From Onchidella celtica (taxonomy: Eukaryota > Mollusca > Gastropoda > Systellommatophora > Onchidiidae): DNA of 64,000 nt. Numbering within the stretch: position 1 is the stretch's first letter; each line of letters begins with the position of its first letter. Shown piece after piece: positions 1 to 64,000 of this stretch. Made by a program: the position numbers and the translations under genes. The notes beneath the pieces were generated by a model. It did not search any database, was not told the origin of the DNA, and saw only the letters and a program-made list of their open reading frames with translations. The stretch spans positions 35,280,084 through 35,344,083 of the forward strand of contig OZ007570.1 in assembly GCA_963931925.1 (NCBI GenBank). The letters are read 5' to 3'.

Positions 1-3000
1 TAGGATCATACTCATAGACTTGTTTAAGATTCTATTTAACGTAATAAAGTAAAAGATGAAATTATCGTTTCATTATCGTTTCGTTTTCCCAGCCGTGGCT
101 GCGCAGTTGTTCAGTGAACAGGCCATTGAGAGATGACGTCAAGAATTGGGGAGAAATGATAAAGACATCTCTTGTGTGTAGAGGGAATGAAAGAGGGAAT
201 ACGATTACTGAAACTAGGCTGGTCGCTGGAGCATTTTTCTTTTCTTTGTTTGTACTGTTGGATGAACTACGAGTGGCTAATGTGGTTACTGCGTGGGTTC
301 AATAGTAACTCCCTTAAGGATACACAGGATTAACAAACACAGGGTTCTGCTGGCAATCTTATTTATTCAAAAAGCCTAACAAAGGTATCACTACCAAAAA
401 GGCATAGGAAAAAACTCTACCAAGAAAAAGAAAAAGAAACCCAGAAAAAGAAGCCCAACCAGCCATAAGCTGGAACAAGAGAAAAAGACAAAAATATGAT
501 TAGGATATAATGACAACACTAATCAGGCAATCAATGGTGGACATACATAGTAATAGTATTAATTATTAAATCAAACAACAACATAATATAGAATTTAAGC
601 AATAACCAACTGGATATGTATGCATGGAATAAAATAGCGCTAAGGTTAATGAATAACAACTACAAGTGGCTATATCATATACACAAGGAGTTTCCTAGTA
701 CACTGGCAACATAAACTAACTAATGTACTAATCAAAGTATGAAGGACATAACAAGTGAAGGGGCAAGAACACAATAGTTTCGCTCCACTGAGCCGGTGTA
801 CAGCACATCCAGGGTGGCCATTCCATAAAATAATAACGCAGTGGCCAACATGGCCCACTGACCGTCCATAACACAGACGCTGCATCCCAATGCAGGCCAT
901 CCTCATAGGCCCACTCCCATTATTAGTACTAACCCGCCCCAGGGCTATTGTATTGGTTACTTCCCTTCCCAATCGATACTGAAGGGTCATGCCCTTTGAC
1001 CTTAGCCGCGGAGCTATGCCGCCAGGCTAACATGTGTATGACACACCACTAGATACATAAAGTAATGCGTACATTCCTTAAAATGAAACTGTCCTTCACA
1101 CACTTACGAAACTCGTAGAAGCATAATACATCTGGATAACTATAATACATGCACATGATATATATATATATGTCGGCGAGACTCATTGCAACATGTGTAG
1201 ACTCACTGGAACATTGTTCATCCACCGCCGCACATAGAACAATCCTGGGGCTCACCCATGTGAGGCCCAACTAATATTATACATCTCCAATACATGTAAT
1301 TAATTACACATCTTAAACACTAAACACGCAATCACAATCACACTGCTCTCTATAGCATAGTGGTACTGGCAAGGTACACAAATACCCGTAATACAATCAA
1401 GTGTGCAGTGCCGCTCGCTATAACATAAGTCATCCACATCAACATGTCAGGAAATCCTCACTGCCTACCACAACAGGGCAATGCTACACACACACTATAT
1501 ATATGCACACAAGCAAATTGTGATAGTTTGGTCAGCGAGCCATCATTATCATCCAGCACCGCAAACGTTAACTTTGACAATAAAGTCACAATATCAAGAC
1601 ACCGCACTGCATCGCGCATCTTACACGTCTAATGACAATGGCAATTACCGTTGAGCCGGACTCATAATAGTCTCTGTAGATCAGCATTCTCTACGCGGCA
1701 TCCAAGAAGGGGGGGGGGGGTGGGTGCGCAAATTAAAGTCACTTCTAATATAATAGTCTCCAACTTACCCAAAGTTTCTCTGCTACTGGCGCAACTGGAC
1801 TAGGCCATGTTTTGGGCGAGGCGCGCCACGGCAGGCCGCCGCCGGTCTAGGTCCACTGTGCTGTCGGCTCTTGTCTCTGCGTCTTTGATGGAGTGTGCTG
1901 ACCACTCGAACTCGCATCTTATTTATGAGCCAGCGCGGACGTCCGGGAGAGCTATTACGTAGCCCGTGTTGCACAAGTGAAAGGCTCGGACATTGAGTCC
2001 AGCCGAACAACATAACCGGTTAGGGTCCTAACACAATCGAATTTACAGTACGGTTAAAAGGGTGCACACAAAAGTCAATTAGGTATCCCAGTAAACTGCA
2101 GAAATTACTCTAACGTCCCCTCCAGCTATAATTGAATAAATTTGACCCAGGTTGGATTCATCGGGGATAACATGCATCTAATTCATAGTTTACTTTAAAT
2201 CCAAGACCCTCTTATTAATTATTTCAATAGGACATGTGCATCAAAGTACAACGAAATTAGTACCATTATAAAGTAGAAACTTGCTGCTAAAATTCTAACT
2301 GACTACTTATACCAGAAACCCAGTAATAGTTTTAATAAAAATTTTCAAAGTGTCAGGACTAACAACATTCGACAATTTTGTGCGGGATACTTTCGTCCAT
2401 TAATACGACGTATCTCCATTGATAACAAACGTTATCATGAGTACCTATTTTGTACCGATAGGGTATTGCCTACTCTCAACAATGAATTCGGGTTCCCGTC
2501 TTTCTGTCGGTGGATAACAACGAAGGAGCGAGTTGTAAGAAACTTAAAGCCATGATATAAGAGTTGGAAGCCCGGTGGTCAACATTTCCAACTGACCAAT
2601 CAAAATGCGCGCTTTTCACCGTGATGTGAATAACGGGTCCCGCGCTAGTATTACAAGGGAAATAATCCAATTAATGGTACTCGGCCAAGTGTCCATAAAC
2701 TACTATGAGTGGCCGTCCCTCACTCACGCACCAGAGTTACCATGAAAGCACATTAAAAATAGAAAGTCGTTCATCCTCTCACAGTACATTAATTTTTCTT
2801 CACTAATTTCATATCCTGGCATTTGTTGGAATAGATAGATTAAGTTCGGAGTCGATCTAAAACAACAATAAAAATACCACATTGCACCGATCCCGTGGAG
2901 TCAAAATATGACAACAACAACTACAACCAACAAAACAAAAAAATGTATATAACAAAGCATCGCGCCACAACAAATATTATTACAGAAACGAAACAAAAAA

Positions 3001-3602
3001 AGGCAAGCTTCAAGGCTTGCTGCGACCCCACAGATTTTCTGTGATTTTCATAATATCCCGTTCATGTACAGCTCACTTAAGCCCACTGATAGTCCGGGGA
3101 ACAGGGGAACAGACGTTTCTGAGCTAAACTGGTCTTTACGTTGATATTTAGCCTGCAGAGAGACTGATTCACTAAGAATTATGTAAGATCGTACCAAAAG
3201 GTTTGGGTTGGGGTCTGGGTTTTGTTGTGCGTCAGGTCTATGAAGACTGTACTTTGCCGTGTGTGGTTTGTTGACGTCGAGTCTAAAATTAGAAAAAGAA
3301 CATGTTTTAAGTGCCATTGAATACCGCATAATTGAAAGTCCAACGCCGAAACAGTTGGTCGGCGGGGCTTCTCTTCGTCCGAAGATCTCCTGTAGTTTCT
3401 CACTCCCAAAAGTTTCAGTTCTATGTCTGGAGAAAGTAGAACGAGAAATAAAAAGGCGGACTGTCCAATCAATATAAAGATTTACATTACCATTGTCAAT
3501 GGAGTTTGTTCTCAGCATTTCATTCATCGATTTCATTTATTTCAACAGTGAAATCCCCAGTGGGAAAATAATGTCAGAAAGCCAATCAAGTGCACTGCCA
3601 TT
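1..3602. other. Upstream non-genic region
   Basis: I see no gene here. The stretch 300-1700 is AT-rich and lacks recognisable repeats; there is a run of G at about 1708-1720. A GC- and CpG-richer patch lies at 1780-2010. Read on the minus strand it has a TATA-like CATAAATAAG near 1920, which could be a promoter or part of an old repeat, but I found no matching ends or target duplication. From 3000 onwards the sequence is probably the leader of the kinase gene that starts at 3603. Confidence 0.4.
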
Positions 3603-6600
3603 ATGACGTCATTTGACGAGCTAGTGGCGGAAGAATATGTCCCCACTGATCGACCTATGAAAATTGGACGGTACACGCTGGGTGCTGTCATTGGAGAAGG
3701 AAAAAGCAGCATAGTGCGAAAAGGTGTTAGAGAAGGGGACAAAAAGAGAGTAAGTAGATGGAGGCCGCGGGGTAGCAATAGGAGAGCAACAGAGTAGTCG
3801 GGAAGGCCTTCCTGATCCCGGGTGCAAGCTGAAAGAAGGGCCCAAATTAAGAAAATAATTTGTTGTTGTTGTTGTTTTACTGGAAACATGTCTATGCCAT
3901 ACATTTTTATACTGTCGTACGGTTGCCCTTAAGCTCCGTGGACCTTTTGAGTGAAGATGCCCATCTTTCATACAACGGTTTCTCAGGCTAAAATCTCAAA
4001 CCATGTCACAAGGTCGATTATTCGGTAATACAGTTTGTGAGTTTTTAATACTCTACATCTTACGAGAGGCAGAACAAAAATTTATTTAAGATGCTGAAGC
4101 TTGCATTTGAAAACACATAAATTATATACCTAGACAAGTACGCTAACTTATTTCGCAACACACGAATATATTTTTAGTGTCTGATAAAAAAAAAAATAAT
4201 CCTCACGATGAAAGACTTTCACTTAACATGAGATTACAATATTGCATTTATTCTTGTATTTTGTTTTCTTTATCTGCCCCCTTCTGTCGTCCTCATTTAA
4301 AGTTAAACAGTAGACAACATTCATTTGACAGGTTGCCGTCAAGGTGCTAAACAAACTGGTTGGCCATCTTGGGACTTTGATACAGCTGCAGTTTCAACAG
4401 GAAGTGGAGGCACTGCGCCGAATCAATCATGATAACGTGGTCAGGATGCATGAGTATTTACACAGTCAACGTCGATTTTACATTGTGCTTGACCTTCTCT
4501 CGGGGGCTCTACTCTCTCATTATGTAAGCAGAAGGTAATTGTTCTCATTCTCACATACTCTTTATGATAGATATACGTGTGTTATCAATTGTTTTTGAGA
4601 AATGAAGAGTCAGCTTATTCATTGAAATTGAATATGAAGTATACAGTATAACGGATAGCGTTATGCTGCCGAGTTATAGAAAATGCCCATTTATGCCCAA
4701 AACAAAATATGGGTGGATCTGATAAAACCAGGCTAAAGGTGAAATTTTTATACGTCTTTCAAAAAAAAAATCGAAATAAAAAATTTCTAAAAGGATTTCA
4801 AGAAAACAATTTTAACTGAATGCAGAGAAATGGCTAATCTTTCATACTATACGCAAATATAAATTGCCGTAGAGAAATTTCCTCTCTTTGGAGGGATTTT
4901 TTCGGGAATTTGGTTTTTCACCTAAGCCCAAGATCCACCCACAAATCGTCTCTGCAGGATTCTAAACGGCTAACTCGGTTTTGGTAAATTGTACAGGAGA
5001 GTGAAAAAACTGAAAAGCAAGGTTACTATACACATTTTGGAGCTGGGAATTGGTACTGATACTAAAAATATTTCCGATTACATATCCAGGGCTTATTTTA
5101 TTTATAGGATGTGTCATGTGATGTCACTCTTAATTCCGGGAAAAAAACAGCACACTGAATTTTTAGAGTTAGCCGTTTAGAATCCTGCGGCGACGAAATG
5201 TTTCATGAGAGGCCACAAATATCTGGCTTTGGGCTCAGTTTTATTCTTTGTTCAATTTCCATTTTGTAATGATCAAAAAGAAAGCACCAAAATTATGACC
5301 CAGGTGAGTCATGTCCCTCTATAAAGGGATGTAAAAGCCCAAAGCTGACCTACATTAGTAAACGGTCTCCTACCGCACCACGGCAGTATAGTTCTTCGAC
5401 TAAATTTATTAATTTCATTAGTAATGTCATATCACTGGATCTGGGCAATTGTCAGCACATAGGGCCTACCATAGTCTGTTTGAGATAATCAGAAATTATT
5501 TGGATCCTGACAGGGTTGGATAAACAAAAATGCGTCAGTGTTCTACCAGAGGGGCAGATAATAATGCTCGAGGTGCGGCAAGTTTGATGGTACGCGGAAG
5601 ATTGGCACAGCATCAAATTAAGCAAATAGTATTAGAATCGATGTCTCCGTGTTAAAGTGGTGCTTTAGAAGCGTTTAGTCTGACTGCTAAGCAAAGATTC
5701 TCAACCAGTGAGCTATTTAATTAGGATACCTTTAACTTTCAAGTTAATTTAAAATACAGAATAATGAACTAGAAAAAAGGGTAACTTTGCACAAATAAAT
5801 CCGTCTTTAATGTTGGAAGATTAACCTCGTGGCCACGTAGGCTAAGTCCGCGGATAATAATAATAATAATAATAATAAATATAATTTCTATAGCGCATTT
5901 CTAATAAAATTATTACTCAATGCGCTGTACATTGCATCAATAACTCATGCATACACTTTCCAAATCTCATACTAAAACACGATTAGTGGATACACTTACC
6001 GAGGGTATTTGCCATATTGTTGTATGCGACATTTTGCTGATTTTGAGGTTTTGTCATGAAAGTCGTTCTCTCACTCTTAATTTCATTGTGTAAAAGTGTC
6101 ATACGTGTGTATTTTTCATGGGCATTTTTATGCATGTTTCAATTTTGAAGGGTATTGAACATAAACCTGATTTTACACAAATCTTCAAACTTTCAATCCT
6201 CATTTTCTCGAAAAGACAAAAATGTACATACAGCAATATGGGAAATACCCGACGGAGTAGGTCTGTTGATGGCAACTTTTGTTTTGTTTTGTTTAGTTGA
6301 TGTTCTGCGCTAGAGATGAATAAGATAATTGGTCAGTAAAATGATGAGTAAGAACTGCCTTCAAATGCGACTACAGGTTATACTTAGCTGTTAGCAGGTA
6401 GGAGACATCCTGTCGTAACAGTCTATAGTGTCACCGGCACTGTAGAATAATTCTATTTATTAGCCTACCGTTACATCCAACTATATGAACGGCATTTGGT
6501 TTTGAGTGAAATCCACTCATGAAAGGAAAATGAAAGAGTATAATAGGCTGAAATAATTGCAACAAAATTATATTATACTGTATTTTTATCCACAGAGGTG

Positions 6601-9600
6601 GCCTGCCTGAGGATGAAACGCAAATATTATCTAGTCAGCTGACCTCAGCAGTAGCTCATTTGCATAAAGTTAACGTGGTGCACAGGTGAGCAGGTTACCA
6701 TATATGGTTACATGTGTATTCCCTCTTTCTTGAATCTCCATTGAGTGCATCCCCTCACCCTGTCCTTTTCCCATTTGTAAACAGGCCGTTTGCAAAGGCT
6801 GGTAAAATAGGCTCGAGGCTAGATGGAAAATGCACCCCCTCCTCACCCCACTTTTGTTAAACTGCTCTTTAAGTATTTTTGTAACTACTTCTAAAAATAC
6901 TTATTTATCTATATTTTATGAATCTTCTTTAAAATGTGAAGAGTTTATGCTGAAAGTTCCCCCCTCCCCCCATTCCCCTTGTCTCTCAATGCAAGATCAG
7001 TATTTTTTAACAACCCCCCCCCCTCCCCCCAATTCTTTGCCTCTATCACGTGGAGAAAATTTTACCCTCCTCAGAATTGTAGGCCCATATCAACTGGTCT
7101 ACATGATACCCCCTTCTTCCTCACGCATACCCTTTTCGTTCAGGCCTGTCTGTAAAGATTATAAATCGGTAGTATTTCGGTGAAATTACATGTGTTTTGG
7201 GTTGCAGCAGTTTGTTTAGTGACGTAACTAATTATTTTGTTTGTTTTTGCATTGTCATTACCCATACTTTTCGTCGGTTTAAAATTTCTGTAGTTTTCAG
7301 ACTAACTTAATCTTAACAGACAAGCCCTATACAGTCGTTCTAACACCGCGATGTTTCATCAAGACTTACTTAATTTAACAAACAAGCCCTATATAATAGT
7401 AGTAGTTCCAGTACCGTGATGTTCCATCCCCGCTAACTAAATTTTAATTTAAAAAAAAAAAAAGCCCTATATAATTATGTAGTCGTTCCAACACCGTGAT
7501 GTTTCATCTTTTTTTGGTTTATTTTCTGTTTGATGATAAAGTACGGATGTGACGATGGGAATAGCAGGGGTTGGGCTGGGGTGAAGGGAGGAGTGGGCAT
7601 GAGAGACAGAAAGAAAAAAAACGAGGGGGGGGGGCATTTCCAAAACTGATTTAGAGAGAAAGAGAGAGAGAATGCATTTTAATTTATATAGACTTTGATC
7701 GAGAGAGAGAAGAGAGCATTTTGTAGAATTTGATGTTGAGAGAAAGAGAGAGAGAGAGAGGGGGGGGGGGATAGAGAGAAAGAGAGACAGAGAAAACATT
7801 TTGTAGACTTCGACTCGCATAACGAAAGTATTGATGTTTTTATTACGACTAATTTTAAAGTTTATGATTAATTCTTCCCCAGGGACCTGAAGCCTGAAAA
7901 TATGGTCATAGATCCTCACAAACAGAAAGTCATAATCATAGGTAACCATCAGATAGAGCATAATACATGTAGTAAGAGTCTGATCAAACTTTTGAAATTG
8001 GCACTCCTCTAAGGGGCCATCCATAAAGTATGTATGCTTGGAGTGGGGAGGGGCAGTTGTCCCCAACACATGCAAAGTGTACATGCGGAAGGGTATTCTA
8101 GCGTTCTGTCCTTTTCAATTATGGTAGGTAATAAACTAGAAAGTTCAGTTTTACTTCCTTTTTCTTCAGCAAATTGAGTTGTTGGATTGTGAAAATAAAC
8201 CAAAAATAAATAGCTTTTTTCATTCATTCGACCATTATAAATTATCTGGCTCAGGGAAATCTGTATGCAGAGATACTAAAGTATTAAGCCATTTCTTGCA
8301 GATTTTGGACTCAGTGGCAATACAACAACGGTTCCCCACCTGACTCGACATTGTGGAACTCCAGCTTATATGGCGCCTGAGGTGACTGGCACCATGGGGT
8401 ATAGTTGTGCCGTGGATTTGTGGAGCTTGTGAGTATATGGGTTCTATATCAAGGGGTATGTGCCATATTGTTGTATGTGACATTTTGCCGATTTTGAGGT
8501 TTTGTCATGAAAGTGGTTCTCTCACTCATAATCTCAATACGTATAATTGTCACTTTCCAGTCGGTTAAAAACTTTTCGAGATATGTGTTTGTGACCTAAC
8601 GTTTTATGCGCTTTAGCCCTTTTGCCAAACGAACTTCAATCCGCATTCTCTCGAAAAGGCAAAAATGCACACACAACAATATGGCAATATTATTAGTACA
8701 ATATACTGCTAATATTCAGTTTGAATAAACAGTATCCTTCAGAAAAGCCACAACAGTGAGCAGCAAAATGCTTTATGAGGGAATATGAGACTTTTCTTCT
8801 GACAGCCTATTTAAAAAAAAAAAAAAGTAGACCTCCCCCACCAAAAAAACAAATAAAAAACAAACAAACAAACAAATGAAAACACGGCTGATGGGAAATC
8901 TGGGATTCGGTTGTATTTGTGCCCAACTATTCAGTTCCCAGTCTTCCATTACACTGTCTTCTTTATGTCAAATCAAAACACCATGCTTGATAAATGAAGA
9001 AAAAAAGGTAGCGATATGTATCTGCATGTCTTTGAAAAAAAAAAAATGTGCACCGTGTGTCTTGCAGTAACATGTTATGCATAAAATAAATTATATTTCA
9101 AAACTGGTTTTCAAGGCGAACGAACTTAGATTTTATTTAGAAAGGCTCTAATCCAAAATCAACAATTGACATGGTAGCCCAAAAAGCTTTCATTATTACT
9201 GTATGTAAGATAAGGTCAGAATCACTTTACTATCCTGTGAGAGAAATTCTTTTTCACAGAGCATTTAAGAGAACAGACACAGTATACACATCTTACGCGC
9301 CATTACATAAACATATATCTCAACTCAATAAACTCATGAGAGGGGACAGGGTGGCTTAGAGACAAGGTGCTTGCCTCTCTTGCCGAATGTACCAGGGTCA
9401 AATCCCCGTCGGTGCAGGTATGTTGGAATTTTGAGATTTTTTTTGGTAGATCCGAGCCCCTAATCTTCTCGGATAAGGACGAAAAATTCGGAGGGCCCAT
9501 GTGCACATCGCACACGTTAAAGATACCTTGGCAGTTGGAAATCGAAGAGAGCAGGCCAAAGAGGCCGCTCCCCATGCAAAAATTCTAAAAAACGCATCCC

Positions 9601-10712
9601 TACCACAACAAGAAAAATAAAAACAAGAAAGTGAAGCGCAAATGCCAAGGGCAGCGAACCTCCTAAAATAAAGACCTTAACACAATACACTCACGATATA
9701 AATATACAAACTCTTAGAATATACAGCCTATAAGTGCTGGTGATATTTGATTATGTGTATGTGAATTACCGGTATAATATTGTTTGCAGAGGCGTCAGTA
9801 TTGTGGAAATGTTGAAAGGAGCAGCGCCACTACTCAGTTGTGTCCATCGCAAGGGGAATTACCCAAAACTTGTTCAAAGACGCGAGATGTTTGCTAGTCT
9901 ACCTTCTCTTTCCAAAGGTTTGTAGATTGCAGATTGTGTAACCCATTTATATTGTTCATTAATTAAGCACTAAAGTGAACAATTGTTTTCATTTGCATAT
10001 TTCAGACCTTTGGACACTGCTTTGACACAAGATTTTGTGCAATTGTGATGAAACATTATGGTGCCATCAAGATCCATCCCATGAGAAGAAATTCAGCGAC
10101 ATTTTCATCACATTTAATGGGCCAACAGTAATATATTTTGACCCACACAATGACACCCACAGTTATTCCATGCAGCAATGTCAGATATGAACAGATGAAT
10201 AATTTTTCCAAAGACACATGAATGGAAGAAAAATTATATTTGTTAGGAAACATGCATTCAATTTCAAATCCATTTCAAATTTCACATAGCTTCCATATGC
10301 ATTCAATTTATTTCAAACCTGACGTAAATTTTAAGCAAGATTTTATCACAAGTACCAAAATTTGTACTCAGTTTCTGAAAGACAACATATTTTGTTTTGC
10401 AGCTTTCTACACAGCCTCTCAAAGAGCAGACAGACTATATTTCACCAATTTTTACATAGCTTCTGAGAGATGAGACAGATTATATTTTGCCATGTCACAC
10501 ATAATCCAAACATATCACAAGTACATGTATTTTTTTCATTCCCAGATTGTGTACATTTTTTGGATCACTTGCTGCAAATTTATCCTGAAAGGCGAATGAC
10601 ATCAGCAGAAGCACTGGAACACAAATGGATTAAGACAGTACTCCCATCAAATACAGAAAAATCCAATTCTTCACCAACTGGAAATCAAAATTCAACATCA
10701 GAAATGACCTAA
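3603..10712 (+). CDS. CAMK-like Ser/Thr protein kinase, 7 exons
   Basis: Seven exons join in frame to 306 codons plus stop: 3603-3749, 4332-4534, 6596-6685, 7883-7941, 8302-8428, 9790-9917, 10546-10712. All introns start GT and end AG. The product is essentially one kinase domain: glycine loop GEGKSS at residues 31-36 (third glycine replaced by Ser), VAVK lysine K53, alpha-C glutamate about E73, HRDLKPEN at 146-153, DFG at 167-169, GTPAYMAPE at 185-193 and DLWSLG after it. All catalytic residues are present, so it should phosphorylate Ser/Thr in the cytosol or nucleus. Domain style and the HKWI end resemble CAMK-group kinases. The stretch after DLWSLG is unusual (MLKGAAPLLSCVHRKGN). A short Ser/Asn-rich tail follows. 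No calmodulin or UBA domain is seen. I cannot name the orthologue. Confidence 0.87.
4954..5188. mobile_element. Fold-back element in kinase intron 2
   Basis: A perfect 23-bp inverted repeat lies at 4954-4976 and 5166-5188 (left arm begins GCAGGATTCTAAAC). Around 190 bp separate the arms. Weaker inverse similarity continues outside (TGGGTGGATC near 4710 against GATCCACCCA near 4932). No coding potential. It looks like a miniature inverted-repeat element; the superfamily is unknown. Confidence 0.6.
5852..5945 (-). repeat. LINE/SINE 3' tail with (AAT)n
   Basis: An (AAT)n tract at about 5854-5880 is followed by TATAGCGCATTTC and AATGCGCTGTAC. The same AT-repeat plus GCGC block ends the CR1-like element at 11765 and recurs at 30976. 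It is therefore a 5'-truncated tail of that family, inserted on the minus strand in kinase intron 2. Confidence 0.6.
6004..6249. mobile_element. MITE copy 1 in kinase intron 2
   Basis: The ends are inverted repeats: GGTATTTGCCATATTG on the left, and on the right the reverse complement of GGTATTTCCCATATTG. Similarity continues for about 30 bp inwards. Length is about 246 bp with no ORF. A related copy sits at 8454-8690 in another intron of the same gene. Confidence 0.7.
7316..7515 (+). repeat. Three-copy tandem repeat, unit about 75 bp
   Basis: Three imperfect units each contain AAGCCCTATA, then a TCGTTCCAACACC-like core, then GATGTTTCATC or GATGTTCCATC. They start near 7320, 7382 and 7463 in kinase intron 3. 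No coding role is visible. Confidence 0.6.
7610..7795 (+). repeat. GA-rich microsatellite tract
   Basis: Purine-rich low-complexity DNA made of GAGAGA runs and several G homopolymers, in kinase intron 3 just before exon 4. It creates a spurious open frame of about 200 codons on the other strand (Ser/Leu/Pro-rich), which I do not count as a gene. Confidence 0.8.
8454..8690. mobile_element. MITE copy 2 in kinase intron 5
   Basis: Same family as 6004-6249: ends TGCCATATTGTTGTATGTGA and the inverse of TGCCATATTGTTGTGTGTG. The first about 90 bp align with copy 1 (CATTTTGCCGATTTTGAGG against CATTTTGCTGATTTTGAGG), and both right parts keep TCTCGAAAAG. Length is about 237 bp. No ORF. Confidence 0.7.
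9343..9676 (+). mobile_element. tRNA-derived SINE, copy 1
   Basis: The head resembles a tRNA gene with pol III boxes: A box TGGCTTAGAGACAAGG (9352-9367) and B box GGGTCAAATCCC (9395-9406). A body of about 200 bp follows, ending in a tail AGCGAACCTCCTAAAATAAA. Two more copies are in the window: minus strand 16005-16253 (head and part of body) and minus strand 55010-55085 (tail only). This copy is the most complete and lies in kinase intron 5. Confidence 0.8.
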
Positions 10713-10820
10713 AGTGATTAATAATGATATCCAATACCATGCATTGCTTGTAAATTAAGTTAACAGAAAAGTTCTCTGCTACCAAAATTATCAGATCACC
10801 ATTGTTTGCGTGTATAATAC

Positions 10821-10826
10821 AATAAA
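10821..10826 (+). terminator. Poly(A) signal of the kinase gene
   Basis: AATAAA lies about 110 bp after the kinase stop codon and is the first canonical signal downstream. It also lies just before the piggyBac-type element at 10931, so the transcript probably ends before that element. Confidence 0.5.
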
Positions 10827-11764
10827 CATAATGTTGCAAATTCTTAAATTTATCATTACATGTAAATGATTTCTATTTTGCACAAGCACTGTATCCATAC
10901 AATAATTCTTATGAACAATCATAAAAAAATTTAACCCTCGTCCCGCGTTGAGTGAACTCGTCCATGTAACCATCCGTGCGGGGATAGCCAGCGGCCAGTC
11001 AGCTGATCGTTCGCGTGTTGCCGATAACCTCGGCGGTCGGGTCAATCGGGTCCTTGTGAACACGTGTATCGCGTATACTTCAGGACGCAATAACAACAAT
11101 AGTGGTGGATACATCATAAGGGACCCCTATGATATTTGGATAAAGTACTTGTGATGATATGCAGTAGATTTTATTGTGAAATGGAAGGCCCAAATCAAGA
11201 ATTTTCTGCATTTACATGCTGTTTAACACACGTTTTATCATTTTCCCAAGACCTCTGCGCTTTTTCTGTCCCTAAGTCAGGCCATTCAGGTGAACAAATT
11301 ATTTTTTAAGCCTTTCGCTTAATTTACTAACCACATGTATTGTGACATTGCCTTCTCCCCCCTCTACTATGTAAAGCGTCCACGTACTATGATGTTAGTT
11401 TTAGCGAGAGATTTGATTTCCAGTTCCAGGTCGTAGAGCACATACATGTACTGAAAAGCGGTTTAACCAAAGGAACACAATATCTCTCTAATTACCACAT
11501 CAAATAAAGACAACGCCCAACAACAAAGTCGGTCATTTTCTCCCAGTTTTCCCTGATGAAAAACCTACTGACAGACGCACTTATGCAGCATGCCCTAATA
11601 TTACATCGGAATTCATAATTACAGACGTAGAACGGCGTCTCAAATACGCACATGGCCCCCTTTCTTCTCATTTCACATGTAGACGACAACCAGCATCAAA
11701 GTAAAAGTTTCCCCAAGATTTTCCCCAGTTCAAACTTCAGACCGTCAGTACTATTACACAAGTA

Positions 11765-14196
11765 ATAATAATAATAATGGATGGCATTTATATAGCGCAT
11801 ATCCATTACAAAAATGCTCTATGCGCTTTACAGAAACATGTCAAAAAATACATGGGTAAACTCACACACACAACCCACATTGATACACACATAATAATAA
11901 TAATAATAGATAGCTTTTACATAGACTAGAAACTCTCATACAAATGACATTTTAACATCCTTTTAAACTGTGAAAATACTTGCGAACTGCGGACATCTAA
12001 AGGAATCTCATTCCACACCCTGGGCCCAACATGGCTGAAAGCCCTTTCACCAAAACTTTTTAGGTTCACTACGGGTACTTTTAGTCTAAGGTTGTCAGAA
12101 GATGATCTTAATGCTCTTGCAGGGCGATGCAGTTCTATAAGTTCTGAAATATACTCTGGCGACATGTTGTTGACACATTTATAACAAAATAAAGCCAATT
12201 TATATTTTATTCGCTGCTCAATAGGTAGCCAGTGGAGCTCCTTAAATATTGGTGTTATGTGATCTATCCTTTTTCTTCTTGTTATTAGTCTTGCAGCATT
12301 ATTTTGGATTAACTGAAGCTTATTGATTTTACTTTTTGGAAGACCACTTAGCAGTATGTTACAATAGTCCAGCCTAGAGAGAAACAGCGATGTTACAAGC
12401 TGTTTTGTTACTTCAGTAGTTAGGCAGTGCCGTATACTGCTGATTTTCCGTAACTGGAAATTAAGATTCTTACACAGCTGACTAATAAATGGTGACATTG
12501 ACATCTCTGCATCTAAGATTGTGCCCAGATCTTTTACTTTACTTGTCATTTTAATAAGATGGCCATTTACATTGAGATCTGGTGGATTGATTTTTTGTTT
12601 TGGATTCGTTATGAGCATAACTTCTGTTTTCTCATCATTTAGTTTTAGCTTATTATCATCCATCCATTTCTTAACTTCTTGTATGCAATGCTCCATTGTT
12701 TTTATCGTATCATCTAGGTTTTCAAGATCACATGCTTTATATATTTGGCTATCATCAGCATATTGGTGGTATTGAAGATCATATTTTCTGAAAATATCAG
12801 CAAGAGGTTGGGTGTATAATGTGAAAAGAATTGGGCCCAAAACAGAACCTTGAGGTACCCCAAAATTGAGTGTTTGGACATTAGAACAACTATCATTGAC
12901 TCTCACACATTGTTTTCTATTTGAAAGATAGGACTGAAACCATGACAGTGCATTTCCTGCAATACCAAAGGTCTTTTCTAGACGATGTAATAGAATGTTA
13001 TGATCTAAAGTATCAAAGGCAGCAGACAAGTCCAGAAGTACAAGAATACATACTCTTTTGTTATCGAGCTCTAGAAGAATATCATTCACTACTCTGAGGA
13101 TAGCAGTCTCAGTACTGTGGCCCTTTTTGTATGCCGACTGGAATATCTCATTCAAGTTATTTATTTCAATGTGCTCCATGATTTGCCTCAACGCTGATTT
13201 TTCAAGGATCTTGGACACAATTGGTAAGTTTGACACAGGCCTATAATTTTTCACATTGTTTACGTCGAGCCCAGCTTTTTTGGTCAAAGGTTTTACAATT
13301 GCCTGTTTGAAAGAATCTGGTACAACACCAGTTCTCAGAGAAACATTGATTACATGAGTAATGGATGGCAATAACTCATCAAGATATAATTTCACAAATG
13401 TCATCGGAAATGGGTCTAATTCACATGATTTGGATGGTGAGTTTTTGATAAGATCTTTAATCTCAGTCTCAGACAACATCTGGAAATCAGTCAATTTCCT
13501 GCCTTCAAAAACACATAGTTCAGGTAATAAATTGGTAACATTGTTAAAATTAGATCTGATACGTTCAATTTTTTCATAAAAATACAATGAAAACATTTCA
13601 CATAAGTCTTTATGGTCACCCTGTGGAAAAACCGAACTTGTTTCTTTCCCCAAAAGTTTGTCAGAGAGCAGAAAAAGATCTCTACACGTTTTAACACTGC
13701 TAAATTTTTGGATAAAATAACCCCGTTTGAGTTTCTGAATCAATTTTACAACATTGTTTTTACTTTCTTTGAAAATGTCACTGTGAACTTGCAATTCCGA
13801 TTTCCTCCATCGCCGTTCATCTTGGCGTCTTTTACGTTTTAATTCCTTAATTTCAAGGGCGAACTATGGTGACCATGGTCGATGTGATACTGTCCTTGGT
13901 GTTACCGGAGCATGTTGGTCTAATGTTGTTTTTAGAGCAACATTGAAGTTTTCCATTGTCATGTTGTTTGCTGCCTGATTCAAGTTTTTTTTTAGATCAT
14001 GTCTGAAATCCGTCTCGTTGATGTTCTTTAAGTTCCTGGATTCAAACGTTTTCTTTATCGTCAGAGGTTTAGGAAAATTAGTGTCAATAGTTATCAAGAA
14101 ATGATCTGAAATAGCTTTATCAAGAATGTTGACACTTAAAATGTTCATTTCTGATAATGGTGCAATGACATAGTCCAAAATATGGTTGGATTTATG
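11765..14196 (-). mobile_element. CR1-like LINE, 5'-truncated, inserted in the piggyBac-type element
   Basis: On the minus strand the reading frame runs from 14178 to 11926 with one internal TAG (13864-13866, in a context where TGG would be expected). It starts inside the endonuclease (LDYVIAP, later the conserved SDHFLI) and includes a full reverse transcriptase: FQSAYKKGHSTETA, LLDLSAAFDTLDH, GVPQGSVLGP and YADD. The C-terminal region ends RVWNEIPLDVRSS. RT style fits the CR1/L2 group. The 3' end has GCGC-rich blocks and (AAT)n tracts; the tail unit appears twice (near 11890 and 11765). Comparison with the empty site in the 27.9-kb copy fixes the breakpoints; no target duplication is evident. 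Confidence 0.85.
11926..13794 (-). CDS. LINE reverse transcriptase ORF, 622 codons after the TAG
   Basis: This is the uninterrupted part of the CR1-like pol frame, counted from an internal Met. The frame really begins upstream and is broken once at 13864-13866. Residues about 95-330 hold the RT palm and fingers, with catalytic YADD. The rest is the C-terminal domain shared by CR1-group LINEs (HWLPIEQRIKYKLALF). With the 5' part missing, this copy should be immobile. Confidence 0.85.
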   Translation of the reverse strand: MQVHSDIFKESKNNVVKLIQKLKRGYFIQKFSSVKTCRDLFLLSDKLLGKETSSVFPQGDHKDLCEMFSLYFYEKIERIRSNFNNVTNLLPELCVFEGRKLTDFQMLSETEIKDLIKNSPSKSCELDPFPMTFVKLYLDELLPSITHVINVSLRTGVVPDSFKQAIVKPLTKKAGLDVNNVKNYRPVSNLPIVSKILEKSALRQIMEHIEINNLNEIFQSAYKKGHSTETAILRVVNDILLELDNKRVCILVLLDLSAAFDTLDHNILLHRLEKTFGIAGNALSWFQSYLSNRKQCVRVNDSCSNVQTLNFGVPQGSVLGPILFTLYTQPLADIFRKYDLQYHQYADDSQIYKACDLENLDDTIKTMEHCIQEVKKWMDDNKLKLNDEKTEVMLITNPKQKINPPDLNVNGHLIKMTSKVKDLGTILDAEMSMSPFISQLCKNLNFQLRKISSIRHCLTTEVTKQLVTSLFLSRLDYCNILLSGLPKSKINKLQLIQNNAARLITRRKRIDHITPIFKELHWLPIEQRIKYKLALFCYKCVNNMSPEYISELIELHRPARALRSSSDNLRLKVPVVNLKSFGERAFSHVGPRVWNEIPLDVRSSQVFSQFKRMLKCHLYESF

Positions 14197-15022
14197 TATG
14201 ACGAATAGTTGCGAATAGTTACATCGTAATAAACGTAATCGGATGATACCATTTTGTTAGATATAGTAGGGGTGACAGGATAGATAACACGCAAAAATAA
14301 TGTATGAAAAAAAAAGTGGAAAAAACAAAACCAACGACAGCCTTGGCAACCGAATACACAAAGCGCGAGGCGCACCGTTGCTATACAAAAATGTGGCTTC
14401 CCGCAGGACCCGCGTAAAGCGTGTCGGACAAAATAATGGCCTCCCGTGCTGCGCGAGGAGGCCAATATAGTGGCCTCCCGCAGGACTAGGGTTAAAAAGT
14501 TATATCATTGTGATGATGAAAGTGGTGGATGGTGCTATAATTGGCCTATACATGCAAACCAAATCTATTTCATATGTTCCGAAAGCCGTCTGTTTAGGCA
14601 ACTTTCATTTCAAAAATGGTCTGTCACCTGCAGGCTCAGATGATGGATACAGAACATAAGCTTTAGAACAGAAGGTTGACATGAAATATATGTTGCATGA
14701 AATGAATGTGTTAAAAATTTGCATTGCTTGATAAAAGCCCTAAAACTGACATGACAAAACATATTATAATACTAATATCCTCATATATTAATAGAAATCT
14801 GTTAAATCTGAAAGACACAACTCGAGAACAGGCTGTATTGACCTATTAAATTATTGTATGAAAGTTACAAATTTACAAAACATCAAATGTGGTGACCAGA
14901 ACAACAAAATATTTTGACCTCTAATTTCATATAAAATCATAAACAATGTCCCCGTCCCGGATTAGCAATTTTTCCAATAATGCTTTCCATGTAAAGCTTT
15001 GGTTTTCCAAGATTAACTGTAT

Positions 15023-18000
15023 TCAAATGCCCCATTCTTCTTTCAGATTCTCTATTGTGGTAAATGTTTGCTCATTGTCATTCCCAGCACCCATCATGCT
15101 CAGCAGTCCAAACTTTGCATCAGATTTCTTAAATCCTGTATCAAATCGTGGATCTATCGGATGGCTGGCTGGCTGCCACCTGTAAATAAATTATAAGAAA
15201 ACAAAAATGTTCATACTGAAATAGCTGTTGTTTATGACCCTAGAAGCATTTTGCCATTTCTTAGGTCATAACTTAATACCAAAAAAAATGAAAGGTCTTG
15301 TCAGATGTTATCTCATAATGGACATGAAATGGACATTGCACATAACTGTACAAATTTTACATGCATATAAGTGCCATGATCTCAATTGCTTTTTTCAGTA
15401 CCACATATTTTACATTATTTTTCACGCGGTAGAGTTATGACAAGCTTTGAAAAACACATAAATAACCCAAAACAGTTGAATTCCGAGATTAAATTAACAA
15501 AAATGCAAATTTCTTACAATGAAACGCAATGAAGAATTATTATGTGAAGTACCATTGAATAAATGGGAAAAAGGGGAAAAAACTGGCTTGAGCGAAATAT
15601 TATTTAAAGGTGCACTTTGGGTTTTCTTTAAAAACAATATTTATCAATAATGTCTCTCTAATCACACCTCAGATCCAATGAAAATGGACAGAATGTGCAA
15701 AGATTGTTCAGTTTAACATGAAAGGGTGACACAGCTGATGGCATGTGAAAAATGCTGATGAAACGTGTGTTATAAAATAAATGTGTTGGCTTAAAACTGT
15801 AAAAAGCGTTTATTTTAAAATCATGTAATGATAAAAACAATTAAAGTAATGATTTGCACAGATATTTATTGACTTTTCATGTGATGATTTATTGTGTATG
15901 TATATATGTGTATGTGTATACTTCTTTAATCCCATTTGGAAAAATTGCGTTAGCATCATTGCAGCCCAGTTACAATTGGAGCAAACATGTCGTCACCACT
16001 ATGCAGCGCTGGTTGGTCTTTTCAATTTCCAGCCGCCAAGGTGTTTTTAACGCGCCCATAGTGCATGTGGGCCCTCCGAGTTTTTTGTCCTTATCCGAGA
16101 AGACTACGTGCTCGATCCTACCTACCATAGGATCAGGGACATGCAAATATGAGAAAAATCCCAAAATTCCAACATGCCTGCACCGACCGGGATTTGAACC
16201 CGGTACCTTCAGCATGAGAGGCGAGCACCCTGTCTCTAGACCACCGTGTCCTCATTGTTCCAATGAATGCAAAATAACTAAGTTTAAAACTGAAAATATA
16301 ATAGTTATCGCTTCAAACTGATGAAATTATTTGTCTCTCTGACTGCGGTTAAGATTTATATTTTTTGTTTCAATATAAAGTTGAATCATTTTCTCGGACA
16401 CTGTGATTCAAACAGTGACATGAAGATATTTCAAAGTAATCTACATGGTTTTGATTAAACTCCACTAAGTTTAGATGTGATGATAAAAGATATTGTTCAC
16501 CCCATTCTTATGTTCAAGTGAGAATTCAGAATGAATTAATCAAGAGTTCTTAACATGTGAATCAAATGATTATATTTTCTTTGGCTGCACAACACAGTTC
16601 AGCTCATCAGAACAGTTCTACTGTTTGCCATAGATCATGGGTTTAATTCCTGTTCAAGCTGTCATTGTTTTCTTTCTTTTCTATTTAAATATCATGGGAT
16701 CCAAATTCTGAAAGTCGAGTGATTTAGTTTAAACTGTTACCGTTCATTCTTAGAAATGCTAAATAAATTCACACCACTGATGCTTTATTTCTATTTGGAA
16801 TGTTCATTTTAATGCAATGATCAGAGTATGCACATTATGAAAATGCCACCCAGCCTTACCTTGTGTCACAGCTTATTCTGGCAAAGTTGGTGGTGTTGGT
16901 GGTAGACATGTGCACAGTCCTAAGGAAGAATTATAAAACATTTCACCAAAAAAACAAGTGTAGATTATCCACTGCAACTGTCAAAACAAAACATTTTGCC
17001 ATGGGTCAGTATTTCAGCAATGTCCAGCCTATTTTGTTTTTGCTAACAGTAGATAATACAATAATTTTGGGATATGCCTCTTCAATTTTTTTATAGATCA
17101 AATTCCCATTTTTCTCAGATCTGATGCAATGTCATTTTATACAAATATAAACAAATTCAAGCCTTAGTTGCACCACTCTCAGAATTTGTGCATTCTGAAA
17201 CCTATCATTGGGTTTCATATTTTTGTGTGCAGAGGCAATGTTACCTTTTTTTAATCTGATCATCTATTTTTGCATGGCTATCAACATTATTATAGTTTTA
17301 CTTGGAAACAGCTTTCATGATATATTTCCTTTCCTGTAGCCATAAAGCTTTATTATAAAACAGGGTGTGCTTAGGAAATTTTCAAGCCTCTGCGAAGATA
17401 TCAGTTATCGTTGGTCTGCTCGTTAAAACTAAAATCAAAGGCTGTTATTGAGGAATCAAAGTCTAATTACAAAGCCAAACAGAGAAAATACTAAGTTGTA
17501 TTCATTGATCAACTATAGGCAGAATGTGCATGACGTCACAGAGTGTTTTTGTTTTGATCTTCCTACATTAAAGATGGCTGATGGATCAGCTGATTAGTGT
17601 AACTTCGAGATGTGTCTATGCGGTTAAATGCCTGATGGTTGTATTGTAGTTGACTGTTATGACAGAGGTGGAAAGGATGGATCAAGGCTGGTCAGATTCC
17701 CCACCATCTGTGTAAACAAGGGAAAGGAAGTGAAAGAATTGACCAAACATCTCCCATTGAACATGTACACATCTGCCATTATTTACCTGTAGCAAACTAC
17801 TTTTAGCTCGCCACCGGTTGGTTTGCGACACCTCCCATGCTCACAGTGCAAATCAGGTAACGAATCAAAATCAATGCTACAATCACCATGGTGACGCGTG
17901 GGTCCTTACACTAAAGATGGTGGATATGCGCATTCTGCCTATAGCTTTCTGTGTAAACTACTATGGATCCCTACCAACAGCCTTTGAGTATACTTTTAAT

Positions 18001-21000
18001 GCGGTTCCAACAGTCAACCAATGTTATATATTTCAACTGCTGTTGGTGGATACTTCTGTACATGTATATAACTGAGAATGTTGTGATAGTAAACTGTTAG
18101 GTAAATCAAACCTCATATTGAAGATCAGAACATCTCCTGCTCTGAAATCTGTTGTCTTCCATTGTCCACCAAACTTGCGGGTAATTTCAAAGGGATCTTC
18201 AGTAAACCAGCCTGTCCCTGCAAGGTGTGATTAAGACATGGCAGTCGCAAATGGTTGATAGAAAGACCAACAGACAAATAAAAGGATTTAAAAAAGTTAG
18301 TGTCACACAAAAGGACAGTATTTTTATAGGGGGAATGTATGAAAATTGGATGATGATATTATAAGGCTGAAGAGTTCACACACTTCTCAGTCTAATGAAT
18401 TACCCTAAGATTATAATCAATAAATATCACATGACCCATAGATGTCCCATAGATTCACAAAGCTCTTTATTCCAAACACACCTTTCAGGCCAACTTCTTC
18501 TGCATCCATTTCTCCATAGGTTTCTTGAAAATGGTCGAAACTGTAAGATTAATAGAAAAACATGAAGATATGAACAAAAGTAAGCAGCCTATTGTCAAAT
18601 TCTAACAAAGAATTCAGTTTCCAAGCCCTAAGTAAATAATATACTTAAAGGGGGATGATCCAGCATAACTGTTTCTACATGAATACTAAACTGTCTTTAT
18701 TCAAAGGTTACAGAAATCACTATCACTTTCAAAAGTAAGTAGCGCACTATATCTGTGGTCATCACATTCTGTTAAAAGCCTATCACTTCTGTGCCACAAC
18801 AAGTTACTTTCAGCATCAATTAAATCTGGAACGAGCTTGTAAAATATCAGTATCTATACAAAGTACTTTTTTTTTTTTTTTCCAGAAAACCTGATCTTCC
18901 AGAAATAAACATTAACGCTGATACATTTGCAATGGACAGAATTAAATTTATCATGTATCATTTGTGTTAGATATTAAATTATAATGACAATCTCCATGCA
19001 CCGAAACCTCACATCCAAATTTCTAAAAACAGTTCGTCTTTGAAAAAGAATAATTCACTCCCAACATGTGTGTTAGCACACCGTACACATTTGCACGGTA
19101 TTTTTACCTTGGAAGTCTGTTTGAACCCTCACACATGACCAATACACCCATTTCAATGGGAGTATCACCAATAGGAGTCCACACAGTATGCAAGTCTTTA
19201 GAGCCACGGCTCATGTACACATTGTCCACATGGGCACCTGTGAAACCTTCATGGTGCATGGCCCTACAGAAAATGGATTACCATTCAGGAGATGGATTTG
19301 ACATTTTTATATCAAAATAATAATATATAATAATAAAAACAGTATAATAATAATAATAATCAAATCATTAATAATAATTAATGGTGACATGGCATAATCT
19401 GGGCTTTGCTGATTCATGAAGAAGACAATATCAAGCTTTGTACTGACTGACAGCCATTCACTGCAGTTGCCATGAGTGAGATTTAAAATCGCATAGATGA
19501 GAATAACAAGATGCTGATATGAGCATTTTCTGTTGACTAAAATCATAGGTGGCATAGCTATTGGGTAAATATAATTGTGTTTTCAAAAGACTAGATGTTT
19601 TCAAAAAATGTTGTTGTCCAAAGTAAGCAAACCAAGAGTCAGCCCACACTGCTTTTTTGTCTTTTTTTTTTTTTCTCTCAATTTCAGTAATGTCAGAATA
19701 TAACAAAACAGCATGTTTTCTGAGAAAAGTAATCCATCTAAGCTTGTATGTCTCACCACATGAAAGTACACATTCTGAGGGCTTGGATCCTGCAATGCTA
19801 ATTGGTTTGGGCTTCAACAAACTCTGTTGAACATGAACACAATAGCAAAAATTGAAATGATAGCTCTGACTGTCCCTGAGAAGGTAGAGTCTATGTCTTT
19901 GCTAACAGACTTACCTTAACCACTTGTAGTCAAATGTCTTGACTTCATCATTAAAGTACCTCTTAAAGAACTCAAATGCTGTTGAGAGGTAAGAAATACT
20001 TTATGAAAAATAACTATGCTGTTACTATACCAATTAATTTGTTTATACGTGTACTTTTTTTCACTGCTATATATTTCAACATTTCAGTGTTTTTTATTAA
20101 CTCTTAGCTACTTTTTCTTTATTGTTCATCCCAGTGTTTTATGAACTATGGTTTAGTCTCTTTAAATTTTGCTCTTTCCCTATTTGACATTTCAAACTGT
20201 TTACTATGGATTTGCAGTTACCTGCAGTTTCAAGACTTTTATTTCTCTTCCCTCATTTCCATTCAAACATTTTTTTTTCTCTCATGTTTTGCACTCTGTA
20301 CTTTTTATTCTTTTTTCCCATGCAGTTCATTAATTTTCTCTTATTGGTGAAGTCAATAAAGATGATGCCAAGCAGTTGCAAACATACATTGTCAACAAAT
20401 AAGATCACTGGCTTACTCAAACAGTCAAATTAAAAAACTCGCTGGATGGTATCACACATCTATGACTACAATATGTATAATGTCATACTTTGCACGTAGG
20501 TTAAACAAAAATCTACCTTCTCCTATAGTGAACAATTTTCTAGCACATTATGCAATTCCTTCTGCACATTTATATAAATACATGTATAATTTTATTGCAG
20601 ACTATTTTGATTTAAAAGGCACAGACTTACGTCGCTTGCCTTCAAGTACTGCAAGGACTGTGTTTTTGTGTGAGATCTCATTATGGCCCTGTGATTGATT
20701 AATTAACTGATTGGTGGATGGAAAAATGGACAGTTGGAAAGGATGGAAGTAAGTGATAGAGGGAGCAAACATGTGTGCAAATGAATGAATGAGTCTGTAA
20801 GCAAACAAGAAGAGTAGTGTGACTATGAACATGGAAATGAATGAGTGGGTTCAGTAAGCAATAAAGGACTTAGTAATAAACAAACTGGAAGAGGCCACTG
20901 ACAGAGCGCACTAACTAGCTGAATTTTAATCTTTGACCCCAAAATTTGCCAACTGCCAGATCTGACATGAACTCATTAGCTGAATCAGACACTCATGTTT

Positions 21001-24000
21001 TTATTTAAGCAATCATTTACAGGTTAAAACAATGAAAGATATGCACAAAAGGGTCATTAAATATTTTAAAAGCGCACCACCTAATTACAGAAAATAAGAA
21101 TTGAGAATGCATGAAAAATATTTTTCACAACTTTGAGAAATGAAATATGCGCACATAGCTCAACAAACTTTGTCACAGTCTAACAGGTAGTCTTTCAGTG
21201 ACCACCTATAATATGAAATAACTTACCTCCATAAATGGCACACAGCCCAAACCACATCCTTCTCTCAATACTCCTTCTTTGACAGGATGTTTTTTGTCCA
21301 GTTTATCCCCCAAATTATCAATGTATTCAAGAACTGCCGCTCTTGCAGCAAGCACCTCTTCTCTGTCGTGGAACCTTCGAATCAGAAGATACCTAAGAAA
21401 AACACAACACACATGAAAATGGCATACTTACATGGTCCATTACTCTAAGTAAGAAACAGGTCTCCAATATGATTTATGAATCAGAGAGCAGCAGGGGCAG
21501 ACCAAAATAGTTTGCACTGGAATCCCAGGCAAAAGACACACAACATGTGACAAGTTATGTGCTAGTTTCAGAAATATGTAATCCAATCACTGGTTCCGTT
21601 CCAATGTATTTATACTTCATTAAAAAGTTCTCCCCAATTCCTAAGTTTCCAAATTAACCCTCGTCCCCCATTGAGTGAACTCCTCCACATAACGCCCTGT
21701 GCAGAGATAGCCAGCGGCCAGCCAGCAGATTGTTCGCATACTGCCGATGACCTCAGCGGTCAGGTCAATCAGGTCCTTTTGAACTCATGTATTGTGTTTA
21801 CTTTAGGATACAAGAACAACAATAGTGGTGGATAAATGGTAAGGGACCCCTATGATTTTTGGATAAAGTACTTACAATGAATGGTATCAGTGGGCGTGCA
21901 CCTGTCGGTGCAAACGGCCAGGGCGGAGGAGGTTTCATCTAACCCAACGGCCACATGCTAGGGCACAATGTGACCCTCAGTACTTGAGTCCTTCATATTG
22001 GCCCCCGGTAGCGGTGTGGTCATAGGCTTGTTTGCCTAAATCACAGACGAAGAATTGAGCAAACTTCCCGGACGCAGCTTTGAAGCTGGCGGCAGCAGGC
22101 CAGTGGTTGATTGATAGGGCAGATGGCAATATACCGTCACTCTGGCCTGGATATCGTGACACAGAGCATCCACCAGTATTGGTGTTCTTTGGTTTGGGTC
22201 TTTCACCCTAGTCAGTTGGGACTGCGAGGCTGTGGAGTAGCCTACAGGCAGCCGGTCAGGCAATATGACTGTCCCTCCGGCATCCTCCTGCACCTGGATA
22301 CATTTCCAGTCGTCTTGACCCTGTCTTGCCACTTGGATAAGTTGCGTCCAGGCGAGAGAGTGAGCCTGATGTTTGCGCAGCTCTTTCTCACTAAAAACAA
22401 ATTCTTTGCGCCAGTCTTAACACTCACCTCGTCTTCTTTCATCTTTGTCTCGTCTTCTTTCCTCTCAAAATTCCAACGGCGATGGGCGAGTGCGGTGGCA
22501 GCAGGTTTGGATAGACTGGAAGCTGTTAGCACAGACCTACACGTTGGTGGCTGTGGGCTATGGTCGCTTCATCGTCGATTGAAGTGGAGGCGTGGGGAGG
22601 CAGCACCCACAGTAGCTGAGCAGCCTTATTTAAGGATAGCACTGCTCACCTCAACTGAGGAAGGGGCTAGAAAAGGTGCCCTAAAGAAAGCCCACTTCAC
22701 ATCACCCTGACTGGTATACCGCGACCAGTGGGGATCCCTTTTTGCGGTCGAAACAAAAAGAAATTCAGCTTACTCAGGCTAGGAGCCTGGAATATACGCA
22801 CACTACAGGACAACTCAAACAACCCGGAAAGACGCACTGCACTTATTGCCATTGAGCTCAGCAGGTACAACCTGGACATAGTGGCACTCAGTGAGACCAG
22901 ACTCCCTGATAGTGGCCAACTCAAAGAGCTCAGTGGTGGATACACCTTCTTCTGGAAAGGCAAGGGTGCAGTCGAACCGAGACAGCATGGTGTTGGGTTT
23001 GCAATTAAAAATGACCTTGTCAGAAACTTGCAGTCCATGCCAATTGAAATAAATGACAGGCTAATGACACTCAGGATCCCAGTTGGGAAAAGCCAGTCAG
23101 CCACCCTCATTAGCGCATATGCGCCCACCATGACAAACCCAGATGAAGCCAAAGACAAGTTCTATTCTGATCTAGAATCTGTCATATGCTCTGTCCCGGC
23201 AGCTGATAAGCTGATTCTCTTGGGGGACTTCAATGCTAGGGTTGGCTCAGAAATCTCAGCGTGGCCAAATGTTTTGGGCCCTCATGGAGTTGGTTCATGC
23301 AATAACAATGGGTTGCGCTTACTTACTTTGTGCGCTGAATTTGGCCTGTTCATTACCAACACAAATTTTAGTCTCCCCGTGAGAAACAGAACGTCATGGA
23401 TGCATCCCCGCTCAAAGCATTGGCATCTCATAGACTATGTCATTGTGAGGAAGACTGACAGAAAGGATGTCCTTGTAACAAAGGCGATGTGTGGTGCCGA
23501 GTGTGGAACTGACCACAGACTCATTGTTTGCAAGCTCAGACTAACATTGAGGCCCAATAGACGCCCTCAAGGGAAAGCGCCACCTAAACGCCTAAATGTT
23601 TCAAAACTCTGCTCAGCTGAGAAACAGAGCGAGCTCTCATCAGAACTCTCCTCAAAATTGGATTGCGTGACTTTTGACCCTGAGAACATTGAACAGAGCT
23701 GGACTGACCTAAATACGACTGTACACTCTTGCGCCAGCAGCACAGTTGGTTTTCCTGTCCGCAAGCACCAGGACTGGTTCAATGATAATGATAATGAAAT
23801 CAAAGTGCTCATCAAAGAAAAAAATAGTCTCATCCAAGCTCACTGCAGTGACCCCTCTTCCACAGCAAAAGCTGATGCACTGCGTGCATGTAAGGGTGTA
23901 CTCCAGAAGAAGCTGAGGAAAATGAAAAATGACTGGCTTGAAGAGCGAGTAAGAGAAACTCAGAAATATGCCGACACAAACAACACTAGAAAGTTCTTTG

Positions 24001-27000
24001 AGAGCCTCCGAGCTGTGTTTGGACCATCCCGCTCTGGCACTACGCCACTTCTTGCGTCAGATGGTTCAACACGCATTGTTGAATTGAATGCCATAATTCA
24101 GCGTTGGGCAGAACATTTCGGAGGTGTGCTAAATCGGCCATCAAATATAAATACTGAGTCCATTGACCGCCTCCCTCAGACTCCTATTAATGCAGCTCTT
24201 GCCAAGCCATTCACAGCAAATGAGACCCGAACTGCCACAAATCAGATGTCCTTTAACAAATCACCAGGCGTGGATTCAATTCCTGCTGAGGTGTATGCCT
24301 TCGGTGGAGAAAAGCTTATTGAAAGGTTGACCGAGTTGTTCAATCATATGTTGAAAGCAGGGAAGCTGCCACAGGACTTCAAAGATGCTTCAATCATCCA
24401 TCTGTACAAAAACAAAGGGGACAGCCAAGTCTGTGACAACCATCGGGGAATCTCTCTACTTTCAATTGCTGGCAAAATATTGGCAAGAATGCTTCTGAAT
24501 CGCCTTCTTGATCACCTCTCGTCAAATGACTTGCTTCCCGAGAGCCAATGTGGCTTTCGTAAAGAGAGGGGAACGGCGGATATGATTTTTGCTGCCAGAC
24601 AGATTCAGGAAAAATGCATGGAACAAAATAAAGCGCTGTATATCACATTTGTTGACCTCACAAAAGCATTTGACACAGTGTGTCGTGAAGGCCTCTGGAA
24701 AATCTTGGCGAAGTTTGGGTGTCCACCCGAATTCATCACAATAGTGCGCCAGTTTCATGATGGCATGCAAGCTGCAGTCAAAAGCAACGGCAGTGTTTCA
24801 GAGCCCTTTGCTGTCACAAATGGGGTAAAACAGGGTTGTGTCTTAGCCCCAACTCTGTTCAGCATCATGTTCTCTGCAATGCTACAAGAAGCCTTTAGCT
24901 CTCCTCCTCAAGGGGTAAGCATCAAGTACCGAACTGATGGCAGTCTATTCAACCTCAGGAGACTTCAGGCAAAAACCAAAACCAAAAGTACTCAAGTCTG
25001 TGACCTACTATTTGCTGATGATTGTGCACTTCTGGCACATGATGAGGATAGCATGCAAAACTGTGTTGATAAGTTCTCTAGTGCCTGTGACAACTTTGGC
25101 CTCACAATAAGCACAAAGAAGACGGAAGTGCTCCATCAGCCTACTCCAGACGACAAGTATCCTGTGACCCCAAATATCAAAGTCCATGACAGTCTTCTGA
25201 AGGTGTCGGAGAACTTCACCTATCTTGGCAGTACACTGTCTTCCGCGGCTCGTGTTGATACTGAAATTCTCTCAAGAATCAGCAAAGCCAGCTCTGCATT
25301 TGGCAGGCTTCGAAAGAGAGTATGGGATGTTGCCGGCATTCGCACAGACACTAAGCTGAAAGTGTACAATGCTGTGGTCCTTCCCACCCTACTCTATGGG
25401 GCTGAAACCTGGACAGTGTACCAATCGCATGCCAGAAAGCTAAATCACTTTCATCTGGCCTGCCTTAGAAAGATCCTAAGGATCAAATGGCAGGATAAAA
25501 TTCCAGACACTGAGGTCCTCAATCGTGCCAAGGAATTGAGCATCTTCTGCCACCTGAAAAAAATTCAGCTACGTTGGGCAGGACATGTTGTCAGAATGCC
25601 AGACTCCAGACTCCCTAAGCAAATCTTCTTCTCTGAGCTCTCCAATGGAACGAGGAATGTTGGGGCCCCAAAGAGACGTTACAAAGACACTCTCAAGCAA
25701 TCACTGAAGGCCTTTGCCATTGATGTGAGTGAGTGGGAAAAGCTCTCGCTTGATCGAGCAAATTGGAGGGCGGCCCTTACCAGAGGCAGCAAAGCATGGG
25801 AAGCTGACAGAGTCCAGCAGGCTATCAAAAAAAGAGAACGGCGCAAGAAAAGGCCCAGTGGTACTGAACCAACGGAGCACTCTTGTCATTTATGCGGAAA
25901 GGTCTGCAGGGCAAAAATAGGACTTATCAGTCACATGAGAAGCCATAAGTCATGAAAGAACAGTCTTTCCATTCTGTCCTCTGTGTCCTTTAGTTCTCTT
26001 TATTGTCCATGTGTTGAAATTCTCAACAATTTCTGTTCTTTATTCCTCTGGTGTTGTTAAGGTCATCATCATACCTGATGGACGAACTATTATTATTATT
26101 ATTACTTATAATGAGATGCAATAAGTTCTATTGCTAAATGAAAAGCCCATAATCAAGAATTTTCTGCATTTACATACTGTTTAACAAACATTTTTTTCCT
26201 TTTCCCAAGAGGTCAGCACTTTTTTAATCTCTAAGTCAGGCCATTCAGGTGTGTCACAAATCCCAGACTGGGAGATGTAATAAGTATGACAGGACAACAA
26301 TCACGAACAAACAAGTTTAACACTTAACCGAACAGCCCATCAGACTCACACATTTATTAACCATAATTATACATATAATAGCGCAATTACATACATTATA
26401 TTATTGAAATGCACTGCCGTACAACGGCCTTATTCTCACACACACTCTCCCTCGGATCCACAATCCGGTAGTTACTCCTAAAGGCACTTCGGCCTCAGCC
26501 TCTCCCCTCAGGGTCTTAACAACACATTAGTAATTTACTGGCACCGCAGTCTCTCAATATCACCTTCCTATTATCATACACCTTAGCACTCCCCTAGCAC
26601 CTCAGCAGGGCAATAACACATTATTATTTCCATAGCCATCAACATGGCAACAACATAATATCAGTTCACTAGCCTATCAACATGGCAACACTATAGTATC
26701 TCATTCACTCTCATATCTACGTCCCTGTCCGTGACCTGACTGCCACGACTTTATGTGCCTCTACTGTCCTACACTGACAGCCTCACTTCTGGCCTATGTG
26801 TGGCCGCCGGCCCTATGCTGGCCTATCTCCTGTGCTCATCGAGGTGGCTCTGCGGCCCGTCCCCGACACCTACAAGAATAACATTACATTGGTATAATAC
26901 CCTACCATTTCTATTCACTCCACCTCTCCTTACAATCCATGAAACGTACACACACTAGTTCACCTTTCACTCACCACACATCTTACGGTAACACACCTCC

Positions 27001-28411
27001 ATCGGAGTACACACTACTCACTCGCGCTACAAATCCATGAACTCACTTTCATCTATCGCTCATGGCGCACATTGCTATATCCAATATCAAGGACTTCCAC
27101 ATTCCTCACATATACTTATTCACATCATGGTAATAGACGAATATAATATAATACATCAATCATAATAATCAATCAACGTTCTACATACCAGTCATAACTG
27201 GAAAGACTCTCACTAGTCTTCTCGACTGCTTCCCCTTTATGTCCGCCCGATGGGCTTTTATTCACAGGTCCGATCCCTAGGACCTTCTAACTTGCAGTGA
27301 TAGTAATACCGCGCTTTCGCCTCCTTCAGACCCCGCCCCCACTACTCACAACAGCACGCTTAACTTGCTGTCTACTGTGAGCCTTTCTTACTCTACACCC
27401 GCTCTGTAGCAATCCCCTTAATTGCACTCACTCCACTCGTGACAAGGTGAACAAATTATTTTTTAAGCCAGGCTCTGAATTTACTAACCATATGTATCAC
27501 GATATTGCCTTCTCCGTCCTCCACTATGTGAAGGTTCCATGTCCTATGATGTTAGTTTTCTTGGCACATCTTTAGCAAGAGATTTGATTTCCAGCTCGTA
27601 GAATACTGAAAAGCGGTTTAATCTAAGCAACACAATATCTCTCTAGTTACCACATCAAATAAAGACAAAGACCAACAATAAAGTCAGTGATTTTCTCCCA
27701 GTTTTCCCTGATGAAAAACCTACCGACAGACGCCCTTATGCAGCATGCCCTAGTATTACATCAGAATTCATCATTGCAGACATCGCACAGTTTCTCAAAT
27801 ATACAGATGGCTCCTTTCTTCCCATTTCACATGCAGACGACAACCAGCATTAAAGTGAAAAGTTTCCCCAAGATTTTTCCCCTGTTCGAACTCCAGACCA
27901 TCAGTACTATTACTTGAGTATGACGAATAGTTACAATAACTGCATTGTAATAAACGTATCGGAAGATACCATTTTGTTAGACATAGTATGGGTGACAGAA
28001 TAGATAAACAGCAAAAATAGTGTGGACAAAAAAGTGAAAAAAAAATATATAGTCGCGGCAACCGAATAAACAAAACACGAGGAGCAGCCTTGCTATACAA
28101 TATATTGCCCTTCCGCAGGACCTGGTCTGCAATATGTAGGCCACAATATTGGCCTCGTGTACCTCGCATGTTGCGTGAGGAGGCCAATATAGTGGCCTCC
28201 CGCAGGACGAGGGTTAACCAGACTATTCTAAATGTCTTTAAATGGTCTCAGTAAAAACTGTTCACCCTTTCTCATCCATTTCACGATGCAAGGCAGCAGT
28301 GTCCCCAAACAAATGATTGCTGTCATCCATTGGTTGAAGCTCATCTGATGGAAACTTCACACTGCGATGACCAAATCTAATAGTTCTTGGATTGTCTGTT
28401 GCAGCCATCAT
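15023..28411 (-). CDS. Phytanoyl-CoA dioxygenase (PhyH) family protein, 9 coding exons
   Basis: Nine exons on the minus strand join in frame to 323 codons: 28411-28266, 21392-21227, 20688-20631, 19978-19915, 19263-19108, 18540-18482, 18217-18112, 16919-16860, 15179-15023. All introns are GT..AG. The protein is a Fe(II)/2-oxoglutarate oxygenase: the iron triad is H156-V-D158 (in GAHVDNVYMSRGS) and H255 (TVHMSTTN), with R266 in FARISCDTR as the 2-oxoglutarate anchor. PhyH relatives hydroxylate lipids and other small molecules; the substrate here is unknown. No clear peroxisomal PTS2 or C-terminal SKL is seen (it ends EEWGI). A 3' splice site just before the start Met implies an upstream non-coding exon. 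Intron 1 is swollen to 6.9 kb by nested transposons. Confidence 0.88.
16005..16253 (-). mobile_element. tRNA-derived SINE, copy 2
   Basis: Reverse complement of the 9343 SINE: the head shows GGTGGTCTAGAGACAGGG (A box) and GGGTTCAAATCCC (B box, closer to consensus than copy 1). A body with the shared segment on GGGCCC and the CTCGGATAAGGAC core follows. It is truncated before the tail. It lies in the last intron of the PhyH gene, in the same direction as that gene. Confidence 0.8.
17513..17944 (+). mobile_element. Inverted-repeat element with THAP-like coding relic
   Basis: A 19-bp terminal inverted repeat, CTATAGGCAGAATGYGCAT, bounds 432 bp (17513-17531 and 17926-17944). Inside, from the ATG at 17628, a short frame reads MPDGCIVVDCYDRGGKDGS and continues through VRFPTI and NKGKEVKELT. 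The C-x4-C spacing followed by a basic/FP block resembles the start of a THAP zinc finger, the DNA-binding domain of P-element-type and some other transposases. That link is inference. The element lies in an intron of the PhyH gene. Confidence 0.6.
19317..19385. repeat. (AAT)n-rich microsatellite
   Basis: Imperfect ATA/AAT repeats in the PhyH intron between the 19978-19915 and 19263-19108 exons. No neighbouring element sequence is recognised. Confidence 0.7.
21881..26102 (+). mobile_element. Full-length APE-type LINE, RTE-like, intact
   Basis: A 4.2-kb non-LTR retrotransposon flanked by a 12-bp target duplication TACTTAYAATGA (21869-21880 and 26103-26114, one mismatch). It has a 5' region of about 850 bp, one long ORF, a short 3' UTR and an (ATT)n tail. 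The single-ORF layout and short 3' end fit RTE-like elements, but the C-terminal zinc finger is less typical, so clade assignment is tentative. A 99%-identical truncated copy at 41909-42426 shows that this family has moved recently. Confidence 0.88.
22728..25955 (+). CDS. LINE ORF: endonuclease, reverse transcriptase, C2H2 finger
   Basis: An uninterrupted frame of 1075 codons. The N-terminal AP-type endonuclease has WNIRTL (N22), LSETRL (E56), ISAYAP, GDFNARVG (D167, N169) and TDHRL (D262, H263). The reverse transcriptase has PGVDSIPAEVY, HRGISLLS, QCGFRKERGTADMI, FVDLTKAFDT, GVKQGCVLAPTLF and the catalytic FADD at 762-765. Next comes a conserved post-RT region with GAETWT and LRWAGHVVRM. The protein ends in a C2H2 finger (CHLCGKVC.. 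HMRSH). All catalytic residues are present, so the protein may be functional. Several Met codons near 22728 could be the start; I take the first in-frame one. Confidence 0.9.
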   Translation: MGIPFCGRNKKKFSLLRLGAWNIRTLQDNSNNPERRTALIAIELSRYNLDIVALSETRLPDSGQLKELSGGYTFFWKGKGAVEPRQHGVGFAIKNDLVRNLQSMPIEINDRLMTLRIPVGKSQSATLISAYAPTMTNPDEAKDKFYSDLESVICSVPAADKLILLGDFNARVGSEISAWPNVLGPHGVGSCNNNGLRLLTLCAEFGLFITNTNFSLPVRNRTSWMHPRSKHWHLIDYVIVRKTDRKDVLVTKAMCGAECGTDHRLIVCKLRLTLRPNRRPQGKAPPKRLNVSKLCSAEKQSELSSELSSKLDCVTFDPENIEQSWTDLNTTVHSCASSTVGFPVRKHQDWFNDNDNEIKVLIKEKNSLIQAHCSDPSSTAKADALRACKGVLQKKLRKMKNDWLEERVRETQKYADTNNTRKFFESLRAVFGPSRSGTTPLLASDGSTRIVELNAIIQRWAEHFGGVLNRPSNINTESIDRLPQTPINAALAKPFTANETRTATNQMSFNKSPGVDSIPAEVYAFGGEKLIERLTELFNHMLKAGKLPQDFKDASIIHLYKNKGDSQVCDNHRGISLLSIAGKILARMLLNRLLDHLSSNDLLPESQCGFRKERGTADMIFAARQIQEKCMEQNKALYITFVDLTKAFDTVCREGLWKILAKFGCPPEFITIVRQFHDGMQAAVKSNGSVSEPFAVTNGVKQGCVLAPTLFSIMFSAMLQEAFSSPPQGVSIKYRTDGSLFNLRRLQAKTKTKSTQVCDLLFADDCALLAHDEDSMQNCVDKFSSACDNFGLTISTKKTEVLHQPTPDDKYPVTPNIKVHDSLLKVSENFTYLGSTLSSAARVDTEILSRISKASSAFGRLRKRVWDVAGIRTDTKLKVYNAVVLPTLLYGAETWTVYQSHARKLNHFHLACLRKILRIKWQDKIPDTEVLNRAKELSIFCHLKKIQLRWAGHVVRMPDSRLPKQIFFSELSNGTRNVGAPKRRYKDTLKQSLKAFAIDVSEWEKLSLDRANWRAALTRGSKAWEADRVQQAIKKRERRKKRPSGTEPTEHSCHLCGKVCRAKIGLISHMRSHKS
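26252..27444. mobile_element. Solo LTR (retrotransposon fossil)
   Basis: A 1193-bp block starting TGTCAC and ending GTGACA, flanked by a 5-bp duplication AGGTG (26247-26251 and 27445-27449). The related element at 10931 has the uninterrupted site, so the insert boundaries are exact. TG..CA ends and a 5-bp duplication fit an LTR retrotransposon left as a single LTR by recombination; there is no internal region. The family is not identifiable from the LTR alone. The intact target duplication suggests moderate or young age. Confidence 0.75.
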
Positions 28412-29212
28412 AACTTTTCAAAATGCAGCCTGTAGATTCTGGGGACAAAAAAAAAAAAAAAATTTTTATTACAGCAAAAGATAAAACAGGAAAGATCTCT
28501 TCAGTGGACCTGATGATTATCACTATATAATGTCAGTGATTAAACTTGAGTGTCCTTATCATAAAAGTTTAAGTTAAAATCAGTAGTAGCAACATCATCA
28601 ACAAACTAATATTGACTGATATAATTTGATAATTTATCAGTAGTCACTTCGTTTTGATGGATTTCTTATAAATGGATAGGAGAGGTATTAATTTCACGAA
28701 ATAAAAACAAATAAATAATAATCTGACTTGAATAAAAAGCAGAGCTATTTAACACTTTGACATTTCTTGGTCAACATAAAGGAAAACACTAATTGCAATT
28801 TTGCATTTTATTTTTAGCTACCTAAAATAAAATTTCAAAAGTTCAAAGTGGGTAGTCTTTTCTTGTCTTTTTTTGTTAGGGTAACAAAATCTGGCAAAAT
28901 AAGGATTTGAACTCTTTTTTATTTAAAAAATTTTATTGATAGTGGTATGCTTGTTTTATAAGGAAACAGCCTGTCTGTCAAGATCTATTTATTTCTTGTT
29001 TGAGGTTTTGCAGCATACAAGTATCCTATAGAACCTTTTCTTTTTGTCACACTGTGACTCTGCTTTTATTAGGTCAAAACATAAATCAATGAATAGTGTG
29101 AATAATGTGATAATAATCATATTGTTGTAATAATAATAATAATGGAAACATCACAAACAATAGTATTCCAACTTGTGTAGTTCATTTGGTTTTCCCTCTA
29201 TAAAATTATTGA

Positions 29213-29525
29213 TGCCCACTATGATATGATATGATATGATATATTTCGGGCTTTTTAGGCCTTTTGGCCTTTTGTCCGATCTTTTGATCGTTACTATTCT
29301 ATTCTATACATTGTGATCTCCCCTGACTAAGTTCAAACTTGGTACATTCTATTCTTCCAGTGGGTATCTAGTCTGTTCTTAAAGCTGTTAAGTGTTGGTG
29401 CATTCACAGTGTCAGCTGGCAGATTGTTCCATGTGTCCGTGGTCCTAATTGGAAAGAAGCCCTGTCGGATTCCTGTGTTGACTCTGTTCTTTTTGAGTTT
29501 ATAGATGTGAACTCTATGTCGGATA
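29213..29525 (-). mobile_element. LINE 3' end, CR1-group type, tail (ATATC)n
   Basis: On the minus strand a short frame reads FFPIRTTDTWNNLP then VNAPTLNSFKNRLDTHW. This motif ends the RT ORF of many CR1-group LINEs. A short 3' UTR follows, with GGCC/AAGG-rich palindromic DNA and a GATAT repeat at about 29219-29241. The 5' side is truncated. It lies upstream of the first coding exon of the PhyH gene. Confidence 0.75.
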
Positions 29526-29745
29526 ATTCACAATATCTAAAACTAGGTCACAAACTTGAAAGAAAAACACAATATATAACGCTAATTATATTATTACCAC
29601 ACTGCTAAAGGTCAGTGTTTTAGTAACCTATGCATTCTGGTATCCATAAAATTGAAAGAAAACATTTGAAAATGTGGATTACTGCACCATATTTCTAGGA
29701 ATGGATGTGTTTAATTTCCGGTCATGGTACCAAAGTACCACTTCA

Positions 29746-30347
29746 TTATTAATAGCTCCATGACTTCAATACTTCGTAATAATATTCAACTAATATAAAT
29801 TGTAAATTCCTAGATCTATAGCTGTCACGAAACAATCACAATGAAAGCTTGGGATTTTCAGTATCGGCCAGTCTATTGCTACGTTACTACTCTTCAAAAT
29901 ATTTTGCAGCTTCGGCCGGTATAAAACAAACACGCGTAAGCTTAATTTATATTGCCTGCTTAATTTGAAAGTTTTACCTATCACATATAAAATAAACGAT
30001 CCATGAAGCCCAACTGTGAACAGCTCCTTCGCGCTGGGTGTCTTGTGCTTCTCTGTACAATGCTAGCCTAGGTCCAAATCTAGGCGACTACACATTTGAT
30101 GTTACCTTGACCCGACACCGTTATCAAAATTTTGGGTCGGGTCAAAAGATTCGCAAGCATTGTCGATATCAGCAGCGTCTACATAGAATTATTTTGCACC
30201 GGAACAAAGAAGTTTTACACTATAGCTTAAAATACCTCTTGAACCGCCTGGTGGCAGCTGCTGTTTATTTTCATCTTTTTGTTCCTCAGACACGAACATG
30301 AATTGTAAAGCGCAAATTATATGATAAGGCCATGGAGCTATTAATAA
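29746..30347. mobile_element. Inverted-repeat element with inner hairpins
   Basis: A perfect 17-bp inverted repeat: TTATTAATAGCTCCATG at 29746-29762 and CATGGAGCTATTAATAA at 30331-30347. The right arm also begins a local palindrome extending to about 30375. Inside, TTGACCCGAC (30108-30117) faces GTCGGGTCAA (30136-30145), a second hairpin. No coding frame is recognised. It resembles a non-autonomous DNA transposon. Confidence 0.6.
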
Positions 30348-30975
30348 CTAATATTGTTATTAGTACCTCCATGGATAAGGCTGAGCTCGTCTTTGTGAAC
30401 TCGTGCTTGCAATAAATACGGAGTATGTGGTATTGAGGCTGAGAGGTGAAAGTGTGTCGTGTAATTAATTTTTTTTTTGTTCTAGCGAGAACACATTTTT
30501 TTAACGCGTCTGCTCTAGGTACCGTAAATAGAGATTAGGATCTACCCCCCCCCCCCCTACTTACTGGCTTTCACTCCCCGCCAGCAAAGCGGAAATCTCA
30601 GCAGATCCAAATTACTGGTTTCTAAATTACGTACGGTAGCCTATAAAATGCAGAGTAATCAGCCAGTAGGTTAATGGCTAGGAAAAACGTATAGGCTAGT
30701 ATTCCTAAGAGAAACGAAACACGAACAGTGTAGGTCTGTACTGTTCTCCCCATCATGTATGCCTAACCTCTTCATTAATCAAACATGAGTCCTTGATAGC
30801 CTAACAATATTGTTGACTGAAAATATTCATGAACAGAGGCTTACACATGTATTTGTTACATAAATGAAAACCTCTGGAATTATGAGAATTATAATGGCGC
30901 AATGAGGGTGGATAAAAACGATTATTATGACCAGATATCTCTTTTAGGTTAAGGAAAACGTTCCCCCTTGTATTT

Positions 30976-31060
30976 CTAATAATAATAATAATAATAATAA
31001 ATTACATTTATATAGCGCATTTCCAATAAATGCTCAATGCGCTTTACAAGTAATAAAAAC
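30976..31060 (-). repeat. LINE/SINE 3' tail with (AAT)n
   Basis: (AAT)n followed by TTTATATAGCGCATTTCC and CAATGCGCTTTACAAG, nearly the same as the 3' end of the CR1-like LINE at 11765. A truncated tail insertion; C-rich and CT-rich simple sequence follows to 31130. Confidence 0.65.
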
Positions 31061-31604
31061 TCATTCCTCTCTCTCCCACACTCCCTCTCCCCCCCCCCCC
31101 TCTCTCTAAGTGCCCCTCATATCCCCTCCCTCCCCACGACTCATCATCTACAGGTGTGAAGACATTTCAAGACAACAATATAAAAAAAAAAGTTGATGAA
31201 AAATTAAAAAGGGCAGTTACTCATGGATTGAAGGATCAACGGAAAAACATCATTCCTGCTCAAATGGGAGGCTACTCCAATCAATAGAGCAGGAAAATGG
31301 CTGCGAAATCATGTGTTGGTAACCTTGTGAAGCCATTTCTGCGGATTCGTCATAGATCTGTTACATTTGGTATGTGTGCTTTTGCATTTTGAAAATTAAA
31401 TTTTTGGCAGGAGTTCCATTTAAAGCACCCAGCAAGGACATTTCAAGGCCCCGATTCTTGGAGTGTCCATGCATGGGGGGTCACAATGGAGCAGAGTTAC
31501 TTAGAGTAGTCTAGATCTAGATAGACTAGATCTAGATTCTAGAGGAGATAGTATATCTGACTCTGTTCCTGTAGATGTCTAGTCTAGCTGTTGATCCAGA
31601 TCTA

Positions 31605-31809
31605 GGGACTCCTTAAGAGTTGCGGTCCCTAAACTCTTAAGGAGTGCCGTCAGATTGATATGTAACGACGTGAGGGTCTAGTCAGTTTGTATCATCGAGG
31701 CCGTAGGCCGATGTTCGTCTGGGCAGTAGTCAGATTGACATATCAGGGAAAGCCGACGGGAACTAAATAATAGAATTTAAAATAGGGACCGCAACTCTTA
31801 AGGAGTGCC
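31605..31809. mobile_element. Small fold-back element, about 205 bp
   Basis: A terminal inverted repeat of about 26 bp: GGGACTCCTTAAGAGTTGCG on the left (31605 on) and its inverse on the right (31784-31809). A third, partial arm lies just inside the left end (AACTCTTAAGGAGTGCC at 31632), so the left end can fold on itself. It is surrounded by AGATCT/TCTAGA-rich low-complexity DNA (31500-31870). Confidence 0.65.
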
Positions 31810-31869
31810 CAGATCTAGATGTAGATCCAAAATCTCGACTAGATGTAGATCTAGATCTAGATGTAAATT

Positions 31870-33240
31870 TAAGTGAATGTTTCTATAATTATAAAATGCG
31901 TGGCTTGGCGATTAACTCTCAGTCTCGCTCTCATGTAGATTACACATCATCAGTGGGCAGTTGGAACCTCGTTGGGGGACCGTAGTATTTTACATTGAAA
32001 GCATTAGCTGAGCAGTGAACATGACTCAGTATTTTCCCTATTTATTATATAATAATGGAGCTTGGGCCCAACTTTGTTCCCGCAAAGGCTTTTTTACTAC
32101 GCAACGTAGAGAAATGAAACTTGGCACATGTATGTAAAATTTATTAAGCCTGTACGTGTCGAGCTCATTTTTTCCCGAAACTCTTTAATTTTCCCAGAAA
32201 TTCAGTTATAATTATCAGTTATCAATTCATGATTGCGAATACGACGTGATAATGTACTTCCGTCAATTTCGTCATTTCCGCCTCTTACCGGAAATGTAAA
32301 CTAGAGTTCACGATCCAGCCACGCCAAGAAAACTTTGATACCGAGTATATTGTTATACAGATGAGATGGGTGCCATTCATTCATACCAAGAAAACTGTGT
32401 AGAAATATTTAGAGTGTGCTTCAAACTCGGGAGGAAATATTTTTATTATAGACTAGATCTCGGAGTGTCAGTCTTAGTAAACAGACGAATCAACTCCATG
32501 AGAAGAAGAAGAAGAAGAAAACTTTGTCGAAAGGCTAGATCTAGGCCTCTCACGCCTCGAGGGTCGAACTAGAGCTAATGCTCAAAGTAGTCAAAGAAAG
32601 GAAAATGTAGATCTAATAATAATATTTTTAAAAATCACGTGGTTTTTAATAAGACCTACTGCCGCTCACACAGCTCGGGTTTGCGTGACATTTTACATGT
32701 GCCCTCCCTTCGACCCCCAAAAGGTTCTTTTTCAGATTTGGAGTCTTGAAAAGGTGAGGAAGTATTTTTTTGAGTTTGGGGTTGCTTTATGCCGCTAATT
32801 GACTACCTCCGATTCTTCATTTTTATGAACACATGGACCCATGAAAAATTCTCGGTGCGCACTACTGTGCACTGCATACTACTGTGATACTATCCTATCT
32901 ATCTATTGATCGCCGATTTTATGTGGATGACCCAAAGTGTCTCGACATCAATGTCTTTGTGCTGATTCATTTCGGTCTGGACTGGTGAGCTTTGTTTTTT
33001 ACCATTCGAAGAATGGGACAGTTACTAGTCTTAATAATTAGACTAAGATCCCCCAAACACTGTAAATCTGTTTCCAAGATCAAGAACGATCAGTCCTTGG
33101 CAAAGTCTATGCTTGTCAGAGTTTCTCTTAATGCAGTGATCAACAATGAACAGACAAATATATTATAGTTATAGGCCTATATAATTATAAATTTCATTAT
33201 TGATAGCTACGGTGCAGAGGAACTTATTACATATTTGGTT
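31870..33240. other. Non-genic interval
   Basis: No gene, repeat family or structured element is recognised. Scattered TAGATC-type simple sequence continues to about 32620. A short Arg-rich frame ends at 32572 in a run of AGA codons and is probably simple sequence. Confidence 0.4.
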
Positions 33241-33242
33241 AT

Positions 33243-34259
33243 GGAAGGTCTTCCGCCCGTCCGCGCCAGTTAAGAAAACAACTACCCCAGCCCCTTTTCG
33301 CCTGATTAGTCAATGTGACTACCGCCTATTGATACGAACTGACTAGACCCTCATGCCCCCAGGTCCATCTGACCATTCCATGGGATTGTGTTGTGAGTTT
33401 AAATTGATAACAGTGACAATGTGTAACCGTGGGCTTTACTTAACCCATACCCTGCGCGCTACCCGTAAAGCCCGCTGCCCCGTCAGTGACCTTACTCACG
33501 GAGAATCTTATCTGGGGTCACTGACCCGTGCCGCTAGACGATGACCACATACACTGTCCACGTGGTTCGGTTTTTATTGATCGGTATGAAAACATTCACT
33601 GCTATGCCTTATCACGCTTGATAATGAATTAACCAGCAAAACTTTAGTCTGTCAGTCTCTAACCAATGATCTGACTTATGATTCCAAACTGACAGCTGTA
33701 GTTTTCGTGAGAACGAAGCATGGATAACTAGCCACGCCCTCCCAAGCCCTACACAAATGGTTTCATCCTGATTGACACATACTAATAAACCAATGTGGGC
33801 ATTTGGGGCAAAGATTATTTCAGAGCTTGTTTCTGATTGGTTCTTAGATACAGACAACTCCAGATGGTGATCAGCTTGTGAGAAAATGAAATAATATTGC
33901 AAATTTGTTGAGCAACAGTTCGCATGTCGATGTTACATCTTTTGAAAGTGTGGGGAGAGCCTTTGAAAGCTTAGTCTTTGTGATTCCGACCAGTGGTTCA
34001 CTGGTTAACATGTCCATGCCACAATGCGTTTGATTTAGAAGAGATACAGTGAACAATAACACGGTGGTTACGAATCAAAAAGGTCAGTGAACCGACGCCT
34101 GAAAATAGGGCTTGCGCATGGCGCGGTCAGCTTGACTGGGGCGACTTTTGCCGCCCGTGCGGCGTGAGCGCTTGCAAGTCAATACCGACTATTGCCGCCC
34201 CGCGCAGGGTGAGGGTTAATAGCGGTAAAAATTATGGCGCGGACGGGCAGAAGACCTCC
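33243..34259. mobile_element. Inverted-repeat element carrying a nested TTAA element
   Basis: The left end GGAAGGTCTTCCGCCCGTCC (33243 on) is matched inversely at 34236-34259 (GGCGCGGACGGGCAGAAGAC...). The 140-bp left part (33243-33380) recurs as a direct copy at 34308-34446 with a few differences. The middle is interrupted by a separate TTAA-bounded element at 33440-34219. Without it the outer element would be about 240 bp. Confidence 0.6.
33440..34219. mobile_element. piggyBac-type miniature element, 780 bp
   Basis: TTAA at 33440-33443 and 34216-34219, with inverted ends CCCATACCCTGCGCG and CCCTCACCCTGCGCG just inside. TTAA plus CCC ends again point to piggyBac. The internal sequence differs from the 1.13-kb family at 10931 and 21654. 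A GTCAGTGACC/GGTCACTGAC hairpin lies near the left end (33482-33525). No ORF of note. Confidence 0.65.
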
Positions 34260-34307
34260 CTTTGGTTACATCATGGAAGTAATATCACCTTACCAGAATG
34301 TTCAAAC

Positions 34308-34446
34308 GGAAGGTCTTCCGCCCGTCCGCGCCAGTCAAGAAAACACAACTACCCCAGCCCCTTTTCGCCTGATTAGTCAATCTGACTACCGCCCATTGAT
34401 ACAAACTGACTAGACCCTCATGCCCCCAGGTCCATCTGACCATTCC
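34308..34446 (+). repeat. Direct copy of the 33243 element left end
   Basis: About 140 bp nearly identical to 33243-33380 (shared ACAACTACCCCAGCCCC, CGCCTGATTAGTCAAT and CTAGACCCTCATGCCCCC). The copy stops at CATTCCA and no right end is found, so it is a fragment. It lies just upstream of MRPL21. Confidence 0.7.
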
Positions 34447-34936
34447 AATGCAGGTTGTTTAAGCTTGTATCTTAATCATATTAGGTTTGTTAACTTTTTG
34501 GATGAACCTTGGCCTAGAAAGCTTCCCATATTCTACAGTTTTACCAGAGAGTATAAATGTATAGGGAGGTTTCACTATTGGTCGATTTGCACTGTGAGAC
34601 ACGAGAGGCTCTGCGAAACCATTATTAATATGGAGCAGAAAGTAGGTTGCTGCGGCAAACAATATCCGATTGTGCATTTCCATGGGGCGTAAGAACTTAC
34701 AAACGGCTCTAAATAGTTTCATTCAGCCCAAAAATATGAACAAACCACACTAAACAGATATGCACACTGTCTTTGGTGTAGAAGGTCTCTTTCAATTCTT
34801 GAATTAACTCTGAATATAAAAGCTAGAAGCCTTTCTGTACCATAAACCGTGGGTTTAAATGTTGAAGTTACACTGCCCTTCTCGAATATATATAAATAAT
34901 TTTTTTTCTTTTTTGCCTTTCAAATTCATTCCCCAG

Positions 34937-37900
34937 GTTTTAAAGCTTTTGAAAGAAGTCTGCATGAATCAGTGGCTAAACCGCTACCTGTCAGTTGTAG
35001 AGGGGTTAGTTTGCACAGTCTTCCTGGAAATCGCCTGTTTTTATCACCAGCAGCCAACTTTGCACATTTCTCCTGCCGCATGAAAAGTCTTCATATATCT
35101 GACAATGAAACAAGTTGGAGTCTAGGGTAAATTTATCCCAGTATTAAAGAAACTGAAAACTTCTTTTTAAAAATTAGGTTAATTGTGTTGATTTTCCCAT
35201 AAGGCCATTTTTTGTTTTGCATGTTTTGTTGTTGTTATTGGGGAATCTTAGAATTATATTTTAAAGATGTTAATTGGCCCATATTACTTGATTATTGTTG
35301 TAAAAGGGGGACAGATGTCATAGATCTTGTTTGTATTTCTTGCCAGCCTAAAGATCTACTTGCTATGATTTATCCAGGCCCTTCAGTTAATTGATATCTT
35401 GTACTTTTTAGTTATAATTTTATGATAGCCCATTTATTAAGTTTGGAAATGCAGCTCAACTTTACATTAACACACAGCATTTACTGAACCTTTTCTAAAC
35501 CTCTAAAAGACAAACATCACAAAATTCAGTATTTAAGTGCAGTCAAATATATATACTAAATGTATAAAGCATACAAAATCAAATGTATCTGTCAGTAGAT
35601 TGTATTCATTGGTGTCTGTCTGTATGTCTACATCACTGTTTTGGCTGTTGCGTGAATTGCAATTTCTTTATAACGGAAGCTAGTTTGCTGCCATATTGTG
35701 GAAGATTGGTGTCTGAAACCATATTGGAGATGGAATAGTGTTAACTCATTGAGGATTTGAGATAGTTTTTGCTGTATCTGACACTTTTTGCCTTTATTTC
35801 TAATGATTTGACATATTGCACTTCGCAGAGTAAGCGGTATTGAAGAATTGGAAGATTTCACTCCTCTGACAGATGCTGAACTTCAGCAGAGTAAGTAGTT
35901 TTACATGCTCAGCTTTGCATACAATGTTTAAAGAATCAAAACTTGATTTATAGGCAAGTGCTTTAGAAAATGATCATAGATATTTCAGCGTCATGTCAAT
36001 CGCGGATTTTAGAGAAATGAACTTCATTTCAAAGAGCCTCTTAACATAATTATTGTTCAACAAATAATTTATAATGCATGCTTGATGGTTTCTTATTTAT
36101 TGAATGTTATCTCAACTTTAAAAAAATATAATAATTTTTTGAAGGAAAGTGCAAATAACCATACAACTCTACTGATATGTAAATCTTTTAATATTTTCGT
36201 TATGTAAGCCACAGTTGGAAAATGGGATTACATAAAAGTTGTAAATGTATTTGTGCATTTTGAGTTTGATGCTTTGTTTATTTTAAAGATGTAGGTGAGC
36301 AAATCAATAAAAGCTTGGAGCAAGGAGAAGCTGGGCGATTATTTGCAGTTGTGTATATAAGAGGCATTCAGCACAAAGTGACCGCAGAAGACATCATAGC
36401 TGTCAAATATGACTTTCCACCAAATGTTGGGGACAGGATACGCTTGGAAAAGGTAAGCAGTGTATATTTTACAATTTGAAAGTGAGAGAAGCAAAAATAT
36501 GATGATTGAGGTGAAGAAGTGTATATTTTACAGTGGACCATCATGTTTAACGACACTGCTAATAAAGAGACTTTTGCCAGTAGCGAGAACATTTTAAATC
36601 CTCATTTTTTCAACTATTTGAGCTATACATATGTAATAAAATACTCAAAAGGCGATCGATAATCAAAGCACCTGCGAGAGAATTAATTTTGAGTGCATAC
36701 GGCAAATGGTGGGGCGGCTGCAGAACAATGTGTTGAGAGTCATTCCAGTCAGACAATAACAACATGCATCATTCTTTATTTGTTACTACACGCCCGCCTT
36801 TTGAGTTGTAGCCCCACCTGGCCATCTCTCGCTTAGACCTAGTATGCTTTCTCTCCCTACTGACCATGTGCTGTGACAAGCACACTATACGCAGCCAGCT
36901 CAAAGTGATGACTGAGGCAAACTGTGGGGCAGGCCATGAAAGTGACAACCGTGTAGCTTTGTCAGACACGTGCACTCTCTGGCTACTACTTGTGATGTGC
37001 GATAATTATTACATGTAGCACTGTCTTTGATTGTAACTGATCGACGACCGGCATATGCTCTTTGTCTACACCGGGCTTCATGACCACATGCCTACAGTCC
37101 CAGTGTCACAAACACATGGCCAGCCTGTTCCCATACTTTGAATGGCACAGCACGGGAAACACCAGAAACAAACGTATTCGTCTACCTTTAACTTTTGCAT
37201 CTAACTCTCATGTAATTTGATTGTTTCGTTTTGAGTTTGATTGAGCTAGGGTGAAAACTTTTGTGGTTATAGGAAGGTAAGGGAAGTCACCCCAATCACT
37301 TCACTGTTGTGAGTTCTTGGTAAACATGCCGTCCAAGTGTAGCAGATCAAACACTAATATCTTCAAACTTTTTTGAGGATTCATGTGATTCAGACCATGG
37401 ATTTGAGCTCAGTGGTGACCAAGATCCAGAATATCAACCGCCTGGTAGACCTAGATCGAAATTTGCAGGGAAATGGATTTATATAACATTTTCAAAAAAT
37501 CATGAAAAGAAAACTATAAAAGATACCACTTTCTCCTTTGGCATGTTTACTGTTCTTGTATTGAAAATGATGTATTCCAAAGGGCATTGCAGTTGGTTGA
37601 CTGAGATTGTTTATGAATTTTTGAAATACCCCCAAAAAGCCCAGGATTTAACTCATGTAAAATCTCAAAACGCCCAGGATCAAGTGAGTTGTGGAACATG
37701 ACCTCTCGTTTTAACCAAGTTCCATTGTATATGTAACTATACAATTTGAATTTGAAAACTTACAGAAAGTTCTTGAAGAAAATGAAAATTCATATATTGC
37801 CATACATTTGTTAGGAAAAAGGCATTTGTAGTGTACTGTTACCCTACTATGTTTTGAGCAATTTTTGTCTGGACTTGGGAGTTTTTCTGAAACCTGAAAA

Positions 37901-39511
37901 CAGTACTTTGCCAATGAAAAAATCTGCACATTATATTTCGGTAATGGGCCAACTGAAGATGGTGTTTGCGATATTTATCTTAAAATTTATCCTATCAAGA
38001 TCATTAATATTGGCTGCAGTAATATGGTTTTATTCCATATTGTGGTGATGGATTTTATAATTGCTTTGATTTGAATTAAGTTGACTGAAATGTATCAAAT
38101 GTGTATTGAAAGCCTCTTGTTTTCTACAGGTCCTATGTGTGGGAGGAAAAGATTTCACACTTTTTGGTCAGCCGCTTTTGAGGTAATCATTTTGATGCTA
38201 GTTCTTAATTTGAGGGTAAAATTGGGGTACAAGTAGTTATAAAAGAAAGCATTTTGGTTATACCTCACAGAAATGATACATTGTATGTACTGATGCAGTT
38301 TATAAAAAGAGCTGTTGTGAATATTCAAGTTTTGTTGATATTTTTTTTTTTGTTTCAAGTGAAAATCCAGTTGTAGAGGAAAATTTTCAAATAAAAAACA
38401 TTAGCGAATTTTTGTTGCACGTTCTGACTTTTGTGTTTTGAATATGATTATGTTTAATCTATTTAGACTTAACATTTGTAAGAGAACTTTGCGTGCTTTT
38501 TCACTGAAGTATTTTTTTTTCTTTTCAGGGAATAAATGGTGAAACTGAAACAAAACATGGGCCTTGAGGACAATGTAATTAAGCATAAACAGTAGATTCA
38601 TGAACATGTGTCACTTGGCATTTTTTGTCCTCCCCCCCCCCCCCGAAATACTGCAATTAGATGCGCTAGGTTTCACATGTAATATAGTATTGTCAGCCTT
38701 TACAGAAAAATTGTCATGTGTTCTTTTATTTTATTCCCAACAGTCGAGATATTGTTCGCATAGATGCTACAGTGGTGGAAAAGACATTGTCGCACAACAG
38801 AGTTTGGTTTGTGTACCGAAAAAGGAAGAACTTCAAAAAGCTCCATGGTAAGCACAGTTTTAATGTTTCACGACTATTGATTTGAAGCCATACATCAGCA
38901 TAATTTCCTAGTCTCACTTTCCAGAAATTACACATGTTATCTATCTTTTATTTTAACTGGTCTTCCACTTTTGGTACCATTGTAAATTAAACTGGAAATT
39001 CCATGGGTGCCAGACATAAAGTTCAAATGTTAGTGTTTTGTGTTGACAGCACAGACAGTAATCAGTGATATGAAATGTCACGAAAACAGCATTGTTTTCC
39101 TTAGCAACCATGAGAGAAGAACGATAGCAAATGCGATTCTTGCCTCATGAAAATCAGTGCTTCCAAGAGGAACTTTACAATTTATGGAAGATTCCTATAT
39201 TGATTTCAATAGATAAGTGCTATGACTGGAATTAGACCTGCCGTCACAATTTATAATTGGGTCTGATAGCCTGCACTACTTGCATAGACGATAAGCATTC
39301 CATCAGAAACTCTTACCCACTATAGAGAATGAGACTGTATTTTTACCTACGGTTCTTCACATTTGCGTTATGAAATGTATAAGAATTGGTGTTTCTTTCA
39401 TCTCCAGTGTACAGAGAAAAGTTCACAATGTTGTTGATCAATTCTATACAAGTAGCTAAAGTTCCAGTGCCCGAGGAAAAAGAAGCGGAAGAAGAAAAAG
39501 GCAGCGTGTAA
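34937..39511 (+). CDS. MRPL21: Mitochondrial ribosomal protein L21 (bL21m), 6 exons seen
   Basis: Exons 34937-35126, 35829-35890, 36289-36452, 38130-38182, 38744-38847 and 39408-39511 join in frame to 225 residues plus TAA. The core carries bL21m signatures: GRLFAVVYIRGIQHKVTAED, RIRLEKVLCVGG, FTLFGQPLL, RIDATVVEKT, the very basic YRKRKNFKKLH, then LLINSIQVA. It is a protein of the mitochondrial large subunit. The N-terminal 60 residues (GFKAFERSLHESVAKPLPVS...) are Arg/Ser/Leu-rich, as in a mitochondrial presequence. The acidic C-tail (PEEKEAEEEKGSV) is longer than in the human protein as I remember it. The first coding exon, which must end in phase 1, is upstream; ATG at 34630 with a weak donor at 34646 would fit but is unproven. 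Confidence 0.9.
37328..37701 (+). other. Unrecognised open frame in MRPL21 intron
   Basis: A 124-codon open stretch with no start Met at its head. Its first half is acidic (FEDSCDSDHGFELSGDQDPE then YQPPGRPRSKFAGKW), reminiscent of the acidic N-terminal regions of invertebrate transposase-like proteins such as the one at 44914. It could be a transposon fragment or chance. No splice context supports it as an MRPL21 exon. Confidence 0.2.
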
Positions 39512-39605
39512 TCTGGTCAACAGCTGTTCAAGAGTCGCCTTTATTTTGAACGAAGGTGCTGAAAGAGTGAAAGGACCAAGTTATATGCATAAGTGATACT
39601 TTTGA

Positions 39606-39611
39606 AATAAA
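39606..39611 (+). terminator. Poly(A) signal of MRPL21
   Basis: AATAAA begins 95 bp after the MRPL21 stop and is followed by a G-rich stretch at about 39640. It lies before the Tigger-like element. Confidence 0.6.
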
Positions 39612-39681
39612 GGTGCAACTTTAAGTTGCTGGGTTTTAAGGGGGGAGCGGGTCCTGAGGATGATTTTTGTTCCTTTTAGAG

Positions 39682-40481
39682 TACAGTGCAATCCTAATAT
39701 CTCGACATCAGCGGGACCGTCTGACTCGTGTCGAGTAAAGAGGAAGTCGAAATAGCAGAATAGTGGTGGAAGAGAAAAAAAAGGGCGGGGGAATGAAACA
39801 TCACCATACTGGGAAGTGTCCAATAAATAACACGATTATGTCCCTTTTTCTTATAATTATCGGCATAATGTCACCCGTTCCTCCAATATCACTGTTGTGC
39901 GGAGCAGTTGCGTGGCAAAGATTGACCGATATCGGAGAAATGCTGTAGCTATCAAATGCACAGTGCTTTACTTTTCTTTTTTTTTAACCTCGACCTGACT
40001 GTTTTTTTTAGAAGAAGTGATGATACCGATACACACACAGTACGACAGTTAACCGAGAGATCTAGGTCAAGGCCTAGTATCAACGGCACACGAATATTTT
40101 GTGGGGGGAAAAAAATTGCTCGGTCTGTAGTACTCTGTACCTTTACTGCCGTGCAAGGCACTCCACACTCGCTTTACTGAAGCCAAGGGTCATCCTCTGT
40201 GACCACACACCCCCTCTCCTACCTTTCCCCGCCAGGACGGCAAAAAGAAATAAAGAGGCCTTGTATGTGGGGAGTTGCGTGGGCATTTTTGGTAGCACAG
40301 TGGTATATCTAGTGCACTTGTTTTGCCACGGCCGGGGAGAAATCTGTCGACATAATAGGAAAGAATGGAATAACACATCGAGTTACTGAGAAATATTTAG
40401 TAGCATTAACGAAGGAACAGGCTGGGACTTAAAAATTGTGTCGAGTTACCCAGAATGTCGAGATATGTGGATTGGACTGTA
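39682..40481. mobile_element. Tigger/pogo-like inverted-repeat element, 800 bp
   Basis: The ends are TACAGTGCAATCCTAATATC on the left and, inverted, TACAGTCCAATCCACATATC on the right, both followed by TCGACAT. TA at each outer edge fits the TA target duplication of Tc1/mariner. CAGT...ATCTCGA-type termini are characteristic of the Tigger/pogo group. No transposase ORF, so it is non-autonomous. Confidence 0.75.
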
Positions 40482-41896
40482 TCATGTTTTTAACCTCCAT
40501 AATTGAACTCAGCATGTCGAAATTAGTAGAAAACAGCCCCAAAAAATTACTCCGTGGCATGCTGCCATATTGGATTTTATATAAAAATGACATGATGTTT
40601 CAAAATAGATAGGCTTCCACAAATTTTGTCAAACTTGTATGAACTGGTACACACATTGTTCAGCACAGTATCCCAATTCATACACTAGTTTTTTGCTGTA
40701 TCTGGTATAGTTTTTCTGTGAACAAGAATTGACTTTAGCATATAGCCAATTTTTGTTACCACCCCTTTTTTGCTACATAAAGTTGCATTTTTTCCAAAAT
40801 GGCTAAGTATACACAAAAAAGCTACTGTACGATTTTTTGTTAGCCATCAAATATGATACATGGAAAACTTGGCACAAATCCATCCACAAATAAAAAACTA
40901 GTCCACAGAAAACCATCGAAAAGTAACGTTTCTAGAGAAACGTGCATTTGGAAGTTTGTCAAGTATGATTTCGCTGAAAACTAATATAATTACAGAGAAA
41001 GTCGAGCTGTTTTCTTCTTTGATGTAGTTGATACACTTCTAGCTTCCAACTTGATGAAAACAAGTGATGATAGTAAATAATATTGAAAAAATGTGTATAA
41101 CACCAGTCCAAATCCATCTTCTATGCTTCACAAATGCATTCTATAACATGTGCGAACCACGAGGCTTCGAGACGATAATAAATAAAACGAGGTCATTACG
41201 ATAAGCCCCAGCTAATGGAAATATGAGGTCAACTGAGCCCGAACACCATGTACAGTTCAGGCATTAACGGCACCTTCACTGCGGCCATGACCTCGATGAA
41301 AACGGAAACAAAGTCACCTACTAAACATAATATATGCGTCATTTGACACATTTTTGTGCTCCATACAATTTTATTGGTTAGTTGTGGTCTCCATATTTGG
41401 AAAGACAAAGAGGAGAGAATTTCCTTTCCAATGGTATGCAACATGAGAGGTCGCAATTCATGGCAGATTGTTGAAACCAAGCTAAAAAACAAGCTATGTG
41501 GATCCTGAGATTCTGCATTTGACAGAAAAAGTCTGTGGTTATCATTTTCAAATTAAATGCATTTTATAAGCATAAATTGGGGTTTTTAGCATTCAGCCAT
41601 CGTTTACTTGTATATTTAGCAGACATAGAATGAGCTAAAAATAGCAAGACCTCGATTCGATAATGTGACTCCAAAATGTCATTTTCAGGACTCACTCCCC
41701 TCCCCTTAAATTGAAGAAAATGTGTGTGTGCCTGAGAAAACCAACAAAAAGTCAGCAACATGACATTTTGAGTTCTGTACATATAATAGAAGACAAGACA
41801 TATCTGATAAATTGAAGTCAGTGACCCCCCTAAAACAAGATTTTGAGAAAACGGCATTTAATCCTATAAGTGGCAATAGCTAATTGACCAAGTAAT
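40482..41896. other. Non-genic interval
   Basis: AT-rich sequence without a supported gene or a repeat I can recognise. The short frames at 41229-41857 on the minus strand have no homology or splice signals that I can see. Confidence 0.4.
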
Positions 41897-41908
41897 ATTG
41901 GAGTGATT

Positions 41909-42426
41909 CAACATGTTGTCAGAATGCCCGACTCCAGACTCCCTAAGCAAATCTTCTTCTCTGAGCTCTCCAATGGAACGAGGAATGTTGGGGCCCCAAA
42001 GAGACGTTACAAAGACACTCTCAAGCAATCACTGAAGGCCTTTGCCATTGATGTGAGTGAGTGGGAAAAGCTCTCGCTTGATCGTGCAAATTGGAGGGCG
42101 GCCCTTACCAGAGGCAGCAAAGCATGGGAAGCTGACAGAGTCCAGCAGGCTATCAAAAAAAGAGAACGGCGCAAGAAAAGGCCCAGCGGTACTGAACCAA
42201 CGGAGCACTCTTGTCATTTATGCGGAAGGGTCTGCAGGGCAAAAATAGGACTTATCAGTCACATGAGAAGCCATAAGTCATGAAAGAACAGTCTTTCCAT
42301 TCTGTCCTCTGTGTCCTTTAGTTCTCTTTATTGTCCATGTGTTGAAATTCTCAACAATTTCTGTTCTTTATTCCTCTGGTGTTGTTAAGGTCATCATCAT
42401 ACCTGATGGAGGAACTATTATTATTT
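41909..42426 (+). mobile_element. 5'-truncated LINE copy, about 99% identical to the 21.9-kb LINE
   Basis: From about 41911 it matches the last 515 bp of the LINE at 21881-26102 with about five substitutions (for example T for A after GATCG, and Lys to Arg in the finger CHLCGRVC). It holds the C-terminal 120 codons, the C2H2 finger, the 3' UTR and a short ATT tail. A perfect 12-bp target duplication ATTGGAGTGATT flanks it (41897-41908 and 42427-42438). It is a recent, dead-on-arrival insertion. Confidence 0.93.
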
Positions 42427-42441
42427 ATTGGAGTGATTGCT

Positions 42442-42690
42442 GTTAGGAGACCATAGTCTAATAACTAAGCGGTTATAGAGATCAGTGTTTACTGCTCATC
42501 TACAGTTTTTTCCAGTAACATGCCACGGTCCCCTAGAAACACCCAAGTCGGAAGTTTTTTGATCTTGTTAGGAGACCGTAGTTTAATTACAAAGCTGTTA
42601 TAGAGTTCATAGGGAGTAGTGTTCACTGCTCGTCTACAGTTTACCCTGTGACATGCCACGGTCCCCTAAACAACAGCCAAGTGGGAAGTT
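42442..42690 (+). repeat. Two-copy tandem duplication, unit about 125 bp
   Basis: Both units start GTTAGGAGACC(A/G)TAGT, share CATGCCACGGTCCCCTA, and end with an AAGT(C/G)GGAAGTTT block. They begin at 42442 and 42567, with an estimated 80-85% identity. The array starts immediately beside the right target duplication of the truncated LINE. Confidence 0.7.
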
Positions 42691-42699
42691 TGTGTCGGA

Positions 42700-43420
42700 C
42701 CCATATGTTCACTTCCAAGCCGTTTTTCTCAAAATCAGCTCTGCCGACTTTATGTGGGTTTTCTCAGGCACACTCACAATTGATGTTAGTGATAATTGAG
42801 GATGTTTCCTCATAAAATTTGCATTGAACTCTGTGATTGGAATCTAGGTTTTCAAGCATGAATATGAGCCTACATGCAACATGTGAGAATAAATGCATTT
42901 CTACTTGAAAATCATATTGTCACTGTCAGGTACATGGGTGCCAGATCGCCGGATTTTTCCGGCAATCCGGAATTTCGTTTGTCCCAAACGCGCTCTGCCG
43001 GAATCTCGCCGGGAACGATTGTTTTCTGGATATACCGTTTTTTTTTGTGTCGGATAATTTTTTATTTTTTGGCATTCTTTTTATTCTTTTGGCCACGTCC
43101 GCGGTAATGATCAGGCATGCGCAGAGAAATCAGTAGGCACATTGCTTCCTGTTTCCGGTTTTGTTTTGTTGTGAAAGTGATAGAACGCCGCCATCATCTC
43201 GCTGGCTGGGGGCAAGACCCCGGCAAACGCCATTTTGCAATTTTACAGGAGACACGAAAAACTGATTTATTTTTACAAAAACAATGGTAGCAAAATAAAA
43301 CCTGAATATGTTTTTAACATTTGTTAACTGCATACAAGCACGCCAAATTTAGCTTATTTTGACCTTAAATAAAGAATAAAATCCGAAATGTTGGCACTTG
43401 ATGTTATGTGTCATGTAAGT
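42700..43420. other. Non-genic interval with CCGG-rich palindromic patch
   Basis: Near 42945-43015 there is a cluster of CCGG motifs (GCCGGATTTTTCCGGCAATC and a following GCCGGAATCTCGCCGG) that could fold. No gene is recognised. The patch may be the end of an unknown repeat. Confidence 0.35.
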
Positions 43421-43798
43421 TGGCTTGGTGCAAAAACCCGACAAGGGCTTGTGGTGGTTTTTACCCCACCCAATATAAGGATAACATTGGCCAAAAGCCT
43501 TTGACGTTTTATTGCTCCCAGAGTGAAGAAGAGGAGGGTATTATTACTATTGTAACTAAGAAATATGTCGTATTTTGCATGCAACAGTTATAGTTGGCTG
43601 GTTAGTTGTTTTGTTTGCACATTCGACCATAGTATGGTCCATACGCAGTGATTGTCAGGAGTCCAAGGCCTCCATCAGGCCAAAGGATGGGCTGCTTGGG
43701 TTATATCCTATTTACATCACCAGGAGCTTCAGCAGAGCAACAATGTTAGGTACAACTTTGTAGTAAGGATGTTAATCTATACTGGCTGTAGAACTAAA

Positions 43799-43905
43799 CG
43801 AAAGGGAGAGAGAAAGAGAGAGGATGAAAGTGGGGGGGGGGAAGATAAAAAGAGAGAGAGAAGGGGTTGAGAGAGAAGAGAAAAGAGAGAGAGAGAGAGA
43901 CTCAG
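43799..43905 (+). repeat. GAGA-rich microsatellite
   Basis: Purine-rich simple sequence (GAGAGA units with one G9-type run) inside the left part of the DNA transposon. Short frames over it are artefacts. Confidence 0.8.
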
Positions 43906-43914
43906 TGAGACATA

Positions 43915-44235
43915 CATGATACATACATGAAGGCTCCAAGGGAAGAAGGAGATAATCACACGGAGACAATTTAAACATGTCTCCCATTCGTTTCATAGTA
44001 ACACAAGGCCCTACTTTTGTGTGGAAAGTTGTTTTATCAGATGGGAAAGCAACAGCTACAAAAGATTAACTGTTACAGTACTTTCCAAGATAGACTATCT
44101 GTGAACAGTGTATGTGTCCGTTGTATCTTACAAATGCTCAAGGAAGCTCGCATATATCTTATTATGATGAGGGGAAACTACTTAAAATGTCCCAGTGTGA
44201 CTTACCTCCTTCTCCCTCTGAAGTCTTCACAGACA
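43915..44235. repeat. Imperfect inverted repeat within the transposon
   Basis: A 60-70-bp arm at about 43925-43992 (GGGAAGAAGGAGATAATCAC...) is inversely similar, roughly 75%, to 44165-44232 (GTGACTTACCTCCTTCTCCC...). CATACAT repeats lie beside each arm. It may be a small element inserted in the large transposon. Confidence 0.4.
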
Positions 44236-44913
44236 TACATAACATACATACAGACAAAAAGACAGACAGACAGAGAAAGAGCGGACAGGGAAAGATGACA
44301 AAGTGAAGAAATTCTGAGACGGCCACAGTTTAATTGGTCTTGCATGAAGAATGCCAACTTTCTGAAGTTCATTAAGTCAAACTTTACTGAATCATTTCGA
44401 TTATTTTGATAACTGTAAATAAATTGTAATAATGCGTTGACTTAAGGCCCATCAATTACAAAGCAACTAAAGAAATTAATTTTGATATGTAAGCCGATGC
44501 AGCTGGGATAAACATTGTTTAAACATGCTAGAATAAAAGACAAACAACATGATTTGAATCATCAACAAACGAATGGTAAATCGTAACCGTACAGTCTAAA
44601 AGACAGCTTTGTGACATCGTACTTTAGAAACTTTAAAAGTTGCCATGCCACATACAGCAAAAACTGAAGAAAGAGGGAAATAAAAAGGAAACCATAGTGA
44701 AAAAGAATAAAAATGAATCGAGGTTTTTGATTAATTTGAAGCATTACAAATTAATTAGCGTATTTTAATGTTAGCGTTTTTTTCGTGTTTATGTTTCTTT
44801 GGTTGTTTTCTTGTGACCTAAAGCAATTAATTATATTATTCAGCTGTCAAGACATTAATCTTTTCATAAGAGGATAGTCAAACAAAAATACACAGATTCC
44901 AGGGACGCTTGAT

Positions 44914-47433
44914 CTAGGGATCTTCTTGCTCAACCAGGGAATCACCGATGGGGAGAGAGTCATAGAATTGTCTGTAACTGGATGGTATTTGTCCAGCATT
45001 ACAGAGACTGATGAGATCTCTCTTCTTGGCCTCGACAATGCCAGGCCTTACCATTCCCTTCTGTATTCTCACTTCACTTGCATCTACACCATCTCCACTT
45101 TTTCTTTTCCGCCTATTTAAGTCAAGGCGCTGAGACGGACCCGAGTAGCTGGTTTTGATGTGGAGCGCGTTTGGGTCGCCTGCCACTGCTGACACTTCTC
45201 TAACTTTGCTCCACATAACCTTCTCCCCTTCATCATCAACAGATAGATTTCTCACTGAACTTGCCATGGCCTTAAAGTCAATAAAGTCTCCAGACGTCAT
45301 TTCCTTGACAACGTATGGCTGTTTTGAACATCTGGCTGTCCGAACAGCAGCATACCATTGTTCCGGAGTGTAGAGCTCAGTGTACCGAGTCCGCCGTTCA
45401 ATGGTTGCATGGACAGAATCGTTTTCTGTTTCTGTGTGTCCCTTTTCCAGGAAACTGTGTATGATGCTTTTTAGATTTAAATTTGTCCGCGCAAAGTGCA
45501 AGGCAAAAGCAACAAATCTGTTACGGTTCTGGCCAGCACAATTGTCTGAAAACATGTGCAGCTCGTTGACTCCCTCTCTGCTTCTGTCCTCAATATAGTT
45601 ATAAAGACAGGTGGCCACCTCGTTAGATCCTCTGCTGCCTTCGTGCTCTGGCCACATGAAGCAAAACGCATCTCCGTGTTTGTAATCATAAACAGTCAGG
45701 TTGTACACCCCAAGTCTTCTTTTATAGTAAAAACTGGAACTGTGACCATGAGGACACAGGAGGATCTGCTGTAAGTCAAAAGCACAGCTTGTTTTTGTAG
45801 GTGACTGTGAGTCTGCTTTAGCCTGGTCTTTGATACGTCTGGCTGTTATCTTATTCTCCAGATGATTTTTGAAGAGCAACTCATTTTCTTCAGTGGGCTT
45901 CTGGTTGTGTTTGTGAGCAATGCACGTTTCACATTGGTCCTTTTTTGGCCTGTGGAAAGCCAAATTAAAATCATAATCAAAGATTTTTCTGTATTTGTTT
46001 TCTGTCGCTTTCGCGCTTCCATTTTTATCACACATAGCAGTGTATAGCCGATACATTTTTGTCACAGATAGCGATGGATCGAGGTACTTTTTTTCAGAGT
46101 CTGCTCGGCAGTAATGCGAATCAACATGCGGGAAGGATGCAATATGGTCTTTAACACCTTGAATAGTGCTTTCCTCGATCTTTTTCTGATTGCCATGTTT
46201 CCCTTGTCTTGACGTTTTCAGGCCACCAGTGCCAGAGACTTGCTCCAAGGTGTTGTATATAAAGTCGCGTCGAACATCAAGTGTATTTAGAAAGAAGGTT
46301 CTGCAGACCTGTACTCTGGATTTCTGAGCATAAAGAAAGTACCGAAAAGTCACGTTGCGCTTTTCTGATCCGACTCTCTTTCTCTTTACAGGGCATCGCT
46401 CAATGTGTCTCAGAATAAAATGTTTTTGTTCTCTTTTATCTGCATACGCCCAAAAAGCATTAAAGATCGATTCTCTGTCACTCTCATTAAACTTCGCAGA
46501 GCACTTCAGAGCACAAGAAGAGTTACAACAAGGTCCTATCTTCCGAGCTGCCTTTTCCTTCCCTGTTGCAGAGATGTATGGCTGTCCAGAATTTCTCAGG
46601 CACTTTTGGATGTTCCTTTTCCAATCTTCAGGGTTCCTCATTCGTTTTCTTCCCCTCACTGGTCGATCTCCTTCTTGTCCTTCTCCTCCCTTTTGTCTCT
46701 CTCCTCCCTCTTCTCCTTCTCCTCTCTCCTGACTCTCTCCTTCCTCTTCTCCTCCTCTCTCCTGACTCTCTCCTTCTCCTCTCTCCTGACTCTCTCCTTC
46801 TCCTCTCTCCTGACTCTCTCCTTCCTCTGGTTCTCTTCTCTCCTGTCTCTCTCTTTCCTCTGGTCCTTCTCTCTCCTGTCTCTCCTCGCTCTCTGCTCCT
46901 TCCCCTCTCACCTGCCGCTCTACTTCAGCAGCTGTACCTCTGATATCCGACAGTTCTCCTCCATCAGATGGTTCATTTTTCCTCTGGACCTCTAAGTCTT
47001 TCTGTTTCTTCTCTGATTTTCTCTGGGCTGTCCTATGCTTTTCTTTCTTTTTGTCAACCTTTCCGTGATCCTCGCAGGATCTCACATCCTCAATGCAATG
47101 GTCATAGCAGACCAGTATATCGCAATTCTCACACGCTGCCCAGACCTCTTCTCTACAGTGCTTAACTTCACAGAGCCCTGGCTTGAAATCGGGGTCAGCG
47201 TCCGAGTCGTCAAGTCGCTCGTCTTCAGAACTGAGTTCTGGCATGGGTGAGGATGTAGCCCTCAGATTAGCAAGGGGTTCGTCTTCACTGCTCATTTTGT
47301 TGTCCTTGAGTCTAGCTAAAGGTATATCGTCTTCATCATCACTTTCTCCATACGAATGGGTTAGTGCCTGCCGGGTCTGACTAGGTGCTTCTTCCATCGT
47401 TTCCTGTTTAAAAGCAATAATTATGCAAAACAT
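44914..47433 (-). CDS. DDE-type transposase-like protein, 839 codons, intact
   Basis: The frame is open throughout. The likely start is M13 (47397), because TTTTAAACAG just before it looks like a 3' splice site. Parts in order: an acidic N-terminus; a Cys/His cluster (C88, C93, C101, C104, C109, H112, C113, C120, H123), probably zinc-binding; a charged Glu/Arg repeat region (about 180-255, units GESQERGE); a basic stretch RGRKRMR; a second Cys group (302-311); and a catalytic-type core with D553 (CAFDLQQ), D630 (SDNCAGQNRNR) and the FLEKGHTETENDSVHATIE block (D672, E679). This Asp/Asp/Asp-Glu order and the DNC-GQN motif are seen in uncharacterised transposase-like proteins of invertebrates. 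It presumably cuts and joins the element ends. Domestication is possible but the inverted repeats around it argue for a mobile element. Confidence 0.8.
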   Translation of the reverse strand: MFCIIIAFKQETMEEAPSQTRQALTHSYGESDDEDDIPLARLKDNKMSSEDEPLANLRATSSPMPELSSEDERLDDSDADPDFKPGLCEVKHCREEVWAACENCDILVCYDHCIEDVRSCEDHGKVDKKKEKHRTAQRKSEKKQKDLEVQRKNEPSDGGELSDIRGTAAEVERQVRGEGAESEERQEREGPEERERQERREPEEGESQERGEGESQERGEGESQERGGEEEGESQERGEGEEGGERQKGGEGQEGDRPVRGRKRMRNPEDWKRNIQKCLRNSGQPYISATGKEKAARKIGPCCNSSCALKCSAKFNESDRESIFNAFWAYADKREQKHFILRHIERCPVKRKRVGSEKRNVTFRYFLYAQKSRVQVCRTFFLNTLDVRRDFIYNTLEQVSGTGGLKTSRQGKHGNQKKIEESTIQGVKDHIASFPHVDSHYCRADSEKKYLDPSLSVTKMYRLYTAMCDKNGSAKATENKYRKIFDYDFNLAFHRPKKDQCETCIAHKHNQKPTEENELLFKNHLENKITARRIKDQAKADSQSPTKTSCAFDLQQILLCPHGHSSSFYYKRRLGVYNLTVYDYKHGDAFCFMWPEHEGSRGSNEVATCLYNYIEDRSREGVNELHMFSDNCAGQNRNRFVAFALHFARTNLNLKSIIHSFLEKGHTETENDSVHATIERRTRYTELYTPEQWYAAVRTARCSKQPYVVKEMTSGDFIDFKAMASSVRNLSVDDEGEKVMWSKVREVSAVAGDPNALHIKTSYSGPSQRLDLNRRKRKSGDGVDASEVRIQKGMVRPGIVEAKKRDLISLCNAGQIPSSYRQFYDSLPIGDSLVEQEDP
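46713..46870 (-). repeat. Coding minisatellite in the transposase
   Basis: Repeats of about 24-33 bp based on CTCTCTCCTGACTCTCTCCT on the plus strand encode the Glu/Arg-rich GESQERGE units on the minus strand. All units keep the frame. The opposite strand gives long Leu/Ser-rich frames (46355-46995) that are artefacts. Confidence 0.8.
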
Positions 47434-48413
47434 AGCTATTTATTGTTATATTACCCTTTCTCTGGTTCAACTAACAAAATGTAGGTCGAAAGCAAGGCCT
47501 AATAATGTTGTCCAAATTCAGTCATTAAGCAATTCACGGCGTAAAGTAGGAGATCGAAAATACAACAGTACTGCTTCAGAAAGTTACTTCATGCACTATA
47601 ATATTGTCGGGTTTTACTTCATTAAATAAAGCTACTATTTGCTTGTTAAGCCTATTCGTTACCAAAATGGAATGAGTTAGGTAATTTTCCAAATATAGCT
47701 TCGTTTTTTGGCTAAGTAAAAGATTTAAATAAAAAATCAACACCGTACTTGTTTCTTGCAGATGTAGAAAGCTAACTATGGGAACAAATAGCTTGTAAAG
47801 GCACCGCATGAGATTTTGACATGATCGCTCAGAAATTTGACGGAAAGCACAAAATCGGCTAACTGTAAGTTTAATTGCATTGCACCTTCTAATTTGGATG
47901 AAAAAAAAGCACCTGTTTTCGATAATAAAATTTGTCATGGACGTGTTTCCATGTCAGAATTTGTTTTTATTTACCCAGGGTGACTGCTACTTTATGCAGT
48001 TTATAAAAGCATTATTGAGTATATTAATTATAAGAACATAGAAAAGCATCTTTTTCTACTTACTGACCTGTTTGGTGGCAACCACGTGTCAGCAGCTGAG
48101 GGTGTTCTTGCGGTAAACAAGAGGAAAGAGCCCAACGTGCCAGTTTTCATGGCATTGGTATTCAAAGAAAAAACATTCCCACAGTACCGAAAAGCGACAC
48201 TGTTACATTTTAATACGTTTTGCCTAGTGACATTCTTAACCAGGTTTGGTGCAATAAAACGACATGAGCTCATGACGGAATTATACACAAATAAAATTTA
48301 AGCAAAAACCCGTCAAGGGCCCTTGGCGGTTTTTGATGCGATTTTTTTTTGTATCGATACTGTCTGTTTTTAGCAACTTCGGTTCTATTTATTATAGAGA
48401 GCTCATCTTTTGA

Positions 48414-48635
48414 CACAACCTCGGCGATTACTTTTATATCGATTCCAGCTATAAAAACGATTTTCCGAAAATTGGCGCTTGTCGGGTTCTTGCACCCAGC
48501 CAGCGATCTGTATCTTCATTAAAACCAACAGCTTCAACATCAGCCTCACATCCTGCTTTCTCTGTTTCAAGGAAGAGAAAGCAATGTGGTGGTGGACAAA
48601 CACTGTCCATCACAAAATTTTTCAAGAAAATGTAA
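48414..48635 (+). CDS. Candidate terminal exon ending in a PIP-box-like motif
   Basis: An open frame that may begin after a TTCCAG acceptor at 48448 and ends at TAA 48633-48635. Its C-terminus is a Ser/Thr-rich stretch, then RKRKQ, then TLSITKFFKKM. TxxIxxFF followed by Lys resembles the PCNA-binding PIP box (QxxhxxFF, with Thr in place of Gln), as at the C-termini of p21-type inhibitors and replication or repair proteins. The right inverted repeat of the DNA transposon (48474-48502) overlaps its first half, so either the transposon interrupted this exon or the frame is chance. No upstream exons were found. Confidence 0.25.
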   Translation, partial: HNLGDYFYIDSSYKNDFPKIGACRVLAPSQRSVSSLKPTASTSASHPAFSVSRKRKQCGGGQTLSITKFFKKM

Positions 48636-48700
48636 CCACTTTCAAAGTGGTTATAGGGAAGACTGTGATAGGACACTTAGCATTGTTAGGGAAGATTATT

Positions 48701-48757
48701 AAATATTAGATCTAAATAAACAAAAAATATTAGATCTAAATAAACAAAAAATATTAG
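48701..48757 (+). repeat. Two-copy 27-bp tandem repeat
   Basis: AAATATTAGATCTAAATAAA plus CAAAA occurs twice in a row, with a partial third unit. Simple sequence, no visible role. Confidence 0.7.
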
Positions 48758-48782
48758 TATAAAACGATGTTTTAAAAGCACA

Positions 48783-49130
48783 AACAGGGTTTTAGTGGCT
48801 TTTCATATTGTGTTAGCTCCTCTTTGGGGGTCGACCGCGGTGGTTCCGTGTACACCGAAGACCTTGCAGGAATACAAAAAATTGGGAAGTGGGTTTGCAG
48901 GAAACACATTGTTTAAAAGCTGGCACCCATGGTCAGGTAGAGAGCTAAGAGGGAAATGTGCATTGTGTGCAGCTGAAAGTGGAACACATAATGCTTACAA
49001 TAAAAAGGACCATTTTGAACTGTTATGTGGTGTGTATGATTACCCTCTCAGGATTCATCAGCTTTTTGTGCATCTGATGGGAAACAAATTGGACTGTCAA
49101 ACTGCACAATGTGATGGGAAATGTGGCTGA
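48783..49130 (+). CDS. Unrecognised Cys-rich open frame, possible last exon
   Basis: From a possible 3' splice site GGGTTTTAG (48795 is the first Met) to TGA at 49128-49130, about 111 codons. The second half has CALCAAESGTHN, LLCGVYDYPLR and a terminal DCQTAQCDGKCG, a C-x2-C plus C-x4-C-x3-C arrangement. I do not recognise a family. An AATAAA lies at about 49611. It could be a real terminal exon linked to the frame at 48414, or a gene relic. Confidence 0.3.
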   Translation, partial: NRVLVAFHIVLAPLWGSTAVVPCTPKTLQEYKKLGSGFAGNTLFKSWHPWSGRELRGKCALCAAESGTHNAYNKKDHFELLCGVYDYPLRIHQLFVHLMGNKLDCQTAQCDGKCG

Positions 49131-49139
49131 AATTTCATT

Positions 49140-50949
49140 TGAGGGAAATACATGGTAAAGTGCTGTTACACTACATGTACCATGAACAGTCAAGATTACA
49201 ATGGTAATTGATGATGCTATCCAGCTTGCATCTTACCTTTTTTTTTTCATGGCAACAAATTTTGTCATAACGCAGTTCAGTTTGATACCAATATTGCAGT
49301 TTTGCTAATTTTCCTACAATTGTTATCATTTTATATGCAGCATGTAATTAAGGGGTATTTTCTTTGTGTGTCATGAATTGATGCTTAAATGCTTGTGCAC
49401 AGAGGAGCATTAGATTGTTAATTTGTATCATATTCTATGTGAGACAGTTGCGATTTATTTTACGGTTGTGATGTTCTGTCCTGCATAATTTATGTCACAA
49501 AGTTTCAGATTTTGAAATGAAAGTTCGTATCTGCCAATTTTGTGTTTGTTTTGTTTTTGTTGATTTCATAACATTGTGAATAGTAAACATACTGTATTCA
49601 TTTGTTTTCACAATAAACGTACAAACCAATCAATCAGGTTGAGTCGATCTCTTGAGTCAGTCTCTTCTTGTCTTTTCGTGTTGAATTTGCAACATAAAAT
49701 TTATAGGCTGCATTATGCCAATTGACTAGTTTTCTTGTCTTTGTTCTCATGGCCATTTTTTTTTTCCCACTATGATAAAAACTTTACCACCTTTAAAGAG
49801 GTCTCGAAAGAAACATTTCTTGTCAAAATGATTCTATTGTCCCTCCCAAATGTGCTGACATAGCCTAAAGACCACTCAAGCCAAATTGTCCTCCAATTTC
49901 TACTAAACCTGCAGGTGGTTGACGCAGGCTTCTGGAAGGGTCTCCTTTTGTCATATCAGACTGTCTGTCATCTTGTTTTTTCCTAACACAATGTGACCGT
50001 TTTTTTGTCAGCGTGCTTTCTCCAAATTCAAACTCAACTAAACTTAGGAAAATATAAAAAGAACTAGTAGTAAATGTGAATGGGAAATGGCTTTAATTCA
50101 ATGGATGTCCCTCCTTTCTCTGTCCTCACAACTTCATAATTTAATTACAAAGGTAATTATTAATTATTCGGCAAGGTAAATCAATAGAGACTGTCTTTAC
50201 AAAGAAGTTTTACATCAACAACTGATGAGGGTTTATTTTTGATTAAGTGTTCAGCATTAGTTGCTTCTAGATCATCACTTTTTATTCATTTTTATTGCCA
50301 AAAGTTTATGAGTCTGCAACTGCAACATTCTCTTGTTATTGTTTTTACTTTAAATGTAGTAGTAGTTCAATTATTTATTTCAATGTGAGAATAGAAAACA
50401 CATGTATAATGTAAATCTACTATGGCATACAAATTTTCTAAGCTGTAACTTTAAAATTAGTACATTGTATGGTATAAAGATCAGAACTGAGCTACATGAA
50501 TGTATAATATAGACCAAATAAAGAATAAAGAGAATTCTTGAAAGTAAAATTTTGATCTGTGGATCCCATACATGAACAAGTTTCCTTCTCTGCTTTGCAA
50601 CTACACGTATAAACATTCAAGTTCTTTTCCACCATGCAGATAGTACATGAAGTATTGCACTTACAATGTACATGTAATATGTGAATAAAGCAGCTTCAGC
50701 CAAAACAGAACTATCAAGTATCATTGACTTCCTTGCAAATGATACTGATACAATGGAAATAAACTTATTTGCATTGAAATGGGCATGTCCTCTCAAATTT
50801 GCGAAAAATTTTATAACTCCTCATTTTGGTGCATCAAACACAAACTTTTAAAGAAAAAATGCCACAAGCAATTCAACAAGTTAATGCAAAAAGTTAGAAG
50901 ACAAGAAATCAGTTCAACTAATATGATAACATGTAGTAGGCAGTGTTAA
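49140..50949. other. Non-genic interval
   Basis: AT-rich sequence. Plus-strand AATAAA near 49611 may end the frame at 48783. On the minus strand TTTATT motifs between 50230 and 50375 are candidate poly(A) signals for the AP-4 beta gene. No coding exon carrying an adaptin ear is recognised here. Confidence 0.45.
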
Positions 50950-53900
50950 TCAGGAAACAATAGGCTGGTGTGCACTGTCTTGGATGCACTGTTCAGCTTT
51001 TCCAACCAAATAACCATACAAAAACAATGCTCTGTCTCTCACATTTCGGTTTTTGTCTTTTATGCACATCTCCATTAATTTTGCTAGTGGCAACTGAATT
51101 TTGGCTGGGTTCTCTAGACAAAGCTCTGTCATGGCACCTAGTAAGCTCATCTTCAATTTTTGTTGACCATTGTCATCATAAAGTCTCTGTTGTTTAGGAT
51201 GCTGTTGCTGAAATTCTTCTTCGTCATCCTGTTGTTTCTCCAATTCACACATCATTTCTTCCAAAATCTCCGGTGCATTATCAAGCAATGTGCTGTGGGA
51301 TCTGATGATTTCTAATAGAGCAGTTTTCCCTGGCGTGGACTGGATTTGCTGATTACAATCACACAAACAAGGGGCCAACACCTTCCAAAGACTCTCATCT
51401 GATAATGTAACGGATGGCAGAATCTGAGATGAGAATAAAAGTAAAACAAGTAAGCCAGTGAAACACAATGCATACAATTGTCTACATCATTAACATACAT
51501 GTATATAACCAGTAACACAAAAATGACAGGTGATTCAAGGGCAAATTAGGGTTGGAAATTAAATTACTGACAATTTTCACTGTCCGTTAAACACATGTTG
51601 TATGTATTGTTTTAAACTGGACAGAAAACTCGAATTAAACAATACAAATTTATGTACTTCACTGGACAAACAATATTTATTAGGCTCGTGATTATTAAAG
51701 AATGGATCTTGAATTATCTGAATTATAAGTATAATATTAATAAATGGTACATGTACATGTATGTATTTCAGTAGAACTCGAGTTTTTGTTTACACCATGC
51801 CCAGGAAAGAAAGTGTCCAATCACAATACTAAATACTGTACATGTATTATTTTCATAAACGAAATTCTAAAACAGCTGAAAGAAATCACATTAAAAATAC
51901 ATATTACATACATGATTGTATGTACTAAATCTGAATCCATGCAACTTAAACAGATGAACTGTTGGTTGTTGGCTCTGTGCCCAAAGGTTAAATTCAGTAT
52001 TCAGGCCTGAGGTAGACAATAGCTGCTGAAAAATGTGCCGTGTTTAATCTAAATGAAAGTTAATGCCACAGGAGAAAATGCTGGTGAAACATAAAAATTC
52101 AAATACACACATGTACATCTTTCAACGAGTCAAAATACATGTATCATTTTAACCCAATAAGGTTTCATCACTTTTCAACCAATCATCCTTTCATCTTTTT
52201 AAAAAATGTTTTTTATGTCAGTGAAAATAGTGAAAACAGTAACTGGAATTAACAATGATGCAAATTTCACAAAGCAATCACTTTTTGAAATGACTGATTC
52301 TTTTTGTTGTTGTAAATTCCACTTAAAAAGCAGAAATTGTGTGTTTCACAACTTATCTAGGAATGTCAGACACAAAAAATTCATGTTTAAATTTATCCTA
52401 CCTGTACTACACACTCCAAAATAGATGAGTTGCCAAACTGAAGGAGTCTTCTAAGAAAATCAACATAAGATTTCTCCATCTCAGGTTTTGCTGATATCCC
52501 ATCTGTCACACTTTCAACCATGTCTCTCAGAGCACTTAAGTCCAAATATCTGGCACCTCTCACAAGCTCTTCAAAAATAATTTCCACATTGTCAGGACTG
52601 ATTAACCTTGACAGCATCCTGATTTTCTGTTTCACCAAGTAAATGCTGTCATCATCACGACAGAAAAATTTATTGTAATCCTGTGCACAAACACTGACTG
52701 GGAAGTCTGTAGTGCTCAAGTAGTCCAATACTGTTGTGACCATCTCTTCACTTCGCTGTTGGGCCAAATTTCTTTTTATAGCAGTCCAGGCAGTTGTGTA
52801 TGTTTTAAGTTTTATCTTTGGTAAATCCGCACTCAAATGGCAGAATAATTCAAGGGCAGACAGTGTTGTAGCCAGTGAAGTACTTTTTGTCAAGCTTTCA
52901 TCTAAGTCATTTAGATGATCAAACACTTGAGATTTAGTTTTGGGTGAATGTTTCAATAAGAATTGAATTACAAATCTTTGGACTACTGGAGTGAATGATG
53001 GTATGTTACTGACAAGATGCTGACCCAGCTTGTTAGAAACTACTACCCCACTTTCTTTGGCAAAAATGTCTTCCAAAGCACACAAACAGCTTGCAACAGT
53101 TGCAGAATCTGAATCACTCAGATGACTATACAACAAATCCCATACACCTCCCTCTGTAACGCTTGTAGGTGAAACCTGGTGAAGGGCTGTTGTTGCCAGT
53201 GCAGCATGTTGTCTAACAGATGGGGAGCTATCTTCCAGTCCCCTTATGATTGCTGTATTTAACATCTCTGCGGCAGATGGAGACTGCAAAGAACTGAGAG
53301 CTCGTAAGCCATGGCCACGCACAACTGGATTGATGTCTTTGCAGTCCTGCACCAGAGTGTTAGTTGCTAGTAAGACCATCTCTGGATTTTTTTCTGCATG
53401 TCCAGCTATCAGTTCTCCTGCCACCCTCTTGACAAAGGTATCACTATGCGCTAGAAGCTTCACAATGGTCGGTAGGGCTGGGGTCATATCACATCCATTT
53501 GTTGCAAGTGTTAAGATCTAAAAAGACAAAATACAATATCATGAATTAACTTGAATGAATTGACAATAAAGACTTTTTGAATGCTGGTGCTGTAGCAGAA
53601 ACACAGTGAGCCCTGGATCCTTCATCAGGAGTCCTTCTTTGGGGATCAGGCAATCAGGTTATTGGAACACATTACATTACCTTGATCACATGACACGACA
53701 CTGAGAAACCCCAGAGAACTTGTAAACCTAATCTTATACCTAACCCAGCTCCTTACATTTAAAAAACACAGCTCTGGAGAGTCTGTAAAGGACTGTAAAA
53801 GATCAAGTCACAAGTACTTGGGATCTACGAAACTTTTATCGATCAATATACTGGTCACTGCAAAGACAGTGGCCAGTTCCGACATCACATTATAAATGCA

Positions 53901-54703
53901 CAGTCTGGCTTACTACTGTTACATAACAAGGAAGGACTTCCAAATGTGTCTCAAGGCCAGATTTTCTTGTACAGTAGTGAAATATTCCAAACTGCCAGGG
54001 TACACAAATCCCCACAAGGTGCGAATTTAGAAGCCGCTGTATGTGGGGCGAGTTAGTCCTTCTCAATGGATGTTTTGTAGACAACCAGTGAACCCACAGC
54101 TTGACTGCTGGGTACATTAATAAAAGGTGCAGTCTGGCAATACTGGTATGAGACGCATTCAGATATCTTTCCAAAATCAAACGCTACTCATAACCATGAA
54201 TTTTCAATCCCACGGTATATCAATGTCCCTGCAGAATGTCAGGGCTCAGGTGGGAGTCAGTTAGGGGGACCTTTTTGAGGCAGTATTCATATCATCTTCT
54301 CGTGAATCGGCACTGCACTGCACAGTGGACCAATGGTCCAAACAAGGTAACTTGTGGAATCGAAAAACACATAAAGGATTAGTGATCGACATGGAAGACC
54401 CTGCATTCTCTAAATGTCTTTGCATAATAAGGGCAATAAATAAGTAACCTCCCTACAGATTTATGTAGCCTACTCTGTGTAACATCAATATAGGGTACCC
54501 TGCATATGATCAAGGTAGGGAGTTCTAAACCTAAACAGTGGAGAAATTGGCCAATGGTGTGGAGAGACATGTAAATTACTACCTATAAAATGTTTTCGAC
54601 TTACCTCGTATATGTAAGTTCGCGCCAGCCGTACATCCTTGTATGTCTCAACGTCATCTAAATTCTTCACAATGGTCATTAAATCGTGTTGAACATCCGC
54701 CAT
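50950..54703 (-). CDS. AP4B1: AP-4 complex subunit beta-1-like, trunk only, 3 exons
   Basis: Exons 54703-54605, 53517-52402 and 51423-50950 join in frame to 562 codons. HEAT-type repeats match the beta-adaptin trunk: VKRVAGELIAGHAEKNPEMV, LLATNTLVQDCKDINPVVRG, GVVVSNKLGQHLVSNIPSF, and YNKFFCRDDDSIYLVKQKIR, which resembles the YKKFFCS...YIKLQK stretch I recall in human AP4B1. The end NRNVRDRALFLYGYLVGKAE matches the trunk's end, and the protein then stops after QPIVS. AP-4 acts at the trans-Golgi in cargo sorting. The human protein is about 739 aa with hinge and C-terminal ear; here both are absent from the read frame. Either a downstream exon was missed or this lineage has a short form. The intron of 1.08 kb after exon 1 contains no recognised repeat. 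Confidence 0.85.
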
Positions 54704-55009
54704 TTTACATTATTTGTATCACGTGACAAAGTGTACAATTCAAAAATAGCTCATCATTCACTGCCACACTCGTTTCAAGGAGAAAATGAGACAAACTGAA
54801 CAAAATATCTTTTGAATCTTTTCAAGCCACCCGTTTTGTGCTGATCTTGGAGTTGTGGTATAATTCTGATCGTTTCCCGGTGGATTATAATTTACTTTCA
54901 TTGTCGGAACTTCACTTATGCATCAAAATATCACACATTCTTTCCCTCTGGTCACAAAACCCTTTATTTACTGAGCAAGACTAGCTACCTTGCTAAGGCT
55001 ATGATTTGA

Positions 55010-55085
55010 GGTCTTTATTTTAGGAGGTTCGCTGCCCTTGGCATTTACACCTCACTTTACTTGTTTTATTATTTCTTGTTCTGCC
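55010..55085 (-). mobile_element. tRNA-derived SINE, copy 3 (tail only)
   Basis: The inverse of AGCGAACCTCCTAAAATAAA and the preceding AAGTGAGGTGTAAATGCCAA block. It matches the tail of the SINE at 9343 over about 70 bp and is 5'-truncated at a G homopolymer (55085-55102). Confidence 0.75.
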
Positions 55086-55102
55086 GGGGGGGGGGGGGGG
55101 GG

Positions 55103-56880
55103 AGATGATATGGATACATGCTAAGGCTACTAAAATATTCACTTAGTTATACATGCAATAAACGTAATACAAAAATGCATTATAAAACGGACGATGGACT
55201 CCGCCGGTTGTTTTGCGCTGCAGTGTCAGGCTTATCAACGGGGAAATTCTCTTGTGTAATTTGAAATGACATTTTGGACTATCATATGCTTTGTTCTCAT
55301 TCAACAGTATCAATAAATTTGTAAATTCATTTTTTTTTTTTTTAAACCTGATACATTTGACTTTTTTTCCTTGTCTTTTCTTTTCTTTCAGCATGATTAT
55401 TGAATCCAACATGTGTCTAAAAACCATCCTTTTTTGGTACCCAAATATGACTCTTAATACGAATAAAATAGGTGTGTAACCGAAAATATGTTGGGGCCAA
55501 CAGCACTATGCTGAGGCCCCCGAGAAACAAAAGAACTCATCCGAAAATATGTATTACATTGGCCTTAGTTGAGGAGGTCAACCTGGGAAATGTCTCATCA
55601 ATGAAATATATTCCATGTGAGGTCATTCATTTGGGGTCAAAAGAAGTTTGGTGCGTCAATTCAGGTTTCACCGACATAGCGTGTCGTCTGGTCTGGTACA
55701 CCTTTGACTTGGGAACCCTCTAGGATTTTGTAATGCCAAATTATGGCATGGAGAAACTCAGTAAATGTAGATCTTCCTGAGGTATTTTTGAACATGTGAA
55801 AACCACGTGAATATAAGCTTTGGCTGACACTACGTTCGGGGGAAAAGGGGGGGGGGGTGATGCCGCTGAAGCTCTGGGTAGGGCAGAATTAATATTTTCC
55901 CGAGTCATCATTGATAAAATGATAAGCTTAACATTATCAAAATTTGCCATCACTGGTAAACTGAAATGGACTTTGAGTCCCGGCAAACTTCAGGTCGCAT
56001 TCTGTTGAGAGATAAAGGAAGTAGCGCGGAAGATACTTTCTCTTTTTCGCTTGGTTAATTCAGTAAACTCTCATTTTCAACGTTTACTGAAATAATTATG
56101 GGGCCTGTCAGTTTGCGCTTTCGACAAATGTGTCTTTGCTATTCAAGAGTAACCAGTGAACAAAATGGATTAAAAAAAAGAAAAAACATTGTCTGCTTTT
56201 TTTCCCCCTTTCGCCAGGCACAAGACCTGGGATTTAAAAAAAAAAAAAAGGTGTCCCTAGTTGAGGAAGAAAAAAGCCATAGTGCAGTCCGCCGCCGGCA
56301 TACGAGCAAGATACAACATGCCGTGTTCATATAGCAGACAAAATTAATGTCTGCATCTAAAAGTAAAACTCTTTGCTTACAACTTTTTTTTGTTTGTTTG
56401 TTTGTATGCTTTATATATGGGTTTTTATTTTATTTATTCATTTATTTATTTATTTATTTATTATTTACTTTGTCATCAGACTTTTTTATTTTTTTTACTG
56501 AGGCGAGGGCATGTAAGACCTTGTCTTTCCGTTCATTCTCTCCTCAACACAACGACAATAATGTATTCCATCTCGAGCGCAATATTCTCGAGAATCTATA
56601 CGAAAATATAACAAAAAACAACTTTGGGCAGAAAAGCTCTCGAAAAGATAAACAAAAACCAAAAACGAAGGAACGTGAGGGATTAAAAACACTCCTATAA
56701 ACCATTGAGGCTGAGTTCCCAATTTAGCCATACTGGTCTCGGGTCGAACACGCGAGGGGAGTAACAAGAAAAATGCGTCTGACGAATCCGGTGAAATCCG
56801 CCTCGACATCCTTCACCTTGAGATTGACAACGTTAGGACCACGAGAACAGCGCGTGCTCAAATTTTCCTACCGGGCTGTC
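55103..56880. other. Non-genic interval upstream of the 57-kb gene
   Basis: AT-rich with T and A homopolymers and a TTTA repeat near 56430-56470. A palindrome ATTCTCGAGAAT lies near 56582. No coding frame is supported. Confidence 0.4.
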
Positions 56881-56882
56881 AA

Positions 56883-57072
56883 CCAATCAGCTGGTTTGTG
56901 TGTGTGTCTAGGCATAATGAGCTCTCGAACTCATTGGTCGAAACCGTGGGAATAAAAGCCCGAGTTTGCGCGGACAGACTCAGACTCGTTGTACGGACGA
57001 TTGCAACCCAGTTCTACATTGCGCGCTCTTGTCGGCGTTGATTCACTTTGAGAACAGAACATTCTTGAAGAG
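56883..57072 (+). promoter_or_regulatory. CCAAT/TATA promoter with HSE-like triplet
   Basis: A CCAAT box at 56883-56887, an inverted one (ATTGG) at 56933-56937, and a TATA-like AATAAAAG at 56951-56958. A start site about 30 bp downstream (near 56980-56990) is expected. In the leader, AGAACATTCTTGAAG (57056-57070) fits the heat-shock-element pattern nGAAnnTTCnnGAAn exactly, with one more AGAAC just before it. The HSE would lie downstream of the TATA box, which is unusual, so heat control is a guess. Confidence 0.5.
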
Positions 57073-57211
57073 CGCTCACTTCTAACAGTCCTCAGTTAAA
57101 AAATAACTGAACCCCAACAGTTTTTGAATTGGTTGAATATATTTAACAGTCCAACACAACTTATCGTACAGTGAGATCTGTTTTTTTTAATACCACAAGC
57201 AAGAACTTTTA

Positions 57212-60200
57212 ATGGAATCATTCATTCAAGAATACATTTCTTCCAACTATGAAGATGTAAACGACGAGGTCCTGCTCGAACGTCGTATCTCACCATACGC
57301 CACTGTCCGACCCGGAGATCTCGCTGCCCTGCTGAAACTCCACACACCTCTACCGGTTTCACACAAATTCGGCCGCAGTCATGGCAACCTTAACATCCAG
57401 CATTCTAAGATCGATGCTATCCTTGAAAAAGAGCAACTCGGCTTCTCATCTGGCGAAAGCGATGACGAGAAAATCGAGGAGGACGATGATGTCACTGTCG
57501 TGTGCCGAGGTGCCGAACAAGGACATGTTCCTGCCGAGTACAAGGTGACAGGACTGAAGCGGCATGAAATGCCAGTAATTGGTGAGTATCAATTTCTGTC
57601 GCTTTTTAAATTAATGGAGCTTTTTTAAATTGCTAATGTCCCGCTTTCTTGGCAATGGTTTTGCTGCGGACTAATTTGACGTCCTCCCTCGCTCCCCGTT
57701 TCTGTCCTCAAAATTTCCCATTTTTGCATTAATGCTCTTGTTTGTCCTGTCGCTTTCTCAAACCAAAAATAACCCATTGACCAAAGATTGTTACAGCAGT
57801 TTATCCCTTCTCCCTCGTGTGATTTAAAAAAAATTTTTTTTTTTTAGAAAGACTTGAGAGGACAGACAATTTTTTTACTGACTGGTTTTTAATTCATCAC
57901 AGTATGTCCATAATTATAATTATAGATACGCTATTTACTATAGAACACCATAAGATAACGTACTGTGATGACACATTGATGACCTTACAGTTGAAAATAA
58001 AATTGGAGCACGATATTCGATTCTAAGCAGCACAATGTACCGATGTCCCAATTCCCAATTCGGCTGAACCATAGCCACGAGAGTGGGTCACTGGCGCAAA
58101 CTTTATTTATAATCAAGAAAAATATGGAAAGTGGTGATCTATCTCTGTGTGTGTGTGTGTGTGCGTTTTTTTTTTTTTTAGCTTTTTTTCTGCAGGTATT
58201 CAAGGTATGTATCAGTTCTCAATCCATGTTTGTGATAAATCACCATGTCTCTTGCTTGGCGTTTACATCACCACTCAAAAAATATTTGACTGGTTTTCGT
58301 CAACATTATACGAATTGACTTTGTTTACAAACATTGTTGCTTCGTCAATGATTCCTTGACATATTTCATAGGGTGCGTACAGTAGTAGGTGTCGAAATAT
58401 CATTGAAAATGAATTAGATTTTTTGGGGGTTGTGTTTACAGATGGCTCTAGGCCAGCAGTAAGAGGTGTATAGAACGAGGTGTACTGGTCGCAGAAAAAT
58501 CGCAGGGGCGGATCGAACTTGTGTTGTATAAATGGGTGACATGTGAGCGTCGGTGAGTGAAAGCCAGTTCAATTGAAATTGCATGTCTGTGAAGTGCTGA
58601 GAAAATGACTGTTGAAACAGACGTTGAACAAACGTTAGCAGGATTGTTAAAAGTTGCTTAGAATGTATTTTTAGGGCAAGCCCAGCTAGTTGATTTTTTT
58701 CTTGTTAGGGCTATGAAAATCGCTGGCTTGCCCCTTTTGTTGTTGCCATGTTGCTATTGCAAATTCTTTGTTCCAGATGGTTGACCTAACGGACCTTGAG
58801 GTCCATCTTTGACCTTTGCCCCTCACTGACGGGCAATAAGAGTGTATCATTGTCTGCTGACCTAGTCAGTAAACAACAGTAAGAACCGACGTCTCACTCA
58901 TACCTCTCCACTCATGCTTCATCCATCCCTCGCTATTACCTTCTACCCTTTTATTCATATCGTGGACCATTAGTAGCAATCTACACTCAAACACAACTCT
59001 GCTGTTATGTGTATTTTTTGTCTGTTGTTGTTCATAAATGTGAAGATTTTGTGTGAAAAAAAAAAAAGTCAAAATTAAATGTCTTTGTTTCTTAAATGTT
59101 TGTGAAACTGGCCAAAGAGGATTCTGTTAAAGTGTGTAGTAGTTAATCTATATGAATACAAAGTGGACAAAAATGGAATGAGCTCTTTTCTTGCACCAAT
59201 TTATTTGGTTTTGTGATTCTCAGTTTGTGTGAAAACTGAGCCAAAATAAAACTAACACCAAACTAATTTTTGGAGAGAAAATTTGGGGACACCCTGGCAT
59301 GAAAAGAGTGCTGTTCCATTTCGAATCATCATTATAGTATTTTACCACTTTAAATGTTTGTAGAAAACTGCATTAGGTGTAGTTTACACTGTTGGCAGTT
59401 ACTTATACCTTGGTTTAGTATAGTAGAAGTATCTTCTGTTCTGTTAGAAATTAAAAAGTTGTAGACAATATTATACATAAAAAGTCGCTGATTGCAATGA
59501 AAATATCATGATTCATTAGCCAGTATTTAGTTTAGTTATATTCACAGACACTATTTCTGTGTTTAGGGCAGCACTGGTATCTGTAGGAAATCGTCAACAA
59601 AATTGGCCTTGTTATGTCTGTCTGTTGTATACTGTTTTGTCTCGTTTTGTTCGTGAATAAAAAAAAAAAAAGTTCTGGAATGTCTTACTCATGCACCCTG
59701 TTTTCACACGCACAATCAACACTAGGATGTAGTAGCGAATAAAAAAAAATGGTTAGGTCCATCTCACTGAACAGGGAAGTAAGTGCACTCATTCTCTCGT
59801 TCCAGGCGTGTATGTTGACCAAAGGATCTGCCCAGGTTTCCGGTACCGTGTGCACAGAGTGGGCTCCAGCAATGGTTTCTGGGATAACCAAGCCAGGAGG
59901 CTGGAGTCAATTGGTATGGGCTACGGACGGCGTCTGACCTTCTCTGGTGATACGCTCAATAATAATGAGTGCTACTTCTGGTCAGACAGCGATCCCAATG
60001 GCTTTGCATTCAGCATTCAGGTGAGCATTCTAGCCTGATTGACGTGGTTATGTAACTGAGTTGCAAGTGATAACTTTGAAAAAGTCCCCCTCCCCCCCTC
60101 CCCCCGATAGCTATGGCTATTTGAAAAATTCACTAAAACCATTGTTGTCTTTAAGTTTCAAGAACACACTGCCCTAACATTGATGTAAAGAAACATTTTA

Positions 60201-60743
60201 GTGTCTTTTTAACAGCTTTTTAAAAGGATAGTATCTGTTGCCCAATTTAAAAAAAAGCTTAAATGATGAAGCGGTTCTTATCTGAAGTGAAAGAGAAAGC
60301 TTGTCAGCAAAGGAAAAGTGTTATTAAATTGTCGCTCCTGAATCCATTCCAACAGTCCCTGTTCTGTGTACTTACAGCATTTCATTTTACTCCTTTGACA
60401 GGCTGTAGATGTTGGGCAGCGATTCCTCATCCAGGACGCAGATGGAAATGTCGTGGGTGAAGCAACCGTTGAGAAAATCCACGAACCCCAAGAAGAGATT
60501 TCCATGACGGCAGGGAAAAAAGGGGTGACCAAGCGTGTCCGAGTCGCCCTTACTTGTAAAGTGATCTACTACCAGCGCCATCATCATGGTCTGGTGGAAC
60601 TGATGCCACCTGTGACTCAGGAGACCTTCTCCGGTGACGCCATCCTTTCCAAGCCCAGGTCATCCCGAAGGGCCAGTCTCCAGGCCATCGACAAGGTGAC
60701 CTTGGCCCGTGCAGATCACTGCAAGCTTGTTCCAGATTGTTGA
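57212..60743 (+). CDS. Unrecognised 308-aa protein, 3 exons
   Basis: Exons 57212-57581, 59806-60020 and 60402-60743 join in frame to 308 codons plus TGA; introns are GT..AG. I do not recognise the family. Exon 1 encodes a soluble N-terminal part with an acidic patch (GESDDEKIEEDDD, about 80-92). Exon 2 encodes a compact Trp/Tyr/Gly-rich piece (FRYRVHRVGSSNGFWDNQAR, GYGRRLTFSG, CYFWSDSDPNGFAFSIQ). Exon 3 begins VDVGQRFLIQDADGNVVGEA and ends in a basic Ser-rich tail (KPRSSRRASLQ). No signal peptide or membrane segment is seen, so it is probably intracellular. SRRASL would suit a basophilic kinase such as PKA. A clear promoter upstream and AATAAA at 61023 support a real gene. Confidence 0.85.
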
Positions 60744-61022
60744 ATTGTTGAACCTGTTGACTTTTGCTGACATTTTTTTCCAATCAATCAATGCAAATAT
60801 TTTGAAGATTACTGTATATTGTATTGTGTTAATTTGAGGGCAATCACATTTAATTTGTTTTTTACGGAAATTTATTCTACATACATGATTAAGCCCCTCT
60901 TGGACTTTTGCTTAACTTTCAGAAACAAAATCTAAAGTTGAACAATAACAGATTTTCTTTATAGAATTTCAGATGTTCCTAACTTGTTTTTGTATAATTT
61001 TTTTTTTGAGAGGAGTTGGGAT

Positions 61023-61028
61023 AATAAA
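61023..61028 (+). terminator. Poly(A) signal of the 57-kb gene
   Basis: AATAAA about 280 bp after the stop codon of the 308-aa protein gene; the first canonical signal downstream. Confidence 0.5.
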
Positions 61029-61029
61029 G

Positions 61030-62600
61030 CATTCAGGAAGAGAAAGATCAAAATTAATAATTACGTAATTTGTTCATTCAATTTCAAGTTTTTCATCATA
61101 TTTATAGTTTGAAAGTAAAAAGTACATATCATAATACACCGATGTAGAATATGTACATTATATTTTACGTTTTAAACTTGTTCAGTTTACTTAATTAAGC
61201 TTTTTATGCTGTTCTCTGAAAAAATGTCAACAGTATAAATTTTGTTGCTCAGGTGATACTATATTGTTGTGTGCCAGTTTGTTCAAGCCAACCGCATTTT
61301 TCAAATTTACACGAGTGCATTTATTTATCACCTTGCTCCTAAGAGTTCTGTGAATTTTTAAGCCACTGAAATTTTTAACTCTTATTAGAGTGAGGTTGAT
61401 GAAAGCAAGATGAAGTGTGCATCTAGCTGTGTGTCAGTATACCTTACTGGGAGTGATCAGTACATCTGAGGAAGATTGAAGCATTCAGAAACGAAAGTGA
61501 GAGTGTAATACATGTATTCAGTGAAAATCTTACTTGCGTGCTAGTTGATGCAAAGAAATGAATGGAAATGAATAGAAGATGTTGAGGTTTGATAAGGCGT
61601 AAGAAGTGGAGTCATCTAGAATAATTGCATGGAAATTGGACGAGATCACAAGTGAGACTGAGAGGAAGGAAAAGTTGAGATAAAATTCCTATACATATTA
61701 TTTATATTATATACTGTATTTGAAATTTATGTGTACATGATGTACTTCAGTATTTCAGTTTTTACATGTTGCCTTCCTGTTCCAACGATGAACAAAGGAT
61801 ATTAAAATGAAAAATATGAAAATCAATGGATTTTCTTTGTTCTTGAATGATTGTGTTCGAAAAGTGGTGAGTGCACTTTTCTTTTCTTCTCTTCTGATCT
61901 CTTCTCTTGGTTTCTTGCACTATCTCATTCACTCTGTCTTACAAATTTTTACTTCACTTTCTCAATCATTCTTTCAACGTTTTGTTTTGTATTTTCTTTA
62001 TCTTTATCTTTTTAACAAATCTACATTTGAACAGTCAACTATAAAAACAATCACGAAATCCACCTTTAGGTTACGGAATGAAACCATCTTACTGCAGTCA
62101 GTATTCAAGGCTGCAAGTCAAAGACTGTGAAAACGACTGAACTCAACCTGAACCATGCCGCTCATCAGCTTACATTCACTCGTATTAAATAATATACATG
62201 TATACTGGTAGTGGTACAGCCACAGTTTGGCCATTCACTACAACACCTCTCTAGAGTAGCTGACATGTGACATGATGGGACGGTGGAATAGAATACAGTC
62301 CAAATGGTATCGAGGGTTATCAACCAGAGTGTGTTTACTGTTATGTACAATGTGACTTTATTTCATAATCCAATAAAACTGTTCATGTGAACATGTTGAA
62401 ATTATTGCAATGAAATGTACATGTACATATGTATTTGAATTTTCATTAAGGTTACAAATTTCAATGTCGTTTTTCTCAGTTTTGGCTATTTTGGACATTA
62501 AACATTGTGGTTGCCAACCCTCATGTTGGTCTTTGGAATGATAAATCATTTACAGTAAATACGTAGAGAATTTTGATGAAGAATAGACTTCTTTGTTCCC
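61030..62600. other. Non-genic interval
   Basis: AT-rich, with TACATGTA-type motifs. A frame at 61807-62130 is Leu/Phe/Ser-rich and lacks any recognised motif; I do not call it a gene. Confidence 0.4.
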
Positions 62601-62604
62601 ACTG

Positions 62605-63160
62605 TAATGTAATGTAATGTAATGTTCAACTTGTATAGCACTCAAATCCACAACAAACAAACAAAAAAATATTTTAAAAATCATGTTCTCTTAGGCGTTG
62701 AACTAAACTTAAAAACAGGATTAACATAAGATTAATTCATCATGCTCCAAATACATGTACTTGATCTGCTCTCATCCTCAAGCCTCTGAGACCAAAAAGG
62801 GGGCATCATTCAGTTTCAATGAAAACATTCCTAAACAATTCAGTTTTGAGCCTATTCTTATTAATCTTAAATGTGACGATGTTTTCACTTTTCCTGGTGT
62901 CAACACTGATGTTTTTCTACTAAATTTAGGCCCACCAATAGAAAAAGCCTTTTTTCTTCAAGCGACTGTGGGTGTCTCAAAAAGTTTTGCGTCTAATGAT
63001 CGTAAAGTGCGTGATGGCTGGTTTGATTCCTTTAGCTCTGAAAGATATTATGGGACTAGCCCATTTAAACATTTAAAAATAAAGCGCAAAATCTTAAAAG
63101 TCTGTTCCTTCCTTAATGGGTAGCCAATGGAGTGACTTAAGAATCGGAAGAAATGTATCT
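62605..63160 (-). mobile_element. Decayed CR1-group LINE 3' end, tail (TTACA)n
   Basis: Read on the minus strand from 63160, pieces in different frames match the LINE at 11765: LPILKSLHWLPI (its ITPIFKELHWLPI), then KAFSIGGPK (its RAFSHVGPR), then KNRLKTELFRNVF. A short 3' UTR and a TAATG/TTACA repeat (62605-62630) end it. Several frame changes show that it is old. Confidence 0.7.
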
Positions 63161-64000
63161 GATGATGGATGATAACGGTAACTCATGCATGGACCAACTT
63201 TTGCCTGCCATTTACATGTTCACAGTAAAGGCATTAATTTCATTTTTCTTTTCACCAACTGCCGATCGATTGACACGTTCAGCTTTTCTGCCAGAATCAA
63301 TATGGTGCCTAATTTGAATAATTGCACATTATATCGCATTATTTCATCATGTAAATGTGACACAATATGCGAAAACTAAAAAGCCTGCACAATAAAATGT
63401 TAATAAAAATTCAACTGCACTCACTCTTCATTTACATTTTATAACACACCAAAGTAATTGAATTAAGAAGTATATTCGGACTCAATTTAAAAAAGGATAT
63501 TATACATGTATGTAAATTCTGCGAGTCGATCAGCAAACAGCTGCACTTCAGTTCTTCGGTTGCTCTTTTGAGTCAATCACCCCAGTACACACGTTATTGT
63601 AAAGTAACTAAAGTTGTTACTACATAAATTATATTATGTACTATCGATATGCTTCACGATCTTGATGTACGGTGAAATATCAGTATTCATGAACGATCCA
63701 AAGTGCTTCATACTGAATACAGATTCATACAGCAGTCAGAACAAACAATGCAACATAAATTGATTTTCATTGCACCTGCAATTTGCAACATACTCGGTGC
63801 CGAATTTCGCTTAAAATGAAACTGGTGGTCAACATGAAATTTTCTGAGACAGAACTTTTTGTCCAATCTATTGTCCAGTCCAGTGGTTCTTAATCTTTTA
63901 ACCCACCCCCTCCCTCCTCTCCCCTTTAGATTCATGTCTCTTGGTTTTTATTTCTCCACAACAATTCAACCAGTTTATCAGACAAAAGAAAAAAGGCGTG
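63161..64000. other. Non-genic end of window
   Basis: No supported coding sequence or repeat. A C-rich stretch lies near 63903-63927. Confidence 0.4.

Follow-up and report, generated by a model that had tools for sequence, protein, structure and literature searches.

A 64,000-nucleotide stretch of the Onchidella celtica genome (assembly GCA_963931925.1, contig OZ007570.1, positions 35,280,084 to 35,344,083; hereafter the window) contains a long reading frame flanked by inverted repeats. The locus raises the question of whether this is a mobile element and, if so, to which group it belongs. A sequence-only reading had proposed an intact DNA transposon with a DDE transposase that it could not assign to a named superfamily. 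The transposon itself is supported by ten copies that share their tips, by target duplications, by empty sites and by constraint on the protein. That no named superfamily would fit is probably wrong. The locus is best described as a complete, very recently mobile transposon that most likely represents a new Sola2 family and encodes a single protein, a probable DDD transposase with DUF7869 in its core.

The whole transposon occupies positions 43200–48505 of the window (5,306 bp, or 5308 bp with the T/A of the duplication included), with its gene on the minus strand. The proposed search for further copies with the same ends yields nine more of full length, 99.0–99.7% identical to the window copy, so that the refuting outcome named beforehand, the lack of any second copy, did not arise. 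The ten are distributed over nine contigs, and their tips are exactly identical in every case. In gene direction, the left TIR (43200–43236, tip CGCTGGCTGGGGGCAAGACCC) is the 3' end of the element and the right TIR (48469–48505, tip CGCTGGCTGGGTGCAAGAACCCGACAAGCGC) its 5' end. The outer inverted pair, 43199–43236 with 48469–48506, extends over 38 nt at 87%, and all ten full copies stop exactly there. The TIR is about 37 bp long at 87%, and its outermost 10 bases do not differ between the ends. The inverted ends had earlier been set at 43421 and 48502. A match does exist at these positions (43421–43448 with 48475–48502; 28 nt, 89%), but 43421 is not the left tip, which lies about 221 bp further out; the earlier pairing joined the true right TIR to a left subterminal copy of the same motif.

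Copy number is low, with pieces at two places in addition to the ten full copies. A genome scan with the tip pattern, allowing up to 3 mismatches, returned 32 matches and no MITEs. Twenty of these matches are the tips of the full copies, two come from a copy at C3:46.8 Mb that is interrupted, one is a relative (L011), and nine are isolated weak matches with 3 mismatches each; the reversed pattern, used as a control, gave 7 matches. Within the element, no second frame of at least 200 codons (a Fanzor, for example) was found except for one overlapping antisense frame.

The window copy is flanked by a 4-bp target duplication, ATCT, at 43196–43199 on the left and 48506–48509 on the right. Across five families, 35 insertion sites were examined and 32 were readable. 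Two of the uncounted sites have a tip beyond the piece of sequence at hand (L041, right tip, 91-base piece; L083, left tip, 51-base piece), and in the third (L038) the script made no exact tip match. A 4-bp ANNT is duplicated at all 32 readable sites, in the form AWWT at 25 and in another ANNT form at seven. The inner dinucleotide is variable (TT, CA, TC, GA, AA, AT or TA). At three sites (L035, L037 and L047) the surrounding AT repeat would also allow a longer duplication. The sites can also be interpreted as 2-bp NN duplications next to TCG...CGA tips. In filled and empty sites this gives formally the same letters as 4-bp ANNT duplications next to CG...CG tips; the 4-bp version is preferred because the A and the T are invariant around 25 of 25 sites.

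Empty sites were sought for ten insertions, and two were found intact. For L029 all 178 bases are matched at 100% at three loci; for L026 the match is full length, without change in length and at 97–99%, at 14 or more loci among the matches listed. One empty locus of each was read, and each has a single ANNT. For the other eight joined sites, the window copy's included, 40 of 1301 candidates were scored and none of them is a full-length empty site. At the site of the window copy, three related repeats carry about 200 bp of extra sequence (one of the three was read). The copies, target duplications and empty sites together exclude chance inverted repeats as the source of the ends. A single-copy host gene that merely has such repeats nearby might be suspected from the three copies that lack the full frame, as would be seen in an old gene family. 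This idea is refuted by the duplications, by the empty sites and by the fact that all ten copies have identical ends while their flanks are unrelated; its probability is practically nil. The copies are near-identical, and the element is complete and has moved very recently.

The reading frame is uninterrupted, as had been described, and spans 44914–47439 of the minus strand (841 codons from stop to stop). The first Met, at 47433, gives the 839 aa reported earlier; a likelier Met gives a transposase gene at 44914–47397 (minus strand) of 827 aa plus stop, open and full length in seven of the ten copies. Between the window protein and a 58% identical relative, pS is 0.864 and pN 0.272, which indicates constraint on the protein. 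Summed over seven comparisons of near-identical copies, there are 32 nonsynonymous and 6 synonymous differences, with no depletion of nonsynonymous change. The two Cys/His clusters and the Glu/Arg repeat noted before are all present. The N-terminal cluster (residues 76–111; 47065–47172, minus strand) weakly resembles the AN1 finger 1wys (E 0.015), and the second (C291/C295/C299; 46501–46527, minus strand) is invariant in all four aligned families. The Glu/Arg-rich linker is encoded by a tandem 33/36-bp repeat at 46667–46914 (minus strand). It had been called expanding, of which the copies give no sign: the block measures 91 residues in all six that the script could read (L002–L006 and L008).

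DUF7869 (PF25273), an entry without function in Pfam, covers residues 574–709 (45271–45678, minus strand; E 4e-9); to this domain the window protein adds the N-terminal Cys/His cluster and the Glu/Arg-rich linker. Conservation points to three putative catalytic residues, all on the minus strand. (i) D541, within FDLQ (45775–45777), is invariant in the four aligned families and lies outside the span of nine further DUF7869 pieces. (ii) D618, within SDNCAGQN (45544–45546), is Asp in all 12 sequences that cover it. (iii) D660, within GH-x5-D (45418–45420), is Asp in 13 of 13 relatives. Alignment A1 excludes L012, which has an in-frame stop. Viral and prokaryotic contigs, also scanned for relatives, yielded none. 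Further DUF7869 matches of the same genome share D618, D660 and the GQN motif with the window protein. E667 was considered as the third acidic residue and ruled out by the Lys that replaces it in 6 of the 13 relatives. The earlier assignment to the DDE/D type is supported in kind, but the triad is probably DDD, because the invariant third acidic residue among relatives is Asp. Sola transposases are reportedly DDD rather than DDE enzymes, which the residues of the window protein would fit. For the suggested comparison with RNase H folds, single-sequence AlphaFold2 models of residues 520–700 and 246–827 proved too poor to use (mean pLDDT 39 and 33). The order of strands and helices in the 520–700 model looks RNase H-like, an appearance given no weight at a mean pLDDT of 39. 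A profile search of solved structures returned no RNase H relative and one weak zinc-finger match (E 0.49).

Related families occur in the same genome. Two sister families, with a 1014-codon frame in 5,255 bp and a 1021-codon frame in 4,755 bp, are 34–36% identical to the window element in the core and have TCG...CGA tips and ANNT duplications in common with it. Unlike the window element, they have an N-terminal Herpes_teg_N (PF04843) cysteine-protease domain fused to the transposase; a fusion with a protease of herpesvirus-tegument type was unexpected. A very divergent DUF7869 family of 3,794 bp, with tips GTGAGCC, shows AWWT at all six readable sites of seven examined.

Assignment to a different named superfamily that makes short duplications (Tc1/mariner, Kolobok or piggyBac, Chapaev/CMC, Academ) is very improbable. 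Chapaev elements also make 4-bp duplications, and the 58% relative, L011, has two matches below the cut-off, one to the Tc5-element domain Transp_Tc5_C (E 0.014) and one to Cdc6_C (E 0.002). To our knowledge, each of these superfamilies is represented by a Pfam model, yet a Pfam search with the window protein, taken to E up to 1, matches DUF7869 alone. That search returned no mariner-type domain, and the variable inner dinucleotide of the ANNT duplications leaves no fixed TA as in Tc1/mariner. Kolobok and piggyBac duplicate TTAA, which occurs at none of the 32 readable sites; the KolobokP branch has duplications of 3–5 bp (PMC9587614), but its long terminal direct repeats were looked for in the element and none were seen. 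DUF1280 is the Chapaev domain named in PMC3985635, and the same search gave neither a DUF1280-type nor a CACTA-type domain.

The elements might instead form a distinct, unnamed superfamily, the DUF7869 group, that converged with Sola2 on the ANNT target. DUF7869 as the only Pfam match would suit such a group, as would a literature search for the name DUF7869 that found no paper. This is unlikely: the AWWT rule is kept even by the very divergent 3,794-bp family, the DDD residues agree with those said to characterize Sola, and both size and the 4-bp A..T duplication are as published for Sola2 (PMC3627910). Placement in Sola2 is preferred since that source gives Sola2 an 888-aa transposase and 4-bp AWWT duplications (ATAT, AAAT and ATTT). 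The link consists of target duplication, DDD and protein size. Both have a 4-bp AT-rich A..T duplication, TIRs and a single large transposase, of 827 aa in the window element and 888 aa in the published case. The Sola2-Fanzor elements described there from Dictyostelium fasciculatum and Polysphondylium pallidum have TIRs of 12–21 bp, against about 37 bp here. The window element differs from them (PMC3627910) in having no Fanzor-like second frame, in its subterminal palindromes related to the TIR, and in duplications that include ATCT and AGAT, with ACAT in the sister families. It is probably a new family within Sola2, which is a known group that has been little studied; a new superfamily is improbable.

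A palindrome had been reported at the left tip and again about 170 bp inside the right one. Both exist, as AAAAACCC-N-CAAGGG at 43430–43462 and 48302–48334, and are 85% alike, but both are subterminal, the left one lying about 230 bp and the right one about 171 bp inward from its tip. In each, the motif that also sits in the TIR faces its own degenerate copy; this degenerate half was read by eye, and an ungapped scan matched only one half of each palindrome. The same scan finds the 3' TIR copy of the motif with 3 mismatches. The motif has 3 matches in the window element against a mean of 0.0 in 40 first-order resamples. One copy of each sister family was scanned for its own TIR motif, giving 10 and 8 matches against means of 0.05 and 0.2 in 40 such resamples; there the motif lies 15 bp from each tip and in subterminal pairs, a layout similar to that of the window element. 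The sister motifs are alike between themselves and unrelated to that of the window element. Not all DUF7869 elements share this layout, because in two copies of the divergent 3,794-bp family the TIR motif is absent outside the TIR in the stretch read (about 365 bp on the left, 240 bp on the right). The hairpin-forming site formerly proposed for each end is retained as a palindrome near that end, which is likelier to be a pair of binding sites akin to the TIR motif than a hairpin.

These features suggest how the element would move. At each end the transposase would bind the motif GCAARAACCCGNCAAGSGC, both within the TIR and within the subterminal palindrome, and would bring the two ends together; it would use D541, D618 and D660, set in an RNase H fold. 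Excision would be by cut and paste, and insertion would target ANNT, staggered by 4 bases and with CATATG-like sites as the best targets. A more far-reaching reading, which we consider doubtful, makes the DUF7869 elements a superfamily of their own or a deep Sola2 clade. One branch would have a conserved end array that co-evolves with the transposase, with one transposase site per TIR and with pairs, arranged head to head, at fixed distances (about 170–215 bp on one side, 221–300 bp on the other). In part of this branch the fused herpesvirus-tegument-like domain would be a deubiquitinase that perhaps shields the transposase from host turnover.

The element does not overturn what is known of DNA transposons. 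Its significance lies first in DUF7869: this domain, listed as of unknown function, very probably belongs to the catalytic core of a DDD transposase of Sola2 type; genes labelled with DUF7869 alone may therefore be transposons. We know of no activity assay in print for the Sola2-type group, and near-identical copies, seven open frames among ten, and defined ends and target make this element a practical candidate for one. The related families, finally, illustrate how a transposase and the sites it binds may change in concert.

The transposon at window 43199-48506 has precise ends and belongs to a family of near-identical copies in a host genome of 1.14 Gb. A genome protein search with its transposase gave a best 55 scored matches from a larger candidate list. 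Among the matches listed, full-length copies lie at ten places on nine contigs; one broken copy on contig C3 accounts for two of the 55, one for each half. The nine other copies match the 5,308-bp stretch end to end at 99.0–99.7%, an identity that points to recent activity of the family. Further copies with common ends thus exist: all ten stop at identical bases, and their flanks are unrelated. Searches with the element ends recover the same ten. They also pick up pieces on contig C3 (46.8 Mb and 38.6 Mb), a handful of weak, short matches and, on contig C11, a relative at 58%. The outer inverted pair, 43199-43236/48469-48506, spans 38 nt at 87% and lies outside the ends that the sequence-only reading had set at 43421 and 48502. 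The 28-nt inverted match behind that reading is present: its right partner is the true TIR, and its left partner is a subterminal motif copy. The uninterrupted ORF holds, since the minus-strand frame is open over 841 codons, with a likelier start giving 827 aa. Seven of the ten copies keep the full open frame; of the remaining three, the first is interrupted by an in-frame TGA, the second stays open from residue 9 onwards only, and the third is broken in two.

The window also holds an open non-LTR retrotransposon frame of 1094 codons with endonuclease and reverse transcriptase domains (22671-25955, plus strand) and a reverse transcriptase frame of 645 codons (11926-13863, minus strand) that probably belongs to another non-LTR element. 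Part of an adaptin-type host gene, open over 374 codons (52393-53517, minus strand; Adaptin_N, E 5e-42), lies about 4 kb from the transposon.

Insertion sites of five families were examined, 35 in all: 10 of the window transposon, 14 of a sister family with a 1014-codon frame, 3 of a sister family with a 1021-codon frame, 1 of the 58% relative and 7 of a very divergent DUF7869 family of 3,794 bp. Thirty-two are readable, the exceptions being L041, L038 and L083. All 32 have the form A-NN-[TCG...CGA]-NN-T, except that in the divergent family ANNT directly adjoins GTGAGCC tips. We take the target duplication of these families to be 4 bp, ANNT; 25 of the 32 are AWWT. At the window transposon's sites C precedes ANNT in 8/10 and G comes after in 9/10, so the targets are CATATG-like; over 25 sites of several families, C stands before in 13 and G after in 16. 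A search with the joined flanks of the ten copies reveals insertion into single-copy ANNT. Among the matches listed, the L029 target is intact at three loci (all 178 bases, 100%); the L026 target is present in full length at at least 14 loci (97–99%). The one locus read for each target carries a single ANNT. No clean empty site of the window copy is among the matches listed in this search. Its flanks (43100-43199 and 48506-48600) are another repeat, with the transposon inside; three related copies of this repeat (C14:43.84 Mb, C6:49.38 Mb and C1:39.00 Mb) have about 200 bp extra at the insertion point.

The sole Pfam match of the transposase is DUF7869 (residues 574-709, E 4e-9). D541, D618, H654 and D660 are invariant across four aligned families. 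A 13-sequence comparison includes nine sequences fetched from further DUF7869 matches, in which D541 lies outside the part covered. D660 is kept in 13/13 and D618 is Asp in the 12/12 sequences covering that position; E667 is Lys in 6/13, some of the six being close relatives. The catalytic triad is therefore most likely DDD, judging from these alignments. Structure models (mean pLDDT 39 and 33) are too low in confidence to judge the fold. Against the 58% relative L011, over 779 codons, pS is 0.864 (saturated) and pN 0.272; the transposase has thus been under constraint. Changes among seven near-identical copies are few and mostly nonsynonymous, so selection is invisible at that depth. Sub-threshold matches of L011 to Cdc6_C and Transp_Tc5_C were given no weight.

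Sola transposases carry DDD residues. The sequence-only reading found no named superfamily for the element; its AT-rich 4-bp duplications and likely DDD triad now make it a probable member of Sola2, a placement kept at probable because the comparison is with the published description of Sola2. Sola2 elements of two amoebae have AT-rich 4-bp duplications (AWWT; ATAT, AAAT, ATTT), and one encodes an 888-aa transposase (PMC3627910). The TTAA rule of Kolobok and piggyBac, the TA rule of Tc1/mariner and the group-specific domains of Chapaev/CMC do not fit. A literature search for the name DUF7869 found no paper.

A repeated motif marks the element ends. GCAARAACCCGNCAAGSGC starts 14 bp from each tip (the 3' copy with 3 mismatches) and recurs in palindromes at 173-205 on the 5' side and 5045-5077 on the 3' side of the 5308. 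One half of each palindrome was matched in an ungapped scan; the facing half, read by eye, is a degenerate motif copy one base different in length. In one copy of each sister family, other motifs, GTAAACTATGGTAACTC (1014-codon) and GTATACTGTCGTAATTC (1021-codon), stand 15 bp from each tip; these are alike, and unlike GCAARAACCCGNCAAGSGC. Inverted pairs follow, at 182/199-200 counted from the 5' tip and at 273/291 counted from the 3' tip; more motif copies lie between. At up to 4 mismatches the window transposon has 3 motif matches, the 1014-codon family 10 and the 1021-codon family 8; 40 first-order resamples give means of 0.0, 0.05 and 0.2, respectively. GCAARAACCCGNCAAGSGC was not found in the copy read of either sister family, nor GTAAACTATGGTAACTC in the window transposon, and the stretch read of the divergent 3,794-bp family has no such motif pairs. 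The palindromes had been read as hairpin-forming sites at the ends. That they exist as hairpins is less favoured than a role as paired transposase sites, for which they are candidates because positions are similar, letters differ and each motif is related to its own TIR. Some 34 bp inside the 3' tip stands TCTCCTGTAAAATTTGCAAAA, a noncoding block of roughly 33 bp (window 43233-43264; locus L033, 6171-6203). Over 33 bp it shows 94% identity between families with proteins at 34% identity, and the 1021-codon family has a block that looks similar.

Transposases of the sister families (L033-L040) carry an N-terminal viral cysteine-protease domain, Herpes_teg_N (PF04843), matched at residues 8-152 of the 1014-codon frame (E 5e-11). 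Partners of the genome's 33 matches were compared by eye with the listed transposase and DUF7869 matches: at least 19 share a frame with DUF7869 and at least a further 8 sit 1.6-1.9 kb upstream of a DUF7869 match, on its strand (at least 27/33 together); 6/33 have no such partner among the matches listed. No paper was found for the domain name with 'transposon'.

A mechanism can be proposed. The transposase would bind the motif sites at the element ends, and both ends would be paired. DDD-catalysed strand transfer would proceed with a 4-base stagger, and the donor element would be excised. DUF7869 has no matches in 14 control genomes. The best 150 of 306 candidates were scored in the host, where further multi-copy families have DUF7869 frames (e.g. 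859, 769 and 491 codons); the DUF7869 group is thus large in this genome.
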